Shown in pieces: positions 1 through 64,000 of a DNA stretch of 64,000 nucleotides. The position numbers were made by a program, and so were the translations under genes. The notes below the pieces were generated by a model. That model saw nothing but the letters and a program-made list of their open reading frames with translations. It was not told the origin of the DNA and ran no database searches. The DNA lies in NCBI GenBank assembly GCA_034003725.1, contig JAVEYB010000004.1, forward strand, positions 1-64,000, written 5' to 3'. Numbering within the stretch: the first letter of the stretch is position 1; each line of letters opens with the position of its first letter. This DNA comes from Candidatus Zixiibacteriota bacterium. Lineage in GTDB: Bacteria; Zixibacteria; MSB-5A5; GN15; FEB-12.

Positions 1-216
1 CTGGTTCGCTTCCACGGCATATCCTGGCTCCTCCTCAACCCAGGATACACCAAAAGTGTAACCAATGTCCTGACAGAACATGTTACCTATCTCATGATAC
101 CGTACATCGAAGACGGACCCGCCCTACAAGCACGGCGCACATGATAGAAGCCGCGTCACATGTCGATCACCTGCGGCGATCTAGCATGTGACGCAACAAA
201 CTAACCACGTGCATTC
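1..216. other. Non-coding stretch with two hairpin-forming inverted repeats
   Basis: I see no supported gene here. Two inverted repeats stand out. One has 8-bp arms TATCCTGG (20-27) and CCAGGATA (40-47) around a 12-nt loop. The other has perfect 10-bp arms GCGTCACATG (153-162) and CATGTGACGC (185-194) around a 22-nt loop. Neither is followed by a T run, so they are not typical terminators. They could be protein-binding or RNA-structure sites, or remains of an element outside the window. Confidence 0.5.
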
Positions 217-338
217 GATTACAGATCCAACGTCAGGCGGGGTCGCCTGACACCACTGCGAGCGATTACAGTTCCAACGTCAGGCCGGGTTGCCTGACAC
301 CACTGCGAGCGATTACAGTTCCAACGTCAGGCCGGGTT
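217..338. repeat. 47-bp tandem repeat, two full copies plus the 3' end of the adjacent gene
   Basis: Copies start at 217, 264 and 311, exactly 47 bp apart. Copies 1 and 2 differ at only three bases. The third copy is partial: 311-338 (28 bp) is identical to copy 2, and this stretch is the last codons and stop of the MBL gene that ends at 313. Copies 1 and 2 each contain an inverted repeat: GTCAGGCG/CGCCTGAC with loop GGGT in copy 1, and GTCAGGC/GCCTGAC with a 6-nt loop in copy 2. The gene copy lacks the second arm. Two of the three base changes fall at the base of the loop and leave the hairpin possible. Confidence 0.9.
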
Positions 339-1095
339 CGGCGATGAGGACGCGGTCGAGGCCGGAGCGGGCGATTTTTTCGCGCAGTCGGGCGATCTCG
401 TTGTCGTCGCCGAGATGGGTGAAGATCAGGGCTCCGAGATCGGCGTCTTTGACGAAGGCGAGGACTTCGTCGGTATCGACGTGAGTCGAATCGATAAGCA
501 CGTATGTACAGCCGGTGAGATACGAGCGGATCTCGGCAAACGTGTCGAGATCAGCCGAGTAGAAAAGCCGGGTCTCCCCCACCGTAATGGAGAAGGAATG
601 GCTGAGCAATTCGCTGGATTCGCCGATCTTCGCCAGGCGTTCCCGGTAGCGACTGAGGTGTGAGTTGCCGATCGCGCGGACGGAAAAGTCGCCGGCGGAG
701 TACACGAACCCTTCGCGGTAGCCGGTGACGGTAAAGTCGAAGGGAAAGACCTCGCGATACATGTACAGGGCGCGCATGTACTGCTCGAACGGCTGGACGA
801 AATCGATCGGGAGGAACAGGTTGAGGCGGTTGGTTCGTTTGGTCAGGTAGATCGACTGAGTGAAAAGCGGCAGGTCGGAGACATGGTCGGGGTGGGTGTG
901 ACTGATGAAGATGTCGCTGACTTTGGTGAAGTCGAATCCGTAGCGAAGAAACGCGCCGGTTACGCCGCCGCCGCAGTCGAACAGCGCGAGCCTCTCCCCC
1001 GTTTTCAGAAGATAGCCCGACGTGACGTTGTAGTCATCGCCGGTGACCTGTCGGTTGGCGGCGCAGCCGAGGATGGTGAGGGTATGTGCGCTCAT
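313..1095 (-). CDS. MBL-fold metal-dependent hydrolase (RNase Z-like)
   Basis: This 260-residue protein has the metallo-beta-lactamase fold. The metal-binding motif SHTHPDH lies at about residues 65-71, a later metal-bridging Asp in SADLD near 180, and a final His in FTHLGDD near 227. An N-terminal strand, CAANRQ and a CGGG turn near 40-44 match the RNase Z/ElaC-like branch. The exosite that marks true tRNase Z is not obvious, so the substrate is unknown. It starts 9 nt after the threonine aldolase stop, so the two are probably co-transcribed. The last codons are duplicated in the tandem repeat just downstream. Confidence 0.85.
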   Translation of the reverse strand: MSAHTLTILGCAANRQVTGDDYNVTSGYLLKTGERLALFDCGGGVTGAFLRYGFDFTKVSDIFISHTHPDHVSDLPLFTQSIYLTKRTNRLNLFLPIDFVQPFEQYMRALYMYREVFPFDFTVTGYREGFVYSAGDFSVRAIGNSHLSRYRERLAKIGESSELLSHSFSITVGETRLFYSADLDTFAEIRSYLTGCTYVLIDSTHVDTDEVLAFVKDADLGALIFTHLGDDNEIARLREKIARSGLDRVLIAEPGLTLEL

Positions 1096-1104
1096 GGCGT
1101 TCGT

Positions 1105-2133
1105 TCAGTTCAAAATCGATCGGATCCTCTCAACGGCCGACCGGCACTGGTCCCGGGAAACATCGAGGTGGGTCACGAGGCGCATCTTCTTCGGGCCGAA
1201 CGGCAGCGCCAAAACGCCGACGGACTTGAACTTCTCGGCAAGCTGGGTGGAGTTCATGTCCATCTTCAGGCGGAGGACGACGATGTTGGTCTCCACGCGG
1301 CTCATGTCGATATCAAGCGACTCGAGCGCGTTCAGTTCGGCGGCGAGGTATTTTGCGTTAGCGTGATCCTCGGCAAGGCGCGGGATGTTGTGTTTGACGG
1401 CGTAGAGTCCGGCGGCGGCGATCAAACCGACCTGGCGCATGCCGCCTCCGAACAACTTGCGTTCACGGAGACAGCGCCCGATAAACTCGGCCGACCCGAC
1501 GATCATCGATCCGACGGGGGCGCCGAGTCCCTTGGAGAGGCAGCAGGAAATCGAGTCGAAGGGGCGGGTGAGATCGGCCAGCGAGATGCCGGTGGCGACG
1601 TGGGTATTCCATATCCGGGCGCCGTCGAGATGCAGTATGAGTCCAAACTCGTCGCACACGTCGCGGACGCGCAGGATTTCGTCCTGGGGAAGAATGGTTC
1701 CGCCGTGGCGGTTGTGGGTGTTTTCGAGGGCGACCATTTTCGTCTCGGGCGAATGGAGCGAGACGGGGCGTACGTTGTCCCTGACCATCTGGGCAGTCAG
1801 CATCCCCCGGTCGGTAGTCAGAAGGTTGACCAGGAGGCCGGAGTGGACGACGGGTCCGGCGCATTCGTAGTTGACGACGTGGCATTCGCGGTCGCACAGC
1901 AGTTCCCATCCGGGGCGGGAGTTGGCTTTCAGGCAGATCTGGTTGGCCATCGTACCGGACGGGACATACAGTGAGGCCTCGCGTTCAAAGAGGTCGGCGA
2001 CGTAGCGCTCAAGGTCTTTGACGGTGGGGTCATCGCCAAGAACGTCGTCACCCACCTCGGCCTCGAAGATTGCCCGGCGCATGTCGGGGGTCGGCCTGGT
2101 GACGGTATCGGAGCGCAGGTCAATGTATTCCAT
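1105..2133 (-). CDS. ltaE: Low-specificity L-threonine aldolase
   Basis: A PLP enzyme of fold type I that cleaves L-threonine or L-allo-threonine to glycine and acetaldehyde in the cytosol. The family's start IDLRSDTVT is at residues 4-12. HLDGAR (168-173) supplies the Asp that binds the PLP pyridine nitrogen. The Schiff-base lysine is K201 in [12 protein letters not shown]. The length of 342 residues is normal. Upstream is the terminator of the cold-shock gene, so this gene probably has its own promoter in 2134-2223. I see no strong Shine-Dalgarno sequence (only GGA about 12 nt before the ATG). Related beta-eliminating lyases are the alternative, but the motif set favours aldolase. Confidence 0.92.
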
Positions 2134-2223
2134 GGCTCTGTTCCGGGGTGTTGGGTTCGTTTTCAGGACAAGAAAACGGCCGGTCTCGGGGTTGGCAACG
2201 GATTTCCCGGCGGGACGGAGAGC

Positions 2224-2258
2224 GAAAAAAAGAAAGGCCGTCCATCAGGACGGCCTTT
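2224..2258 (-). terminator. Rho-independent terminator of the cold-shock gene
   Basis: A perfect 11-bp stem (2233-2243 with 2248-2258, loop ATCA) is followed on the minus strand by a T-rich tail read from 2232 to 2224. It lies about 20 nt after the stop of the cold-shock gene. Confidence 0.92.
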
Positions 2259-2279
2259 CGTGCAGTTTTGGAGAGTGTC

Positions 2280-2486
2280 CTAATTGGCAACGGTCACGTT
2301 ATGGGCACGAGGACCGTCGGACGTTAGGACCACGTCATACTTCACCATTTGACCCTCTTTGAGGGTCCGGAATCCTTCCATTTTAATGGCAGTGTGATGG
2401 ACATAGACGTCCTGTTCGGATTCGAGCGATCCGATAATACCCCATCCTCGATGCTCATTGAAATACTTGACGGTGCCTTTGCACAT
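2280..2486 (-). CDS. Cold-shock-domain protein, short and divergent
   Basis: A 68-residue single CSD, an OB-fold that binds single-stranded RNA or DNA and acts as an RNA chaperone. I start at the ATG at 2486 because AGGAGG sits 5 nt before it; an in-frame TTG five codons earlier has no such site. GTVKYFN at the N terminus is canonical, but both nucleic-acid motifs differ: RNP1 is RGWGIIG instead of KGFGFI, and RNP2 is VYVHHTAI instead of VFVHFSAI. The aromatic side chains are mostly kept (Y, W, Y), with His replacing one Phe. It is monocistronic: its own terminator follows and an AT-rich leader (2520-2560) precedes it. Confidence 0.93.
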
Positions 2487-2571
2487 AGGACCTCCTTGCA
2501 AGCGAGGAGTTGATCGATCTCCCTCGTATATAATTTACATCTTTTATACACGGATTCACAAGGGAAAATCG

Positions 2572-3207
2572 TCAGAAGTGGAAAATGGCACCGAAAATCG
2601 ACATAATCAGACCGGAAACCAGCGGAACGGAGACGTTGTCGTCAATTTTGAACGAGACGGCCTCGGCGATCGTAGCGGCCAGTGCGCCGACAAGTCCTGT
2701 CATGAGGGGCAGTCCGAATTGAGACATGGCGAGGGCGACGAGCGACGTGCCGACCAGACAGCCGAGGGAACCTTCGACGGACTTTCCGTTAAAGCGGTGC
2801 CGTCCGTATTTGCGGCCGATGAGGGCGGCGAAGGTGTCGCCGACGATGGTAAAGGCCAGTGCGGCAATGGCAATCGGCTTGGAGAATAAAGCAATACTTA
2901 CACACATGGAGCCGAGGATATAGAATGCGCCGGTGAAGTCGCCGGCGTGTTCGTGGGCACGAATGAGGGGCGAAATGAATCGGCCGGCGAAGCTGCGCCA
3001 GAAGACCCAATTGCGGAGGCGGGCGATATCGAGCAGGATCATGGCCACGAAGGCCGGGACCATGATCATCGACATCTGGTACTTGTCGAAGCCGGAAACG
3101 TAATAAAAGACGGGGATGGCGAGGGCGCCCATGTGGGTGCCCTTTCGCCAGAGTTCGTGGGTGAAACTGATCTGGGCGGCTTCCTGCCGCCGCATTACAT
3201 CAGGCAT
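2572..3207 (-). CDS. Dolichol/phytol kinase-like CTP-dependent membrane kinase
   Basis: A 211-residue integral membrane protein with about six hydrophobic segments. ELWRKGTHMG near residue 18 and the block VGDTFAALIGRKYG followed by GKSVEGS (about residues 125-150) match the SEC59/DGK1/VTE5 family. Known members transfer phosphate from CTP to a polyprenol, phytol or diacylglycerol. The lipid acceptor here cannot be read from sequence. It begins 3 nt after the parvulin lipoprotein stop, so it is the last gene of that transcript. Phosphatidate cytidylyltransferase is the common automatic name for this family and is a possible alternative. Confidence 0.8.
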   Translation of the reverse strand: MPDVMRRQEAAQISFTHELWRKGTHMGALAIPVFYYVSGFDKYQMSMIMVPAFVAMILLDIARLRNWVFWRSFAGRFISPLIRAHEHAGDFTGAFYILGSMCVSIALFSKPIAIAALAFTIVGDTFAALIGRKYGRHRFNGKSVEGSLGCLVGTSLVALAMSQFGLPLMTGLVGALAATIAEAVSFKIDDNVSVPLVSGLIMSIFGAIFHF

Positions 3208-3210
3208 ATG

Positions 3211-4983
3211 CTACTCGGTGTGAGGCATGGTCCGCAGGGCGTACGGGCGAAGCCGCACCTGGGGCAGCGAGGATTCGATCTCGATGTTGTATTTCGCCTT
3301 CAGGGCGGCCAGCTTTTGTTCGACCCGAGCCTGTCGGTACTGGAGGGTGAGTCGGGAGATGATGGAGCCCCGGGCCTGATCAAACGACTGTGACTGTCTG
3401 CGATTCAGCAGCCTGGCCATGGCAAAGGTGGTGTCGTCGATGCGAGCGATTTCGGAGGTGGAGCCGACTCGTGTGGCCACAGCCATATCGTACAGTTGCT
3501 TGGGAAGGTCGTTCGGGCCGACCTCGGCGGCGGGCTCCAGGCGTGCGGTCATCCCCTGTTCGCGCGGGACATAATTGTCGACGAGGTCCTGGAGGTCGTA
3601 GCCGGAGTTGGCGAGGTCGCGCAGGTAGACAGCCAGCAGCGAATCGCCGGCATAAATGACGGCGACGGTCAGCGGCCGGTCGGTCTGGAATTCATCGATG
3701 TGCTCGTCGAAGTAGGCGCGCACGGTGCTGTCGTCGGGTCGCCAGGACGGATCGAAGCGCGACGCTTCAAGTACCGACTTGGAAGCGATGTGTTCAAGGC
3801 GCTGTCGTTCCAACTGTATGTAATCGCGCTGGTCGAGCCCGGTTTCAGCAAGCGCCCGCATGATGACGAAGCGGCGGCCGATCTGATACAGGAGGCTTCG
3901 CTTGATGACGGGCGTCAGGGTACCCTGACCGTATTTCAGGATGTATTCGGTCTCGTAATTTTTGAGGTAGCGGAAGTCGATCGTGTCGCGGCCGTCAACG
4001 ATAGCGGCCCACACGGTGTCGTCAATCTGCGAGGAGTTCGAATCGAGCAGGGGATCGTGAAAGACGTACTGGACGCCGCTCATGAGACTGTCGATGACCT
4101 GCTGACTGCGCGCGTCGATTTTTTCGGCGCGCACGAATTCGCGCGCGGCATCAAACACTTTCTGATCCGTGATCGGCGCCGGTCCTTCGTCAACGCGATC
4201 GGAGATCATGACGATATGCCAACCGTCGCGATCGCAATACGGCGGGGCCATCTCACCTTTCTCGAGACGAAACGCCACGGAGTCAAAGGGGTCGATATAG
4301 CGTTGGCGGGGAGTCCAGCCAATATATCCGCCGCTGAGAACAGACAACTGGTCGTGAGAGTGGTCTCGGGCAATTCGCTCGAATACGGCGCCCGCGTTGA
4401 TGGAATCGTAGAGCGCAAAGGCGTAGTCGCGAGCGACGGCGTCGAGTGCAGCGGAGTCGAGCGGGCCATACATGGTCGAGTCCGGCCCCCGTGCAAGCAC
4501 GGCCGGTGCGATAAGAATGTGGTAGAGTTCGACCTGCTCTTTGTAAGAGAACTGATCCTTGTGCGCTTCATAGTAGGCGACCGCTTCGGCGGAGTCGGCA
4601 GTCACCTTGAAGCCTATCGTTTCATCAAAAAAGGCGCGGACCCCAAAGTCCTGGTATCGCAGACGGAAGGACCAGTAGTCGATGTAATGATCCCGGAGAT
4701 CGACGTACTTCGCTTCGAGACCGGTCAGCGTGTCCAGCAGCAGCGTATCGATAAACCGGCGCAAGTCGGCTTCGGGCAGCACTCCGCCGGGTTTGCCAAA
4801 CTCACTGAACTGCAGGCGGTCGAAGATGTGGCTGCCGGTGATGGCGAGTCCGGTTCCTCGAATGAGCGGGCGGTTAAACTGGTCTTTGTTTTCGTCGGAC
4901 AATACCGGAGCCTGCGCCCCACAGCCGGTCAGAAGAGATACAAGTGCAAGCAAGACAACGGACAAAGAAAGAACTACGCGCAT
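3211..4983 (-). CDS. Parvulin-type peptidyl-prolyl isomerase lipoprotein
   Basis: A 590-residue protein with a lipoprotein signal ending in LLTGC (Cys21), so it is probably anchored in the periplasm. A parvulin domain spans about residues 140-275: the start is YHILIA, then GGYIGWTPR and the closing GWHIVMISDR. The long flanking helical regions resemble SurA/PrsA-type chaperones that help outer-membrane or secreted proteins fold. A second, degenerate half follows (about 300-570) and may be another SurA-like arm. It lies between the PilS-like kinase and the lipid kinase-like gene; co-transcription with the downstream gene is likely (3-nt gap). Confidence 0.85.
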   Translation of the reverse strand: MRVVLSLSVVLLALVSLLTGCGAQAPVLSDENKDQFNRPLIRGTGLAITGSHIFDRLQFSEFGKPGGVLPEADLRRFIDTLLLDTLTGLEAKYVDLRDHYIDYWSFRLRYQDFGVRAFFDETIGFKVTADSAEAVAYYEAHKDQFSYKEQVELYHILIAPAVLARGPDSTMYGPLDSAALDAVARDYAFALYDSINAGAVFERIARDHSHDQLSVLSGGYIGWTPRQRYIDPFDSVAFRLEKGEMAPPYCDRDGWHIVMISDRVDEGPAPITDQKVFDAAREFVRAEKIDARSQQVIDSLMSGVQYVFHDPLLDSNSSQIDDTVWAAIVDGRDTIDFRYLKNYETEYILKYGQGTLTPVIKRSLLYQIGRRFVIMRALAETGLDQRDYIQLERQRLEHIASKSVLEASRFDPSWRPDDSTVRAYFDEHIDEFQTDRPLTVAVIYAGDSLLAVYLRDLANSGYDLQDLVDNYVPREQGMTARLEPAAEVGPNDLPKQLYDMAVATRVGSTSEIARIDDTTFAMARLLNRRQSQSFDQARGSIISRLTLQYRQARVEQKLAALKAKYNIEIESSLPQVRLRPYALRTMPHTE

Positions 4984-5057
4984 ATCGATCTCCAGTTGCT
5001 GAAACAGGGATGTAAGTTATACAACGGAGAGCGAAAAGCAAGGCAAAAGGCCAATTG

Positions 5058-6773
5058 TCAGGAGCGCACCATGGCCGAGAGGTGGTCGGGAGTATGTACG
5101 GGCGGCGAAGCCGGAGTCGCGAAACGGCGGAAGTTGATGGTGAAAACGGTTCCCGCACCCGGTCTGGATTCCACGTTGAAGTCGAGTTTCTGCATGGAGC
5201 AGATGCGGTGCACGATAGACAGCCCGAGACCTGTCCCCTGCTTTTTGGTTGAGTAGAACGGTTCGAATATCCGTTCACGTACGGCCGGGGGCATGCCCGG
5301 TCCGTCATCCTCTATGGAGAGAGATATAATGCCGTCCGACGGAGCCGGGACAAAGCGAAAGACAAGGCGGCCCTCGCCGCCGTCAAATGCGTCGATCGCA
5401 TTGATGGCGAGATTCAGGAGCAGCTGTTTGAACACGTCGGCGTCGCCGACCACGTATACGACGGGCTCGTCGCCCTGCACGGCGATATCCATTTCGGGGC
5501 GATAGGAATCGTGGTGTCGTACCAGTTCGATAACTTCATAGATGACCCGATAGAGGTCGACTTTGTGGTATGAGGGACGGCCGATGCGGGCATAGGACAG
5601 GAAGTCGGTCAGAATCTTACTGAGCCGGTGCGACTCCTTGACGATGAGCTGCATGAGCTGGTCGTTGGGCCCCTTCAACTGCAGTTCGTGCTGCAGCACT
5701 TCGACGGAGCCGGAGATGGCGGCGAGCGGGTTGCGGATTTCGTGGGCGATCGAGGCCGACAATTCACCGACGGCGGCCAGGCGGTCGGCCGCCCGGACTT
5801 TGGCCTCGAGCACTTTTGCTTCGGTGAGATCGGTAAAGATGGCGATAACACCGCGCGGGCTGCCGTTCTCTTCGATTAGTACGGACGTCGACAGGCCAAG
5901 CGGCACGCTCTGCCCGGTCGTGCCGGTGATGGTGATTTCCTTGCGGGGCTGGTCCTTCAGCGAGCGCAACGCATCGCGAAGGCTATCGGCCAGTTCGGGC
6001 ATTCGTTCGGCGAAGACCTCGTCGCAGAGGATTCCTTTCACGTCTTCCTCGTGGTAACCGAGGATCTTCTCGGCCGCCTGATTGAAGTATATCACATACC
6101 CCTGCGCGTCGATGGTCAGCAGCCCGGAGTTGAGGTTTCGCAGGATGTCGTCGGTTTCCAGCCGGGCACGCCGGAGTTCGCTGGAGGTGTCGGCGAGGGC
6201 CTGCTTCTCGGCACGGAAGCGGTCGGCCAGGTATCCCGACATAAACGCGACCAGGTAGAAGATGAGGATATGCAGGAAGATCGCGTAGAAGACGGAATCC
6301 CGGACGACGAAGATGGTTTCGAGGACGCGAGTCGTGGCGCCGGCGGCGCCGGAATCGTACAGGCCCACCCAGATGATGTAGCAGTAGGAGACGGAGACCA
6401 CCGAGGCGATCAGGAAAGTGCCGACCAGTCGGTAGACGAGGGCGGCGGACACGATGGTCAGCACAAACAGCACGGAGAAGTGCGAGTTGACGTTTCCGGT
6501 GGCGAGAATGATGGCGGCTTCGATGGAGATTTCGGAGAGGAACTGCAGCGTCACCACCATACCGGAGGCGGCGCGCAACCGGACGCGCGGCTCAAAGAAC
6601 AGGCTGAGCGTCAGCAGCAGGGTGAGCGCCGAGTACACGACGAACGGAACGCGCAGGTAGCCCGGGTAGCCCATCCAGAGGACCACGATGAGAAAAAGGA
6701 TGACGTAGAGGGCCAGGCGCAGCGGCACAAACCACGCCAGTCGGGCGGTCGAGGGATCAGTGCGTTCTTTCAT
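5058..6773 (-). CDS. PAS-domain sensor histidine kinase, PilS-like
   Basis: 571 residues. The N terminus has about six membrane segments (15-185), followed by a PAS domain (about 205-315), a HisKA domain with the phospho-accepting His344 in SIAHEIRNPL, and an HATPase domain with DDGPGMPP, the F box EPFYSTKK and GTGLGLSIV. The layout of six membrane helices plus PAS plus HisKA matches PilS, the kinase that controls pilin transcription with PilR. No PilR-type regulator lies in the window. It follows pilC by 80 nt, with a hairpin (6783-6806) between them. I see no Shine-Dalgarno sequence before the ATG; the hairpin ends 9 nt upstream and could affect translation. Confidence 0.88.
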   Translation of the reverse strand: MKERTDPSTARLAWFVPLRLALYVILFLIVVLWMGYPGYLRVPFVVYSALTLLLTLSLFFEPRVRLRAASGMVVTLQFLSEISIEAAIILATGNVNSHFSVLFVLTIVSAALVYRLVGTFLIASVVSVSYCYIIWVGLYDSGAAGATTRVLETIFVVRDSVFYAIFLHILIFYLVAFMSGYLADRFRAEKQALADTSSELRRARLETDDILRNLNSGLLTIDAQGYVIYFNQAAEKILGYHEEDVKGILCDEVFAERMPELADSLRDALRSLKDQPRKEITITGTTGQSVPLGLSTSVLIEENGSPRGVIAIFTDLTEAKVLEAKVRAADRLAAVGELSASIAHEIRNPLAAISGSVEVLQHELQLKGPNDQLMQLIVKESHRLSKILTDFLSYARIGRPSYHKVDLYRVIYEVIELVRHHDSYRPEMDIAVQGDEPVVYVVGDADVFKQLLLNLAINAIDAFDGGEGRLVFRFVPAPSDGIISLSIEDDGPGMPPAVRERIFEPFYSTKKQGTGLGLSIVHRICSMQKLDFNVESRPGAGTVFTINFRRFATPASPPVHTPDHLSAMVRS

Positions 6774-6782
6774 GGTCAGACA

Positions 6783-6806
6783 AACGGCACCCTTGCGGGT
6801 GCCGTT
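6783..6806 (-). terminator. Hairpin between pilC and the PilS-like kinase, weak terminator or attenuator
   Basis: A perfect 10-bp stem, AACGGCACCC/GGGTGCCGTT with loop TTGC, starts about 47 nt after the pilC stop. The tail on the minus strand is only weakly T-rich (TTTGTCTG), so complete termination is doubtful. Partial read-through into the kinase gene is the simplest reading. Confidence 0.5.
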
Positions 6807-6853
6807 CCGTTCATTTGCTGTTTACGGTAGCCGCGCGGCGGCTCCGGTTCGTG

Positions 6854-8050
6854 TCAGATCTTCCCGATGATATCGAACATCGGCAGGTACATAGCGATCA
6901 GAATACCGCCGATGATCACACCCATGAAAACGATGATAACGGGTTCGATGATGGAGGTGAGGGCGGTGACCGCCTCGTCGACCTCTTCGTCGTAGAAATC
7001 GGCGATCTTGTTGAGCATATCATCCAACCCGCCGGTTTTTTCACCCACGCCGATCATCTGGGTAACCATAGGCGGAAATACGCCGGTCCCTTTCAACGGG
7101 CCGGTGATGGTGTCGCCTTCGGCAATCGCGAGCATCGATTTATTGATCGCGTTCGCGACGACCTTGTTACCGGAGGTCTTGGCCGTGATCTCGAGCGCCT
7201 CGAGGATGGACACGCCGGACGACAGCAGGGTCGACAGGGTCCGGGTGAAGCGCGCGACGGAGGACTTTTTCACGAGGGTGCCGAAGATCGGCGTCTTGAG
7301 CAGGAGCTTGTCGAAGAGCAGGGCACCGGCGGGCGTTTTTTTCCAGTAGATGAATCCGACCACGCCGACGACAAGACCGACGACCATGTACAGCAGATTC
7401 GCTTTCAGGAAATTGGAGATGCCGAGCACGACCTGGGTCGGGGCCGGAAGTTCGGATCCGACACCGGCGAACATTTTGGCGAACACCGGCACGATGAAGG
7501 TGAGCATGGCGATGGTGACGCCGGTGGCGACGACGACGATGACCGACGGGTAGACCATGGCGCCTTTGACTTTTCGGACGAGCTGGTCGGCCTTTTCGCG
7601 GTAGATGGCGAGTCGCACGAGGATGGCGTCGAGCGCGCCGCCCACTTCACCGGCTTCGACCATGTTGACGTAGAGCTGGTCGAAGATTTTCGGGTGGCGG
7701 GACATGGCGTCGGACAGCGTGGCGCCGCCCTGGACACCGTCTTTAATCTGCGCGATGACCTTGCCCAGTTCCTTGTTTTCGGTTTGGGAGGCCAGAATAT
7801 CGAGACACTGCACCATCGGCAGTCCCGCGCCGATCATGGTTGCGAACTGGCGGGTGAAGCGGGAGATCTCGACTTTCTTGATACCGGTGCCAAACTTGAT
7901 CTCGATGTTGGCCGCTTTTTTGTTTATCGACTGGACGATGATGCGGTTCTGGCGGAGCACCCGCTCGACATCTTCCCTCGTGTTCGCTTTGAGCGTCCCC
8001 TGGACGGGAGCGCCGGCCAGCGTTTTGCCCTTATAATCAAAATCCGGCAT
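6854..8050 (-). CDS. pilC: Type IV pilus inner-membrane platform protein PilC
   Basis: A 398-residue T2SF/GspF-family protein. An N-terminal cytosolic segment starts PDFDYKGKTLAG, and then come two repeated T2SF domains, each with FTRQFATMIGAG or FTRTLSTLLSSG-type helices and a GEVGGALD or GEKTGGLD turn, separated by membrane segments at about 165-220. The last membrane segment is near the C terminus (IIEPVIIVFMGVII). PilC couples the cytoplasmic motors PilB and PilT to the growing pilus. It follows pilT by 27 nt and is the third gene of the motor set. Confidence 0.96.
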   Translation of the reverse strand: MPDFDYKGKTLAGAPVQGTLKANTREDVERVLRQNRIIVQSINKKAANIEIKFGTGIKKVEISRFTRQFATMIGAGLPMVQCLDILASQTENKELGKVIAQIKDGVQGGATLSDAMSRHPKIFDQLYVNMVEAGEVGGALDAILVRLAIYREKADQLVRKVKGAMVYPSVIVVVATGVTIAMLTFIVPVFAKMFAGVGSELPAPTQVVLGISNFLKANLLYMVVGLVVGVVGFIYWKKTPAGALLFDKLLLKTPIFGTLVKKSSVARFTRTLSTLLSSGVSILEALEITAKTSGNKVVANAINKSMLAIAEGDTITGPLKGTGVFPPMVTQMIGVGEKTGGLDDMLNKIADFYDEEVDEAVTALTSIIEPVIIVFMGVIIGGILIAMYLPMFDIIGKI

Positions 8051-8077
8051 GTGCGCCTTCCTTTCCAGACGATCGAC

Positions 8078-9154
8078 TTACGAGTACGCCGGTGATTTAT
8101 GGCGCGACAGCATTTCACTGAGTTCCTGCTGATTGTGGCTGTAGCCCATCGCGTCGTTTATGGTGATTTTGCCGGTCAGATACAGCTCCGCCAGCGACTG
8201 GTTCATGGTTTTCATACCGTACTTCTGTCCCGATTGGATCATCGAATACAACTGGTGAATTTTGTCGTCACGGATGATGGCCCGGATAGCGGGGGTAGCG
8301 ATCATGATCTCCATGGCCATCACGCGGCCGCCGCCGATTTTGGGAATGAGTGTCTGTGAGACGACGGCCTGAAGCGTGAACGACAGCGCGACACGGATCT
8401 GCTCCTGCTGGTTGGTCGGGAAGACGTCAACGATACGGTTGATCGTTTCCGCGCAGGAGTTGGTATGGAGGGTCGCGAAGGCGAGGTGTCCGGTTTCGGA
8501 GATGGACAGGGCGGCCTCGATGGTTTCGAGGTCGCGCATCTCGCCGATGAGCACGACATCGGGGTCCTCGCGCAGCGCGTACTTCAGAGCCGCGGAGAAG
8601 GAGTTGGTATCCGAGTACACCTCACGCTGGTTGACCAGCGACATCTGGTGGCGATGGAGGTACTCGATCGGGTCTTCGACGGTGATGATATGCACGGGGC
8701 GTTCCCGGTTGACCTTATCGATGATCGCGGCGAGTGTGGTCGATTTACCGGAGCCGGTTGGACCGGTGACGAGCACGAGGCCGCGCGGCAGATTGGAGAA
8801 CTCCTGCATGACCTTGGGCAGGCCGAGTTCTTCAAAGGTGCGAATCTTGTACGGAATCTGACGCAGGGCGACGGCGATGTTACCGCGCTGCATGAACATG
8901 TTGGCGCGGAAACGGCTCATCGACTCGATCCCGAAGGAGAAGTCGAGTTCGTTGTTCTGCTCGAATTTGGTTTTCTGTTTTTCATTGAGCATGGAGTACG
9001 CCAGTTTCTTGGTCATCTCGCTGGTCAGCATATCGTGCTGGAGGCGCTGCAGCCTGCCGTCGACCCGAACGACGGGCGGAGAACCGACCGTCAAATGAAG
9101 ATCGGAGGCGCCCATTTTGACCATTTGCTCAAGCAATTCGCGCAGATTGATCAT
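8078..9154 (-). CDS. pilT: Type IV pilus retraction ATPase PilT
   Basis: A 358-residue hexameric secretion ATPase. The N-terminal domain starts with MGASDLHLTVGSPP. Walker A GPTGSGKST is at residues 131-139, the Asp box and His box are present (EDPIEYLH, TGHLAFATLHTN), and Walker B is in VVLIGEMRD. The C-terminal block ending in AIRAIIRDDKIHQ is the AIRNLIRE-type motif that marks PilT retraction motors as opposed to PilB. It drives pilus disassembly, twitching and DNA uptake. A Shine-Dalgarno GGGAG precedes the ATG. A 160-nt gap separates it from pilB. Confidence 0.97.
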   Translation of the reverse strand: MINLRELLEQMVKMGASDLHLTVGSPPVVRVDGRLQRLQHDMLTSEMTKKLAYSMLNEKQKTKFEQNNELDFSFGIESMSRFRANMFMQRGNIAVALRQIPYKIRTFEELGLPKVMQEFSNLPRGLVLVTGPTGSGKSTTLAAIIDKVNRERPVHIITVEDPIEYLHRHQMSLVNQREVYSDTNSFSAALKYALREDPDVVLIGEMRDLETIEAALSISETGHLAFATLHTNSCAETINRIVDVFPTNQQEQIRVALSFTLQAVVSQTLIPKIGGGRVMAMEIMIATPAIRAIIRDDKIHQLYSMIQSGQKYGMKTMNQSLAELYLTGKITINDAMGYSHNQQELSEMLSRHKSPAYS

Positions 9155-9314
9155 GCCGTGCTCCCACTATCGCAAGTGAACCCGGAGTTGTTGGTTTTGG
9201 TGTTATTGTATATATCGGACGGCGGGGCTGAATCTTGACTGAAAGCGGGCGAAATTGAGGAACTAACCGGTTGCCTTACAGGGGATTGGTAAGGCGGGCG
9301 AAAAGGCGCGGGGA

Positions 9315-11009
9315 TCAGCCGGTGGTAACGGCAAAAACCTCTTCGAGAGAGACGAGGCCCTGTTTCATTTTCTCGACGGCAGCCATCCGGAGGGTGAACA
9401 TGCCTTCTTCGACGGCGATATCGCGGATATCGGTATCGGCTTTCTGGTCGAGGATGGCGCGCTCGATGCGGTCGGTAATGGGCATGCATTCGTAGAGGCC
9501 GGTACGGCCGGACTTGCCGGTGTTGTTGCAGGATTTGCAGCCGCGTCCGCGGAAGGCGCGGAGGTTGCGCAGCAGTTCCTGGGGGACGCGCAGCGATTCG
9601 ACCTGTTGCGGTGTGAGGTTGATCTCTTCTTTGCAGTTGGGGCAGATCTTGCGCGCCATACGCTGGGCGAGGATCAGCTTGGTGGCGGACGCGACCAGAT
9701 AGTAGGGCGTTCCCATATCAATCAGACGGGTGACCGACGACGGTGCGTCGTTGGTGTGCAGGGTCGAGAAGACGAGGTGACCGGTGAGTGCCGCCTTGAT
9801 GGCGATTTCGGCGGTTTCGGAGTCGCGGATCTCACCAACCATGATGATGTCGGGGTCCTGACGCAAGAACGAGCGCAGGGCGGCGGCGAAGGTGAGTCCG
9901 ATTTCCGCGCGCACGGCGACCTGGTTGATACCTTCGAAGTTGAACTCCACCGGGTCTTCGGCGGTCATGATGTTGACGTCGATGGTATTGAGTCGCTGGA
10001 GCGCCGAGTACAGGGTGGTCGTTTTACCGGAGCCGGTCGGTCCGGTGACGAGGATGATACCGAAGGGTGAGTTGATCTTCTCGTTGAATCTTGTCAGGTC
10101 GGCCTCGCGGAAGCCGAGCTTGGTCATGTCGAGCTTGAGGGCTTCCGGGTCGAGAATTCGCATCACGACTTTTTCGCCGAAGATAGTCGGGAGGCAGGAG
10201 ACGCGCAGGTCAACCTGACGGCCGGCGGTTTTGATCTTGATGCGTCCGTCCTGCGGCAGTCGGCGCTCGGAGATGTCGAGGTCGGCCATGATCTTGATAC
10301 GAGAGACGATCGCGGCGCGATACTTGAACGGCAGCGGGGCCATTTCCTGCAGGTCGCCGTCGATGCGGTACCGCACGCGGATTTTCTTTTCGTACATTTC
10401 GAAGTGAATATCCGAGGCGCCCATGCGGATCGCGTCGGTAATGATCGAGTCGACCAGTTTGACGAGCGGTTTGTCCTGCACGGCCGAGAGGAGGTCGGAC
10501 TCGGACGGACCGTCTTCCTGTTCGATCACTTCGAGGTCGGCATCGGCATCGAGTCCTTTGACGAGTTCGGACAGGTCGCCGCCGTCGGAGTAATAGTTAT
10601 CGATCGCTTTGGAAATTGCTTCTTCGGGCGAGATAACGGGCTGGACGGTGCACCCGGTGATGAACTTGATGGCGTCGAGGACGTAGATATTGTTCGGGTC
10701 GCTGATCGCCACCAGGAGCATCTTATTCAGTTTCGAGATGGCGATGACCTTGAATTTGCGAGCGATGTCGAGCGGGATGAGCTTGACGATGTCGGGGTTG
10801 AGTTCGATATCGGTGAGTCGGAGGGTACCGATTTTGAGCTGTTTGCCGATGAAGTTGCCGACCTCATCTTCGGAGGCGACCACGCCCATTTTGACGAGAA
10901 TGGACTCGAACTTTTCGTTCGATTTCCGCGACTGGGCGAGGGCCTGGTCGGCCTGCTCCTGGGTCAGTTTACCGGCCTGGACGAGTATGGAACTTAATTC
11001 GACAGACAT
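9315..11009 (-). CDS. pilB: Type IV pilus extension ATPase PilB (GspE family)
   Basis: 564 residues. An N-terminal MshEN-type domain (about 1-150), which in relatives can bind cyclic di-GMP, is followed by the N2 domain (SDIHFEMYEKKIRVRYRIDG) and the ATPase core. Walker A is GPTGSGKTTT, the Asp box is EDPVEFN, Walker B is IMVGEIRD and the His box is TGHLVFSTLHTND. A four-cysteine zinc motif, CPNC near residue 455 and CKSC near 490, is typical of PilB/GspE. It powers pilus extension. The MshEN part offers a route for cyclic di-GMP control, which is inference. It lies 77 nt after a roadblock gene in the same direction. Confidence 0.96.
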   Translation of the reverse strand: MSVELSSILVQAGKLTQEQADQALAQSRKSNEKFESILVKMGVVASEDEVGNFIGKQLKIGTLRLTDIELNPDIVKLIPLDIARKFKVIAISKLNKMLLVAISDPNNIYVLDAIKFITGCTVQPVISPEEAISKAIDNYYSDGGDLSELVKGLDADADLEVIEQEDGPSESDLLSAVQDKPLVKLVDSIITDAIRMGASDIHFEMYEKKIRVRYRIDGDLQEMAPLPFKYRAAIVSRIKIMADLDISERRLPQDGRIKIKTAGRQVDLRVSCLPTIFGEKVVMRILDPEALKLDMTKLGFREADLTRFNEKINSPFGIILVTGPTGSGKTTTLYSALQRLNTIDVNIMTAEDPVEFNFEGINQVAVRAEIGLTFAAALRSFLRQDPDIIMVGEIRDSETAEIAIKAALTGHLVFSTLHTNDAPSSVTRLIDMGTPYYLVASATKLILAQRMARKICPNCKEEINLTPQQVESLRVPQELLRNLRAFRGRGCKSCNNTGKSGRTGLYECMPITDRIERAILDQKADTDIRDIAVEEGMFTLRMAAVEKMKQGLVSLEEVFAVTTG

Positions 11010-11086
11010 AGAAGCTCTACCCGCGACGCATCCCTACTGCGCCTCCCCCCTGCGGCGATGTCACAACCAGCGGACGGCCGTGGCGA

Positions 11087-11572
11087 CTAGTCCTGGAAGA
11101 TGTCGTCAAGGCGGTCCTGTGCGACATCGGAGAAGTCGCTGCTTATACCGGTGTCATCCTGAGATTTAACTTTTACTTCATCGAAGATCCTGGCCAGTTC
11201 CAGGGCGGTTTCCTTGCTATACAGCCGGACCATCCCAATGGTGGTGCGATCGTCGAAGATGACCACCAGAATCGAGCGTTCGCCGACGATATTCATGTGG
11301 ATGTGGTCCTTTTTCCCCTGATGGAACAGGACCGAGAATTCCGGCTCACCCACCAATTTGGCGATTTCCTTGGTGGATGCGAACGAACCGGCCAGCAGCG
11401 CGCCGAGCGCGGTGGTATCCAGAGAATGGGTGAACCCCTGCCGGGTGATCAGGTGGCCGTCCTTGTCGACCAGGAGTGCGCATTTCGCCTCGGCGCCTTT
11501 GATCAGCTTCGACAGCAGAGCATCTATCTTCTGGATCTCTTCCTCGTACAGGATCAGACTGTCATCGGACAT
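11087..11572 (-). CDS. Roadblock/LC7-domain protein next to pilB
   Basis: A 161-residue cytosolic protein with one roadblock domain (about 25-130): ALLVDKDGHLITRQG, a central helix LGALLAGSFASTKEIAKL, then NIVGERSILVVIFDDRTTIGMV. Roadblock proteins dimerise and bind small Ras-like GTPases as GAPs, as MglB does, or act as scaffolds. The acidic C terminus (about 135-161) is extra. The Shine-Dalgarno AGGAGG lies 5 nt before the ATG. It follows the MglA-type GTPase by 17 nt and precedes pilB, the arrangement expected for a partner of the GTPase. Confidence 0.9.
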   Translation of the reverse strand: MSDDSLILYEEEIQKIDALLSKLIKGAEAKCALLVDKDGHLITRQGFTHSLDTTALGALLAGSFASTKEIAKLVGEPEFSVLFHQGKKDHIHMNIVGERSILVVIFDDRTTIGMVRLYSKETALELARIFDEVKVKSQDDTGISSDFSDVAQDRLDDIFQD

Positions 11573-11589
11573 CTCGACCTCCTCGATGA

Positions 11590-12579
11590 CTATTTAATGC
11601 CAAACAGGCGTTTGAAGAACCCTCGCTTTTTCACGTCATCCCGCGATCGGGTCGACGGAGCCATCTGAGGCGGGGTCTCGTGAGTACGGATTTGCGGCGG
11701 CGCAACGGCTGTCGGGGCGGCGGATGCCGAGTCCGGTCGTGCCTGCGCAACCGTCTGAATCTTCTGACTATGCGAACCCGGGTACGGTCGGAAAGCCGGG
11801 GCGGGGGCCGCAGGAGTCGGCTTCGGCGGCGCCGTGACGGGCGCCTCGGCGGCGGGCGCAACGACCCGTTCCGCAGCGGGGGCGGGTGTGCCGGGAGTCG
11901 GCACCGGTTCCGGCGGCGCAGAGGCGGTCGGGTAGGGAGTCGGCTCGGCCGGCGGCGGCGCGGCGACGACCGGCGTGGGGCGCGGTTTCGGCGCACTGGA
12001 GCGCTTGGCCTTATCGAGCACGAGTTTGATAATCAGTTTCAGAGTATCAAACACGCCGTTGCCGATGGTTGCGGACGCTTCGAAGGTCGGGTATCCCCTC
12101 GGATTGAGTCGGGCGTTCAGTTCGTCGACCGTCAGTACTCCGGGCAGGTCCCGCTTATTGTACTGGATCACGATCGGCAGGGTATTGATGTCGTAGCCGT
12201 ATTCGGCGAGGTTGTCCTCGAGATTCGACAACGACTCCAGGTTATCGTCCATTTTATCGCGCTGGCTATCGGCGACGAACACGACACCGTCCACGCCGCG
12301 CAACACGAGTTTGCGGGTGGCGTTGTAATAGACCTGACCGGGCACGGTGTACAGCTGGAATTTCGCCGTGAGCCCGTTGATCGTGCCTATATTGAGAGGC
12401 AAAAAGTCGAAGTAGAGCGTCCGATCCGCTTCGGTAGCCAGCGATATTAGTTTGCCCCGGGTGTTCTGCGGCACTTTTGAATGCACGTATTGCAGGTTAG
12501 TCGTCTTTCCGGACAGACCGGGTCCGTAATAGACGATTTTGCAGCAGACCTCGCGGGCCGAGTAATTAATAGATACCAT
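11590..12579 (-). CDS. mglA: MglA-type Ras-like GTPase with a long Pro/Ala-rich C-terminal tail
   Basis: 329 residues. The first ~192 are a complete MglA G domain: P-loop GPGLSGKT (19-26), the family's unusual TVPG (78-81) in place of DxxG, and NKRD (141-144). MglA recruits motility machines to the leading pole when bound to GTP. Usual length is about 195 residues. Here about 135 more follow, rich in Pro, Ala, Thr and Val, ending in a basic amphipathic stretch KKRGFFKRLFGIK. The tail could tether the GTPase to membrane or partners. It is flanked by roadblock genes (28 nt and 17 nt gaps). The Shine-Dalgarno GGGAAG is upstream. Confidence 0.92.
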   Translation of the reverse strand: MVSINYSAREVCCKIVYYGPGLSGKTTNLQYVHSKVPQNTRGKLISLATEADRTLYFDFLPLNIGTINGLTAKFQLYTVPGQVYYNATRKLVLRGVDGVVFVADSQRDKMDDNLESLSNLEDNLAEYGYDINTLPIVIQYNKRDLPGVLTVDELNARLNPRGYPTFEASATIGNGVFDTLKLIIKLVLDKAKRSSAPKPRPTPVVAAPPPAEPTPYPTASAPPEPVPTPGTPAPAAERVVAPAAEAPVTAPPKPTPAAPAPAFRPYPGSHSQKIQTVAQARPDSASAAPTAVAPPQIRTHETPPQMAPSTRSRDDVKKRGFFKRLFGIK

Positions 12580-12607
12580 CGTTCTTCCCGATGTTGAGGC
12601 GCTCGGT

Positions 12608-12949
12608 TCAGCCGGCCATCTTCAACTGCCGGATGGCGTTTTTGATCTCCAGACGAATCAGCCCGATGTTTACGTCTTTTTCGGTGGTAACAACCAGAAT
12701 GCCGATGCCGGCGTCGGTAAAAAACAGCTTACCGCTCTCGGCTTCGATAGTGACCTGGGTCAGCGGCGAGGTCTGCAGCCGGTCCAGCGATTTCTGGATG
12801 TTTGCGGTAATCGACGCGGCGAGGGCGCCGATCGTGTCGCCTTCGAACCGGGCGTCGAGGTCAGCGGCGATAACGATACCGTCGTTACCGACCACCATCG
12901 ATCCCGTGACGCCGGCGGTCTTGTTCAGTTCATTTAATACCTGATACAT
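12608..12949 (-). CDS. Roadblock/LC7-domain protein, MglB-like
   Basis: 113 residues, essentially one roadblock domain: GSMVVGNDGIVIAADL, helix IGALAASITANIQKSL, strand KLFFTDAGIGILVVTTEKDVNIG and a final helix. It is the best candidate MglB, the GAP and polarity partner of MglA, because of its minimal size and its position directly before the GTPase gene. I start at the ATG at 12949, which has GGAGAGG upstream; an in-frame start seven codons earlier lacks a site. It overlaps the end of the membrane-roadblock gene by 20 nt, so translation is probably coupled. Confidence 0.9.
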   Translation of the reverse strand: MYQVLNELNKTAGVTGSMVVGNDGIVIAADLDARFEGDTIGALAASITANIQKSLDRLQTSPLTQVTIEAESGKLFFTDAGIGILVVTTEKDVNIGLIRLEIKNAIRQLKMAG

Positions 12950-13928
12950 GTATCCTCTCCGCGTTGCCATCCTGCATGGACGCGCGTCGTTCCGTTAGAT
13001 ATTTGGATATAATGTCAAGCCCCTGAGAGATGCGGATGTTGAGCACATCGTCGCTTTGACGATCGGCTACGACCATCAGGGAGTAACTGTTCTGCCGTGC
13101 GGTCACGACCCGCTTGTCGGTCAGACGGAGATCGACGCGGTCGGGATCGGACAGGCCGTTGCGGGCCAGGACGCGGCGATTTGATTCGTAGAAGAGCAGG
13201 GCCAGGGGCGCCCAGTCTTCGGGCTCCATCTCGCCCCGGCGGAAACTGGCCATCAGCAGACCTTCGTGATCGACCACCGCAGCGAGATGCACGGAGCCGT
13301 GTTCGCCGATATATCTGACGGCCCGTTCGAAACCGTTGCTATCGGAGGTCAGGGGCGCGGGGTTAAATGTCATTCGCTCGGCGGCCGCGTCCGCGTTCTG
13401 ATACGATTCGCGGGACGCAGGCGACTCGTAGGACGGCGCCGCGTAGTCGTCGGCGGTCGGAACCGCCGCTTTGTGGTCGTAGGCGGGCGACGGCTCGGAT
13501 GTCAGCGGGTTGATAACGACCCGTCGACGCGCGGTTGCCCGGGTAAACCGCTCTATCACCGGTTTGAGGATGAACGGGGTCGCGCCCGCCTGGAGCAGAA
13601 CCACGGGGAGGTAGCTCGAAAGGCCGAGGGCGAGCGAGATGGATATCTGCATACCGTAGAGCGCGGCAATAATCAGTCCAAACAGGGAGCCGAGGGTCAG
13701 CCGGAAGACCAGACAGAGTCCGGCGGCCTGGGCCAGTTGCAGCAGCGAGCCTTCCCGCTGAAACAGGTAACTGACGAAGGCGTAGTAGACCAGTTCGTAG
13801 AAAAGGGACGCCATTGTAAACCGGGCCAGCTGCATGCCGAGCTGCTCGGGGAACACGGCGACCGGGACCACGAGCGCGGCCACCGCGAAGAACACAAGGC
13901 GACGGGCGATTCGTCCGGTAAAGTCCAT
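12930..13928 (-). CDS. Membrane-anchored roadblock-like protein
   Basis: 332 residues, no family name recognised. The N-terminal ~130 residues hold about four hydrophobic segments. A disordered, acidic and Tyr/Ser-rich linker follows (about 140-205), then a roadblock-like domain: HLAAVVDHEGLLMASF, a helix with LALLFYESNRRVL, and SYSLMVVADRQSDDVLNIR. This predicts a roadblock domain fixed to the inner membrane and facing the cytosol. I start at the ATG at 13928 (AGGAAG upstream) and not at a GTG six codons earlier. The gene begins 1 nt after the TPR-roadblock stop and overlaps the next roadblock gene. Confidence 0.75.
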   Translation of the reverse strand: MDFTGRIARRLVFFAVAALVVPVAVFPEQLGMQLARFTMASLFYELVYYAFVSYLFQREGSLLQLAQAAGLCLVFRLTLGSLFGLIIAALYGMQISISLALGLSSYLPVVLLQAGATPFILKPVIERFTRATARRRVVINPLTSEPSPAYDHKAAVPTADDYAAPSYESPASRESYQNADAAAERMTFNPAPLTSDSNGFERAVRYIGEHGSVHLAAVVDHEGLLMASFRRGEMEPEDWAPLALLFYESNRRVLARNGLSDPDRVDLRLTDKRVVTARQNSYSLMVVADRQSDDVLNIRISQGLDIISKYLTERRASMQDGNAERIHVSGIK

Positions 13929-13929
13929 G

Positions 13930-14796
13930 TTAACTTCCTGACTCACTCCTGAGGTATCGATCGATCAGGGCCGACACCTTCATTCTCAGACTGCCCAGAT
14001 TGATCTTTTTATCGGCGACAAAGATGAACATGCCGTGATCGACGCGTACGACCTTGAAGATGGCGAGGCGGCTTTCGATCAACATCGCTTCAGTCTTGCC
14101 GAACGGCGTGCGCGCCAGTTCCTGGGTCAGGAAATTGCACACTTCGGCCATCGCAGCTCCGCAGGCGGAGGCGTCAAACGGCACGGACCATTCGGACTGC
14201 ACGACCAGACCCTCGTTGTCGACGAGCATAGCGCCGTCGAGGTGCTCCAATCTCACGGCCTCGGTGAGGACTCCGGCGGCGCTGAGCGGTTCGTCGGGTT
14301 CGGCGGGACTTTCGGCAACGGGCGGCTCAGTCTGGGCAACAGGCTCCGTCTCCGGTTTTACCATGGCTTTTTGTTCTTCCGGAATCCGCTGGGCAATCTC
14401 CAGTAGTTTTTTGATCTGGGGATTGCTCGGGTCGGACTGGTGGAGGTTTTTGAGCAGCCGGATAGCCTTGCCGAATTCGCCCTTGTAAATATGGATTTCC
14501 GCCAGCAGCAGCTCGGTTGCGCGGCTGTTGCCGTCGATCTCGATCGCCTTGTTGACTTCGACTTCGGCCCAGTCGTACATGCCTCGATCGAGGTTCACTT
14601 TGGCCATGACGATATGCGCGGACCCGTAGGACGGATGGATACGCAGACCGGTCTGGCAGATACGGAAGGCCTTATCGAGTTCGCCTTTCTTCCGATGGGC
14701 CTCGGCGAGTGCGGCGAAGATCTGCGAGTTGGGATCCTGATCGAGGATCCGACGGCACTTCGCAATCCGTTCATCTATGTCGGCGGTGACGGTCAT
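13930..14796 (-). CDS. TPR protein with a C-terminal roadblock domain
   Basis: 288 residues. The first ~130 hold three to four TPR units (SQIFAALAEAHRKKGELDKA, SYGSAHIVMAKVNLDRGMYD, ATELLLAEIHIYKGEFGKA). A Pro/Glu-rich linker follows, then a roadblock domain from about 180: LDGAMLVDNEGLVVQSEW, helix ACGAAMAEVCNFLTQEL, strand HGMFIFVADKKINLGSLRMK. TPRs bind other proteins, so this may dock the roadblock/GTPase group onto a pilus or chemosensory component. It is the first gene after the consensus promoter at 14863-14891. No clear Shine-Dalgarno sequence sits at the usual distance. Confidence 0.85.
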   Translation of the reverse strand: MTVTADIDERIAKCRRILDQDPNSQIFAALAEAHRKKGELDKAFRICQTGLRIHPSYGSAHIVMAKVNLDRGMYDWAEVEVNKAIEIDGNSRATELLLAEIHIYKGEFGKAIRLLKNLHQSDPSNPQIKKLLEIAQRIPEEQKAMVKPETEPVAQTEPPVAESPAEPDEPLSAAGVLTEAVRLEHLDGAMLVDNEGLVVQSEWSVPFDASACGAAMAEVCNFLTQELARTPFGKTEAMLIESRLAIFKVVRVDHGMFIFVADKKINLGSLRMKVSALIDRYLRSESGS

Positions 14797-14862
14797 TGAC
14801 GGTAGTAATGTAATCCCTTTTGGGCCAGGATCTTATGATCCGGGCAACTTTCACAACAGGTA

Positions 14863-14891
14863 ATTATAAAATTGACATCAACTTATGTCAA
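14863..14891 (-). promoter_or_regulatory. Perfect consensus sigma-70 promoter with an overlapping palindrome, before the roadblock/mgl/pil run
   Basis: On the minus strand TTGACA (14891-14886), a 17-bp spacer and TATAAT (14868-14863). The -35 box is also the left arm of an inverted repeat, TTGACAT-N6-ATGTCAA (14872-14891), which fills the -35 and half the spacer. A repressor bound there would block RNA polymerase. The predicted start near 14856 gives a leader of about 60 nt that holds a small hairpin, GGATC/GATCC at 14828-14841. Confidence 0.85.
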
Positions 14892-14903
14892 CTGAAAACA
14901 AGT

Positions 14904-15266
14904 TCAGCTCAGGGTTCGTTTGGTCACCATCAGCCCATAGAGAAACGTTCCGCCCATTGCGGTGAGCAGGGCGGGCACGACAAAGGAGGGCAGGTGGACC
15001 ACTTCAATGGTCTGCAGCAGCCAGAGGATCTGGCTGAGGGCCAACAGGCCGAAGCCGATCAGGAAAATCTGCCAGCTTTTGCTCAGGAGCCCGCCGCGGA
15101 CGGTACCCAGTACCTGAATGCACAAAACGAGGCATCCGATGGCAACAAGAAACACGGCTCCGCTGAGCAGTGTCGGCGGGTTGGCGATAACCGCGAGATT
15201 GGCTGCATCGGCTCGGCCGGAGGCAATCAGGCCGATCAGCGCGCTAAGGGACAGAATTCGCTTCAT
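14904..15266 (-). CDS. Small membrane protein of unknown function
   Basis: 120 residues with a signal-like N terminus (MKRILSLSALIGLIASGRADA) and three further hydrophobic segments (about 34-55, 66-85, 92-112). I do not recognise a family. The Shine-Dalgarno AGAGG lies before the ATG and the gap to the DUF4388 gene upstream is 2 nt, so the two are co-transcribed. Its position between DUF4388 and the pilus/GTPase run suggests a role in the same process, which is inference only. Confidence 0.75.
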   Translation of the reverse strand: MKRILSLSALIGLIASGRADAANLAVIANPPTLLSGAVFLVAIGCLVLCIQVLGTVRGGLLSKSWQIFLIGFGLLALSQILWLLQTIEVVHLPSFVVPALLTAMGGTFLYGLMVTKRTLS

Positions 15267-15268
15267 GT

Positions 15269-16471
15269 TTATCCTCTAACCAGTTTGACCGTTTTATCGG
15301 CGCGCTTCAGAATGCCGTAGAAGTTTTCGTCCACGCCGTACCGTTTGACCAGTTCGCGCCTTGTTGCCAAGGGTTCTGCGATTTCCTTTTTCACCGCATT
15401 GATGGTCTCGCGGAAGACGCCGTGTCCCAGGAGCTGGTATACGTACACCAGTTGTTCGGACAGCATGCGTTCCAGCGACGACATCAGGGTGTGGAAGCGA
15501 AGCGACGGCGGGATGGCGCGGACGGCGGAAAGGAACCGGTCCAGCGACGGCATGAGGTCGGACTCCGGATCGACACCCGGGAAAAACGTCAGGATACCCG
15601 TTCGATACTGCGACGAGAAGGACGGGAATCGGGTGTTATCGGGGCCGACGATATCTTCGACCAGCGTGCGGACGCGGTAGAAGCAATGATTGTAGAGACG
15701 GAAGATCAGCGCGAGGACGACCTCTTCCTCATCTTCTTTCTGTTCGGTCTTGCCTTCGCGCTTCCCGGCGGACTCGATCAATCCCTGAACGATGAGTCGG
15801 TAGATGGCGCGGCAGGTGACGAATTCACCGACGGGAGACAGGTCGATGAGATCGGGGACGGTGCGTTCGCCGTTGATCAGCGAGAGCAGCCGGAATTCTT
15901 CCATGGAGATGGTCAGTTCGTCGCGCTTGGTTTTCGGATTGGTATTGATGCGCAGCACGACATCGTCGGGCGGCAGGACCTTCTGGATTTCCATCCACTC
16001 GTCGATGCGGCGGGTGCCTTCCATGATCACGTTCATGGTGTTGAGTTCGATCAGGAAGGGGGCGTTTTTGGGTGTGGTGTTTTCGTGGAAGATGAAGTCT
16101 CCCTCACGCCACGAGAACAGGTTATAGACGATTTCCTCGATCTGCAGTTTGAGGCACTCGCCGACCTCTTCCTTGCTGAAGAGGTTCATGTCAACGAGTG
16201 TGGTCCCCAGCTGGCGTCCCGTCTGCTTATGCAGCGTGATGGCGCGTTCGAGGTCGCCTTTGGAGATTTTGCCGCGTTTGAGCAGCATGTTTCCCAGCAG
16301 GTCCTCGGTGGAGTTCACCGAGGAGGCAAAGATGATATTGCCGTCACGAAATGCGACTTCCTTCTGCCGTGTGCTGGTCTTGCACTCAAGGATGCCGGTT
16401 TTTTTGCCGGTGGCAAGCAGCTGCAGAATATCGGGAAACGATACCGTCTTCAGGTTTCCAGACAGACTCAT
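15269..16471 (-). CDS. DUF4388 (PATAN-domain) protein
   Basis: 400 residues. The N terminus is a DUF4388/PATAN domain: SLSGNLKTVSFPDILQLL, then KKTGILECK and DGNIIFASS. The following region (about 65-110) resembles the MshEN-like fold (LLGNMLLKRGKISKGDLE, QLGTTLVDMNLFSKEEV), and the rest is helical. PATAN proteins are adaptor-type regulators; in cyanobacteria PATAN response regulators bind PilB and control phototactic pilus activity (established knowledge). With pilB in the next run downstream, a similar link is plausible. No receiver domain is present here. Confidence 0.85.
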   Translation of the reverse strand: MSLSGNLKTVSFPDILQLLATGKKTGILECKTSTRQKEVAFRDGNIIFASSVNSTEDLLGNMLLKRGKISKGDLERAITLHKQTGRQLGTTLVDMNLFSKEEVGECLKLQIEEIVYNLFSWREGDFIFHENTTPKNAPFLIELNTMNVIMEGTRRIDEWMEIQKVLPPDDVVLRINTNPKTKRDELTISMEEFRLLSLINGERTVPDLIDLSPVGEFVTCRAIYRLIVQGLIESAGKREGKTEQKEDEEEVVLALIFRLYNHCFYRVRTLVEDIVGPDNTRFPSFSSQYRTGILTFFPGVDPESDLMPSLDRFLSAVRAIPPSLRFHTLMSSLERMLSEQLVYVYQLLGHGVFRETINAVKKEIAEPLATRRELVKRYGVDENFYGILKRADKTVKLVRG

Positions 16472-16557
16472 TTTAGTATCCTGTTAGCGCCCAATTCCGT
16501 CGGTCCGCCGAGTCTTTCGGCAGTTCTCTACAGTTATCGGGAGCGTGGGCGTTTTTC

Positions 16558-18873
16558 TTAATCTGAAAGGTTGAAGCGGCCTGACGGGGGGCGGTCGGCG
16601 GGGTCCGGGGGGTTGGCGTGCAACTCAATTGTCCCCAACCTCTTGAGGTCGCAGACGTAGTCCGGTGGAATTTCCTCGTAGTCCGGGTCCGAACTTTGCG
16701 TACGTTCCCGTCCGCCCACCCGAACCGACCGGGCAGCGATCAGGTCAAATCCGCGCAAGCGGAGGCGGACCCAATCGTCGGGAGCCGGGGTCCACGTTGT
16801 CCCGATCACCAGCGCCGTGGTCTTCGACCCGGATGCTTCCGGCAGGTTATCGGGCAGTCGATCGACGATCAGGACCGAGAGACCGGGGAGCTGCACCAGG
16901 ATGCCATCGTCGCCGGCCGCCAGTCCCGGTGCAGTGAGATTCGGCAGCGGACCGGAGAACTCGTCGATTCGGAGGTCTCCGAAGGCGGAGTCGGCGGCGA
17001 CGACATCGGCGAATGAGGAGCGCAGCGATCGATGTATGAGCACGCGTTGGACGTGGTTCGCGGTCGCCAGGCGCAGTAGGTCATCGACGGCGCCAAACGG
17101 CGCATCCAGCACAACCATGCTTCGGAGCCGGTTTACGTCGCGGCGTAAGAGCATCGGCTGGAATACCCGCTGGTCGAGAGGATACGAACGATCGATTGCC
17201 GAGGTGATAATCAGATCACCGATGCCCGATCGATCACGGATGAGTACGGCTGTTCCTCCGGGGACGGGTTCGACCGACAGGGTGGTCTGTGTATCGCGGG
17301 CATCTAGGGCGGACAGGCCGACGAGCAAAAGCGCAATGGAGAGAACGACGAACACAAGCGTGCGCCGGATTCGGCGGCTGGTCAGACCGACGGTCGCCAT
17401 GACCAGAAGTGTATAGGCGGCGATGACGGCGGGCAGAGTCCAGGGTGAGTCGGCCAGACGTTCCATATGGAAGACCGGCAGGCCGGGACCGCGCATCCAG
17501 TGCAGGAGAACGACGACAAGTCTTAAAAGCGGGTCAACGAGCGAGCCGGCGAACTGGCCGAGAATAGGCAGGATTAGATGTACCAGCGGCACTACGACGA
17601 CTCCCATCACTCCCAGCGAGACGAGAGGTATTACGATCAGGTTGGCGGGGACGGACAACAGCGGGATAGCGTGGAAGTAGTACACAATCAGAGGGGTGGA
17701 GACCAGTTGAGCGACGAGCGCGACGATAAGCGGGAATACGGCCCAGCGGTACCACCAGTGGCTTCGGTGTGCGGCAAACAGATCGATCAGGCGGGGTACG
17801 ATGAAGACCAGGCCCCAGGCGGTGGCGAAGGACAACTGGAAACCGATATCGAAGAATTGGGCCGGGTCCACGAGCAGGATACAGGAGGCGGCGAGGGCGA
17901 TAACCTGGTTGAGATTCGCGTTGCGTCGTACGGTTCGGGCAATGATGAGCAGAGCGGCCATGAGCGAAGCGCGGATGACGGAGGGCTCGAAGTAGCAGAG
18001 TCCCGCATAGGCGGCCAGGACCATCAGCATGGCCGCGTTTCTCCGTCCACGCGACAGGGACAACGGGCGCATGAGCAGGTGACAAACGGCGAGGACCAGG
18101 GCAACATTGGAGCCTGAGACGGCCAGCAGGTGCAGGGTGCCGGAGTCTCGAAACATTTCGTAGATGTCGGTCGGGATGTCCCTGGTCTCCCCCAGCAGGT
18201 AGCCTTTTGCCAGGGCGGCGGCTTCGGGCGTCAGGTCTTGTTCCAGCACCGAAACGATGTAGGTTCGCACGGCATCGATGACCGGCACATAGCCGAGCGG
18301 CGACCGGCGGTCTACGTGGACTGACAGCAGGGTCGGCAGGTAGGTTCTGCCGGCGATGCCCTGCAGGCGAAGGTATCTGTCATAGCGGCTGTGCGGCGAC
18401 GGCGAGTACGTCTCGACCGGATAGATGCGCGCGGTGAAGGCAACGCGGTCGCCGCGCTGGAGCGCGGTGGTCCGGGTGGTCACGGTGAGCAGCAATCTTC
18501 CGTCGACAACGTACCGGCGGTCGGCGGTAAGTGAATCGACGTCGAGGGTGATGTCGGTTCGATCGGTGCGGATTTTGGGCCAATCCGCGACCTGGGCGTA
18601 GACGCGGTAGACCCGGCTGACGGAGACAAGCCCTCCGAGCTGGCGCGCGCCGGGCTGGTGGAAATTCTGGGCGTACTGAAATGCTGAGAGGAGGGCGAGA
18701 GAGGCGAGCAGGGCGGCCACGCCGTACCGGGTGCAGGCTCGGATGGCGCCGACGACGGTGGCAGCCATAGCGGCAAGAAGCCACAGCCACGCGGGCAGGT
18801 TAGAGAGATCGGCAATGACGATACCGCTCGTGACTGCCGCCAGCAGCCAGAGCGCAGGATATTTACGGCTCAT
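16558..18873 (-). CDS. comEC: ComEC/Rec2-family DNA-uptake channel with degenerate C-terminal domain
   Basis: 771 residues. An N-terminal region with two to three membrane segments and a soluble OB-like part (about 60-200, DUF4131-like) is followed by the competence domain (about 210-490) with EMFRDSGTLHLLAVSGSNV, FEPSVIRASLMA and DIGFQLSFATAWG. ComEC passes single-stranded DNA across the inner membrane during transformation. The C-terminal ~230 residues occupy the place of the usual MBL nuclease domain, but the HxHxDH motif is absent: the matching spot reads VVLDAPFGAVDDLLRL. It starts 3 nt after the murJ stop. T4P motor genes lie in the next run on the same strand. Confidence 0.9.
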   Translation of the reverse strand: MSRKYPALWLLAAVTSGIVIADLSNLPAWLWLLAAMAATVVGAIRACTRYGVAALLASLALLSAFQYAQNFHQPGARQLGGLVSVSRVYRVYAQVADWPKIRTDRTDITLDVDSLTADRRYVVDGRLLLTVTTRTTALQRGDRVAFTARIYPVETYSPSPHSRYDRYLRLQGIAGRTYLPTLLSVHVDRRSPLGYVPVIDAVRTYIVSVLEQDLTPEAAALAKGYLLGETRDIPTDIYEMFRDSGTLHLLAVSGSNVALVLAVCHLLMRPLSLSRGRRNAAMLMVLAAYAGLCYFEPSVIRASLMAALLIIARTVRRNANLNQVIALAASCILLVDPAQFFDIGFQLSFATAWGLVFIVPRLIDLFAAHRSHWWYRWAVFPLIVALVAQLVSTPLIVYYFHAIPLLSVPANLIVIPLVSLGVMGVVVVPLVHLILPILGQFAGSLVDPLLRLVVVLLHWMRGPGLPVFHMERLADSPWTLPAVIAAYTLLVMATVGLTSRRIRRTLVFVVLSIALLLVGLSALDARDTQTTLSVEPVPGGTAVLIRDRSGIGDLIITSAIDRSYPLDQRVFQPMLLRRDVNRLRSMVVLDAPFGAVDDLLRLATANHVQRVLIHRSLRSSFADVVAADSAFGDLRIDEFSGPLPNLTAPGLAAGDDGILVQLPGLSVLIVDRLPDNLPEASGSKTTALVIGTTWTPAPDDWVRLRLRGFDLIAARSVRVGGRERTQSSDPDYEEIPPDYVCDLKRLGTIELHANPPDPADRPPSGRFNLSD

Positions 18874-18876
18874 CTC

Positions 18877-20445
18877 CTAGCGCCTGAAGCGCGCGAGGAT
18901 TCTGTCTCTGAGTACGAACAACTCGCGCACCCGGAGCAGCAGGCAGAACAGTACGAACAGGGCGCCGCCTGCCGCGATTCCGACAGCGATATCAGCCGCC
19001 CTCCCCCAGACTCCCGGCAAGTGCGCGCCCACCGAGAACGGCCAGAGGCGGGAGATATACACCGACAATGTTGCGGCCACGCCGATCCGGACGGCGTCAA
19101 GCAACAGGTATCGTCGCTTGAAGTCCAGTCCCTTGCTCGGCAGATAGTAGACAAGTAACGCGAAATTCACCAATCCCGCAAGAGAAGTTGCGGCGGCCAG
19201 TCCGGCAAATCCGAGATTGAGTCCCCAGACAAGCGGTGGGTAAAGCGCGATGTTTATGAGGACGGCCGTGATGGAGATCCTGGTCGGCAGTCGCGAGTCG
19301 CCGAGCGAGTAGAAAAACGGCACGGTGACGCGGACGGCCGCGAGGCCGACAAGTCCATAGGTGTAATGCAGCAGGGCGCGGGCGGTATTCTCGGTATCAG
19401 CCGCGCTGAAGTGGCCGTACTGGTAGACAATCTCCACTATGTCGTATCCCCAGAAAGCGAGGAACGCGGCCGACGGCATGATGACGAGAAAGTTGAGATT
19501 GATTGCCTGGATGAAGGTCCGGGTGAGGCGAGCCATATCTCCCTGCGAGGCGTCCTCGGAGGCTCGTGGGAGGGCGACCGTACCAAGCGCCACCGCAAAC
19601 ACGCCGAGCGGAAAGTGCATCAGCCGGAAGGAGTAGTTCAAATAGGAGATGGCGCCCTCCGCCAATAGTGATGCAAGCAGGGTGCTCACGAGGATGTTGA
19701 CCCGACCGGCCGACAACCCGACCACCATGGGCGTAAACAGTCGCAGGACGCGGCGCACGCCATCGTCGAGCAAAGAAAAATGAGGCCGGAACCGAAACCC
19801 GATCTTCCGCAGCAATGGCAGCTGGATAACGACCTGCCCTATCCCCCCGACCACTACACCGATGGCCATAGAATACACCGGGACTTCGAAAAAGGAATGA
19901 AGGCCGAGCACACAGGCGATGATACCAATGTTGAAAAGGGCCGGCGAGAGAGCCGGGATGCCGAATCGCCCGAACGAATTCAGCATGCCCATGATAACGG
20001 CTGAGAGGGACACCAGCAGCAGGTAGACAAACATGAGTCGGGTCAGATCGACCGTCAGTCCGAATTTCGCCTGATCTTCGGTGAATCCATGGGCCGAGAC
20101 GTAGATGATGGCGGGCGCGGCGACGATTCCGATGAGTACGACCAGGCCGACGAATACGAGAACGAGGGTCAGGATAATTCTCGCCAGGGAGAAGGCGGAT
20201 TCGGGGTCCTGCCGAACCAGTTTATCTTTGAAGACGGGGACAAAGGCGGAGGACAGCGCGCCTTCGGCAAACAAATCGCGCAGCAGATTGGGGATTCTAA
20301 AGGCGGTGACGAAGGCGTCGGTGGCCATCGAGGCGCCAAAGAAATAGGCCATAACCTGTTCTCGGACAAGGCCTAAGACCCGGGATACGGCGGTGGCCGC
20401 CGAGACCACGCCGACGGACTTGAGGAGTGAACTTTTCTTTTCCAT
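18877..20445 (-). CDS. murJ: Lipid II flippase MurJ (MviN)
   Basis: 522 residues and about 14 membrane segments. MurJ moves lipid-linked peptidoglycan precursors to the periplasmic face. Family motifs are present: VSAATAVSRVLGLVREQV at the N terminus, AFRIPNLLRDLFAEGALSSA near residue 40-60 and FPLGVFAVALGTVALPRAS near 260. I prefer the ATG at 20445 over an in-frame TTG four codons earlier because MEKKSSLLKSVG fits the family start. No Shine-Dalgarno sequence is visible. The start lies back to back with the rpsT promoter, and comEC follows after 3 nt. Confidence 0.95.
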   Translation of the reverse strand: MEKKSSLLKSVGVVSAATAVSRVLGLVREQVMAYFFGASMATDAFVTAFRIPNLLRDLFAEGALSSAFVPVFKDKLVRQDPESAFSLARIILTLVLVFVGLVVLIGIVAAPAIIYVSAHGFTEDQAKFGLTVDLTRLMFVYLLLVSLSAVIMGMLNSFGRFGIPALSPALFNIGIIACVLGLHSFFEVPVYSMAIGVVVGGIGQVVIQLPLLRKIGFRFRPHFSLLDDGVRRVLRLFTPMVVGLSAGRVNILVSTLLASLLAEGAISYLNYSFRLMHFPLGVFAVALGTVALPRASEDASQGDMARLTRTFIQAINLNFLVIMPSAAFLAFWGYDIVEIVYQYGHFSAADTENTARALLHYTYGLVGLAAVRVTVPFFYSLGDSRLPTRISITAVLINIALYPPLVWGLNLGFAGLAAATSLAGLVNFALLVYYLPSKGLDFKRRYLLLDAVRIGVAATLSVYISRLWPFSVGAHLPGVWGRAADIAVGIAAGGALFVLFCLLLRVRELFVLRDRILARFRR

Positions 20446-20450
20446 GGTCG

Positions 20451-20478
20451 TTGACAAAGTCGTGCCGCCGTGTATATT
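20451..20478 (+). promoter_or_regulatory. rpsT promoter
   Basis: TTGACA (20451-20456), 16-bp spacer, TATATT (20473-20478). The expected start near 20485 gives a leader of about 33 nt before the rpsT TTG codon. The -35 box lies only 5 nt upstream of the divergent murJ start codon. Confidence 0.8.
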
Positions 20479-20517
20479 ACAAGGCTAAAATTTACCTGAC
20501 TGAGGAAAGGACTCGCC

Positions 20518-20772
20518 TTGCCGAATCATAAGTCTTGTCTCAAGCGGATGCGTACCGCAGAGAAAGGGCGCATCAGAAATCGCGCCTATCGGTCGCACCT
20601 GCGCAACGTAATCAAAGAGGTCCGCACGGAGTCGAACAAGGGCGAAGCGCTCAAGAAGCTTCGTGAGGCGGTCGCTGTGCTCGACAAAGCGGCCTCGCGC
20701 CGTCTGCTGCATCCGAAAAACGTCGACCGGACCAAGTCTCGACTGGCCCAGCACGTCAATAAGCTCAGTTAA
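20518..20772 (+). CDS. rpsT: 30S ribosomal protein S20
   Basis: 84 residues, very basic, with the S20 signature: PNHKSCLKRMRTAEKGRIRN at the N terminus and AASRRLLHPKNVDRTKSRLA at the C terminus. It binds 16S rRNA in the 30S body. The start codon is TTG at 20518 with GAGGAAAGG upstream. A UUG start is also used by E. coli rpsT, where a poor start codon matters for autoregulation (established knowledge). Upstream is a good promoter. The gene converges with the flavoprotein gene 20 nt downstream. Confidence 0.97.
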   Translation: MPNHKSCLKRMRTAEKGRIRNRAYRSHLRNVIKEVRTESNKGEALKKLREAVAVLDKAASRRLLHPKNVDRTKSRLAQHVNKLS

Positions 20773-20792
20773 CCGTTTCATCGGCCTGCTTT

Positions 20793-21995
20793 CTACGAAA
20801 TCAAGTGCCTCGCAAGCCTCAGGATGCGGGGCTTTTCTCTGACCACAGCGACGAACGTCGCGAGGACGTCGACGGATTCCACCGCTTCCCGCCCAAAGTA
20901 CTCGCTGAGTCCTTCGACCACATCATTAAACTCATCGTCGGACAACTTTGACAGGAAGGCTTTGACGCGGGCGAGGAACTCAAGTTCTCGGTGGTACTTT
21001 TCGACGAACCGGCCCGGATACATCTGGTGCAACTCCGCCACGGAGTGTATTTCGGCCTTGACCAAAGCGACGGCGGCCAGCGCTGCCATCCGGCCCGACG
21101 CCATCCCGGTGATAATCCCCCCGCCAGTGAGTGAGTCAAGCACGCGTGCGGCGTCACCGACCACCAGCAGATTGTCGCGCGCGAGGATCCCCGGACCCCG
21201 GTAGCGCGGTGTGGTGCCACATCCCGTGCGGATAACGGTGGCCCGACCGAACCGACGCTGCACGAATCGGTCGAGGAAATCGCGGATCGGCCGGTGCGGA
21301 CCGAAGACCGCCGGAACGCCGAGCCCGACGTTCGCCTCGTGGTCCGATTTGGGAAAGACCCACGCGTAAGACTCGGGAGCGACGGCGCTGCCGAGATGGG
21401 CTTCGATCACATCGGGATCGACCTGAATGTCGGCGAGAGTGTACTGGAGGAACGATTCTGTTTCGATCAACTCGAGGCTGGTGGACAGCCCGGCCTTGCG
21501 GGCGATCGAGCTTTCGACGCCATCAGCGGCAATGAACACGGTCGATTCGATATGAACGAGTTCGCCCCGTGGTGACACCGCGTTCACACATCGGCACGAC
21601 CCGCCCATTGAGGTCAGGCCCGTCGCACGCCATCGACAGCGCACCTCTCCCCCGTGTTTCACGAGCGCGTCGGCGAGTCCCTGTTCGAGTTTGACCCGAT
21701 CGAGTACGAGGCCACCGTGCTTGTGCTTCATTTCGAAGAACGCCCCGGACGGAGCGAAGACGCGGCCGCGAGTGGGGGTCGTACAGATCCAGGCTGGATC
21801 CAGATCGATCGGAAGGTGCTCGAAGAGTCGCTCGAACGAAGCACGCGTGACACCTTCGGCGCAGTTCACCGGCATGCCGACGGTGTCGTCTCTTTCCAAT
21901 ACGAGGGTTCGAATACCGGCTGCAGCAGCCGTGAGTGCGGCCGTCAGTCCGGCCGGCCCGGCGCCGATCACGACCAGATCGAAGCGTTCACACAT
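20793..21995 (-). CDS. Geranylgeranyl reductase-family flavoprotein
   Basis: 400 residues. The N-terminal FAD motif is VVIGAGPAGLTAALTA (residues 8-23), followed by the Glu that binds the ribose (LVLERDD). PVNCAEGV near 43 is the cysteine-containing signature of the GGR family. ARDNLLVVGDAARVLDSLTGGGI (about 275-300) is the second FAD site. Known members saturate isoprenoid chains of quinones, chlorophyll or archaeal lipids, often taking electrons from ferredoxin. A two-cluster ferredoxin gene overlaps its start by 8 nt (ATGTGTGA), which supports a ferredoxin-driven reductase. The isoprenoid substrate cannot be told. Confidence 0.88.
   Translation of the reverse strand: MCERFDLVVIGAGPAGLTAALTAAAAGIRTLVLERDDTVGMPVNCAEGVTRASFERLFEHLPIDLDPAWICTTPTRGRVFAPSGAFFEMKHKHGGLVLDRVKLEQGLADALVKHGGEVRCRWRATGLTSMGGSCRCVNAVSPRGELVHIESTVFIAADGVESSIARKAGLSTSLELIETESFLQYTLADIQVDPDVIEAHLGSAVAPESYAWVFPKSDHEANVGLGVPAVFGPHRPIRDFLDRFVQRRFGRATVIRTGCGTTPRYRGPGILARDNLLVVGDAARVLDSLTGGGIITGMASGRMAALAAVALVKAEIHSVAELHQMYPGRFVEKYHRELEFLARVKAFLSKLSDDEFNDVVEGLSEYFGREAVESVDVLATFVAVVREKPRILRLARHLIS
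20807..20836 (+). terminator. Probable rpsT terminator inside the convergent gene's 3' end
   Basis: An 8-bp stem with one G-U pair (GCCTCGCA at 20807-20814 with TGCGGGGC at 20825-20832, loop of 10 nt) is followed by TTTT on the plus strand. It lies within the last codons of the flavoprotein gene. Confidence 0.5.
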
Positions 21996-22164
21996 CGACC
22001 GTCTCCAACGCGCGAACGGGACAGAAAAGCGCGCAGTCGCCGCACTCGACGCACAGGTCGCGGTTGCAGGTGATCCCGTCCGCGAGCAGCGTCAATGCTT
22101 CGGTCGGACAAATCGCAACGCAGCCGCCGCACTTGAGGCAGTGTTCCACGATGATAGCGAGCAC
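21988..22164 (-). CDS. Small two-cluster [4Fe-4S] ferredoxin
   Basis: 58 residues from a GTG start at 22164. Two complete cluster motifs are visible, CLKCGGCVAICP and CVECGDCALFCP, so the protein should carry two [4Fe-4S] clusters. The family-like start VLAIIVEHC favours the GTG at 22164; a second GTG five codons later is possible, and neither has a clear Shine-Dalgarno sequence. The last 8 nt overlap the start of the geranylgeranyl reductase-type gene, so the two proteins are probably made together and the ferredoxin may be the electron donor. The gene is easy to miss because it is short and lacks an ATG. Confidence 0.92.
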   Translation of the reverse strand: MLAIIVEHCLKCGGCVAICPTEALTLLADGITCNRDLCVECGDCALFCPVRALETVDV

Positions 22165-22206
22165 AGGGCAAGGTACGCCCCGGTCGCATGAGGGTTCAAG
22201 GATTTT

Positions 22207-23016
22207 TTAGCGGTTGAGGATGTAGACGCGGCCTTCGACGATCGACGTCCGGTTAGCCTGTTCGCGCAGGGCGATGAGATCATGCAGAAAGGCCTGCTTC
22301 TCTTCGAGGGGAATGTCGGCCTTGAGAACCGATGCGGGGAAGTCGATTGCGAGCACCCGGCAATCCGGCACGACGCGTATCACGTGTGCGGGAAAAAGTT
22401 CACCGGCCGCGGCCGCCATTCGCAGATCGGCGATCGCAAACCCGGGAATTGTCAGGGTGGTATCACTGCCGCCGCCTTTGAGAAGTTGATCGTGGCGGGA
22501 TGATGTTTCGACCAGCGGAAGGTATCTACCGGAACCGCCGATTTCGGCGAACAGTCGGGTTAGTCCTTCCGGACAGCCGATACCGGCGCTATGGCGGAGG
22601 AACAGCGCGGTCGAATCACCTGAGGCAAAACGAACGTAGACCGGGTAATAACCATCGGGCACGCCCTGGTCCGGTCGGGCCGGAATGATGTCATCCTGGT
22701 TGCGACGGGCGACGGCCATGAGGTCATCGCTCTCCAGACCGGGTAACGACAGGGTTTCGCAGCATAGTTTCAGGGCCGGCTCGCGGACGACCTGCACGGG
22801 CACATGAATAAGGCCGGCACGAACGACGGACTGGAAGCGGTCGGTGTCCTGTAACAGGAGGAATCCTTGTTCGCTGATGGCTACGACGGGGAAAGGATCG
22901 CGCACCAGACGCAGATCATCATCGGGTGACGAATCGGATTCGTCGGTCGCGGTCTCGAACGGATAGATTTGTTCGACCGCGAGAATGCGGATATGCAGGA
23001 GGTCAGACGAGTTCAT
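22207..23016 (-). CDS. Protein of unknown function, ParB/sulfiredoxin-like N-terminal half
   Basis: 269 residues, no family recognised with confidence. The N-terminal half has an ILAVEQIYPFE strand, a VVAISEQGFLLLQDTDRF turn and GLIHVPVQVV, which recalls the ParB/Srx fold also found in free-serine kinases such as SerK/SbnI. The central region contains DGYYPVYVRF and LFLRHSAGIGCPEGL, and the C terminus is helical. No Shine-Dalgarno sequence precedes the ATG; instead CTATACC lies 8 nt upstream. It precedes the ferredoxin/flavoprotein pair by 42 nt and may share its transcript. A small-molecule kinase is only a guess. Confidence 0.7.
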   Translation of the reverse strand: MNSSDLLHIRILAVEQIYPFETATDESDSSPDDDLRLVRDPFPVVAISEQGFLLLQDTDRFQSVVRAGLIHVPVQVVREPALKLCCETLSLPGLESDDLMAVARRNQDDIIPARPDQGVPDGYYPVYVRFASGDSTALFLRHSAGIGCPEGLTRLFAEIGGSGRYLPLVETSSRHDQLLKGGGSDTTLTIPGFAIADLRMAAAAGELFPAHVIRVVPDCRVLAIDFPASVLKADIPLEEKQAFLHDLIALREQANRTSIVEGRVYILNR

Positions 23017-23278
23017 GAATTTGGGTATAGCAAGCCCTGTGCCTTAACCGCTCCAACCGACCCCGGTGTTTGTCACTCAACAAGTTACACATATCATAGC
23101 CAGCCTTGGTGGCCTTCCGCCTTAGTCGGTGCACCGTCAAAGCCCCAGCCCCTCCAGTCAGCTTTCACAAAATGTGCAAACAGCTACCGTTCCGAGGGCA
23201 AGTGGAGGCAGAGAATCGTGGATACGGATATCCTCGTGGAGCAAGCAATACGGATCCAGTCGTTGGGATGGAGAGGCG

Positions 23279-23797
23279 TTACAACGAGACGCCGCGTTGC
23301 AGCGGCTTGATGGACACGTTCTTGTAATCGAAGGGGTCAGGCGTCATGGAGACGTATCGGTTGGTCGGCAACGTCGGGAAGTCAGCCGGTGATGCCAGGG
23401 CGCGGTTCTCATGGGGATGGACAAAGCGGACGGTTATCGCGAGCCTCGATGAGTACTCCTTGAGGAGTTTGGCGCGTTCGCTACCGTCGAGCAGGTGTCG
23501 GCTTTTGCCGGTGAAGGCGAAGACGAATTCCGGGTTGGAGGAGCAGACTTCGATCGCGCGAAGCCCTTCATCTTTCAACTTTGTGGTGATGGTACGGAGC
23601 AGGGCGAAGAAGGCTGCGAACTCGAGGTCGACAAGTTCGCCGTCGGCTCGACACTTAAATTGCACGCCATAGTGGGGAATGCCGAAGATGACGAGTCCGG
23701 AGTACACCTCGAGCCGCCGGAGGTACGGATCGGAGGGTTGAAGAATACGCGCACCAATAAAGCACGCGACGGGCTTTTCATGCGGGGGCTTATCCAC
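23279..23797 (-). CDS. Protein of unknown function
   Basis: 172 residues from a GTG at 23797. The C-terminal half has SNPEFVFAFTG, LKEYSSRLAITVRFVHPHEN and YVSMTPDPFDYKN. The N-terminal half has a strand-rich core with GLVIFGIPHYGVQFKC. I do not recognise the family and see no membrane segment or signal. Codon use looks coding, with no frameshift. No Shine-Dalgarno sequence is present; TATATAAA lies a few bases upstream of the start, as in its neighbours. The gaps on both sides (262 and 146 nt) hold nothing I can name. Confidence 0.6.
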   Translation of the reverse strand: MDKPPHEKPVACFIGARILQPSDPYLRRLEVYSGLVIFGIPHYGVQFKCRADGELVDLEFAAFFALLRTITTKLKDEGLRAIEVCSSNPEFVFAFTGKSRHLLDGSERAKLLKEYSSRLAITVRFVHPHENRALASPADFPTLPTNRYVSMTPDPFDYKNVSIKPLQRGVSL

Positions 23798-23943
23798 GGA
23801 TGTTTATATAGCAAGTCAGGTGCCACGGCATGCATGAGCAAACGGTCCACCTTTTTTGCCGCCCGATGGGGACTTACGGAGGCAAATCCGGCCGCGACCG
23901 GAGACACGGCCCGCCGACCCATGCAACTGAGTGCCGACTGTTT

Positions 23944-24375
23944 TCAGTCGATCGATGCCAGCAACCGCTGTTTCAAATCTTCGTCGGCCTGAACGTACTT
24001 TCCGGTAGCGGTGGCGTAGAGGGCGCCGTCGGGTCCCCTGACGTCTCCCTCGGTCAGAAGCAGACGCCCGCGGGTATGGGTGATGCGGCCGGTGAAGGTC
24101 AGCGACTCTCCCACCGTCACGGGTCGGAGAAACTTCACGGTCATCTCGGCCGTGACGGCATAGATATTCTGAGCGAGGATGGCCTTGATCATCACTTCGT
24201 CGAGCATGGTCGAGATGATGCCGCCGTGGAATATGTTTTTGTAGCCTTCGAAGGATTCGCGAGCGACGACGGTCGAGATCGCCTGAGTGCCATCAAAGGT
24301 GAAGACGGCCTGCAGGCCGTGTTGGTTGCGGTCGCCGCAGACAAAACAGCCGGAGTATTTGGGTATGTCCTGCAT
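23944..24375 (-). CDS. PaaI-family hotdog-fold thioesterase
   Basis: 143 residues. The hotdog signature is clear: SGCFVCGDRNQHGLQ at the start, then the active-site helix FHGGIISTMLDEVM, AEMTVKFLRPVTVGESL and a closing ATATGKYV. Such enzymes hydrolyse acyl-CoA or aryl-CoA thioesters; the CFVCG variant occurs in many bacterial members. I choose the ATG at 24375, because a GTG seven codons earlier falls inside the promoter at 24382-24410. The predicted transcript starts on this ATG, so the message is probably leaderless. Confidence 0.88.
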   Translation of the reverse strand: MQDIPKYSGCFVCGDRNQHGLQAVFTFDGTQAISTVVARESFEGYKNIFHGGIISTMLDEVMIKAILAQNIYAVTAEMTVKFLRPVTVGESLTFTGRITHTRGRLLLTEGDVRGPDGALYATATGKYVQADEDLKQRLLASID

Positions 24376-24381
24376 GGATGT

Positions 24382-24410
24382 TGTATAGGGAGGCACGAGC
24401 CGATTGTCAA
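24382..24410 (-). promoter_or_regulatory. Thioesterase promoter, predicted leaderless transcript
   Basis: TTGACA (24410-24405), exactly 17 bp, TATACA (24387-24382). Counting six bases after the -10 box places +1 on base 24375, the A of the ATG. No Shine-Dalgarno sequence is present. Confidence 0.75.
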
Positions 24411-24414
24411 CGGC

Positions 24415-24443
24415 ATAAAAAAGGCCCGGCGGCTGCCGGGCCC
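24415..24443 (-). terminator. Terminator of the lipoprotein gene
   Basis: Stem GGCCCGGC/GCCGGGCC (24423-24430 with 24435-24442, loop GGCT on the plus strand), followed on the minus strand by six T residues (24422-24417). It begins about 20 nt after the lipoprotein stop. Confidence 0.92.
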
Positions 24444-24465
24444 GAGCTAGTTTGCTGTGACAATG

Positions 24466-25317
24466 TTAGTTGGTGGCCGGAGCGCTGCAGTACTCGACAT
24501 TATACGTGGCGCTCTTGGTCCCGCTCACGGCGCTGACCGCGGCGGCGCCGTCGGTTATGGTGATGGTGTACTCATAGACCGCTTCGACGGGATCGGCCGT
24601 GCCGACCTGCGACACATAGGAGACGGTCGCGTTGATCTCGCCCTGTGTCGGGCAACCGTTGCTCCACGCCCCGGTCAGGCGGTCGACGGTCAGGCCGTTC
24701 AGTTCAAACGTCACATCCCAGGTTTTCCATTCGGTGGTGGCGCCCACTTCCTTGGACTCGACTTCGAGGGTCAAGGTGCCGCTGACGGTAGACAGGTTGC
24801 CGTCGATGTTGTCGAAGTACAGCTGACCCTGTGATTCGTAGTCGGTGTACGTGACGGTAGTATCGTCACTGGAGACGCGCCAGAGGTGCCGCATTTCGAG
24901 GTGGTCGGCGCCGACGCTGGTCTGCCGCGGGACGCCGGCGACGGTGAACTGGAGCGAGTCGAGATAGTAGCTGGTGCCGCTGGCCGTCAGCGAGGCGGCG
25001 GTCACTACCAGCCAGACGTCATCGTAGGTGCCGTCACCGGGGACGCCGGGGCCGTAGAACAGTCCGGGCATCTGCTCGACGACATCGCCGTCGCTGGCGA
25101 CGCCGGAGAGGATGCTGGTCAATCCATCGGCGATCACCGAGAGGGTTGAGTCCACCAGGCCGTTCACGTGGGAGGTCGTGGCGACGTAATCTTCGCCGGA
25201 CAAGAGGTTCGGGTTGGTCGAAGTCCCTTTGTCATCGTCTCCACACCCCAACAGACAGACCGCGGCGAGAGCTACAACAAACAGACCCGCCACAAAGAGA
25301 GACTTGCGGGAACTCAT
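24466..25317 (-). CDS. Secreted lipoprotein of unknown function
   Basis: 283 residues. The signal peptide ends in a lipobox CLLGC near residue 25, followed by GDDDKG; the Asp residues after Cys do not allow a simple call on the target membrane. The mature part is Thr/Ser/Gly-rich and strand-rich, with many short repeats of hydrophobic-polar alternation typical of a beta-sandwich or barrel-like surface protein. No family is recognised. It has a strong Shine-Dalgarno (AAAGGAG) and its own terminator. It probably forms a single-gene unit. Confidence 0.8.
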   Translation of the reverse strand: MSSRKSLFVAGLFVVALAAVCLLGCGDDDKGTSTNPNLLSGEDYVATTSHVNGLVDSTLSVIADGLTSILSGVASDGDVVEQMPGLFYGPGVPGDGTYDDVWLVVTAASLTASGTSYYLDSLQFTVAGVPRQTSVGADHLEMRHLWRVSSDDTTVTYTDYESQGQLYFDNIDGNLSTVSGTLTLEVESKEVGATTEWKTWDVTFELNGLTVDRLTGAWSNGCPTQGEINATVSYVSQVGTADPVEAVYEYTITITDGAAAVSAVSGTKSATYNVEYCSAPATN

Positions 25318-25376
25318 GGTAACGGCTCCTTTCCGTTAAGACCGACTCTGTCGCGGGTCCGTTGATGGGCTGATGT

Positions 25377-26279
25377 TTACTGCGCCAAAAAGGCCATGAT
25401 CGCTTTTTGAATGTGCAGTCGATTTTCGGCCTGGTCAAACACCACCGAGTGGGGCCCGTCCATGACTTCGTCGGTGATTTCCCGACCTCGTTCGGCAGGC
25501 AAACAGTGCATCACCACCACCCTCTCGCTGGCACCGGCTAACAGAGCGCTATTTACTTGAAACTTCCTTAATTTCCTTTCTTTCTCTTCCGCCAGATGTT
25601 TCTGTCCCATAGAGGCCCAGACATCCGTATAGATTACATCGGCACCGGCAACTGCTTCTTTAGGATCGCCGGTGACCAGCACCTTGCTCTGGGGCGCAGC
25701 TTTCGCTTTGGCAAGGATGTCGGGATCGGGGTGGCAGTCCTCGGCGGTACCGATGCGTACTTCGAGGGGGATTCGCTGGGCCAGGTTGAGCCAGCTGTTA
25801 GTGATATTGTTTCCGTCGCCGACGTAGGCGATTATGGGCCGCTTGACGTCGGGAAGGTGCTCCAGGACGGTGAAGAAGTCACCGAGAATCTGGCAGGGGT
25901 GGACCAGATCGGTGAGGCCGTTGATGACGGGGACGGAGCCGTGTTTGGCGAGCCCTTCGACGTCGGACTGCTTGTACGTACGGATCATAATCATATGCAC
26001 GTAGCGCGACAGCACGCGGGCGGCATCGGCCACGGATTCGCGTTCACCGAGTTTGATTTCTTTGTCGGTGATGTAGAGCGGCTGACCGCCGAGCTGGAAG
26101 ATTCCCACCTCGAACGAGACGCGGGTACGAAGAGATTCCTTGGTGAAGATACAGGCGACCGATTTTCCGGCGAGCGGTTTCGGGGCGATCTCACCTTTTT
26201 TCATCTTCGCGCATAGATCAAAGACTTTCCGGACCTCTTCGGTACTGAAATCCGTTATTTGACAGAGTGACCGAGCCAT
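25377..26279 (-). CDS. argF: Ornithine carbamoyltransferase
   Basis: 300 residues. It makes citrulline from ornithine and carbamoyl phosphate in arginine synthesis. The carbamoyl-phosphate site reads SLRTR (the family's SxRTR), followed by HPCQ near residue 125; the ornithine-side motifs are DVWASMGQ and HCLPAERG. The length is normal. The Shine-Dalgarno AAGGAG lies just before the ATG and a good promoter lies 39-67 nt upstream. No other arginine gene is next to it. Acetyl- or succinyl-ornithine transcarbamylases are relatives, but the sequence reads as the ordinary enzyme. Confidence 0.93.
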   Translation of the reverse strand: MARSLCQITDFSTEEVRKVFDLCAKMKKGEIAPKPLAGKSVACIFTKESLRTRVSFEVGIFQLGGQPLYITDKEIKLGERESVADAARVLSRYVHMIMIRTYKQSDVEGLAKHGSVPVINGLTDLVHPCQILGDFFTVLEHLPDVKRPIIAYVGDGNNITNSWLNLAQRIPLEVRIGTAEDCHPDPDILAKAKAAPQSKVLVTGDPKEAVAGADVIYTDVWASMGQKHLAEEKERKLRKFQVNSALLAGASERVVVMHCLPAERGREITDEVMDGPHSVVFDQAENRLHIQKAIMAFLAQ

Positions 26280-26317
26280 AAAATCTCCTTACGGGCTGTA
26301 GGTGCGAGATTTCGCAG

Positions 26318-26346
26318 AATTAACCGAACAGCGGCAGACTTGTCAA
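26318..26346 (-). promoter_or_regulatory. argF promoter
   Basis: TTGACA (26346-26341), 17-bp spacer, TAATTC (26323-26318). The predicted start near 26311 leaves about 32 nt of leader. Confidence 0.65.
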
Positions 26347-26487
26347 GGATAGCGGCGTGGGTGGTTTCGTAAGAAAGTCAGGCGGTGAAGGGAATCGGCG
26401 CGTCAGGCGGGCAAATAGCTTGATCTGCGTAACAAGCGCTAACATATTACGTATCTTATAGAAGGACACGACATCGGAAAGAGGACC

Positions 26488-27171
26488 ATGAGCAACAAGA
26501 AAGTCATATTCGGACTCGCGCTGGTGGCGATCGGCGTTATCCTGCTCGGGAATAGTCTGGATATATTCTATTTTGATTTCGAGGACTTCTTCCGGATCGC
26601 CCTGCCGCTGGGGCTTATTGTGCTTGGCGCGTGGCTGATAATCCGGCGACGCCAGAAAGAGTTGAGCGGCGGCCAGACGGAATTTGTCCATGTGCACACG
26701 ACGCATGACAGCGGCACCGGGTTCCATGCCGGATCGGGCCCCGTGCCTCCGCCGCCTCCCCCGGCGCAGGACTCGGAAGCAGGGCAGTACAACGGCACAG
26801 GACGTGCGCGATACAGCCGGACGTTTGGTGACATGTTTATCGATATGAACGGCGTGAATCTACAGAGTGTCGAGGTGTCGTCGATGTTCGGCGATGTCGA
26901 GATCAAGCTGCACGGCGGAGAGCTTCAGCCGGGACTGAACCGGCTCGTGATTTCGGGATTTCTCGGAGATATTCGTGTCCTTCTTCCGCCGGACATGCCG
27001 GTCATGACACACATTTCGAGCTTTGGTGGAGACATTCACGCGATGGGCCGAAGTTCTTCCGGATTCGGCAACAACATCGAGACACAGTCACCGAATTACC
27101 AGACGGCGGACAGGCGGTTATTCATAGCCATCAATACGTTTCTCGGCGACACCCGTCTGATTCAGGTGTGA
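26488..27171 (+). CDS. LiaF-like membrane protein with a C-terminal LiaF-type domain
   Basis: 227 residues. Two N-terminal hydrophobic segments (about 5-23 and 33-52) are followed by a disordered linker with PPPPPP, then a strand-rich domain (about 110-227) with repeats GDMFIDMN, GDVEIKLHG, GDIRVLLPP, GDIHAMG and GDTRLI. This is the cell-wall-active antibiotic response (LiaF/VraT) fold, which in Firmicutes restrains an envelope-stress kinase. No partner kinase is beside it, so the role is open. A Shine-Dalgarno AAAGAGG precedes the ATG. The gene converges with hslU with only 3 nt between stops. Confidence 0.8.
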   Translation: MSNKKVIFGLALVAIGVILLGNSLDIFYFDFEDFFRIALPLGLIVLGAWLIIRRRQKELSGGQTEFVHVHTTHDSGTGFHAGSGPVPPPPPPAQDSEAGQYNGTGRARYSRTFGDMFIDMNGVNLQSVEVSSMFGDVEIKLHGGELQPGLNRLVISGFLGDIRVLLPPDMPVMTHISSFGGDIHAMGRSSSGFGNNIETQSPNYQTADRRLFIAINTFLGDTRLIQV

Positions 27172-27174
27172 TCG

Positions 27175-28542
27175 TCACAATATATATCTGCTGAGATCCT
27201 CGTTTTCAATGATCGCGGACAGTCGTTTCTCGACCATGGCGGCTGTTATCGTGATCTTTTTCTTTGTGACGGGCGGCTCAAACAGGACATCTTCGAGCAA
27301 CGTCGTCAGGATGGTGTGCAGGCGGCGGGCTCCGATGTTCTCGGAGTCGTTGTTGACGCGTTCGGCCATCTGGGCGATTTTCCTGATCGCCGCCGCAGGG
27401 AAGTCGAGTTCCACGGACTCGGTCGCCAGCAGCGCTTTGTACTGTTTGATCAGTGCATTTTTGGGTTCGACGAGAATGCGTTCGAAGTCCGCGGCGGAAA
27501 GCGAATCCAGTTCCACCCGAATCGGGAATCGGCCCTGCAGTTCCGGGATGAGATCGGACGGTTTGGCGCCGTGGAAAGCGCCCGCGGCAATAAACAGCAC
27601 GTGGTCGGTGACGATCATGCCGTACTTGGTCATGACGGAGGCGCCCTCGACGATCGGCAGGATATCGCGCTGGACGCCTTCACGGCTGACATCGGGACCG
27701 GTCCGCGAATCATCGCCGACGATTTTGTCGATCTCGTCGATGAAGATGATGCCGGATTCCTGCACGCGGTCCATGGCCTCGACAATCACCTCGTCCATGT
27801 TCACGAGCCGATTGAGTTCTTCGCTGGCGAGATACTTCCGTGCGTCGGCAACAGTCATTTTGCGGCGCCGCGTTTTTTTCGGCAGCAGGCCTGAGAACAT
27901 CTCCTGAAAATTGGCTCCGAGTTCTTCCATCCCGAAGGGCGAGAAGATCTCGACGACCGGGTACTGGCTCTGTGGAGTTTCGAGCTCGACCTCGCGTTCA
28001 TCGAGTTGCCCGGCTTCGAGCCGGGCACGAAACTTGTCGCGGGTCGACGGGTGATCCGGGACAACCGGGAGCTCGGGTTGCCGGTCGCCGTCGGCGGCAA
28101 CGGCCGACTCGGGTGTCGGGGCCGGGCCCAGGAGGAGATCGAGCAACCGTTCGGTGGTATTTTTCTCCGCAGCAGCGGTGAGGTCTCTGGACTTTTCGGT
28201 CTTGACCATGTTGACGGCGATATCGACGAGATCACGAACCATCGACTCGACATCGCGCCCGACATATCCGACCTCGGTAAACTTGGACGCTTCGACTTTG
28301 AGGAAGGGCGCGCCGGCGAGATCGGCCAGGCGGCGGGCGATTTCGGTTTTGCCGACACCGGTGGGGCCGATCATGATGATGTTGTTGGGCATGATTTCGC
28401 CGCGGATGTCTTCGGGGGCATGGCGCCGCCGCCATCGGTTGCGCAGGGCGATGGCTACGGCCTTTTTGGCATTGGCCTGCCCGATCACATATTTATCGAG
28501 GTGTTCGACAATCTCGCGCGGCGTAAAATACTTTTCGTTCAT
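27175..28542 (-). CDS. hslU: HslU ATPase of the HslUV protease
   Basis: 455 residues. An AAA+ unfoldase with [16 protein letters not shown] at the N terminus, Walker [11 protein letters not shown], an inserted I domain (about 110-240), Walker [11 protein letters not shown] and the sensor region. The C-terminal DLSRYIL is the tail that docks into HslV and activates it. It overlaps hslV by 4 nt (ATGA), which sets the two subunits at matched levels. The operon order xerC-hslV-hslU agrees with that found in Firmicutes (codV-clpQ-clpY). Confidence 0.97.
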
Positions 28543-29072
28543 TTGAGCACGTCCACGGTGATATACTTGTTCGTGAAGACACAGATGTCGGCAGCGATTT
28601 CCAGCGCCATGCGGGCGACCTTCTCCGCGCTCAGGCGGGGATTCGCCGCGAGGATACCGCGCGCGGCGGCAAGGGCGTAATTGCCGCCGGACCCGATCGC
28701 AACAATGGCGTCATCGGGCTCGACCACGTCGCCGGTGCCGCTGATCAGGAAGATGTTCTTCCGGTCGGTGACCGCGATGAGCGCCTCGAGCTTTTGCAGC
28801 ATCTTATCGGTACGCCACTCTTTGGCGAGTTCGACGGCGGCTTTGGGAAGGTTGCCGTTGTATTCTTCGACCTTTTTGTCGAGCAGTTCGAACAGCGCAA
28901 GCGCATCGGCGGCCGTTCCGGCAAACCCCGCCAGGATGTTGTCATTGTACATTCGACGGATTTTGACCGCTTTGGTTTTCAGGACGGTGTCGTCGAAGCT
29001 GACCTGACCGTCGCCGGCCATGGCGGCCTGTCCTTTGTGAATGATTCCTATGATGGTCGTAGAACGCCACAT
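28539..29072 (-). CDS. hslV: HslV peptidase subunit
   Basis: 177 residues, proteasome-beta-like Ntn hydrolase. The catalytic threonine is Thr5 (STTIIGI); the four residues MWRS before it must be removed, a short propeptide unlike E. coli HslV, where only Met precedes Thr. Other family marks are MAGDGQVS and [11 protein letters not shown] near 110. A Shine-Dalgarno AAGGA precedes the ATG. It starts 15 nt after xerC and overlaps hslU. Confidence 0.96.
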
Positions 29073-29087
29073 CTCGCGTTTCCTTTG

Positions 29088-30002
29088 TTATGATTTTCCC
29101 CCGGATCGGGGATGCGATCGCGCATAGACTCGTTTCATGGTCTCGGCGGTGACGTGCGTGTATTTTTGCGTCGTAGACAGCGACGCATGGCCGAGGATCT
29201 CCTTGATGAGCATCAGGTCGGCGCCGTTTTCGAGCAGGTGGGTGGCAAACGAGTGTCGCAGGGTGTGCGGCGTCATCGAGACCCCCTCCCCCGCTCCGAA
29301 CCGTTTCACGATTCGATTGATCGTTCGCACGGTGAGACCGTCGCCCCGGTTGTTGAGCAACAATGAACTCGAGCGGGATTCTGCGTGTGCGCAGAAAACT
29401 TCCCTGGCACGCAGATAGTCTTCGAGATCGCGCATGGTCTGTTCGCCGATCGGCACAACGCGCTGTTTGTTGCCTTTGCCGATCACCGTAATCATCCGAC
29501 GGTCGTGATCGATGTCGGACAATTGAATTCCGGCGATTTCTTCCCTCCGGAGTCCGGTGACATAGAGCAGGGCAACCGTGATGAAGTCCCGCCGGTACGC
29601 GTATGCCTGTTTGTGCGGTCGGGCGCTGGTATGGTCGAACAGCCGGGACGCATCCGGTTGAGACAAGAAGTCCGGCAGAGGCGACGAGAATTTGATGCGC
29701 GGGAGGACGAACAGGTACTCGCGGTATTTGGCGCTTCGACCGAGGTACTTCTGGAAGCCGGAGAGTGCGGAGACAAACCGGGCGAGGGAGCGATTACCGA
29801 CCCCCTGCAGGTGGCGATTGCGGAGAAACATTCTCAGATAGAGGGGGTCGTTTTTCTTTGACGACGGCAATTCGGCGTGCTGTTTCTCGAGCCAGTCGAG
29901 CCAGAGGCCCAGATCGCGACGGTAGGCCGAGATCGTGTGGTGCGATCGCTGTTTGTGCTCGGCAAGTTCTTTGAGATAGGCTGTCAACGCCTGGCGTAGC
30001 AT
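29088..30002 (-). CDS. xerC: Tyrosine recombinase XerC
   Basis: 304 residues. The N-terminal SAM-like DNA-binding domain spans about 1-95. The catalytic domain has Arg in TGLRREEI, Lys in GKGNKQR, HTLRHSFATHLLENG with the second Arg, GHASLSTTQKYTHV with His and the nucleophile Tyr. It resolves chromosome dimers at dif together with XerD. Operon position between topA and hslV is conserved in other bacteria and favours XerC over a mobile integrase. No dif site is visible here. Confidence 0.93.
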   Translation of the reverse strand: MLRQALTAYLKELAEHKQRSHHTISAYRRDLGLWLDWLEKQHAELPSSKKNDPLYLRMFLRNRHLQGVGNRSLARFVSALSGFQKYLGRSAKYREYLFVLPRIKFSSPLPDFLSQPDASRLFDHTSARPHKQAYAYRRDFITVALLYVTGLRREEIAGIQLSDIDHDRRMITVIGKGNKQRVVPIGEQTMRDLEDYLRAREVFCAHAESRSSSLLLNNRGDGLTVRTINRIVKRFGAGEGVSMTPHTLRHSFATHLLENGADLMLIKEILGHASLSTTQKYTHVTAETMKRVYARSHPRSGGKS

Positions 30003-30066
30003 GACGCCAATGTATTTACATCGCCGTCACGGGTCAATTTTTTTCCGAGATCAGCGTATCAGACGC

Positions 30067-32367
30067 TTACCGGACGCCGGCCGAAGCTTCGACATGATCT
30101 TCGTCCCGCACCTGGTGCTTGCATTCGGGGCACAGCAGGTATTCGCCCTTTGCTTTGGTGACCTTCTGCACCATGTACGGGTTGTTACAGGCGGGACAGG
30201 GCGTGTTGACCGGTTTATCCCAGCTGGCGAAGTTGCATTTGGGGTAGTTGGTACAGCCGTAGAACAGTCGTTTGGTCTTGGTTTGACGTTCGGTGATTTC
30301 GCCGTTGCAGCCCGGGCGCGGGCACGGTATGCCGAGCGTGAGCGGTTTGGTGTTTCGGCATTTGGGGTAGGCCGAGCAGGCCAGAAAGCGACCGAATCGG
30401 CCGGTCTTGATGACCATGTCGGAGCCGCACTTCTCGCACTTCTGGTCGGTTTTGGACTGCGCTTCTTCTTCGGGCAGCGGTCTCGTCGAGCGGCATTCGG
30501 GGTAGTTCTCGCAGCCGAGGAAGCGACCGTTTCGGCCCCACTTGATGACCATCGATCCGCCGCATTCTTCGCACCGGATGTCCGTTTTTTCGGTCATCGA
30601 GTCCTTGATGGCCTTTTCGCGGCCCTTCAACTCCTTGAGAGTCGAGCTGAACGGCTCGTAGAATTGGCTGAGGACCTTGACCCAGTCATCCGTCCCCTCT
30701 TCGACGAGGTCGAGTTCCCGCTCCATTTCGGCGGTGAAGGTGACGTTAAATATGTCCGGGAAGCTCTCCACGAGGATCTTGTTGACAGCGATTCCCAGAT
30801 CGGTCGGGGACAACTTTTTCTCGCGGAGGTCGACGTATTTTCGATCTTTTATAGTCGAGATGATCGACGCGTAGGTCGACGGGCGGCCGATGCCGTCGGC
30901 TTCGAGGCGCTTGACGAGGCTGGCCTCGGAATACCGCGCCGGCGGTTTCGTGAACGACTGGCTCGGTTTGAGGTCAACCAGATTGAGCTGTTCTTTTTCG
31001 CTCAGGTCGGGAAGCGTTTCCACCCCGTTGCCGTTGCCATTGCCATTGCCGTTTTCGTCGGGCTCTTTCTCATCGTGGTAGATCCTAAGGAAGCCGTCGA
31101 AGGTGAGCTTCTGAGCGGAGGCCCGCAGCATAAAACGACCGGCGGCGATATCGACTGTCTCCACCGCGTAGATCGCGGGCTGCATCTGTGACGCAACAAA
31201 ACGATTCCAGATGAGCGAGTACAGCTTGTACTGCTGGGCGGTCAAGTGCTTTTTGACTTTGGCGGGCGGCAGATTCATATAGGTCGGTCGAATCGCTTCA
31301 TGCGCGTCCTGCGCCTGTTTTTTGGCGGTGTAATGGACGGCTTTCGCAGGCAGATACTTCTTGCCGTATTCCTGATCGATAAATTCGCGTACGGCCCCGA
31401 GCGCCTCATTGGAGACGCGGGTGGAATCGGTGCGCATGTAGGTGATCAATCCGGTTTGGCCCTCGCGGCCGATTTCGACACCTTCGTAGAGCTTCTGCGC
31501 AGTGGACATGGTCTGCTTGGGCGAGAACCCAAAGACTTTAGCGGCTTCCTGCTGGAGCGTCGACGTTATGAACGGCGGCAGGGGGCGACGGGTGCGTTCG
31601 CTTCGCGTGATGGAGTCAACGGCGTACGACTGTTTCCGCAGTTCGGCGACGATTTGGGACGCATCCTGCTCGGTGCGTATGACGATTTTCGCCCTGGACT
31701 CATCGCCTGCCTTGACGACCGTTTTGTCGTCGATCCGGGCGAGTGACGCCGAGAACTGCTCATCGGCGTGATTGGCGAGCATGGCCTGAATCTGCCAGTA
31801 TTCCTGGGGTACAAACGCGGCGATTTCCACTTCACGTTCGCACACCAGCCGCAAAGCAACGGACTGGACTCTTCCCGCGGAGAGGTTGCGCGCGATCGTT
31901 TTCCAGAGGAAGGGCGAGACGGAGTACCCGACCAGTCGGTCGAGGACACGGCGCGCCTGCTGGGCGTTGACCAGATTGTAGTCGATATCGCGGGGGTGTT
32001 CAAAGGCCTGGCGCACGGCCGAGGCGGTAATTTCGTTGAAGGTAACCCGTTTGAACGTCGACTTGGAGTTCTTGAGGGTGTTGGCCACATGCCATGCGAT
32101 CGCCTCGCCTTCGCGGTCCGGATCGGGAGCGAGATAAATGGTCTCGGCCTTTTTCGCCGCCTTTTTCAATTCGGCGATGACCTTCTCCTTGCCCTTTATG
32201 ACGATGTATTCCGGTTCGAAGTTGTTGTCGACATCGACGCCGATCTTGGACTTGGGCAGATCGACGATGTGACCGACGGTGGACATCACATCGAAGTCCT
32301 TGCCCAAAAAGCGGACCAGCGTTTTCGACTTAGCCGGCGATTCGACTATGACAAGATTTTTGGCCAT
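30067..32367 (-). CDS. topA: DNA topoisomerase I with C-terminal zinc ribbons
   Basis: 766 residues from the ATG at 32367 (AKNLVIVESPAKSKT follows; an in-frame TTG two codons earlier is less likely). The Toprim domain lies at the N terminus (PDPDREGEAIAW), and the active-site Tyr is in GLITYMRTDST. Three to four C4 zinc ribbons close the protein: CEECGGS, CEKCGSD, CPRPGC and CPAC sets from about residue 590. It relaxes negative supercoils. An Asn-Gly tract (four NG in a row after DE) lies near residue 445 in a loop and is encoded by a hexanucleotide repeat at about 31027-31054. Confidence 0.97.
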   Translation of the reverse strand: MAKNLVIVESPAKSKTLVRFLGKDFDVMSTVGHIVDLPKSKIGVDVDNNFEPEYIVIKGKEKVIAELKKAAKKAETIYLAPDPDREGEAIAWHVANTLKNSKSTFKRVTFNEITASAVRQAFEHPRDIDYNLVNAQQARRVLDRLVGYSVSPFLWKTIARNLSAGRVQSVALRLVCEREVEIAAFVPQEYWQIQAMLANHADEQFSASLARIDDKTVVKAGDESRAKIVIRTEQDASQIVAELRKQSYAVDSITRSERTRRPLPPFITSTLQQEAAKVFGFSPKQTMSTAQKLYEGVEIGREGQTGLITYMRTDSTRVSNEALGAVREFIDQEYGKKYLPAKAVHYTAKKQAQDAHEAIRPTYMNLPPAKVKKHLTAQQYKLYSLIWNRFVASQMQPAIYAVETVDIAAGRFMLRASAQKLTFDGFLRIYHDEKEPDENGNGNGNGNGVETLPDLSEKEQLNLVDLKPSQSFTKPPARYSEASLVKRLEADGIGRPSTYASIISTIKDRKYVDLREKKLSPTDLGIAVNKILVESFPDIFNVTFTAEMERELDLVEEGTDDWVKVLSQFYEPFSSTLKELKGREKAIKDSMTEKTDIRCEECGGSMVIKWGRNGRFLGCENYPECRSTRPLPEEEAQSKTDQKCEKCGSDMVIKTGRFGRFLACSAYPKCRNTKPLTLGIPCPRPGCNGEITERQTKTKRLFYGCTNYPKCNFASWDKPVNTPCPACNNPYMVQKVTKAKGEYLLCPECKHQVRDEDHVEASAGVR

Positions 32368-32403
32368 GCACAACCCTGGGTGAGTGGTTAGCGAACACTT
32401 ACA

Positions 32404-32634
32404 TTACTTTGTCGAACCGCGGCGATGATACTTTACCTTTCCGTCGACTAAATCTTGCAGGGCGATGCCGGTGATCTTTCGGCCGTCGATTTCGACGCCG
32501 GCGTTTTCTTCGAGCATAGCCACTTTTTCGAGGCGTCTGGAGTTCAGGTGCCGGGCGTGTTGGGCGGCGATAATCACTGCCTCGTAACGGTTTTTGGTGA
32601 TTTTGTCAATCAGCTCGGTGGGGACAATTGGCAT
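32404..32634 (-). CDS. rpoZ: RNA polymerase omega subunit
   Basis: 76 residues. The start PIVPTELIDKITKNRYEAV and the segment HARHLN match omega, which supports beta-prime folding and ppGpp response. It lies between gmk and topA, the classic gmk-rpoZ order. The C-terminal half differs from E. coli but keeps IALQDLVDGKVKY. Confidence 0.93.
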   Translation of the reverse strand: MPIVPTELIDKITKNRYEAVIIAAQHARHLNSRRLEKVAMLEENAGVEIDGRKITGIALQDLVDGKVKYHRRGSTK

Positions 32635-32662
32635 AGGTCACACTCCTGTTCGTTCGGCTTGC

Positions 32663-33301
32663 TTAACTGAGAATCTTTTTCAATTGTTCCGGCGGAAAGT
32701 TTTCAATGCGACAATGGTGGGCAATAATGACGCTCTCCACCTCTCGTACGGCGACGCTAACATCGCGATTGACAACGACATAATCGAATCCGTAGTCGTG
32801 GAACGAGGACATTTCCCGGATGGCATTATCAAATCGGACGGCGAGTTGTTCGGGCGTCTCGGTACCCCGCAGGCTGAGCCGTTCCCGCAAGGCCTGGATC
32901 GACGGCGGGAGGATGAAAACAGTGATCGCATCCGGGAATTCCCGTTTGAGCGCCTTGGCACCGTTGACATCGACATCAAGCACCATCACTCCGCCTTGGC
33001 GGCGGACGTCGTCAAGAGGCGGGCGCGGTGTACCATACTTAAATCTATGGACCCGAAAATGTTCCGCGAAAAAGTCACGTCCGGCCAGGGAGTCGAACTC
33101 GGCATCGGTGACGAAGTGGTATTCGCGACCGTTTTGTTCTCCAGAGCGCGGCGGACGAGTGGTATAGGAGACGGAGAAGCGCCATCCCGAGGCGAGTCGT
33201 TCGGGGCTGAGCAACTCGCGACAGATGGTGGTTTTGCCACCACCGGACGGGGACGAGATGATCACGATTTTGCCGGTGGATTGGGTCTCGGTTGGTGCCA
33301 T
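32663..33301 (-). CDS. gmk: Guanylate kinase
   Basis: 212 residues. P-loop SSPSGGGKTT at about 15-24 and GMP-binding blocks VSYTTRPPRSGEQNGREYHFV and GTPRPPLD are present. It turns GMP into GDP. I start at the ATG at 33301: residues upstream in the same frame lie inside yicC and the length then fits the family (about 205). The Shine-Dalgarno is weak, but the start sits 11 nt after the yicC stop. The next gene is rpoZ. Confidence 0.96.
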   Translation of the reverse strand: MAPTETQSTGKIVIISSPSGGGKTTICRELLSPERLASGWRFSVSYTTRPPRSGEQNGREYHFVTDAEFDSLAGRDFFAEHFRVHRFKYGTPRPPLDDVRRQGGVMVLDVDVNGAKALKREFPDAITVFILPPSIQALRERLSLRGTETPEQLAVRFDNAIREMSSFHDYGFDYVVVNRDVSVAVREVESVIIAHHCRIENFPPEQLKKILS

Positions 33302-33312
33302 GAGAAGCCGGC

Positions 33313-34188
33313 CTATTCCACATTCTGCGCCTGTTCGCGCAGTTTTTCGACGATTTCTTTGAGGGCGATTACGGTCGACGAGATACTGATGTCGGCGCAC
33401 TTCGACCCGATGGTATTGACTTCACGGTTCATTTCCTGCAACAGGAAATTGAGGCGTTTGCCGGCTGGTTCCTTCTGTGAGAGAGCTTTGCGGAACTGGT
33501 CGACATGTGAGCGAAAGCGGATGCACTCTTCGGTGACGTCGGTACGTTCCGCCACGTATGCGACCTCTTCCTCGATTCTAAGTCCGTCGCGTACGGGTGA
33601 TTCGAGCAGTTCGTTAATGCGTCCCATGAGCTTTTCGCGGTACGCTTGAACTACTTTCGGAGAGACCTCCTCAACAATACCGACGAGACGGAGCGATTCT
33701 TCGAGCCGCTCCCGCATGTCTTTGGCGAGCGCATCGCCTTCTTTTTTGCGCATGGCAGCCATGTCCTTGATGGCTGCGGAGACGACGGGCTTGAGGCTCT
33801 TCCACCACAGCTCCATGTCTGCCTCCTGGCGGTCAGGAGACGCTACGTCAGGCATTGAGAGCACGTCGCTCATGGTAATGGGGTGCTCGATCCCAAGTTC
33901 GGTCCGAATCGTTTCGAGCTGGCGGTAGTAAGCGTGGATGGCTCTCCTATTAATGGGGTAGCCATCGGAAGAGTCATCGGCCCCGTCAACGTTAATGATG
34001 ACCGTTACCTTGCCCCGTCCAAATGTTTGTGCGACAAGCTCCCGTAGTTGGGTCTCCAGAGAATACAGATGACGCGGCGAACGGATCGTGTATTCAAGGA
34101 AGCGATTGTTAACGGACGAGATTTCAACAGAGATCTGGCCGAGTCGAGTTTTCTTTTCGGCCCGACCGAACCCGGTCATCGAATTCAT
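33313..34188 (-). CDS. YicC-family endoribonuclease
   Basis: 291 residues. SMTGFGRAEKK is the family start, SSVNNRFLEYTIRSPR and GRGKVTVIINV follow, and the C-terminal half has RIEEEVAYVAERTDVTEEC and GKRLNFLLQEMNREVNT. YicC/YloC proteins are RNA endonucleases that act on sRNA or mRNA in E. coli and B. subtilis. It is first in the yicC-gmk-rpoZ-topA run, the usual neighbour order. A promoter is just upstream (34219-34246) and GAGGG precedes the ATG. Confidence 0.94.
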   Translation of the reverse strand: MNSMTGFGRAEKKTRLGQISVEISSVNNRFLEYTIRSPRHLYSLETQLRELVAQTFGRGKVTVIINVDGADDSSDGYPINRRAIHAYYRQLETIRTELGIEHPITMSDVLSMPDVASPDRQEADMELWWKSLKPVVSAAIKDMAAMRKKEGDALAKDMRERLEESLRLVGIVEEVSPKVVQAYREKLMGRINELLESPVRDGLRIEEEVAYVAERTDVTEECIRFRSHVDQFRKALSQKEPAGKRLNFLLQEMNREVNTIGSKCADISISSTVIALKEIVEKLREQAQNVE

Positions 34189-34218
34189 GGAGCGGCCCTC
34201 ACGGTAAAATAAGGCTCA

Positions 34219-34246
34219 AAAATAGAGATTACCGGTCACTTGTCAA
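34219..34246 (-). promoter_or_regulatory. Promoter of the yicC-gmk-rpoZ run
   Basis: TTGACA (34246-34241), 16-bp spacer, TATTTT (34224-34219). The predicted start near 34212 gives a leader of about 24 nt. Confidence 0.65.
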
Positions 34247-34333
34247 CCGCAATTCTTCCGGCAGAATACTAATGTGATGTCAGTCAACGAAATAGGGGCC
34301 AAGATGAAGGGCCTGGTGCGGGATGACGGTTGG

Positions 34334-34969
34334 TCAGGTTACGCGCGACGTGCGCGAAAAGGCTGTCAGCACTTCCTGGATGCGTTGCGCAGAGGACCGA
34401 ATGATATCGACTTTTTGTGCGATGTCATCGGGCAGCGACAGCAATCGGGAGTCAATGAGCTCGGCGGCTCCGAGAATAGCCATGAGCGGGTTGTTGATGT
34501 CGTTTTCCAAGTTCGCGACGAGGGCGTCAACGTCGTGGTGCAGTCCGGATTGTGCATGCGGGTTGGCAGAAGGAGCATCGGGGAGGTTCGTGCGACGGAC
34601 TCGAAGAACAAGGTCCGGAAGCAGGCGATGATATTGCCCTTCTTTGGTGAGTAATGTCGTCTTCTCATCAGCCGGGAGTCGTCGTGCAACCGGGTCTCCC
34701 GGCTCAACCAGGAGAATCAGCGGCAGTGTCGGGTCGATGGTTCGGAGGTGCGCGACGAATTCGGCGGGCGGCAGGGACCGGATTGCCGCATCGACGACGG
34801 CGAGATCATACTGGATGTGCGAGAATTCCGGGAGGGCATCGGCAGGGTGGGTATACTCCGCGACGACGGTGTCGGTGAGACGGTCTCCCAGTTCGCGGCG
34901 ATTGAGCAGCGCCTGGTATCGATTCTCCTGCACGAGGAGGATGCGCGTATGGCGGGACAACGGAGTCAC
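34334..34969 (-). CDS. Receiver-like plus DHp-like protein without kinase domain
   Basis: 211 residues. Residues 8-115 look like a receiver domain: RILLVQENR, a probable phospho-Asp in YDLAVVDAAI, and TKEG near 100. The C-terminal part (about 140-205) resembles a HisKA/DHp dimerisation helix pair, ENDINNPLMAILGAAELI, but the phospho-accepting His position is Asn (HEINNPL-type motif reads NDINNPL) and no HATPase domain follows. It is probably a scaffold or decoy that pairs with another kinase's DHp. It starts 11 nt after the PAS protein gene and is likely its partner. Confidence 0.7.
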   Translation of the reverse strand: MTPLSRHTRILLVQENRYQALLNRRELGDRLTDTVVAEYTHPADALPEFSHIQYDLAVVDAAIRSLPPAEFVAHLRTIDPTLPLILLVEPGDPVARRLPADEKTTLLTKEGQYHRLLPDLVLRVRRTNLPDAPSANPHAQSGLHHDVDALVANLENDINNPLMAILGAAELIDSRLLSLPDDIAQKVDIIRSSAQRIQEVLTAFSRTSRVT

Positions 34970-34980
34970 GGCTTGTGCAC

Positions 34981-36921
34981 CTACCGATAGTCCGGAAATT
35001 CGAGGCAGAGGCGCGCCTCACCGGGGTTGTCTCGGCAAAGACTGACTGAGCCTTGCAGACTTGATGCGACTGCCGTGGTGATGAACCAGAGTGCACCGGG
35101 GATATCGGCTGCGCCGGAATCGAGCCCCGGCCAGGTGAACGCGCCCGGACCGCGCTCGAAGCTGTGCTCAGCACAGGCGGCCGCGAGCAGTTGGATGGCG
35201 ACGCGTCCCGGGGAGGTGCTTGCGGTGATAGTCACGGAGGCCGTCATTTCGGACGACTGGCCGGCCAGGCAGAAAATCCAAGCGGTGAGCAGGTCGGTCA
35301 TTTTTGAGCGCAAGGTCACAACCGTCGGCAAGTCGGAGAAGGAGAGATTCACCTGACGGTCGGGCAGCGCCCGTCGGAGGTGCTCGAAAATGCCGGTCAC
35401 GACGAGGTTCAAATCAACTGCTGCAGGTGTTTCGTCCTTAGAGAGATAGTCCTGTACCTGTCGAGTGAATCGAAGGGCGGTTTCGCCGGCGCGTAGTTCG
35501 TCGAGCGCCGCCGCCAACTCAATTCGATTGGCGATGTCCATCGCATTGTGCAGAGCATGTCCGATAGCAGCCATCCGTTGGGCGCTTTTTGAGATCAATG
35601 ATTCGGCCTGCTGCACCAGATCGACCGGAACCAACGGTGCGGAAGACGCGGCTGTATGGCGAGTGTCGGCCGCGACCATGGTGAGCCAGACACCCGACTC
35701 CGCGTCGCTGCGTCGGGCCACCAGGCGTACATCGGAACCATCGCGAAGGGTTATGTCGGCATCATATTCGGCCGCGGCGCCGCTCTCCAGAAGCTCCCGT
35801 ACCGCCGCGTTGACCAGTCGCCGGCCGCTGTCATTTTCCGGGGACAGGATGGCATCGATGAGGGACTCGACTGTTTTCGGAGCTTCTTCTGAGTGGCACA
35901 GGCGACGAAGAGGATCGGTGACCGCTACCAGTTGATTGCCCTGCTCGATAAGACATGCGGCGATGCCCAATTGTCCGAGCCACTGCGATCGGACGTCGGG
36001 AACGACTGTCGACGCGGTGGATTCCGTTGAGCTGCCGAGGAGAGGCGACACGGGTGCGTCGACGATGTGGCGCTGCAACAGGAGTCGAACACGGTCAATG
36101 CCCGCTTTCGCAGCGCCGGAAGTGTCGTTCTCGTCGAAGGCAAGACGGATCATGAAGCGACCCTGTTCTCCCCTGTCCACGATAGTCACGAATTCCGAAG
36201 GCGCAACGCCGTGCTGTTCGACTGCACGCCGAACGTGTTCGCTGTCGCAAAAATCGTACGTTCCTCCATTCAGGGCGACATCGAGGTGCACATCGTTCAA
36301 GTCGCCCGAGAACACGGGATGGGGGCGTTCGGAGGCCGGATCGGCCGAGGAACAGACTATCAGCGGGTGATCGTCGGTCAACCGGTAGACAAGCACTTCT
36401 CGAGCATCGGAGAGGTCGCGGAGTCCGACCACCGCCTCGGACCACTTGGTCTCGTCTCCGAATGCGGAGAGAACGGAGGCGGCGGGGGACCACCGGTCCG
36501 CCGGAGTACCGGTCTGCGGAATCTGGGACAGGCTGTTCCGGATCGGCTGTAAGACGATCTGGTAATTGACGGGGTTGCCGGCGACGAAGTTCAGGGAGGC
36601 GATCACCGAGACCGGCACCGGGTGGCCCTCGCGGTCGTACAACAAGATGTCGGCGGTCTCAAAGATCGTCTCAAAGCGGCTGTGGCGGGTGAAGAGGCGG
36701 TCGATGACCGGGTGCTGGCATTCTTCAACGAACTCTCGGAATTCCCGTCCGAACAGGTCTTCCTGATACAGGCCGAGCATCTGTTCGACCTGTTTATCGA
36801 CGAATACGAATCTCCCGCGCAGATCGACTTTACAGACGGCACACTGAGTTACCAGCGCCTCGCTACCGGTATTGTTGGGGTTCAGGTCAGCACTCACGTC
36901 GACAGCCACATGGTTAAACAT
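34981..36921 (-). CDS. PAS-domain protein with degenerate histidine-kinase-like C terminus
   Basis: 646 residues from the ATG at 36921 (a TTG 22 codons earlier is possible; neither has a clear Shine-Dalgarno). A PAS-like domain lies near residues 22-130 (VDLRGRFVFVDKQVEQMLG). A middle region of about 250 residues may hold further sensor folds. Near 460 there is a DHp-like helix, AAIGHALHNAMDIANRIELA. The last ~130 residues take the place of an HATPase, but the N, G1 and G2 boxes are not recognisable. It has no membrane segment, so sensing would be cytosolic. It lies directly before the receiver/DHp protein. Confidence 0.65.
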   Translation of the reverse strand: MFNHVAVDVSADLNPNNTGSEALVTQCAVCKVDLRGRFVFVDKQVEQMLGLYQEDLFGREFREFVEECQHPVIDRLFTRHSRFETIFETADILLYDREGHPVPVSVIASLNFVAGNPVNYQIVLQPIRNSLSQIPQTGTPADRWSPAASVLSAFGDETKWSEAVVGLRDLSDAREVLVYRLTDDHPLIVCSSADPASERPHPVFSGDLNDVHLDVALNGGTYDFCDSEHVRRAVEQHGVAPSEFVTIVDRGEQGRFMIRLAFDENDTSGAAKAGIDRVRLLLQRHIVDAPVSPLLGSSTESTASTVVPDVRSQWLGQLGIAACLIEQGNQLVAVTDPLRRLCHSEEAPKTVESLIDAILSPENDSGRRLVNAAVRELLESGAAAEYDADITLRDGSDVRLVARRSDAESGVWLTMVAADTRHTAASSAPLVPVDLVQQAESLISKSAQRMAAIGHALHNAMDIANRIELAAALDELRAGETALRFTRQVQDYLSKDETPAAVDLNLVVTGIFEHLRRALPDRQVNLSFSDLPTVVTLRSKMTDLLTAWIFCLAGQSSEMTASVTITASTSPGRVAIQLLAAACAEHSFERGPGAFTWPGLDSGAADIPGALWFITTAVASSLQGSVSLCRDNPGEARLCLEFPDYR

Positions 36922-37065
36922 CGATTTGCCAACTCGCTCCACGAATGTCTTTCTCTCGGGGGTCGCCCTGCTCGCGGGATAACCCAACCGAACTGGTGCA
37001 ATATTGAATACATCGGCGATTAAGGGGAAATATTGATCGAGTCCCGGCCACTTAGTGCGTTTTCA

Positions 37066-37104
37066 CACAATAAAATGCGCCGGCAGCGAACAGCTGTCGG
37101 CGCA
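37066..37104 (-). terminator. Terminator of the AsmA-like gene
   Basis: A 12-bp stem with one G-U pair (37076-37087 with 37093-37104, loop GAACA) is followed on the minus strand by TTTTATTGTG. It begins about 35 nt after the stop. Confidence 0.9.
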
Positions 37105-37138
37105 ATGTCGGAATCAGGACACCTCGGTGGCGCAGAAA

Positions 37139-39985
37139 TCAGCCGCCGCCCTTTTTGATGAGACCTTTGAGCTGGTCGGCGCCTTCTTTCAGCAGGTTTT
37201 CGCCCGCTTTTTTGGTCAACGGCGACAGGTCGAGGTCAAAATCGGGCTTATCGATTGAGCCTCCCATGTTAAACGGCAAGGTGAGTCTGTCCACGGAGGA
37301 GCCTCCGAGAAGTCCCGAGAGTGTCTTACCGAGGCCGGACATCGCCTTCCGGGTGGCGGCTTCGCTCAGCGTGATTTTCCCGTTATAATCGATACCGCCG
37401 TCAAAGCCATACGACCCGCCGAGCGAGACATCGCCGAACTTGTCGATCCGGGTGGTGAGGTTGTCGGCGACCACACGTCCGTTTTCGACGCGAATCTTGC
37501 TGGCGAGATTTTTGAGGCTCTGTTCCTCTTCAAACGACTCGTGGACCGCCTCGGCCAGCTTCCTTCCGATAGCGTACACGGCACCGGTCGTCACCAGGCG
37601 GGCTTCTCTCATTTCGCCGAGACCGTCGAGAGTCATCGACTTAAGAAACTGCTCAGGCTCCCAGCCGGTGGCGCTGTAATTTCCGGTGAAGTCCATTTTG
37701 CCGAACAGATAGCCGCCGAAGGGAGTAAATCGCTCCAGGAAGTCATTGGCTTCGATCTGTGAGAACTTGAAGGAGCCGGTGTAGAGTGGGTTTTCGAAGT
37801 CATTGAGGTCTACCACGGTCTCCCCTGTCACGTCGCCGGTATACAGCTTGGCGACGATATCGGTGACATGGATCTTCCGGTCACGGATGCGCACGATACC
37901 GGTGGCACGAGTGAATTCCATTTTATTGTAGATAAGCGTATCAACCGCCAGCGAGCCCTGTCCGTCGATGTCGGGCACAAACACAACGGACACCGAGTCG
38001 ATGGACGTGTCCGATTCGGCCGAGTCGGCCGAACCGGGGACCGCTTCGGGGAAGAGCCGGTCGATGTCGAGGTGTTGAGACGACAATTCAAACAGAAACA
38101 TAGGACGGCGAAGAGTGCTGCGATCGAGGCTGTCGATCGGGAGCAGATACGGGAACGGTTTGATGAGTTTTCCGGAGAAGTGCAGGTCGGATGACTCGAA
38201 TCTCATGCGCAGGCTGTCCACGGTGATGGTATCGGGCGACACCTTCAGTCCCGCGCCCAGATACGTGATCGGTTCCGGGAGCAGCGAATCGGTGTACGAC
38301 GCTTCGCTGATGGTAAGGGTTCCGCGCGGTTTGAATCGGGTGAGGTCGGTCATGGAGCCGGAGAACTGCAGATCCATGGCGGCGCGACCGGACATCGATG
38401 GGGAGCCTCGTTCCGGGAGCAATGCGTTGGCCATGGCGAGGCTGAATTGCCCTTTGAGGGAGCCATCGATTTCCGGTGAGATTTTCCGTACGGATACAGA
38501 GTCTGCAAGCAGGTACGGGACCAGATCGTTTATCCGGCCGCTGAAGGTCAACTCCCCGGACGGAAAGGCGCCTTTGAGGGACCTCACGTTGACCAGTCCC
38601 CGGTCGACGTAGATATCAAGAGAGAACGAGGTGACAGGTTCAGGCAGGAGGTCCGAAGAATACTGACCATCGGTAACCGACAGGTTCCCGGAGAAATCGA
38701 ATGCGGTGGGATCCTTCGCGGGGCCGTTAAATGTGATTTCGAACCGGGACCGGCCTGACAGAGTCTGATTGTGCTCGGCGGGCAGGAACGGTTCCGCAAA
38801 CTTGAGGTCGACATCGCCGGCCAACTCTCCGGACACGCGGGGATTCTCGAAGTAATCGACCACCAGATGGCCGCGAAGGGGCTTGTTGTCGAAGGTAGCC
38901 TGTTCAAGCGCAATACGGAGGTTGTCCGGCTTGAAGTCCATCAGCGCACGACCGAGTTTGAGTTCTCCGGGAATATCCTTTGACGACATACTCATGTCGG
39001 TCATGACGGCTGTGCCGGTGTATGTCAGCGGGTTGTCAGCCCGGTCGGCGAAGTACTCGAGGTCGACGGTCAGCGCAAAAGACCCGCCAATCGTAAAGTC
39101 CCTGAGGTTCTCGCGCTGCGACGGTGGCAGCAGGGAGAAAACATCAGATACCGCCACCTCAGACGTCTTGACAGCCAGTCTCGCCTGAGCAGAGTCGGGC
39201 AGATGAGCAACGATACCGGTAACGCTGAGTTTCAGTGTATTGAGCCGAATGTCCCCCCTATCGACGGTCAATTCCTGCCGGACCATATCGTATGAGGCGC
39301 GATAGTTCAGGTCAAATTCGTACGGGGGAAAAGCCTCGCCGTTCGTTGCGATGCGTATGGAGTCGGCGGCGAGGTGTCCCGCCGACTGATAGGTGCGCTC
39401 GCTGGGAGTCGTCAACGACGTGGTGAGGTTAAAGCCGGTCAACTCGATCGTGACCCTGGCGCTGTCATCGCGATAGTGCAGTTGCCCGTCTTTGATCTGC
39501 AGTCGATCGAACGAGACGACGGTTGCTGCGGTCTGTTGTTCGCCGGGCATCCGGGTAACTTCGGGCGGAAGAGTCGTATCGACTTGTGCGAGATCGATGG
39601 CGTAGTTGACGACGCCGGCAGCCGTCTTGTGGAGGCTGATATGCGGGCGGTCGACGATGAGTCGGTCGACACGGTAGTCGCCGATAAGCAGGGGCAAAAT
39701 CTGCAGCTTGACATCGATCTGTTCCGCCTGCACGAGGTTTTCGTTGGCGAAGTCGGCGGGGCTTCCGATCGAGACATTCTTGAGGACGACGCCGATCCCT
39801 CCCCAGAAGGAAACATCGAGACCTTCGATCTTCACCGGGCGATTGAGGGCGGCACTGCCCTGCTCTTCGGCGAGGGCGCGCACTTTCTCAGTCGGGAAGA
39901 ACAGCTTGAGGCCGATCATCGCCAGCAGCACCAGGGCGATCAGGATGCCGAGTATCCAGGTGACGATCTTGCGGAGTTTCTTCAC
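37139..39985 (-). CDS. AsmA-family envelope protein
   Basis: 948 residues. One N-terminal membrane helix (about 8-30), then FFPTEKVRALAEEQGSAALNRPVKIEGLDVSFWGG as in AsmA, a long strand-rich body with many FSG and LxGxxDL-type repeats, and a C-terminal block FNMGGSIDKPDFDLDLSPL that matches the AsmA C domain. Such proteins form hydrophobic-groove bridges implicated in lipid transfer to the outer membrane. The start is GTG at 39985 with GGTGA upstream. It has its own terminator; a TamB-like relative lies 7 kb away. Confidence 0.88.
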   Translation of the reverse strand: MKKLRKIVTWILGILIALVLLAMIGLKLFFPTEKVRALAEEQGSAALNRPVKIEGLDVSFWGGIGVVLKNVSIGSPADFANENLVQAEQIDVKLQILPLLIGDYRVDRLIVDRPHISLHKTAAGVVNYAIDLAQVDTTLPPEVTRMPGEQQTAATVVSFDRLQIKDGQLHYRDDSARVTIELTGFNLTTSLTTPSERTYQSAGHLAADSIRIATNGEAFPPYEFDLNYRASYDMVRQELTVDRGDIRLNTLKLSVTGIVAHLPDSAQARLAVKTSEVAVSDVFSLLPPSQRENLRDFTIGGSFALTVDLEYFADRADNPLTYTGTAVMTDMSMSSKDIPGELKLGRALMDFKPDNLRIALEQATFDNKPLRGHLVVDYFENPRVSGELAGDVDLKFAEPFLPAEHNQTLSGRSRFEITFNGPAKDPTAFDFSGNLSVTDGQYSSDLLPEPVTSFSLDIYVDRGLVNVRSLKGAFPSGELTFSGRINDLVPYLLADSVSVRKISPEIDGSLKGQFSLAMANALLPERGSPSMSGRAAMDLQFSGSMTDLTRFKPRGTLTISEASYTDSLLPEPITYLGAGLKVSPDTITVDSLRMRFESSDLHFSGKLIKPFPYLLPIDSLDRSTLRRPMFLFELSSQHLDIDRLFPEAVPGSADSAESDTSIDSVSVVFVPDIDGQGSLAVDTLIYNKMEFTRATGIVRIRDRKIHVTDIVAKLYTGDVTGETVVDLNDFENPLYTGSFKFSQIEANDFLERFTPFGGYLFGKMDFTGNYSATGWEPEQFLKSMTLDGLGEMREARLVTTGAVYAIGRKLAEAVHESFEEEQSLKNLASKIRVENGRVVADNLTTRIDKFGDVSLGGSYGFDGGIDYNGKITLSEAATRKAMSGLGKTLSGLLGGSSVDRLTLPFNMGGSIDKPDFDLDLSPLTKKAGENLLKEGADQLKGLIKKGGG

Positions 39986-40137
39986 AGTTCACCATTCATG
40001 ACAGAGTTCTCTTTTAGGCCCAATACTGAGCAGGGGCTGTCCCGAAGGCAACAAAAACACATTCCGTGCACGATTATACCCGACAGCGGGAGAAACGACG
40101 CAAGCACGATCAGATCATCGGGAGTCGGCAGGCGGGC

Positions 40138-40815
40138 TCAGAAGGTCGTGCTTTCGCCGGGCTTGAGAATGGCGACCTCGGACCCCTTGATCCTCGATGC
40201 AAACGCCCTGGGGTCGGCGGCGATGATATCAAACGTGTTGTAGTGGATTGGGACCACCTTCTTGGGCCGGAGGAATTCTACCGCTTTGACGGCGTCGTCG
40301 ATTCCCATGGTGAAGTTGTCGCCAATCGGGAGGAACGCGAGGTCGATCCGGTTCATATCGCCGATCAATTTCATGTCATAAAACAGGCCGGTGTCGCCGG
40401 AATGATACATGGTTTTGCCGCCGATCTCGATGAGAAATCCGACCGGTGGTCCGGTGTAGATGCCGGCATTCTCGCCCGCTCCGCCGCCGTGGTGGGCAAT
40501 GGTCAGTTTGACGCGGCCGAAGTCGAAGGCGTGCGAACCCCCGATATGCATGGGGTGGGTGGTGCAGCCTTTGGCGCCACAGTAACTGGCCAGTTCGAAG
40601 TTTGCGATGACGGTGGCGTTGTTTTTCCGGGCGATCTGGATGCCGTCGCCGAGATGATCGCCGTGCCCGTGGGTAATCAGGACATATTGCACCTGAATAT
40701 CGGATGCTTTGGCGGCTGCCTTATCGTTACCGGAGAGGAACGGGTCGACAATAATCCGGTGCGGGCCATCTTCGACCATCACACAGGAGTGACCGAGAAA
40801 TGTGGCAGTTGGCAT
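40138..40815 (-). CDS. UPF0173-type metal-dependent hydrolase (MBL fold)
   Basis: 225 residues. The start ATFLGHSCVMVE and the metal motif THGHGDHLGD (about 49-58), HHGGGAGENAG, HSGDTGLF and VPIHYNT match the UPF0173/YtkL family. The substrate of this family is not established. AGGAGG lies 6 nt before the ATG. The promoter upstream carries a palindrome. It probably forms a single-gene unit, followed by the AsmA-like gene after 152 nt. Confidence 0.92.
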   Translation of the reverse strand: MPTATFLGHSCVMVEDGPHRIIVDPFLSGNDKAAAKASDIQVQYVLITHGHGDHLGDGIQIARKNNATVIANFELASYCGAKGCTTHPMHIGGSHAFDFGRVKLTIAHHGGGAGENAGIYTGPPVGFLIEIGGKTMYHSGDTGLFYDMKLIGDMNRIDLAFLPIGDNFTMGIDDAVKAVEFLRPKKVVPIHYNTFDIIAADPRAFASRIKGSEVAILKPGESTTF

Positions 40816-40855
40816 GAGAGGCCTCCTAATCTATTTCGCACGCGCTCCTCAGTCC

Positions 40856-40884
40856 TAGATAGACAATCGGAACCTGATTGTCAA
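40856..40884 (-). promoter_or_regulatory. Promoter of the UPF0173 gene with a spacer palindrome
   Basis: TTGACA (40884-40879), 17-bp spacer, TATCTA (40861-40856). An inverted repeat GACAATC-N7-GATTGTC (40862-40882) fills the spacer and overlaps the -35 box, a typical operator position. Confidence 0.7.
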
Positions 40885-40891
40885 CAGGCTC

Positions 40892-42619
40892 TCAGAAGAG
40901 GCCGGCGAGGCGGACAGTCAGTTCGGGATCGTTCCACTCGCCTGCTTCTCTGGTGCGGGAGGCTTCGAGGGAGAGCTGGAACTTGTCGTCGATGCGTTTG
41001 GCACCGCCGACGGTGAGATCCAAGGAGTTGAAGCCGTCGGTCGCAAGCAAGTCAACCATCGCAGAGACGGTCGCCTGCTCGCCCACTCCGGCAGTAGCCC
41101 GGCCGTTGATGCGGTAGATACCGTCGCTGTCCAATCCGCTCAGGCTGAGGAACGACCGTCTCTTTTCCGTGTCAGTTGCTCTCAGGGCCGGCGGTTGATA
41201 GGAGAATGCAACGTAGAAATCTCTGGCGCGCGGCACGGGGCCAAAGGCAATGTCCATAGGGGAGTCGTTGGCCCAGCCGGGCCCGGTGCCGGGTGTGTAC
41301 TCGTAGGAGCGCCACCGGACGCCGATTGTCCAGCGCACGCTTTCATCCGTAACCTGATCCGTCATGTACCACGGTACATAGTAAACGTAAGTCGTAGTAC
41401 GGTCATAGCGGTAGTCGAGGGCCGTGGTGAGCTCCGCTCCGGAGCCGACACCGATAGCGCTGCCGAGATCGATTCCGGCATGTCGGTCGTCCGAGTCGCG
41501 GCCGTCCAGCCTCGGCCACTCGTGGAAGAATCCGAGGTGGACATGCTGCTGGTTGCGGGCAAGGATGCCGTGGTAGTATCCGAGGTAGTCATCGAGCAGG
41601 ATCTGCGGATTGAACTCGCCTTCGGTGATAGCATCGACGGAGACGCGCATGGCCGTTGAGGTTATCATCAGACCTCCATCTTCCTCGTATGAGTATACAT
41701 CGCCCAGAGCGTAGTGGGTGACCTTTCGAGAGTAGGATTGAAAGTCCTGGCTCACTCCAAGTGTCACAAAGGCACCGGGAGCCGGCACAAACACGGCCGT
41801 TATGTCATAGGCCGGGTCGAAACTGGTCTGTTCACGGCTGAAGTCGAGGTCAACCTCCGGCCGCCCATCATACTGGTATACGACTTGGTCAAAGGATTCA
41901 CGTTCGGCCAGCAGCGTGACATTGATGAAGGCTTGACGACTGATTCCCCACGTGAGATCGGAGCGGAGGCTCCACCAGTCGGACGTGGTGGTATCGAGAT
42001 CGGTCAAGAGGCCGAAGAAGGTGAGATCGGAAATCCCTCGACCCGTTTTGTCGTGGCTGTATTGCCCCAGCGCGTACCACACGAGGTCACCGGGGCCCGC
42101 CGCGCGTCCGACGTAATAGGCGTACCGAGCGATATTGTCATCGAGCACCACGGTCTTTCGGCGAGACCAATTCAACGAGGCGGCAACGCCGTATTCATCG
42201 CTTTCGGACACAAAGTAGAAGTCGGGGTAGTTGACAGATGGCTGCTGTTTCATGTCAAAGCCGGTGAGACCGAAACGCTCCATTCCGAGCTGCCAGTTGT
42301 CGGCGGGACGCCAGCGCACGAACCCCTGAAGTCCTTCATTACTGTACGTCGTGAGCCCAGAGTAATCCTTATAACGTAATCCATTGACTCCAGCCTGGAA
42401 ATCGCCAACGGTGTACGATAGCGATCCGGTCCAATATGGCGGCCGCTCATTTACCCAGCTTCCGGAAGCATCGACGGCAATCCCGTGTGCCCAGCGCCCG
42501 AAGTAGAATTCGGCGGGCAGGACAACATCGGCGCTGCTAGTCGATGTACAGCCGACGATAAGACACAGAGTCAGGAGGGCGGTCAGGGCTCGCCGTGCGG
42601 TCGATCGATAGTGAGCCAT
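40892..42619 (-). CDS. Outer-membrane beta-barrel-like protein of unknown function
   Basis: 575 residues from the ATG at 42619, which has GGGGGAAG upstream; residues before it do not fit a signal. The N terminus AHYRSTARRALTALL plus LCLIVGC looks like a lipoprotein signal; a signal-peptidase I site at SADV is the alternative. The rest consists of alternating strands with many aromatic residues and short turns (YTVGDFQAGVNGLRY, WSRRKTVVLDDN, YDRTTTYVYYVPWY), and the last residue is Phe as in many barrels. No named family is recognised. No operon partner is obvious. Confidence 0.7.
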   Translation of the reverse strand: MAHYRSTARRALTALLTLCLIVGCTSTSSADVVLPAEFYFGRWAHGIAVDASGSWVNERPPYWTGSLSYTVGDFQAGVNGLRYKDYSGLTTYSNEGLQGFVRWRPADNWQLGMERFGLTGFDMKQQPSVNYPDFYFVSESDEYGVAASLNWSRRKTVVLDDNIARYAYYVGRAAGPGDLVWYALGQYSHDKTGRGISDLTFFGLLTDLDTTTSDWWSLRSDLTWGISRQAFINVTLLAERESFDQVVYQYDGRPEVDLDFSREQTSFDPAYDITAVFVPAPGAFVTLGVSQDFQSYSRKVTHYALGDVYSYEEDGGLMITSTAMRVSVDAITEGEFNPQILLDDYLGYYHGILARNQQHVHLGFFHEWPRLDGRDSDDRHAGIDLGSAIGVGSGAELTTALDYRYDRTTTYVYYVPWYMTDQVTDESVRWTIGVRWRSYEYTPGTGPGWANDSPMDIAFGPVPRARDFYVAFSYQPPALRATDTEKRRSFLSLSGLDSDGIYRINGRATAGVGEQATVSAMVDLLATDGFNSLDLTVGGAKRIDDKFQLSLEASRTREAGEWNDPELTVRLAGLF

Positions 42620-42803
42620 CGTGTGCTTCCCCCAGCAAGAAGAGTTGTTGGAAAGGCGTGATTCCCCATGGGTCGCGGTAAAGGTAGCGTGATGCGCCCA
42701 TGAAGTCAAACGAAAACGGCAGTTCGCGGTGAGGATGCGGATCAGACAGCACGGTGGATGCGGCGGTTCGAGAGATGCGCGTCTGAGAAGTGAGAAGTGA
42801 CCG

Positions 42804-43889
42804 TTATTGGATCAGGCCGCCGCCGAGCAGCAGATCGCCCCGATAAAATACGACCGACTGTCCGGGTGTGATGGCGCGCTGCTTTTTTACAAATGTAACC
42901 TTCGCGGTCGATGATGACAACGGTGTGATTGTCGATTCGGCGGGGGCGTGGAGATAACGGATTTTTGTTTCGACGTCGAGCGGCGATGACGGGTGATCAA
43001 TCGCGGACCAGTTGAGCCGTTCGGCGATCAGTTCGGTCGTGAAGAGGGAGTCGTTGTCGCCCACGATGACGCGGTTGGTATTGATCTCGATGCGCTGGAC
43101 ATAGAGCGGCGTCGGGTGCGCGATGCCCAGTCCCTTGCGCTGGCCAATGGTGTAGAATGCGGTGCCGTCGTGGCGGCCGAGCACGCGCCCGTCCTCGTGG
43201 ACGATCTCCCCCGATTGGAACGTTCTTCCCCGCTTGCCTTCGAACTCGGAGATAAAGCGACGGTAGTCATCGTCGGCGACAAAGCAAATTTCGCGTGACT
43301 CGGGCTTTTGGGCGGTGCGGAGGCCATGTTTCTCGGCGATGACGCGCACTTCGGATTTCTTCAGACCGCCGAGGGGCATGAGGGTGTGTGCGAGCGCCTC
43401 CTGAGTGAGCCCCCAGAGGACGTACGACTGGTCTCGGGTGGCGTCGACGCCCTTGCGAATCTGCCATCGGCCGGAGTCATTAGGTTCGACGAAGGCGTAA
43501 TGTCCGGTGGCGATGAAGTCGCATCCAAGCTGCTGCGCTTTGTGCAGGAAGGTGTTCCAGCGGACGTCGGCATTACAGCGGACGCACGGATTGGGCGTCC
43601 GGCCGGCACGGTACTCATCGACGAAGTTGTCGATCACCTTCTCGCGGAACTCCTCGGACATGTTAAGCACATAGAAGGGAGCGGCGATCTTGTCACACAC
43701 GAAGCGGCAATCCGTGATGGAGTCGAGCGTACAGCACCGGCCGTCTTTGTAGATATCGCCTCCGACATCGACGTAGTCCCACAATTTCATGTGGGCGCCG
43801 ATCACGTCGTAGCCCTGCTGTTTGAGCAGCAGAGCGGCGACGGAGGAGTCAACGCCGCCCGACATCGCAACTAAGACACGCGCAGCCAT
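42804..43889 (-). CDS. mnmA: tRNA-specific 2-thiouridylase MnmA
   Basis: 361 residues. The PP-loop SGGVDSSVAA is at residues 9-18. The catalytic cysteine pair is the Cys in PNPCVRCN (about 101) and the one in SREICFVADDDY (about 198). MnmA thiolates U34 of glutamine, glutamate and lysine tRNAs with ATP. The sulfur donor's gene lies immediately upstream (21 nt), so the two steps of thiolation are encoded together. Confidence 0.96.
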   Translation of the reverse strand: MAARVLVAMSGGVDSSVAALLLKQQGYDVIGAHMKLWDYVDVGGDIYKDGRCCTLDSITDCRFVCDKIAAPFYVLNMSEEFREKVIDNFVDEYRAGRTPNPCVRCNADVRWNTFLHKAQQLGCDFIATGHYAFVEPNDSGRWQIRKGVDATRDQSYVLWGLTQEALAHTLMPLGGLKKSEVRVIAEKHGLRTAQKPESREICFVADDDYRRFISEFEGKRGRTFQSGEIVHEDGRVLGRHDGTAFYTIGQRKGLGIAHPTPLYVQRIEINTNRVIVGDNDSLFTTELIAERLNWSAIDHPSSPLDVETKIRYLHAPAESTITPLSSSTAKVTFVKKQRAITPGQSVVFYRGDLLLGGGLIQ

Positions 43890-43910
43890 GGGAACCAGAA
43901 TTCGTGTATA

Positions 43911-45095
43911 TCAGACCTGTTTTTTGTAGACCGGGGACATAGCGCGGAGCCGATCCACGATCGGCGGCAGCTTAGTCAGCACGTAATCAAGCTGCTCGCG
44001 GGTGGTGGACCGTCCTAACGAGAAGCGAACCGATCCGTGGGCGACAATCGGGTCGATTCCCATGGCCGTCAGCACGTGTGACGCCTCAATCGCGCCCGAG
44101 GTGCAGGCCGATCCTGAAGAAACGGCCACCCCTTCAACATCGAGAGACAGCACGACCGACTCACCTTCGACGCCATTAAACGCGAAGTTCATGGTCTGCG
44201 GAATCCGGCTGGTGCGGGTGCCGTTGAAGCGGACATCAGGGACGTCACGAAGGACGCGGTCGATGAAGAAGTCGGCGAGATCGCTCAATCGTGCATAGTC
44301 GTCGTCCATCATCCTCTCAGCGAGTTCCAGCGCTTTGGCGAGGCCAACGGCACCGGCGACGTTTTCGGTTCCGGGCCGGCGCCGTTTTTCGTGGGAGCCG
44401 CCGTGCAGGAGCGGATCGATTTTGAGGCCACTCCGGACAAAAAGAGCTCCGCAGCCTTTTGGACCGTAGATCTTGTGACCGGTGAGCGAGAGCAGATCTA
44501 CCCCCAGCTCTTTAACGTCGACTTCGACTTTCCCAATCGACTGCACGGCATCGGTGTGAAACAACGCTCCCTTTTCATGGGCAATCTGGGCGAACCGGGA
44601 AAGGTCGGCTTGAACGGTGCCGGTTTCATTGTTGGCGTGCATGATGGAAACGAGGGCGGTCGTGTCTTTGACGAGACCGCGAAGGCGCACCGGCGACACG
44701 AACCCTTCCGAGTCGACCGGGGCGAGGTGCAGTTCGAAGCCTTCCTTCTTATGGAGGTATTCGGCGGGTTCGATGACCGCGTGGTGCTCGGTGGCGCCGA
44801 CAATGATGTGGTTTCGCTTGTGCTTCAGATATCGAGCAACTCCGAGGACGGCCATGTTGTCGGACTCGGTCCCGCCGGAGGTGAAGTACAGCTCTGATGG
44901 TTCACATCGGATAAAAGCTGCGATCTGCTCACGGGCGGTTTCGAGTGCGACCTTGGCTTCGCGGCCGAATGCATGCACCGAACTGGCGTTGCCGAACCCA
45001 CGATCGAGATACGGCAGCATCGCTTCCACCACCTCGGGTGCGACGGGCGTGGTAGCGTTATGGTCGAGGTAAATTGGATCCATAGTGTTTGTCAT
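43911..45095 (-). CDS. iscS: Cysteine desulfurase (IscS/NifS type)
   Basis: 394 residues. A PLP enzyme that takes sulfur from cysteine. YLDHNATTPV near the N terminus, TEHHAV near 103, SLTGHKIYGPKG with the PLP lysine near 208, and the active-site loop SSGSACTSG with the persulfide Cys near 330 are all present. The ATG at 45095 is used; the next ATG four codons on is also possible. mnmA follows by 21 nt, as is common. It probably feeds MnmA and may feed iron-sulfur assembly, since no isc scaffold genes lie nearby. Confidence 0.93.
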   Translation of the reverse strand: MTNTMDPIYLDHNATTPVAPEVVEAMLPYLDRGFGNASSVHAFGREAKVALETAREQIAAFIRCEPSELYFTSGGTESDNMAVLGVARYLKHKRNHIIVGATEHHAVIEPAEYLHKKEGFELHLAPVDSEGFVSPVRLRGLVKDTTALVSIMHANNETGTVQADLSRFAQIAHEKGALFHTDAVQSIGKVEVDVKELGVDLLSLTGHKIYGPKGCGALFVRSGLKIDPLLHGGSHEKRRRPGTENVAGAVGLAKALELAERMMDDDYARLSDLADFFIDRVLRDVPDVRFNGTRTSRIPQTMNFAFNGVEGESVVLSLDVEGVAVSSGSACTSGAIEASHVLTAMGIDPIVAHGSVRFSLGRSTTREQLDYVLTKLPPIVDRLRAMSPVYKKQV

Positions 45096-45157
45096 CCCAG
45101 TGGGGTCTTCCCTTCAATACCTGCGTAACAGCGGAACGGGCGATTGGTTTCAGAGCA

Positions 45158-47071
45158 TCAGAACGCGTATAATATGGTGAAATGCCAGCGTTTTGCAAAG
45201 TCGAAGCTGTCGGTTTCGAGACGCTGGGCATAATCGAGTCGGATGGGGCCAGCCGGCGAGAGAATCTGGAATCCCGTGCCGTAGGCAACGGCCAAGCGAT
45301 CGAGTCGAATGTCCCCCCATTCGAGGAATCCGTTGCCGACGTCGGCGAAGACCGACTGCCAGAGGGGGAATGCGGCGAGGATATCGAGTAACGGTATCTT
45401 GTTGAAGATCTGGACCGTTTTCCAGCGGAACTCCTGATTGAAGACAAAGACGTACTGGGCACCGCGCGGATTTTTGTCACCGTCAAGCGGACCAAGACGG
45501 TTTTCTCGAAACGACCGTACCGTATTGGCGCCGCCAAGCAGAAGCCGGTCATCCGTCAGCAGGCTGTCGGAACGTCCGAAGGGCTCAGCCAGTCCCAGTT
45601 TGACCCGGGTGGCGCTGATCCAGCCGGGCCAGACCGGCTGGTAGGTCGACCAGGACGCCTGAATTCGATAGAAGTCGTTGTCACCACCCATGAAGCCGCC
45701 GAAGTAATCCACCGAGAGGTCAACAAACGAGCCCCGACTCGGAATAAACAGGTTGTCCCGGCTGTCATAGCGGAACTGGCTGTACATGCGACGTCGTCCC
45801 GAGATGGTGGCATCGACACCGATCCCGGTCGTATCGTCGGGGAACTCGGACAGTTTCAGCGACTCGTACTCGACACCGAGCCAGACTCGGACTTCGCGGC
45901 CGAAACGGCGGTTGGTCTCTGCAGAGAGTGAGTAGGACCGGCGTTTGTAGACGTTGTCCGGAACCCGGAGGGTGGGTTCCCATTCGAAGCCGATTGTCAG
46001 CGGCATGCGCAGGCCCAGAAACCAGGGCTCCGTGAAGCTGGCGTTGTACTTGTTCTGGAGGATGCGGCTGTCGCGGCCAAGACTGAAGGTATACGCGATG
46101 CTGAAGTCTCCCCTGCGTGAGCCAAGTATGTTCCGCTTACCCGCGCCGGCGGACACCAGCCAGGCGAGGTCGCGGATGTTGGTCTGGCCAATCGCTCCGA
46201 GCTCAGTCGTGACGTAGCGGGTCTTTCGTTCGCGAACCCGCAGGGTGAAGTCCGGTTGGAGGCGGTTCGGGGAGTTCTCGGCCCGGTTCAGCTGCATGGT
46301 CGAGAAGTACCCGGATTCCAACAAACGCCGCTGCGACTCGAGAATGTCTTCGCGGCTGTATACGTGTCCCGGTTTCACTTTGAGTTCGCGGCGTGCTACG
46401 TACTCAGGAAACTGCTCGGTTCCTTCGACCGCTATATCGCCGAACCGCACCAGTGAATCCGCAAACACATGAAAGATCACCGGCGCCCGGTTGCTTGAGG
46501 CCACGGAATCGACCCGATAGCCGATCTGTGCGTAAGGATATCCCCTGTTCGCCAGATACGTTTTGAGTTCAAATTCAACCTGTTTCAGATCGATCGGGTT
46601 GATCGGTCGTCCTGATTTGAGCTGGGTCGTCTTCTTTTCGAAGTGGATGGCCAGTCCGGGCGGGTAGTCGCCGGTCACCCGAACCGTATCGATGAAGAAG
46701 CGTCGTCCTTCGTGGATGGTGATATGCACGAGGGCACTTGAATCAGGAAGGATTTCAAACGCGTGATCGAGACGGACGCCGAGGAATCCTTCGGTGAGAT
46801 ACAGGTACTTGACTTCGAGGGTATCGCGTCCGAAGGTTTCGCGTTGCACGCGGATTCGCCGGTCGTCTTTAAGGGCGCCCCACCAGGACCAGGTTTTGGC
46901 ATAGAGGCGGCCCTTGATTTCTCCCGACGGGTAGAACGTATTGCCTTCGATCAGAATTGAGTCAATCTTCGGATTGTCCCGCATCCAGCGCTGGCGTTCA
47001 CGCTCGGTCATGGCGTGTGTCGAGGCGGTCAGAACCGCGAGCACGACGCATGTCCAGAGAGCCAGCCGCAT
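45158..47071 (-). CDS. BamA/TamA-family outer-membrane protein
   Basis: 637 residues. A signal peptide (LAVLTASTHA) is followed by several POTRA-like units (about 35-330; IDSILIEGNTFYPSGEIKG, GDIAVEGTEQFPEYVARRELKVKPG) and a 16-strand-like Omp85 barrel with the final motif LSPAGPIRLDYAQRL and C-terminal Phe. It is TamA-like because it follows a TamB-like gene with a 1-nt overlap (TGATG). TamA/TamB build or transfer outer-membrane components. The product could also be a BamA paralog; no surA or skp is alongside. Confidence 0.9.
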   Translation of the reverse strand: MRLALWTCVVLAVLTASTHAMTERERQRWMRDNPKIDSILIEGNTFYPSGEIKGRLYAKTWSWWGALKDDRRIRVQRETFGRDTLEVKYLYLTEGFLGVRLDHAFEILPDSSALVHITIHEGRRFFIDTVRVTGDYPPGLAIHFEKKTTQLKSGRPINPIDLKQVEFELKTYLANRGYPYAQIGYRVDSVASSNRAPVIFHVFADSLVRFGDIAVEGTEQFPEYVARRELKVKPGHVYSREDILESQRRLLESGYFSTMQLNRAENSPNRLQPDFTLRVRERKTRYVTTELGAIGQTNIRDLAWLVSAGAGKRNILGSRRGDFSIAYTFSLGRDSRILQNKYNASFTEPWFLGLRMPLTIGFEWEPTLRVPDNVYKRRSYSLSAETNRRFGREVRVWLGVEYESLKLSEFPDDTTGIGVDATISGRRRMYSQFRYDSRDNLFIPSRGSFVDLSVDYFGGFMGGDNDFYRIQASWSTYQPVWPGWISATRVKLGLAEPFGRSDSLLTDDRLLLGGANTVRSFRENRLGPLDGDKNPRGAQYVFVFNQEFRWKTVQIFNKIPLLDILAAFPLWQSVFADVGNGFLEWGDIRLDRLAVAYGTGFQILSPAGPIRLDYAQRLETDSFDFAKRWHFTILYAF

Positions 47072-50000
47072 CAGAACTCCCAGTGCAGTCGAAGGTTGAG
47101 GATATATTCTTCGAGTTCATTCCGCCGACCCTGCAGGAGGAACTCGCGGCTGAAGCGGTACTCGAAACCGACTTCCTCGCCGATCGTCCCTGAGACGTTC
47201 GACCGTCCGTACACGTACAGGTTCGGCGCCGCGTATACGCCGAGGGTGACGCGGGTGTTGGCCGGGTCGAACTCGCCGCCGTAGGCGGGGTCGATTTCGA
47301 AAGTCTCGACGCCGAGCTGGCTCAGTTGCCGGGCGCCCACGCGCGAGATCTGCGAGCCGACAAACTGCGACACCCGTTCTTCGATGGCGCCGCCATAGGA
47401 GCCGGTGTCGGCGCCGTAGTAATTGAGCGCGATCAGCGACAGGATGTCCTCTCGTGAGAACGGGGAGTCTTCGCACACGTTGATGTCGGCGGTATCGAGC
47501 GAGCCGGTCACGTGGATACACAAATCGATGACGTCGGACGCGGCTTCCTGCTCGTACCGCACACCGGGGATGCGCGTGGTTGCGACGATGTCAAGCTGGG
47601 GGTTAGGAATCTCCGTCCCGGTGAAGATAACCGCATCTTCCCGCGCCTCGAGGCGGAAGATCTTGTCGAACAAGAAACCTCGGCCCCGCAGGATGTCCAT
47701 CTGGCCGACAATCGGGTAATTGCCGTCCTCGCGCACGAGATTGACCTCACCTGCGAATTCCGCATCGATATCTTCGTTTTCGATCCAGTAGTTGGATAGA
47801 ATTTCGATATTGAGGTCGAGGTCCCAGCTGTCCTCTTCGGTAAGGCCTTCGAGGATCGGCGATCCTTCTTCGGCGGAGGCGAACGGCACGCGGTAGCGGC
47901 ACGAGATCAGGGTGATGTCTCCGGTGACGGTGGGCGGCGTCTCCCCTACGATCTGCAGTTCGCCTTCGAACACGCCTTCGATGTCTTCCAGTTCGTATTC
48001 GAACGGGAATTCCCTCGGGATGGATACGTCGAGTTCATAGACGAAATTGTCCAATGACGCGACGCGAATTTCGCCTTCGATGTAGGCATACGATGGTTTG
48101 CCGCTGACGGTGACGGGCCGCAGCTCGCCGCCAATATCGCGCATGCCGATCGTGCGGGTGCGCTCTTTTCCCTTTCGGTTGTCGAGCACGTATGCCTCGA
48201 TACCGTCGATCATAATCCGGTCATCCTCCATGCGGACCGATACGGAGTCGGCGAAGACCCAGTTGACCAGGTCGAAGTATTTCAGCTGCGCTCCGACCAG
48301 TTGGGCGCTTCCTTCGAGATGCGGATCCGAGGGGATACCGGACAGTCGGAAGTCCGCTTCGAATTCGCCGTTGAGCTGCTCGACCGAGGGGAGCATAAGG
48401 CTGACGAGTTCGAACTGATTGTCGCGGGCCGTGATCCGAATATCAAAGGGCAGGTCGGGGAGGCGCTCGATCGAATCGGTAACAAACGCCAGATCCGCGT
48501 TCAGGAAGCCTGAGGCAACGTAGCGGCCGGAGTCGGAGAGCACGACCGCGGAATCGACGGTCAGCACGCGATTTTCGTAGGCTCCTGCGGCGGTGAGTTC
48601 TCCGAGCTTCAATCCTCGATACGTGAGCGAGTCGATGATGCCGGTCAGAGAAAACGCGGGATTGGCGAAACTGCCGCCAACTCTGCCGTTGAAGGAGATG
48701 TGTCCATCGACCTGCCACTCGGGGGCGAACAGGCGCACCCACGGCGACAGCACAATGCTGTCGGCGGAGGCCCGAAAATCCATCGTTTCATCGTAGTTGA
48801 TGCGTCCCGCAAGAGACAGCAAACCGCCGCGCTGCGCGAAGTAGAGCCGGTTAAAGACGAAGCCGGAGGAGTCGATCTCGATATCGACCGTTCCACGGTT
48901 ATAGAACCCTCTTCCAAACAGATTGATGACGGTGGTATCCAGTTCGACTCGGTTGGGGTAGACACCGTAATCAAAGATCCCCAATGACGAGCCAAACAGG
49001 TCGGGGCTGCGAACTGCAGCCGTGTCGATAATGACAGTCTGCGAATCGAGGGTCAGCCTGGTCAGTGCGGAATCGAACGGGGTTCCCCACAGGCTGCCGG
49101 CGTAGAAGTCGGCCTGCGCCCACCCCTGCCGTCCCGAAAGGAACCGTTTTATGTCGGCGTCGATGACGCAGCTGTCGGCGCTGAGGCCGTAGATCCAGAC
49201 CGAGTCGGAGACGAAGGTCGCTCTGAGATCGGGGTCGGCGGTTTTTCCCGAGACGACCGCATGCGCGCGTCCCCGGCCGCCGGGTTGATCGATGAACAGC
49301 CGGCCGCGGTATCGATCGAGATTCTCCAGCGCCGCCTCGACACGCAGATTGATATCGCCGGAGTACACAATCGATCCGGCAGCCGCGAATTCGTTTTCAT
49401 GGTAGGCGACAACAAATGGATCGGTGAAGGTGAGAGAGTCGGTCGTGATCATCATTGGACCGTACGCACGCTGCAGCGGGTACTCGTCGAACGACGATTC
49501 ATACAGGTCGGCGGCGATCATCATACGCATGGTAGCGGTGCGAAAGGATTCGCCGACCAACACAATATCTCCGTTGAGATCGGACTGGAAGGTTCCAGTG
49601 ATCAGGTTATCCAGATTGAAATTCCGGATAGAGGCATTCAGGCGGTACGACTCCATGGCGCCGGAGAAGTCGATTCCGCCGTAGCCGTCGATGGCGCAGT
49701 CGCCGAGGATCACCCCGTACAGGGTGTCGAGTTCAAGCATTTTGTCATGGAGGCGGAAATCGACCTGCAGGTTCTCGAGCGATGCAATCATAAACGATCC
49801 GCCAATGTTGACCGAGCCCGACAGCGTGTCGTTCGTGCGCGTGACGGTACCGGTGAGATCGACAACGCCGTGCAGATTCGGGCCGATCCACCTGCTCACC
49901 TGCTCCATGTCTACGTGGTCAAAGGCGAATTCCACCTGCCCGCTCAAATCTTCAAGCATGACCGACCCGTCCAACCGTGCCCGCGTGCCGCCTGAGACGA

Positions 50001-50664
50001 GCATGAGATCCTGAAAGGTCACGCGGCGCTCGGAGAAGGTGACTTTGCCGGTTGCGGCGGTGAGGTCGATATCCTGTAACGGTAACGCAAAGCCCATCTG
50101 CTTCAGGTCGGCGCTCACCATGCCTTCGTCGACATGCAACGATGTAGCCAGGGTAAGCTGCTGGAGGCGGACCGTATCCTGACCGGGAGCGATGAGTTGA
50201 AGGGATGCATCGCTGAGGATAAGGTTGCCGATGTAAAATGAGGGCTGCCGCGAGGGTGTGTCCGTCCCGGACGACAGCGCCGGCAGTCGATAGGCTCCGA
50301 CGCTGTCACGACGGACGGTTACCGATGCCGAGCCGATTTCGACGAGTTCGAATCGATAGTCGCGATTCCAGAGGTTGGACAGCCGATATGCGGTGGTCAG
50401 GCGGGGTAAGCGAATTACCTCGTAGCTGCCCAGCGAATCGGTGTAGGAGATGCTGACGTCTTCCAGCATCAGTCCCGTGAACGGGTTTCCACGGATATTG
50501 CCGACCGATGCGGTGAGCGAATAACGATCCCGAATTTCCTTATTGAGCCGCCCGGTGACGATTCGTTCCAGCCCGCGCATCGGGATCAGATAGACATACA
50601 TGGCGGCCATGATCAGGATGGAGACAAAGACCACGACTGCCACTATGCGGAGCCATCGCTTCAT
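47071..50664 (-). CDS. tamB: TamB-like translocation/assembly protein (DUF490)
   Basis: 1197 residues. An N-terminal membrane anchor (7-28) leads to a very long strand-rich body and a C-terminal DUF490 domain with VGQMDILRGRGFLFDKIFRL, DAVIFTGTEIPNPQLDIVATTR and DILSLIALNYYG. TamB-like proteins span the periplasm as a groove. It overlaps the upstream CMD-like gene by 4 nt (ATGA) and the downstream TamA-like gene by 1 nt, so all three are coupled. Confidence 0.93.
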   Translation of the reverse strand: MKRWLRIVAVVVFVSILIMAAMYVYLIPMRGLERIVTGRLNKEIRDRYSLTASVGNIRGNPFTGLMLEDVSISYTDSLGSYEVIRLPRLTTAYRLSNLWNRDYRFELVEIGSASVTVRRDSVGAYRLPALSSGTDTPSRQPSFYIGNLILSDASLQLIAPGQDTVRLQQLTLATSLHVDEGMVSADLKQMGFALPLQDIDLTAATGKVTFSERRVTFQDLMLVSGGTRARLDGSVMLEDLSGQVEFAFDHVDMEQVSRWIGPNLHGVVDLTGTVTRTNDTLSGSVNIGGSFMIASLENLQVDFRLHDKMLELDTLYGVILGDCAIDGYGGIDFSGAMESYRLNASIRNFNLDNLITGTFQSDLNGDIVLVGESFRTATMRMMIAADLYESSFDEYPLQRAYGPMMITTDSLTFTDPFVVAYHENEFAAAGSIVYSGDINLRVEAALENLDRYRGRLFIDQPGGRGRAHAVVSGKTADPDLRATFVSDSVWIYGLSADSCVIDADIKRFLSGRQGWAQADFYAGSLWGTPFDSALTRLTLDSQTVIIDTAAVRSPDLFGSSLGIFDYGVYPNRVELDTTVINLFGRGFYNRGTVDIEIDSSGFVFNRLYFAQRGGLLSLAGRINYDETMDFRASADSIVLSPWVRLFAPEWQVDGHISFNGRVGGSFANPAFSLTGIIDSLTYRGLKLGELTAAGAYENRVLTVDSAVVLSDSGRYVASGFLNADLAFVTDSIERLPDLPFDIRITARDNQFELVSLMLPSVEQLNGEFEADFRLSGIPSDPHLEGSAQLVGAQLKYFDLVNWVFADSVSVRMEDDRIMIDGIEAYVLDNRKGKERTRTIGMRDIGGELRPVTVSGKPSYAYIEGEIRVASLDNFVYELDVSIPREFPFEYELEDIEGVFEGELQIVGETPPTVTGDITLISCRYRVPFASAEEGSPILEGLTEEDSWDLDLNIEILSNYWIENEDIDAEFAGEVNLVREDGNYPIVGQMDILRGRGFLFDKIFRLEAREDAVIFTGTEIPNPQLDIVATTRIPGVRYEQEAASDVIDLCIHVTGSLDTADINVCEDSPFSREDILSLIALNYYGADTGSYGGAIEERVSQFVGSQISRVGARQLSQLGVETFEIDPAYGGEFDPANTRVTLGVYAAPNLYVYGRSNVSGTIGEEVGFEYRFSREFLLQGRRNELEEYILNLRLHWEF

Positions 50665-51341
50665 GACCGTGTGTCCATCTCCAGCTTTTTCAAGATGTCG
50701 CGGGCGGCAGCCCAGCCGTCGGCGTGAACGTCGCGGAGATCTTCGATTACCAGACGGACGAGTTCGCGGTCCGCGCCAACGTTCAGGGCGCCTCGAATAT
50801 GCGAATGAAGCTGGCGAGGTCGGTTTTCAACCACCAGACAGGCCACAATGGCACATTCGCGGGATACGATATCAAGGGCGGGGCGGGAGAGGACCTTTCC
50901 ATAGCCCTCAAGTATCATCCATCTGAAGACATCGGGTGCAAATGACTCGACACGACGACGGAGGGCCGTGTAGTTCTTATCATAGACGCGCCGGCAGAGT
51001 TTGTCGCCGCGGATATACCACGAGCGGGTTTCCTCGGGGCTGACCGGCTCGTCGTTGGTGTGATGATCGACGGGTTCGGGCCAAGCCTGATGGAGCAGAT
51101 CGGCAGCCTCGAGCATTCGCGGGAAGCCGAGGAACAGATATGACTGCAGGACCAGTTCATACAGCGGCGAGCGAGACGGGCAGTTTCGTCTATAGAGGGA
51201 AATAGCATCGGTAATGATCCGCGGATCGGCGACGGCGATCGAGGCTGAAAACAAGGCGAGCGTGCGCTCGGCGGCGTAATCGGTCACGGAAAACGACCGA
51301 ATGCGCTCTTCCAGCGCGGCCTTGTTCGCTCCTGCGTCCAT
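50661..51341 (-). CDS. Carboxymuconolactone decarboxylase-like protein
   Basis: 226 residues. The N-terminal half is all-helical with SPLYELVLQSYLFLGFPR. The C-terminal half has SRECAIVACLVVENRP, LHSHIRGALNVGADRE, which is the CMD/AhpD core. The AhpD CxxC pair is absent: the two cysteines are four residues apart (CAIVAC). So antioxidant activity is doubtful. It starts upstream of tamB and overlaps it by 4 nt, an unusual companion for an envelope pair. It may be a helical adaptor rather than an enzyme. Confidence 0.75.
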   Translation of the reverse strand: MDAGANKAALEERIRSFSVTDYAAERTLALFSASIAVADPRIITDAISLYRRNCPSRSPLYELVLQSYLFLGFPRMLEAADLLHQAWPEPVDHHTNDEPVSPEETRSWYIRGDKLCRRVYDKNYTALRRRVESFAPDVFRWMILEGYGKVLSRPALDIVSRECAIVACLVVENRPRQLHSHIRGALNVGADRELVRLVIEDLRDVHADGWAAARDILKKLEMDTRS

Positions 51342-51385
51342 GGCTGCAATCTAAAGCGGTGTAACGGAGTGAGGCAATTTTTAAA

Positions 51386-52558
51386 TTACTGTTTCAGAGT
51401 GCGCAGGCGGGACTCGAGCGCGTCGAGCTGTTGTTTCATCCTGACAAGTTCGGAAGTGAGCGAGTCGATTTCGTGTTCGCGAGTGACGGATTGGGCACCG
51501 TTGAGACCGGTCTGATCGAGCCCTTTGCGCCCGACCTGCACGAGGCGGGTGATCGATTTGTTTTGGCGGATGATTTCGATAGTACAGACGCTGCCGGGTC
51601 GCGAGCACCGAACGGCGCTGGACAGTTCAGCGGCGGAGACATAGGCGACATCGTTGTAGCCGACGATCAGATCCCCAGAGGCTATTCCACCGTTGGCGGC
51701 CGGTGACCCCGGGACGACCGATGTCACAATTATCCCCCGTTCCAGCATCATGCGATCACTGGAGGACACGCTGGCAAGCCGCACCGGGGTAGCGATTTCC
51801 AGGGGAGGGATGATCTCGATATCGGCAGACTGAATACCGAGGAAGCCGGCGTGGCGGTCTCCCCGGGTGGACAGGTAACTGATGATTCCGGGCAGTTGAT
51901 AGGCGGGCACGGCGAGGGCGATCCGGGAGTCGACTCCATCACCATCCGCGATTATACCAAGCAGATCGCCGTTCATGTCGAAGATACCGCCCCCGATCGA
52001 GCCGGAAGAAATCGGCACGGAGAACTGCATCAGGCCGTCAGCCCGAAGGCCCGCACAGAATCCCAGAGACGGAGCCGCTCGCAGACCGTAGGAGTTGCCC
52101 ATAGCAACGATCATCTGGCCAGCGCAGGCTCGTTTGGCCGACAAATTCACGACACTGCCCATCGGCCGACTGGCGCGAATCAGGGCTAGATTTGTGTGGT
52201 AATCAATCCCAACAAGTTCAGCAGGTACCGGGGCACCATCCAACACGACCGACATGCGGTCGTGCCCGGCGACCATGGAGGCGGCGACCAGTATATGCCC
52301 GTTCGTATCGCAGACAAGCCCGGTCGAGACCACTCGTCGGACGACGTCCTGAGCAGGCAATGTGGCTTGTCCGGGACCGAGGCTCGATGATGCCTCGACG
52401 GTCACGATGGAGCGGGAGATGCGGAAGACGAGTTCGCTGATTCCCTGTTCGAGGCTGAACAGCGGGCCGTCACCAGCATTCGCCATGGACGAAAAAAAGA
52501 CCGTCAGGGTGGCCGCCTGAAGCAACCGTCTGACGGTCCAAAATCCGGTCGTTAGCAT
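51386..52558 (-). CDS. HtrA-like protein with PDZ domain, catalytic triad lost
   Basis: 390 residues from the ATG at 52558, 1 nt after the anti-sigma stop. A signal peptide ends at MANA. The trypsin-like core spans about 50-220, a PDZ domain about 250-345 and a coiled coil about 360-390. Aligned by eye with DegP, the His (TNNHVV) is Ser in VAASMV, the Asp (SDIALI) is Asn in TNLALI, and the Ser (GNSGG) is Ile in GSIGG. All three triad residues appear replaced, so it should bind peptides but not cut them. It lies in the sigma/anti-sigma operon and may be a stress sensor. Confidence 0.8.
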   Translation of the reverse strand: MLTTGFWTVRRLLQAATLTVFFSSMANAGDGPLFSLEQGISELVFRISRSIVTVEASSSLGPGQATLPAQDVVRRVVSTGLVCDTNGHILVAASMVAGHDRMSVVLDGAPVPAELVGIDYHTNLALIRASRPMGSVVNLSAKRACAGQMIVAMGNSYGLRAAPSLGFCAGLRADGLMQFSVPISSGSIGGGIFDMNGDLLGIIADGDGVDSRIALAVPAYQLPGIISYLSTRGDRHAGFLGIQSADIEIIPPLEIATPVRLASVSSSDRMMLERGIIVTSVVPGSPAANGGIASGDLIVGYNDVAYVSAAELSSAVRCSRPGSVCTIEIIRQNKSITRLVQVGRKGLDQTGLNGAQSVTREHEIDSLTSELVRMKQQLDALESRLRTLKQ

Positions 52559-52559
52559 A

Positions 52560-53252
52560 TTAGTATACCGAACCATCCTCCCTGACATCACTGACTCTAT
52601 ACACGCGCAGCACGGGGCGGAACCGATAGTAGTCGGTCAGATAGGGAGAGAACCCGCTCTGGCGCGCGGATACGTTTTGAACCTGACCGGCCAGCCGGTC
52701 GAGTGATACAAAGCCGTTCCTTGCCGTCAGCGCGCTGAAAATTTGCGTTACCTGTTGCGAGCGCTGCAATTCCCTTTCCAACGACCACCCGGTACCAACG
52801 GAAACAGCCAGATTGGGGTTGTCGACCGGCTGCACCGTGAGATAGGCATCGTCAAGCGAGCCGGCTCCCGAGTTGGTGGCGGACGGAGAACCAAACTGAT
52901 TGAAATCACCGGTAAGCATGACGGCCGCAAGCAACAGGACGGCAGTCACGGCCACCGGCACAGCCTTCCACCAGAGGGGCGCGGGGACCCGCTTTCGCGG
53001 AAGCATAGCGTTACTGCGCGTTTCCGCAAACCGTTCGTGGGCGATCCGGTTCAGCAACCGGGAGTTGAAGTCGTCCGACACTTTGAGTGGCGGAATATCC
53101 CGGGAAGCGTCCCGCATGGCGCGGAAGGCCTGTTCCTCGGCCCGCAAGTGCGAGTCTTTCGCCAGGCGCTCCCGCACAGCCTCGCGCTGCCGGTCGGTCA
53201 ACTCATCGTTAGAGTAGGCCGACAGGAAGGAGCGTACCTTTTGAAATCGCAT
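52560..53252 (-). CDS. Membrane anti-sigma factor-like protein
   Basis: 230 residues from the ATG at 53252, which has GGAGG upstream. A cytoplasmic helical part (about 1-100) with SFLSAYSNDELTDRQREAV resembles anti-sigma domains but lacks the zinc HxxxCxxC motif. One membrane helix (WWKAVPVAVTAVLLLAAVML, near 103-125) and a periplasmic part of about 100 residues follow. It overlaps the sigma gene by 44 nt and precedes the HtrA-like gene, as in sigma-E/RseA-type pathways. Regulated cleavage of the periplasmic part is plausible. Confidence 0.8.
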   Translation of the reverse strand: MRFQKVRSFLSAYSNDELTDRQREAVRERLAKDSHLRAEEQAFRAMRDASRDIPPLKVSDDFNSRLLNRIAHERFAETRSNAMLPRKRVPAPLWWKAVPVAVTAVLLLAAVMLTGDFNQFGSPSATNSGAGSLDDAYLTVQPVDNPNLAVSVGTGWSLERELQRSQQVTQIFSALTARNGFVSLDRLAGQVQNVSARQSGFSPYLTDYYRFRPVLRVYRVSDVREDGSVY

Positions 53253-53811
53253 TCTGTTCCTCCAGCTTCGGTTGCAGTTTCTCACGCAACATCAAGCGCG
53301 CCCGATTGACGCGCGATTTAACCGTTCCCAACGGGACACTGAGCACTTTCGCGACTTCTTCGTACGGCATTTCCTGAACGTCGCGAAGCAAAAACGCCAC
53401 TCTGTATTTCTCGGGGAGTCCGCCGATGGCCTCGTTCAGCGCCTGCGGCAGGCGGCTGGGTAGTTTGGGGTCGATGGCGAACTCGCGCTCATTGCCCTGC
53501 ATCTCCGTTATGTCGAAAAATTTGAACTTCCGTCGCTTACGCAACTCGTTCCTCGCCAGATTCAACGCAATCGTATAGATCCATGTCGAAAAACAGTGCT
53601 GAAAGTTGAACGACTGCCGGTGCTGATACACTCTGACGAAGGTTTCCTGAACGATATCTTCGGCTTCCTCCTGCGAAGACAGCATTCGTCCGATGACGTT
53701 CATCAGGCGATCCTTGTACCGGTCGACCATCTGGTTAAACGCCACCAGGTCGCCCTTCTGGATCGCTCTCATGAGCCCGTAATCGATATCTTTTTCTGTT
53801 TCTTTCGCCAT
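53209..53811 (-). CDS. ECF-type RNA polymerase sigma factor
   Basis: 200 residues from the ATG at 53811 (GGGAG upstream). Region 2 has MVDRYKDRLMNVIGRML, EDIVQETFVRVYQ and FSTWIYTIALNLARNELRK; region 4 has LPEKYRVAFLLRDVQEMPYEEVA and VPLGTVKSRVNRAR. It directs polymerase to a stress regulon and is likely held by the overlapping anti-sigma protein. A possible own-type promoter lies 30-57 nt upstream. Confidence 0.95.
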   Translation of the reverse strand: MAKETEKDIDYGLMRAIQKGDLVAFNQMVDRYKDRLMNVIGRMLSSQEEAEDIVQETFVRVYQHRQSFNFQHCFSTWIYTIALNLARNELRKRRKFKFFDITEMQGNEREFAIDPKLPSRLPQALNEAIGGLPEKYRVAFLLRDVQEMPYEEVAKVLSVPLGTVKSRVNRARLMLREKLQPKLEEQNAISKGTLLPVGLL

Positions 53812-53840
53812 GTAGCTCCCGACGCTTTGGGTTCTAAGAA

Positions 53841-53868
53841 TAGTACCCGGAACCGGGTCGAAAGTTCC
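53841..53868 (-). promoter_or_regulatory. Possible ECF-type promoter of the sigma operon
   Basis: GGAACTT (53868-53862) is the E. coli sigma-E -35 consensus, followed after 16 nt by TACTA. A GGAAC/GTTCC inverted repeat lies in the same place. It suggests autoregulation, but the -10 is a poor match. Confidence 0.4.
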
Positions 53869-53958
53869 ATCGTGACCGGCTGAATTCACCAAGTTTATCG
53901 ATATGATCGCCAGTAACTTAACATGAAGATGGAAAGATGGCAACGGCGGTTCGAAAGG

Positions 53959-55176
53959 TCAATAGACAAACGATGCCCAGCCGGAGAGGTAGATCAGGTA
54001 CGCCAGGAATCCGAACAGGAGCATCGGTGGCGTCATAACCTTATATACCGCAACAAGGTCACTCTTGAAGTAGTCGTTCGTTATGATCAGGCACAGGTGA
54101 CTGGGAGACAGCATCATCCCGACATACCCCGCAAGAAAAGCGAGCAGGATGTTGTCGATCTGTATGACGGGTGAGTACAAAAAAGCGGCCAGTAACGAGT
54201 AACTCAACGCCACCAGCGCGGCCAGCATGCCGGTGAGGAGGCCCGACGTGAACGCCACCAGGATGATGATAAGCTGTTCGGGGAAGTGGTATTCGGTCGA
54301 GAGCCGCTGAATTGATTCGATTGCCCCGGACTGCTCGAGGACGGTTTGAAACGAGAGAATGCCAAACACGAGAAAGACGAGTTTGTAGGAGAGCCCCTTC
54401 TTCAGGGAGTCCACGAGCGGTTTTTTCCGGGGACGCGCGACAAGAATGAGAACCAGCAGAGAGATCAGCGCGCCCCAAGCCATTTCAATCCCGAAAATGG
54501 CGTATATGCCCACCGCCAGTAATACAGGCCATACCGTTCGCAGGATCCCCGTGAGCGCCGCGCGGAAGTCCGGATGATCGGAAGTTGAGCGGTCAATCCG
54601 CCGGATTAAGAAAGCATAGCCGACGAGTATCATGAGAATTGCCAGCGGGGCCTGAACGATCGCGATGGTTCCGAGGGGCAGACCGGTCATGGCGGATGCA
54701 ACTATCAAGCCGGGGTATATGGGCATGAAGTGTTCCACGACGTGCCGATGCCAGTAGTTTACGGCGCACTTAAAGTGGGGCGAGTACCGTGAATCAGAAA
54801 GCACACTATCGACAAGCGGTGCGGACAACAGCGCCCCGCCCGGCATAGGCATCAAGCCTACCAACGGGGGCAGCAGGGCGGCTGCCGTTCTCCGGCCGCC
54901 ATAAAGCGACCGACAGGCATCCGCGAGTTTCTCGAGGTAGCCGAGCTCCTTGAGTACCGAACCGAGAATCGTGATCAGAATGATCACGGCGGTCAGAGAT
55001 ATGAACGGCCGGGATGTCACCAGGGCGCGGTAACCGTCGAGAAGGTCAGCGAAAGGAACACGGAAAAGCAGAGCGGTCAACAGGCCGGCCCCGAAGAGAG
55101 TCACGCCGACCGACAGGTGTCGTTTCAGCGCGAAAAGGATGGCTACGAAGACCACCAGCAGTTTGAGCGTGTCCAC
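53959..55176 (-). CDS. DUF401-family membrane permease
   Basis: 405 residues, about 11 membrane segments. PPLVGLMPMPGGALLSAP and VNYWHRHVVEHFMPIYPG are characteristic of DUF401, which is related to anion/GntP-type permeases; substrates are not known. Start is GTG at 55176 without a clear Shine-Dalgarno. It is divergent from the class IV aminotransferase gene. No link in function is shown. Confidence 0.88.
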   Translation of the reverse strand: MDTLKLLVVFVAILFALKRHLSVGVTLFGAGLLTALLFRVPFADLLDGYRALVTSRPFISLTAVIILITILGSVLKELGYLEKLADACRSLYGGRRTAAALLPPLVGLMPMPGGALLSAPLVDSVLSDSRYSPHFKCAVNYWHRHVVEHFMPIYPGLIVASAMTGLPLGTIAIVQAPLAILMILVGYAFLIRRIDRSTSDHPDFRAALTGILRTVWPVLLAVGIYAIFGIEMAWGALISLLVLILVARPRKKPLVDSLKKGLSYKLVFLVFGILSFQTVLEQSGAIESIQRLSTEYHFPEQLIIILVAFTSGLLTGMLAALVALSYSLLAAFLYSPVIQIDNILLAFLAGYVGMMLSPSHLCLIITNDYFKSDLVAVYKVMTPPMLLFGFLAYLIYLSGWASFVY

Positions 55177-55285
55177 CCGACCAATAAATGTCGCCTAGAT
55201 AAAAAGTCAATTGTCGCGGTGCGAACGGCACTTGACTTGTGGGTTGGAAGGTATAGTTTGTGCCGAGCCGGAAGACAGGAGACAT

Positions 55286-56140
55286 ATGTCACCAGCGAGA
55301 TATTATACAGTCACGACCATCAACGGCCGTCGGGTCCCGCCATCGCGGGCCAAGATATCGGTGTTCGACAACGCCCTGCTGTACGCGGACGGGGTGTTCG
55401 AGACCTTCCTTGCGATCGACGACCGGGTGATTTTTCTGGATGAGCATCTTGACCGGATGTACCGTGGGGCGGGTGTTGTGGGTCTGAATCTGCCGGTCGA
55501 ACGCGCGACCCTGGCGCGCTGGATGATTGCTACCGTGAAGGCGCATCCTGACCGTGTGAAGAAACTTCGGCTCACCATCACCAGCGGCGAGTCCACCCGG
55601 TGGACGAATTGCCAGGGCGCGCCGCAGATAATATTGTCAGCGGCGCCGCACACGATTCCGACCCGGCCGTTTCGTCTGCTGGTGTCGGAGTTTCTGATCG
55701 ACCACAGCTCGATCTCTCGCCAGATCAAGACACTCTCGTACGTCATAAACGCAGCAGCTCTCAAGCGCGCGTTGGCGATAGGCTGCGACGACGCATTGCT
55801 TTTGAACACTCACCGGAAGGTGGCCGAAATCACCAGCGCCAATATTTTCTGGATCAAAAAGGGCCGCATTTTCACGCCGTCGACATCGAGCGGGTGTTTG
55901 TGGGGCGTGACGCGCCAGGTTGCGATCGGCGAGGCACGGAAGCTGGGTTATCGCGTGGATGAAGTCAATGCGGGGTTTCGCTCGCTGCTGTCGGCGGACG
56001 AGGTCTTTCTGACGAGTTCACTGAAACTGATTCTGCCTATATCGAAAATTGTCAAAGGGGCCGTCACGAATACGTTTCGAACCGGTCCGATTACACGCCG
56101 TCTTGCCCGGCACATGCGCGAATTGGTCCACGCGGACTAA
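55286..56140 (+). CDS. Class IV aminotransferase (IlvE / D-amino-acid transaminase / PabC family)
   Basis: 284 residues from the ATG at 55286 (AGGAG upstream). A fold type IV PLP enzyme: ISVFDNALLYADGVFETF near the N terminus, PLP lysine in QIKTLSYVINAAALKRA, the EITSANIFWIKKGRI block and the SADEVFLTSS end. Members act as branched-chain aminotransferase, D-amino-acid transaminase or aminodeoxychorismate lyase. The size fits all three; the sequence near the active site does not let me choose. Confidence 0.88.
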   Translation: MSPARYYTVTTINGRRVPPSRAKISVFDNALLYADGVFETFLAIDDRVIFLDEHLDRMYRGAGVVGLNLPVERATLARWMIATVKAHPDRVKKLRLTITSGESTRWTNCQGAPQIILSAAPHTIPTRPFRLLVSEFLIDHSSISRQIKTLSYVINAAALKRALAIGCDDALLLNTHRKVAEITSANIFWIKKGRIFTPSTSSGCLWGVTRQVAIGEARKLGYRVDEVNAGFRSLLSADEVFLTSSLKLILPISKIVKGAVTNTFRTGPITRRLARHMRELVHAD

Positions 56141-56173
56141 AAGCAGGCAGTCGGAGTTCTTCACCTGTTTTTG

Positions 56174-56203
56174 TTGACTCATTTACAACAGCGCACCTAT
56201 CAT
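56174..56203 (+). promoter_or_regulatory. Promoter of the barrel-like gene
   Basis: TTGACT (56174-56179), 18-bp spacer, TATCAT (56198-56203), about 36 nt before the ATG. Confidence 0.6.
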
Positions 56204-56238
56204 CCCGAGTTACTACGATTACTTGTGACGAGGGAATT

Positions 56239-57066
56239 ATGGTTCGATCGATGCATAGATTACTGCCGACAGTCCTGACGCTGGTTTTGCTTCTTGCCTG
56301 CGGCACGCCCGTTGAGGCGCAGGAGGATATCTCCCGAAGCACGTTGTATGACATCCCGCCACGATGGCTGGTGGATATGCCGACCGCCGGGACTCTGCCA
56401 CGGGGGAACTTCAGTCTGGGCATACGGATTTTTTCAGAAGGCGGCGGACTGGGGTATACCAATATCGGGCTTTCCAACCGTTTCATGGTGGGTGTTTCGT
56501 TCGGCGGGACAAATGTGATCGCCAACCGGGAGCCGGACTGGTATCCGACGCTGGAGTTTTCGGTGCGATTCCGGGTGATAGACGAATTGCCGTATTTGCC
56601 GGCCATGTCGGTGGGATTTTCATCGCAGGGAAACGGATCATACAACGCAAGGCAGGATCGGTACGCGTACAAATCGCGTGGATTTTACGCGGTGGCGTCG
56701 CGAAGTTTCTATTTCTACAAGTGGACGGCCGGGTGGCACGGCGGCGTAAACTACGCGACCCCGGACGAAGAGGTCGAGCATGCGGGTGAAGATTTGGCGG
56801 ACAGTGATCTCAGTCTGTTTTTGGGGTTTGACGCGACTTTCAACTATAATCTCGCGCTGCTTCTGGAGTACGACGCGGCGATCAACGACGACCGGAGCGC
56901 CAATGACTTTGCCGGTGAGGGTCGGGGCTATCTGAACATGTCGGTCAAGTGGTTGTTCACGAGGAATCTCGAGATCGAGTTAATCGGAAAAGACCTGCTG
57001 ACCAACCGTCCGGAGTCCGACACGTTTTCGCGCGAGGTACGGCTGACGTATATAGATTCGTTTTGA
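56239..57066 (+). CDS. Outer-membrane beta-barrel-like protein of unknown function
   Basis: 275 residues. A signal peptide (LVLLLACGTPVEA) offers both a lipobox-like LLAC and a normal cleavage site. The mature part starts with RWLVDMPTAGTLPRGNFSLG, then repeated strands (GLGYTNIGLSNRFMVGVSF, FLGFDATFNYNLALLLEYD) and a C-terminal Phe. The start resembles YjbH-type barrels (DMPTAGTLPRG). Function is unknown. GAGGG precedes the ATG. Confidence 0.75.
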   Translation: MVRSMHRLLPTVLTLVLLLACGTPVEAQEDISRSTLYDIPPRWLVDMPTAGTLPRGNFSLGIRIFSEGGGLGYTNIGLSNRFMVGVSFGGTNVIANREPDWYPTLEFSVRFRVIDELPYLPAMSVGFSSQGNGSYNARQDRYAYKSRGFYAVASRSFYFYKWTAGWHGGVNYATPDEEVEHAGEDLADSDLSLFLGFDATFNYNLALLLEYDAAINDDRSANDFAGEGRGYLNMSVKWLFTRNLEIELIGKDLLTNRPESDTFSREVRLTYIDSF

Positions 57067-57110
57067 AGTGGCAGCCCTGCTGCGACCCGCAGACGGGCGT
57101 GGGCGTACGA

Positions 57111-57845
57111 TCACAAGCCCCAGCGGCGCCATTGGGCGAGGACGGATTCCACGAAATCGCCGACCGTCGCGGCGACATTCTTCCGATACTCATTGGCTCT
57201 GGCAACATCGAACTCGGGGTAGCCTTCCCCCTCTTTATATAAGAGAATCGTTCCGGGTACAGGGTAGATATCGGCGCCGCTCTTGAAGGTGTAGGCGAGT
57301 TTGTCGGTGTAGAGCGATTTGTCGGCGAGGCTCGGATCAATTGCCATTACCATGGCGGTTTCATCCGTGCCCGCGTGGCCGCCCGCGTGACCGAAGAATT
57401 CCTCGGTCATCTTATCGCACAATTCCCACCAGTGAATAACCGCGATGTTGGCCCTTCGCTCGCGGTGGAAATCAAACGCGACTTCCTTCAGCGCCGAGTT
57501 ATTGCCGCCGTGTCCATTCATGAGAATGACGTTGTGAAAGCCGGTGTCAACCATCGAATCAAGCACATCGCGAACGTATAGCTGGAAGGTGCTCGGTTTG
57601 ATGGTCGAGCCGCCGTTGTATCGGATCAGCGACCGCGTGATGCCGTAATTGACGGTTGGGGCGATCAGGGCGTTGATGCGTTCTGCGATATCCTCGGCGA
57701 TAGCCTCGGGAATGAGGTTGTCGGTGCCGAGACAGGCCGAGCCGTGGGCCTCGACCGTACCTACCGGCAGGATAACGGTATCGATTTTGGATGGTACCGT
57801 GTCGCGGACGGTGAGCCAGGTCAGTTTCTGGAGATGGCGTTCCAT
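57111..57845 (-). CDS. Creatininase-family amidohydrolase
   Basis: 244 residues. LPVGTVEAHGSACLGTDN with the metal-binding Glu, His and Asp, then LMNGHGGNNSALKEV, HAGGHAGTDETAMVMA complete the metal site. Family members include creatininase and FAPy deformylase-like enzymes and one that acts in mycofactocin synthesis; I cannot choose. It begins on the last base of the upstream gene (TAATG overlap of 1 nt), so the two genes are coupled. Confidence 0.92.
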   Translation of the reverse strand: MERHLQKLTWLTVRDTVPSKIDTVILPVGTVEAHGSACLGTDNLIPEAIAEDIAERINALIAPTVNYGITRSLIRYNGGSTIKPSTFQLYVRDVLDSMVDTGFHNVILMNGHGGNNSALKEVAFDFHRERRANIAVIHWWELCDKMTEEFFGHAGGHAGTDETAMVMAIDPSLADKSLYTDKLAYTFKSGADIYPVPGTILLYKEGEGYPEFDVARANEYRKNVAATVGDFVESVLAQWRRWGL

Positions 57846-58609
57846 TATGACAGTTTGGCGAGAATGCGTTCCATGACCAGTTCGGTTTCCCGGGCGGTGG
57901 TTTCATCGCCCTCGAAGCGGAACTGATTGATGTCACGCGCCATGATTTCAAGTTCTTCGGAGGACTCCACGGCGTACCAGATCGGTAGTTCCGACCAGTG
58001 GAGGCCCTTGTCGGTGAAGGCGCCGGCGATATCGGCGTAGATCGAGGGTGACGTCCAATCGAATGCGGACAATTCGATCTGGTAGGCTCCCGACATGCCG
58101 ATCGAGTAATAGCGACCTTCCGGAGTCGGGCCGAAGATCACGTCGGACTGCGAGAGCATGTTCCACGCCGAGCGCATCATTTTTGACGTCACGGTGGGTG
58201 TTCGTGAACCGACCAGCAGGACCGCGTCGTACCCCGAATCAAAGCACTCCTTGAACGCCCGTTCGATCCGGATCCCCCAGCGGTCTTTTTTCTGAGGGAA
58301 GGTGGACAGCTGTTTTTCAAAGCGTTCGGCCAGCTCGCCTGACAGTTTCTTTTTCAGGTAGTCCATGACGATTTTGACGAGACGGACACGGTCGGGCTGG
58401 TTCTGATAGTACAGACGCACGTCGGTATCGCCCAGTTCGAGTGCATGCATGATGGTATCGGTGATGAAGGCCTGGTGCAGGAAGCGGATGTCGTCTCCCT
58501 TGATGAGGCCGAAGTCCATCGCTGACCCTTCTTCGAACGGTTCCTGGACACAGACGACAACGACCTGTTTGTTGCACGGGTCGGAGGTGCTTTTCTTGCG
58601 TGGAGACAT
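57845..58609 (-). CDS. DUF2064-like glycosyltransferase-fold protein, active-site motifs altered
   Basis: 254 residues from the ATG at 58609 (AAAGG upstream). The region VLLVGSRTPTVTSKMM, SDVIFGPTPEGRYYSIGM matches the DUF2064/TIGR04282 nucleotidyl/glycosyltransferase-type fold (usual GADSP and DGGY motifs). Here GADSP is GSRTP and DGGYY is EGRYY, so metal and nucleotide binding may be lost or changed. It lies 1 nt upstream of the creatininase-like gene. Confidence 0.7.
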   Translation of the reverse strand: MSPRKKSTSDPCNKQVVVVCVQEPFEEGSAMDFGLIKGDDIRFLHQAFITDTIMHALELGDTDVRLYYQNQPDRVRLVKIVMDYLKKKLSGELAERFEKQLSTFPQKKDRWGIRIERAFKECFDSGYDAVLLVGSRTPTVTSKMMRSAWNMLSQSDVIFGPTPEGRYYSIGMSGAYQIELSAFDWTSPSIYADIAGAFTDKGLHWSELPIWYAVESSEELEIMARDINQFRFEGDETTARETELVMERILAKLS

Positions 58610-58685
58610 ACTACCTTTCCGCGTCATGTGAAACAGTCGTGGTCAATATAGGACGGCCGGGAAAGGCCGTCAAGCGACCCTCACA

Positions 58686-58725
58686 GAAAAAAGATGTCGG
58701 GGGCGAAACTGTCACTACCCGACAT
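58686..58725 (-). terminator. Terminator overlapping the end of ccdA
   Basis: Stem ATGTCGGG/CCCGACAT (58694-58701 with 58718-58725, 16-nt loop). On the minus strand six T residues follow (58692-58687). The 5' arm is formed by the last codons and the stop lies in the loop. Confidence 0.75.
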
Positions 58726-59464
58726 TCTGCAATGCGGGAAACAATTCGAGCAGCCACGATGCAAGCCGTCCCAACAAGTCAAAGAAGATCAGTATCCCGA
58801 CAATCATCAGCAGACCGCCGGAGATGATTTCGACCGCGTGGAAATGTCGTTTGATAAATCCGAACGTGCCAATGAGATAGTTGAACAAAAGCGCGGTCAG
58901 GATGAAAGGCACACCGAGCCCGGCCGAGTACGCCACCAGCAGCATGGCACCCTCCGTGAGCGAGCCCTGCTGGGCGGCGATAATCAGGATGCTGCCGAGG
59001 ATCGGTCCGATGCACGGCGTCCACCCGAAGCCGAAGGCGATGCCGATAATGGCCGAGCCGAAGACACCGCGTTTCTTCTTTTGACCGGCGAGGTTGAAGC
59101 GTTTCTCGTAATTGAGCGCCTTGATGCGAAGCAGGCCGGTGACGTGCAGACCGAAAAGGAAGACGATCACACCGGCGACTTTGTTGAAGATGCCCATGTG
59201 TCGCTGGAGAAAGTTGCCGATTCCGCTGGCGCCGAGCCCGAGTACCACAAACACGAGGGAGAACCCGATGACGAAGAACAGGGTGTTCAACAGGAGTTTG
59301 CGATAATTGCCGCCGGACCGTTCGCGCGACATCAGCTCTTCGACCGACACTCCCGAGATAAACGAAAGGTAACCGGGAATGAGCGGCAGCACGCAGGGCG
59401 ATACAAAGGACAGTAACCCCGCGAGGATTGCGGTAGGGATTTCGACCGATGCTTGTCCAAACAA
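58715..59464 (-). CDS. ccdA: Cytochrome c biogenesis / thiol transporter CcdA
   Basis: 249 residues from TTG at 59464, chosen because GGAG lies 8 nt before it; a TTG six codons earlier has no such site. Six membrane segments and the paired motifs LLSFVSPCVLPLIPGYLSF and GFGWTPCIGPILGSIL hold the two reactive Cys. It moves reducing power from cytosolic thioredoxin to periplasmic proteins. A thioredoxin gene lies 2.5 kb upstream. Confidence 0.94.
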   Translation of the reverse strand: MFGQASVEIPTAILAGLLSFVSPCVLPLIPGYLSFISGVSVEELMSRERSGGNYRKLLLNTLFFVIGFSLVFVVLGLGASGIGNFLQRHMGIFNKVAGVIVFLFGLHVTGLLRIKALNYEKRFNLAGQKKKRGVFGSAIIGIAFGFGWTPCIGPILGSILIIAAQQGSLTEGAMLLVAYSAGLGVPFILTALLFNYLIGTFGFIKRHFHAVEIISGGLLMIVGILIFFDLLGRLASWLLELFPALQNVG

Positions 59465-59510
59465 GGGAGTTTCTCCGTTCAAGGGGGGTTAAGCGGCCGG
59501 CATCTGGAGA

Positions 59511-60752
59511 TCAGCCTTTTTTCGTGCGGGCGGCGATTTCCGCGGCAATGAGCTTCATCAGTTTGTCGCCGTCGATCTTGGAGACAATTTTCTCAGCGAT
59601 TTTGGCGGCCAGTTCGGAAGCAAACTGGCGGGAGAACATCGCGAGGTCGGCCGGCCCAAGCCGTTCTACCTGTTCCTGCCACCCGGGCTCGCCTGCTTCG
59701 GCCGACTGTCCCGCCGGATGTTCGTCGCGCACGGTCACGACCTGTGGCGGTTCCTCGGTGGTTCGAATGCGTTCCATCTCTTCACGGAACTCATCGATAA
59801 ACTTTTCGACGCCGGCGGTCTTCGGTTTGTGCGGCGCGCGGGCCTGCGTGGTGCCGGCAGCCGATACCGGTGTGTGCGGATCTACTGCGGCAGACGGACT
59901 GTCGATGGGAAGATGCTCATGCTGTGCGCCGGGGTCCGTCCGTGGTGCATGCTCGGGGGAAACGCCTTCGTCGCGCATGGCGTTGATGAACCAGTCGTAA
60001 TCGTGGTTTTCGTCTATCGGTTCACTTTCCAGTGCGGGAGACTTGGATATGCCGTACTGGTCGTGCAGAATCTCGATCGGACCCGTGCCATGTTTTTGAG
60101 GGGCAGCAGCCCGCTGCTGTGTGGTGCCCGGCGGGGCGATCGTATCGTCGCGAATCATCAATGATTCGACTTTGCCGGTTTCGGAGGAGGGTTCCTCGGT
60201 ACCGTGGTGGTCCATTCCGACGAGACTCTCGTGCGACTCTCCGGCGGCGGCCTTCTTGCCGACCCGCGTGGTTGCATTCATCACCTCCGACGAGGTGACG
60301 TGAATCTGATCGAGGCCGAGGGCATGGTCCAGCAGTTCTTCGTCGAGGTCGGTATCGGCGGCCTGTGTCGAGCCAGCGGTTGCCGTTTTCCTCCCCGACG
60401 CCTGACCCGAAAACACCTGGACTCGTTGGATGAAGTCTCTGGGGTCGAACGGGCGACTGATGATCACCTCATCGGGAAACGGGAGCCCCTCCGACTCGGT
60501 GGAGTCAAACAGCAGCAAGGGAATGGAAGCCGTGCGGGGATCCGCCTGAATGGTCTCGTAGAAGGGGCGGCCGTCGGCAGACACCAGGTCCGCGCCGATA
60601 ATGAGCACATCGGGGATAGAGAACTGCAGCACTTCCTGCGCTTTCTCGACCGTCGGCAGCGAGATAACTTCGAAGCCGTTTTGCCGGAGGACGGTTTCAG
60701 CCACGGAGCGAATGGCTTCGGCAGACTCGGCGACCAGGACTCGTTTATGCAT
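59511..60752 (-). CDS. Pseudo-receiver protein with disordered linker and helical C terminus
   Basis: 413 residues from the ATG at 60752. A CheY-like domain covers about 1-120: KRVLVAESAEA, PDVLIIGADLVSADGRPFYE, and VIISRPFDPRDF. The phospho-Asp position appears to be Gly (PDVLIIGA in place of PDLIILD) and the acidic pair near the N terminus is AES, so phosphorylation is unlikely. The switch Lys is Arg. A linker of 200 residues is Pro/Glu/Asp/His-rich, and the last ~45 residues form amphipathic helices (LAAKIAEKIVSKIDGDKLMKL). It resembles polarity or cluster-forming scaffolds in layout only. It is followed by ccdA. Confidence 0.65.
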   Translation of the reverse strand: MHKRVLVAESAEAIRSVAETVLRQNGFEVISLPTVEKAQEVLQFSIPDVLIIGADLVSADGRPFYETIQADPRTASIPLLLFDSTESEGLPFPDEVIISRPFDPRDFIQRVQVFSGQASGRKTATAGSTQAADTDLDEELLDHALGLDQIHVTSSEVMNATTRVGKKAAAGESHESLVGMDHHGTEEPSSETGKVESLMIRDDTIAPPGTTQQRAAAPQKHGTGPIEILHDQYGISKSPALESEPIDENHDYDWFINAMRDEGVSPEHAPRTDPGAQHEHLPIDSPSAAVDPHTPVSAAGTTQARAPHKPKTAGVEKFIDEFREEMERIRTTEEPPQVVTVRDEHPAGQSAEAGEPGWQEQVERLGPADLAMFSRQFASELAAKIAEKIVSKIDGDKLMKLIAAEIAARTKKG

Positions 60753-60772
60753 GCCGGGGTATCCCCTGCGGT

Positions 60773-61603
60773 TCACTGGTTGTTGTTTTTCCTGGACAGA
60801 CGGGACGAGGCTTCTTCGAGAAACTTGCGGTCTTCGCTGGAGATGTTGTCAATGCCGACCTCGTTGATTTTGTCAAGAATCGCATCAACTCGTTTCATCA
60901 CATCCTCGGCTTCCTGCCGTCTCTTTTCGAGTTTAGCTTCCTGGCGCTTGTAGCGCAAGTTTTTAAGTTTGCGGCCCAGGGACATCCAACGCCAGTCGCC
61001 CTTGACATAAATGAAGGCAAAAACGGCTCCGCCGAGGTGTGCCCAGTGAGCGATGCCGGGTGCGGCCGTGAGAAAACCCAGAAGCATAAAGCCGGGAACG
61101 AACCACTTGACCTTCACAGGAAAGAGGAAATAGAGATAGATTTCCCGCTCAGGGAACATTTTCCAGTAGGCGACGAGGACACCATAGATGGCTGCGGACG
61201 CCCCGATCATAGGGACTACCTGGGAACTCTGGACGGCCAGCGTCAGGACCGCACCCGCCAGGCCGCACAGAAAGTAAAAGCGACCGAATCGTTTTGAACC
61301 CCACGCGTACTCGATCTCGGTGCCAAACATCCACAGGCCGAACATATTGAAAAAGATGTGCCAGAACCCGCCGTGGAGAAACATGTAGGTGACGAGCTGA
61401 TAAATACGATTGGGGAAGTCATCGAAGAATCGGGCCGGCGACAGACCAAATGTGTACGCCAGGTTGCCGGACTTGAGTAATATCTGCAACAGAAAGACGG
61501 CGGCGCATGAGATGATAATCACGCGGATGAAAGGCGAAAGACCACCGGGGCCTATCCTTAGCCCGGTTCCGCCAAAACCACGATTACGGCCAGATAAGTT
61601 CAT
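60773..61603 (-). CDS. Rhomboid-family intramembrane serine protease
   Basis: 276 residues, six membrane segments. HGGFWHIFFNMFGLWMFG, the nucleophile Ser in GASAAIYGVL and the catalytic His in AHWAHLGGAVFAF are in place. A long C-terminal tail of about 70 residues is charged and helical (KRQEAKLEKRRQEAEDVMKR), then SSEDRKFLEEASSRLS as in many bacterial rhomboids. It cuts membrane proteins within the bilayer. It lies 20 nt upstream of the pseudo-receiver gene. Confidence 0.93.
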   Translation of the reverse strand: MNLSGRNRGFGGTGLRIGPGGLSPFIRVIIISCAAVFLLQILLKSGNLAYTFGLSPARFFDDFPNRIYQLVTYMFLHGGFWHIFFNMFGLWMFGTEIEYAWGSKRFGRFYFLCGLAGAVLTLAVQSSQVVPMIGASAAIYGVLVAYWKMFPEREIYLYFLFPVKVKWFVPGFMLLGFLTAAPGIAHWAHLGGAVFAFIYVKGDWRWMSLGRKLKNLRYKRQEAKLEKRRQEAEDVMKRVDAILDKINEVGIDNISSEDRKFLEEASSRLSRKNNNQ

Positions 61604-61743
61604 TTGTCAGGCTATCGGCACACTGTTCACTTTTGTTTATCCGGTGGCGCAGCCGGGTCAGGCGTGGAATCGTCTGCACCGCCGTCGGTTACGGGCCTTT
61701 TGGTGTCGTTGGCTTCACCCGGAAGCCGGCACGCCGGTCCCAT

Positions 61744-61839
61744 TCACGAGCCGACGCCATACCTCGGGAACACCTTGGCAACCAGAAAAAGCCATACGCC
61801 GACGAAAATGACAATGAAAATGAGGTCGTACCAATCCAT
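61744..61839 (-). CDS. Possible 31-residue single-span membrane protein
   Basis: An ORF starting ATG GAT TGG TAC, coding MDWYDLIFIVIFVG, then VWLFLVAKVFPRYGVGS and stop. One membrane helix with a charged start and a basic end is predicted. AAAGG lies 10 nt before the ATG. It sits in the 409-nt interval between trxA and the rhomboid gene. It has no known family to me; evidence is only the clean hydrophobic pattern and ribosome site. Confidence 0.45.
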   Translation of the reverse strand: MDWYDLIFIVIFVGVWLFLVAKVFPRYGVGS

Positions 61840-61941
61840 TGCTCGCAGCCTTTTCTCTCCAGGGCATCCACATACAGGAGTTCAGCGTCCACTTCTGAAA
61901 TGGTCTTGCAGAGGGATCAGTTCCCGCGCCGGGCCGCCATT

Positions 61942-61986
61942 GGGGAAAAACAAAGGCCGGTCGCCGCACGAGCGGGCGATCCGGCC
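61942..61986 (-). terminator. Terminator of trxA
   Basis: An 11-bp stem with one bulged base (61955-61965 with 61975-61986, loop of 9 nt) is followed on the minus strand by TTTGTTTTTCC. It starts about 27 nt after the trxA stop. Confidence 0.88.
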
Positions 61987-62012
61987 AGGCTATTCGTTTG
62001 ATAGCGCGAACG

Positions 62013-62339
62013 CTACGCGAGGACCTTTTCCAGGCGCTGCATCAGCTGAGATTTCGGCACGGCGCCGACGACCTGATCCACGACCTCACCGTTCTTAAAG
62101 AACAGGAGCGACGGGATCGACATGATGTTGTACTTCCCCGCCGTTTTGGCGTTGGAATCGACATCGAGCTTAGTGATTTTGATTCTCTCACCCATCTCGC
62201 CGGCGATTTCTTCGAGGATCGGGGCGATCATCTTGCAGGGACCGCACCACGTGGCCCAGAAGTCCACAACTACCGGCTTGTCGGATTGAAGCACTTCGGC
62301 TTCAAAGGAGTCATCAGTGATCTCGACGGGTTTGCTCAT
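62013..62339 (-). CDS. trxA: Thioredoxin
   Basis: 108 residues with the classic WATWCGPCK active site (residues 28-36), cis-Pro in [11 protein letters not shown] and the D near 23 (VVDFWA). It reduces cytosolic disulfides and can feed CcdA. It has its own promoter (62447-62476) with a leader of about 100 nt and its own terminator. Confidence 0.97.
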
Positions 62340-62446
62340 GTCCGTTTCCTCTATATTATTCGATTCACCATACGACTTTACGCCTACAACAGCCGGAGCG
62401 GGGCCAGGTTCCGTCGAATCTCAAGCACGCCCGGGCAACAGCGACC

Positions 62447-62476
62447 AATATACCTGACGTTTTGCGGATTTGTCAA
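62447..62476 (-). promoter_or_regulatory. trxA promoter
   Basis: TTGACA (62476-62471), 18-bp spacer, TATATT (62452-62447). The start near 62440 gives a leader of about 100 nt. Confidence 0.75.
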
Positions 62477-62513
62477 ACGCTTAGCGAAGGGTGCAACGGG
62501 TACGGGAGAGTGA

Positions 62514-64000
62514 TCAGAGCGCGACGCGAGTGCATCGCACGCGACTCATGACCTGATCGGCAAACGCTTCGAGTCGGGTCTCCTCGCCGGAGTCGCGCAA
62601 TCCTTCGTAGCTGATATTGAGCCACGGTATGCCGCCCAGATCGTCGGCGAGCTTTCGGGACAGGGAGCTGACGATTGTGCCCGGCATACAGTTGAACGGC
62701 ATTGCGTTGACGATCCCGGAGGCGCCCGATCGCACCATTTCGATAGCTTTGCCGACTGAAAGGATGGCTTCTCCCTTGATATCTTTCGACAGGTAATTCG
62801 ACGCAAGGTCCATGACGGAGCTTACCGAGCCTTCGGGTCGAATCGGGAACACCCGGTGGGCGGCGCGCATGATCCGGTGTTCCTGCCAGCGCTGTGTTAT
62901 CAACTGCAGGCTGCTGTGTGCCAGCGCCTTGAGATTCCAGTCCTGGATTGCATCGCGCTGATACGTGGTCGACGTGTAAAGCGGCCACTCGGTGAACGTA
63001 GCGAGCCAGACTTCCGTCCCCAATCGTTCGAGCTTGCGAATGAGATTGTTATTGGAGAAGCGGTTGCTTCGCAAATAGATCTCGCCGACGACGCCGACCA
63101 GCGGCTTTGTGGTCGACTTTCGTTCGATCGCGAGAAATGCCCGGGCTGCGGCTTCGGCCACTTCCTCCATCGGCGTATCGTCTCGTACGGCACTGTCCAT
63201 GCGGTCGAGAAACTCGGCGTAGACCCGGTCGGCCTCGCCTTCGACGGCCTCATACGGCCGGGTCTGATGCAGCATTTTCATGAGGCAATCAACCAGCACC
63301 ATGGCCTTCCACGCCGTCGTGCGAAAGCCTGTTCCATCGAGGCCAAACTGCGAGTATCCGTCGCGCGAGTTGGGTGAGAAGATCGGAATATCCCGGTAAC
63401 CGAGCTCATCGAGGATCAGCCTGTGCAGCTGGCTGTATTGCCCGAACCGACACGGACCATCAGCCCCGGGCATGAAAAACACGGAGCGCTTCGGGTCGAA
63501 TCCCGTCGATCGTATCTTCTTGATCATGTCGCCCGTGGTGATGACGCAGGGGAAACATTCTTTACCGGAGGTAAACTTCTGACCGAAGGCGAGGGTAGCG
63601 TCATCCGGTTCCTCGAGCACTTCGGCAGTCAGTCCATACCGGTCGAAAGCCGCCCGCAGCGCGTAGGCCTGGTCGCACATATTGGGAATGTATATGGTCT
63701 TTTCGAATGGTCGAAAGTCATCCTGCGAGATACTGAACTCGGTGATGGGCGGCCGATAGCGGTAAAAGCGCAGCGAGTCCAGAAACGCTTCGCACCGTGT
63801 GATCAGTCCTGCATCGGCTGAGTGTTCGTCGAGTTCGAGCTGCAGATACGGCTTGCCTGTCATGGTCCGACGGAAGTAGTGCGTAATGAAGGAGTCAGGA
63901 CCGCACCCGAATGAGGTGATGTACACGGCAAACAGGTTTGGGTGAGTGCGGATGAACCTCGCAGCCGACATGATTCGGCGTCCGTAGCGCCAGTACATAG
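62514..64000 (-). CDS. C-terminal part of a 2-hydroxyacyl-CoA dehydratase activase-type protein (cut by window edge)
   Basis: About 494 residues are visible, and the reading frame runs to the window edge. SFGCGPDSFITHYFR, SGKECFPCVITTGDMI, PGADGPCRFGQYSQL and FNCMPGTIVSSL are typical of the DUF2229/HgdB-like C-terminal half of large proteins (about 1400 residues) that also carry BadF/BadG-type ATPase domains. Cysteines in these motifs probably bind an iron-sulfur cluster. The visible ATG at 63998 lies within the usual YWRYGRR motif, so the true start is probably upstream, outside the window. Substrate is unknown. Confidence 0.85.
   Translation of the reverse strand, partial: MYWRYGRRIMSAARFIRTHPNLFAVYITSFGCGPDSFITHYFRRTMTGKPYLQLELDEHSADAGLITRCEAFLDSLRFYRYRPPITEFSISQDDFRPFEKTIYIPNMCDQAYALRAAFDRYGLTAEVLEEPDDATLAFGQKFTSGKECFPCVITTGDMIKKIRSTGFDPKRSVFFMPGADGPCRFGQYSQLHRLILDELGYRDIPIFSPNSRDGYSQFGLDGTGFRTTAWKAMVLVDCLMKMLHQTRPYEAVEGEADRVYAEFLDRMDSAVRDDTPMEEVAEAAARAFLAIERKSTTKPLVGVVGEIYLRSNRFSNNNLIRKLERLGTEVWLATFTEWPLYTSTTYQRDAIQDWNLKALAHSSLQLITQRWQEHRIMRAAHRVFPIRPEGSVSSVMDLASNYLSKDIKGEAILSVGKAIEMVRSGASGIVNAMPFNCMPGTIVSSLSRKLADDLGGIPWLNISYEGLRDSGEETRLEAFADQVMSRVRCTRVAL

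Follow-up and report, generated by a model that had tools for sequence, protein, structure and literature searches.

The third gene of an operon headed by an ECF sigma factor and a membrane anti-sigma factor in Candidatus Zixiibacteriota bacterium (GCA_034003725.1, contig JAVEYB010000004.1, positions 1 to 64,000, the 64,000-nucleotide stretch analysed here and called the window) encodes an HtrA-like protein that is, with good support from sequence comparison, a pseudoprotease. The protein has lost its catalytic triad and most of the L3 loop, its gene is conserved at this position in the operon, and the presence of the gene is associated with an aromatic C-terminus on the product of the preceding gene, the anti-sigma factor, to which the PDZ domain probably binds. 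The features of the locus are as follows.

53841..53868, minus strand: promoter-like element GGAACTT-N14-GGTAYTA, found with identical or near-identical spacing in relatives of family f1 with readable upstream sequence
53209..53811, minus strand: ECF sigma factor, 200 aa (gene call and domain search)
52560..53252, minus strand: membrane anti-sigma factor, 230 aa, with a helical anti-sigma domain, a transmembrane helix at about residues 94-114 and a periplasmic tail, predicted to be disordered, that ends ...SDVREDGSVY
52563..52574, minus strand: last four anti-sigma codons, GSVY, an aromatic C-terminus and proposed PDZ ligand (anti-sigma alignment and count of tails)
51386..52558, minus strand: HtrA-like pseudoprotease, 390 aa, with a signal peptide (by eye), a trypsin-like domain, one PDZ domain and a coiled-coil tail
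52277..52279, minus strand: codon of Ser94, at the position of the catalytic His (alignment)
52190..52192, minus strand: codon of Asn123, at the position of the catalytic Asp (alignment)
51995..51997, minus strand: codon of Ile188, at the position of the catalytic Ser (alignment)
51833..51847, minus strand: PDZ carboxylate-binding loop GFLGI, codons 238-242, with Gly238 and Gly241 invariant in the family
51389..51478, minus strand: C-terminal coiled-coil tail, comprising roughly the final 30 residues (model and family comparison)
50661..51341, minus strand: carboxymuconolactone-decarboxylase-family (CMD) gene, next in the operon (Pfam and conserved gene order)
47071..50664, minus strand: TamB-like gene (Pfam and the same conserved order)
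45158..47071, minus strand: Omp85/TamA-like outer membrane protein gene, last of the conserved block, with a product that ends ...LYAF (Pfam and conserved order)
60773-61603, minus strand: rhomboid protease with a DUF6576 tail and a dyad of Ser and His that, by eye, looks intact

The operon runs in the order ECF sigma factor, anti-sigma factor with a single transmembrane helix, HtrA-like protein, CMD, TamB and Omp85. The sigma and anti-sigma genes overlap, and gene calls place the ATG of the HtrA-like gene 1 nt past the anti-sigma stop codon, as a preliminary description of this DNA had stated. Wherever the locus reaches far enough, every relative within the order that possesses the HtrA gene has it after the sigma and anti-sigma genes; the succession of HtrA-like, CMD, TamB and Omp85 genes is common to the f1 loci, apart from a few with no detectable CMD gene, and beyond the order the HtrA-like gene recurs in the same operon position across the class. 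The element GGAACTT-N14-GGTAYTA precedes the sigma gene in those f1 relatives whose upstream region was readable, and the window operon has the sole perfect copy in its genome, which points to autoregulation of the operon. A genome search for a wider regulon with this element, allowing two mismatches, returned fewer matches than the reversed-pattern control, and none could be called. Family f2 carries a variant of the element, GGAACTTT...TGTATCA.

The HtrA-like gene is absent from the operon in family f5 and in all but one of the readable f4 loci, the exception being genome G059. In most of the loci that lack it (L167-L179, L219 and L220), CMD and TamB directly follow the anti-sigma gene, and f4 genomes match other HtrA-type proteins elsewhere. 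In family f7 (L225 and L227) the third gene is larger, at 665-712 aa, and carries an insert past the His region, and one of the two proteins has more than one PDZ-like loop.

The encoded protein has the trypsin-like fold and PDZ domain of the HtrA/DegP serine peptidases. Pfam detects Trypsin_2 (40 bits, cut-off 27.6) and PDZ domains, and scores fall far under the curated cut-offs of models for active members of the HtrA family (106.6 bits with NCBIfam TIGR02037, cut-off 416 bits). In a Foldseek search with its AlphaFold model (mean pLDDT 82, pTM 0.71), the top matches are chains of DegP and DegS (E about 1e-24); the best structural match is peptide-bound DegS, 6ew9_C (Z 28.4, 284 residues, rmsd 4.1), and the protease domain of the model superposes at about 2 Å on DegS without its PDZ domain. 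Because DegS is the best match in this structure-based comparison, which the preliminary description had proposed, the fold has evidently been kept, as that description had judged from the fold motifs and the PDZ domain. The N-terminus appears by eye to be a cleavable signal peptide (MANA/GDG). The carboxylate-binding loop of the PDZ domain, a feature of DegS, is retained in the operon HtrA-like proteins, most of which also have a coiled-coil tail after the PDZ domain that is missing from canonical paralogues. Two cysteines at residues 145 and 168, invariant in f1 and absent from the canonical HtrA paralogues, could form a disulfide. Values of dN/dS between congeners are 0.10-0.19, which indicates that the gene is under purifying selection; these values, together with orthologues at the same operon position across the order, rule out a pseudogene or a chance reading frame.

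Alignment to the genome's own three canonical HtrA paralogues and to solved DegQ sequences located the triad positions and bore out the substitutions first read by eye, His to Ser (Ser94), Asp to Asn (Asn123) and Ser to Ile (Ile188), so that the His-Asp-Ser triad of active HtrA/DegP peptidases is missing from the window protein. The triad was typed in the third-gene proteins of 83 genomes, 47 of them from the window's own order (families f1 to f4). Within the order, none of the 47 proteins keeps either His or Ser; the Asp position, at which 5 of the 47 still have Asp, carries the least information. In families f6 and f11 to f19, Ser is mostly kept and His is replaced by Ser, Thr, Gln, Pro, Leu or Arg, and in f9 the triad Ser is replaced by Ala. 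One f16 genome keeps His and Ser and has lost Asp; among all 83 genomes, the full triad is found only in the three of f10. The claim that a catalytically dead relative occupies an ECF sigma/anti-sigma operon holds for the family as well as for the window protein. Residues that might form an alternative working triad, which would have overturned this claim, were also sought: the family has no conserved His, no conserved Lys in the trypsin-like domain and no alternative set of Ser, His and Asp near the site.

Active relatives in the same operon position, the other finding that might have told against inactivity, do exist in f10, as a minority in a diverged clade, and the inactivity of the window protein is therefore unaffected. 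A tree of the operon proteins and the three paralogues, made after removal of the triad columns, separates the two sets; each family with at least two rows forms one clade, and f10 is nested inside the operon-protein group, so that activity was either kept or regained there. In DegS, the L3 loop relays the state of the PDZ domain to the active site (PMC11642142). The full-length L3 sensor loop of DegS is absent from the window protein: the stretch from the opening Gly to the Ser position is 22 residues long in this protein and 22-23 residues (20 in one f1 protein) in all operon copies typed, including those of f10, versus 30-39 residues in the intact paralogues. Most of the relay has therefore been dropped even where the triad survives.

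The C-terminus of the anti-sigma factor varies with the HtrA-like gene. It is Tyr or Phe in 74 of the 78 genomes that have the gene and in 5 of the 14 that do not (all five Tyr; 92 genomes, Fisher 1.3e-6), and 6 of 10 aromatic losses mapped on the sigma tree fall on the 7% of branch length that lacks HtrA (binomial 1.7e-5); since the idea of an aromatic end came from part of the data tested and loss of the HtrA gene is confined to two or three lineages, the association represents few independent events and these values are descriptive. A paired test of tail against HtrA presence had too few independent pairs and did not reach significance. The exceptions that have the gene and a non-aromatic end are three f2 genomes and one f1 genome. 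Other membrane zf-HC2 proteins of the relatives, none of which (0 of 10) has an aromatic end, served as the control because the background derived from the loci (28.6% aromatic C-termini) is biased by the TamB, Omp85 and anti-sigma genes. The tail is not a by-product of coupling between the stop and start codons, as it is also present in f19, in which the HtrA gene starts about 180-195 nt downstream. The PDZ domains of DegS and AlgW are known to bind the C-terminal ends of outer membrane proteins and MucE, for example DNRDGNVYYF and SVRDELRWVF (PMC8545111). Beside these, the window anti-sigma factor ends SDVREDGSVY, and the PDZ domain of the HtrA-like protein probably docks this aromatic tail.

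Other features of the anti-sigma factors concern different parts of the protein. A periplasmic motif at about residues 134-147, DDxYLTVQP, is conserved in f1 to f4 regardless of the HtrA gene and may bind another partner or protease. Many f1 anti-sigma factors have a Lys/Arg-Glu pair close to their C-terminus (52563-52600, minus strand), probably a trace of the HtrA gene's Shine-Dalgarno sequence. The RseA_N match of the window anti-sigma factor falls under the cut-off; for its f1 relatives the matching model is zf-HC2. Most f1 relatives and f4 have kept a Cys/His zinc motif, HxxxCxxC, in the anti-sigma domain, and this motif is gone from the window genus (G000-G002).

The pseudoprotease may be a dedicated periplasmic partner of the anti-sigma factor, working as a non-proteolytic sensor and shield, a reading with nearly even prospects. 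Its PDZ domain would most likely bind ...GSVY, a tail similar to the C-terminal end of an outer membrane protein that has yet to be assembled. While bound there, the pseudoprotease would keep a site-1 protease away from the disordered periplasmic tail, much as RseB protects RseA. Misfolded outer membrane proteins whose aromatic C-termini are free would, as they accumulate, compete for the PDZ pocket and leave the tail exposed; an active protease, perhaps a membrane-anchored HtrA, would then cut the anti-sigma factor, RseP would complete the cleavage, and the freed sigma factor would turn on the operon that encodes it, with TamB and Omp85 among the genes expressed. Shielding of RseA and MucA by RseB and MucB, and binding of outer membrane protein or MucE C-termini by PDZ domains, are both known (PMC8103513, PMC8545111), and it is by analogy with RseB that shielding is preferred to recruitment. 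Against the scheme, f4 and f5 manage without the HtrA-like protein. The suggestion in the preliminary description that a dead relative could sense and shield instead of cut is plausible and gains support from the way in which the aromatic C-terminus of the anti-sigma factor tracks the HtrA gene; it may not extend to f10, where the full triad is kept and the partner may therefore cut.

Candidates for the cutting steps are present in the genome. The search for a site-1 protease proposed at the outset returned three intact HtrA proteases, one of which (C1, 451 kb) has an apparent N-terminal membrane anchor by eye, and an RseP-type site-2 protease is also present; no match above the cut-off to an RseB homologue (MucB_RseB) was found in the genome. 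The rhomboid protease of the window, put forward in the preliminary description as a possible release protease, was dropped, given that a homologue lies near the operon in only 1 of the 8 relatives checked with 19 kb of context and that the RseP-type and HtrA proteases are available.

The main rival explanation is that the pseudoprotease is an adaptor or activator that docks the tail and recruits or activates an intact HtrA, for example in mixed trimers, to cut the anti-sigma factor. This role, rather unlikely here, has a precedent in MamO, a degenerate member of the HtrA family which switches on MamE-dependent proteolysis (PMC4794232). The three intact HtrA proteases, one apparently anchored, could supply the active partner, the trypsin-like domain through which HtrA trimers pack is kept, and the evidence for PDZ-tail binding serves this explanation as it does shielding; but no particular active HtrA is tied to the operon, and the families without the HtrA gene keep the sigma/anti-sigma pair. 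The protein might instead be a periplasmic chaperone that binds the C-termini of unassembled outer membrane proteins for delivery to TamAB/Omp85, the anti-sigma tail being a mimic that gauges free chaperone. The conserved linkage to TamB and Omp85 and the aromatic tail, like that of an outer membrane protein, agree with such a function, which is nevertheless improbable, f4 and f5 genomes retaining TamB without the HtrA-like gene. There is a slight chance that another PDZ protease (an active HtrA, RseP or Prc) reads the aromatic C-terminus and that the pseudoprotease acts elsewhere: further PDZ proteases are encoded, but the aromatic residue decays upon loss of the operon HtrA gene, although f4 genomes still have their other HtrA-type matches. 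That the HtrA-like protein still cuts by means of non-canonical residues is most improbable, despite the full-triad f10 relatives in the same position, since the trypsin-like domain has no conserved His or Lys and the nucleophile position is variously Ile, Val, Leu, Ala, Tyr, Gln or Lys.

The preferred reading, a sensor and shield, would set this system between two characterized ones. Like DegS, the site-1 protease of the E. coli sigma-E pathway, the window protein has a trypsin-like domain and one PDZ domain with a carboxylate-binding loop and is associated with an adjacent ECF sigma/anti-sigma pair; unlike DegS, it has lost the triad, has a shortened L3 loop and an added coiled-coil tail, may be secreted rather than anchored, judging by eye, and is encoded inside the operon. 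With RseB and MucB it shares a periplasmic location, the third position in a sigma operon and a proposed role as a shield of the anti-sigma factor, but its fold is unrelated, and it is proposed to respond to outer membrane protein C-termini, whereas RseB responds to LPS. As it has neither the triad and full-length L3 loop of DegS nor the RseB/MucB domain (PF03888 is not among its Pfam matches), it is a member of neither family; in its working, the proposed system mixes the reading of C-termini by a PDZ domain, as in DegS, with the guarding of an anti-sigma factor in the periplasm, as in RseB. The window anti-sigma factor, like E. coli RseA, is a single-pass membrane protein encoded next to an ECF sigma gene; RseA ends GTQSQ rather than GSVY. 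MucD and the HtrA of M. tuberculosis, which are also HtrA-type proteins linked to sigma operons, are intact proteases. A degenerate triad, a retained fold and purifying selection make the window protein an HtrA-family pseudoprotease, loosely comparable to the magnetosome protein MamO, which likewise combines a degenerate triad with a retained fold (PMC4794232). MamO differs in binding metal, in having a transporter domain and in having no sigma/anti-sigma operon; the window protein lies in a different operon, outside any magnetosome context, and has no Pfam match to a C-terminal transporter domain. HtrA pseudoproteases are already known from MamO; among the papers searched, none was found that joins such a protein with an anti-sigma system.

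It is conceivable, though somewhat doubtful, that the operon represents a phylum-wide envelope-stress switch, in which an HtrA-derived sensor never cuts, the anti-sigma tail imitates an outer membrane protein as PDZ ligand, and competition for the pocket provides the read-out. The clade would then display stages of the change, from one family with all three triad residues, through many that have Ser but no His and the window's own order, in which both are gone, to two families that have lost the gene itself. Relatives with the full triad, half of it or no HtrA gene offer natural comparisons in much the same operon, and SDVREDGSVY with a single PDZ domain is a defined pair for the question of binding. 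If the scheme is true, an outer membrane stress sensor of the DegS type can work with its protease permanently off, and an anti-sigma factor can mimic the tail of an outer membrane protein.
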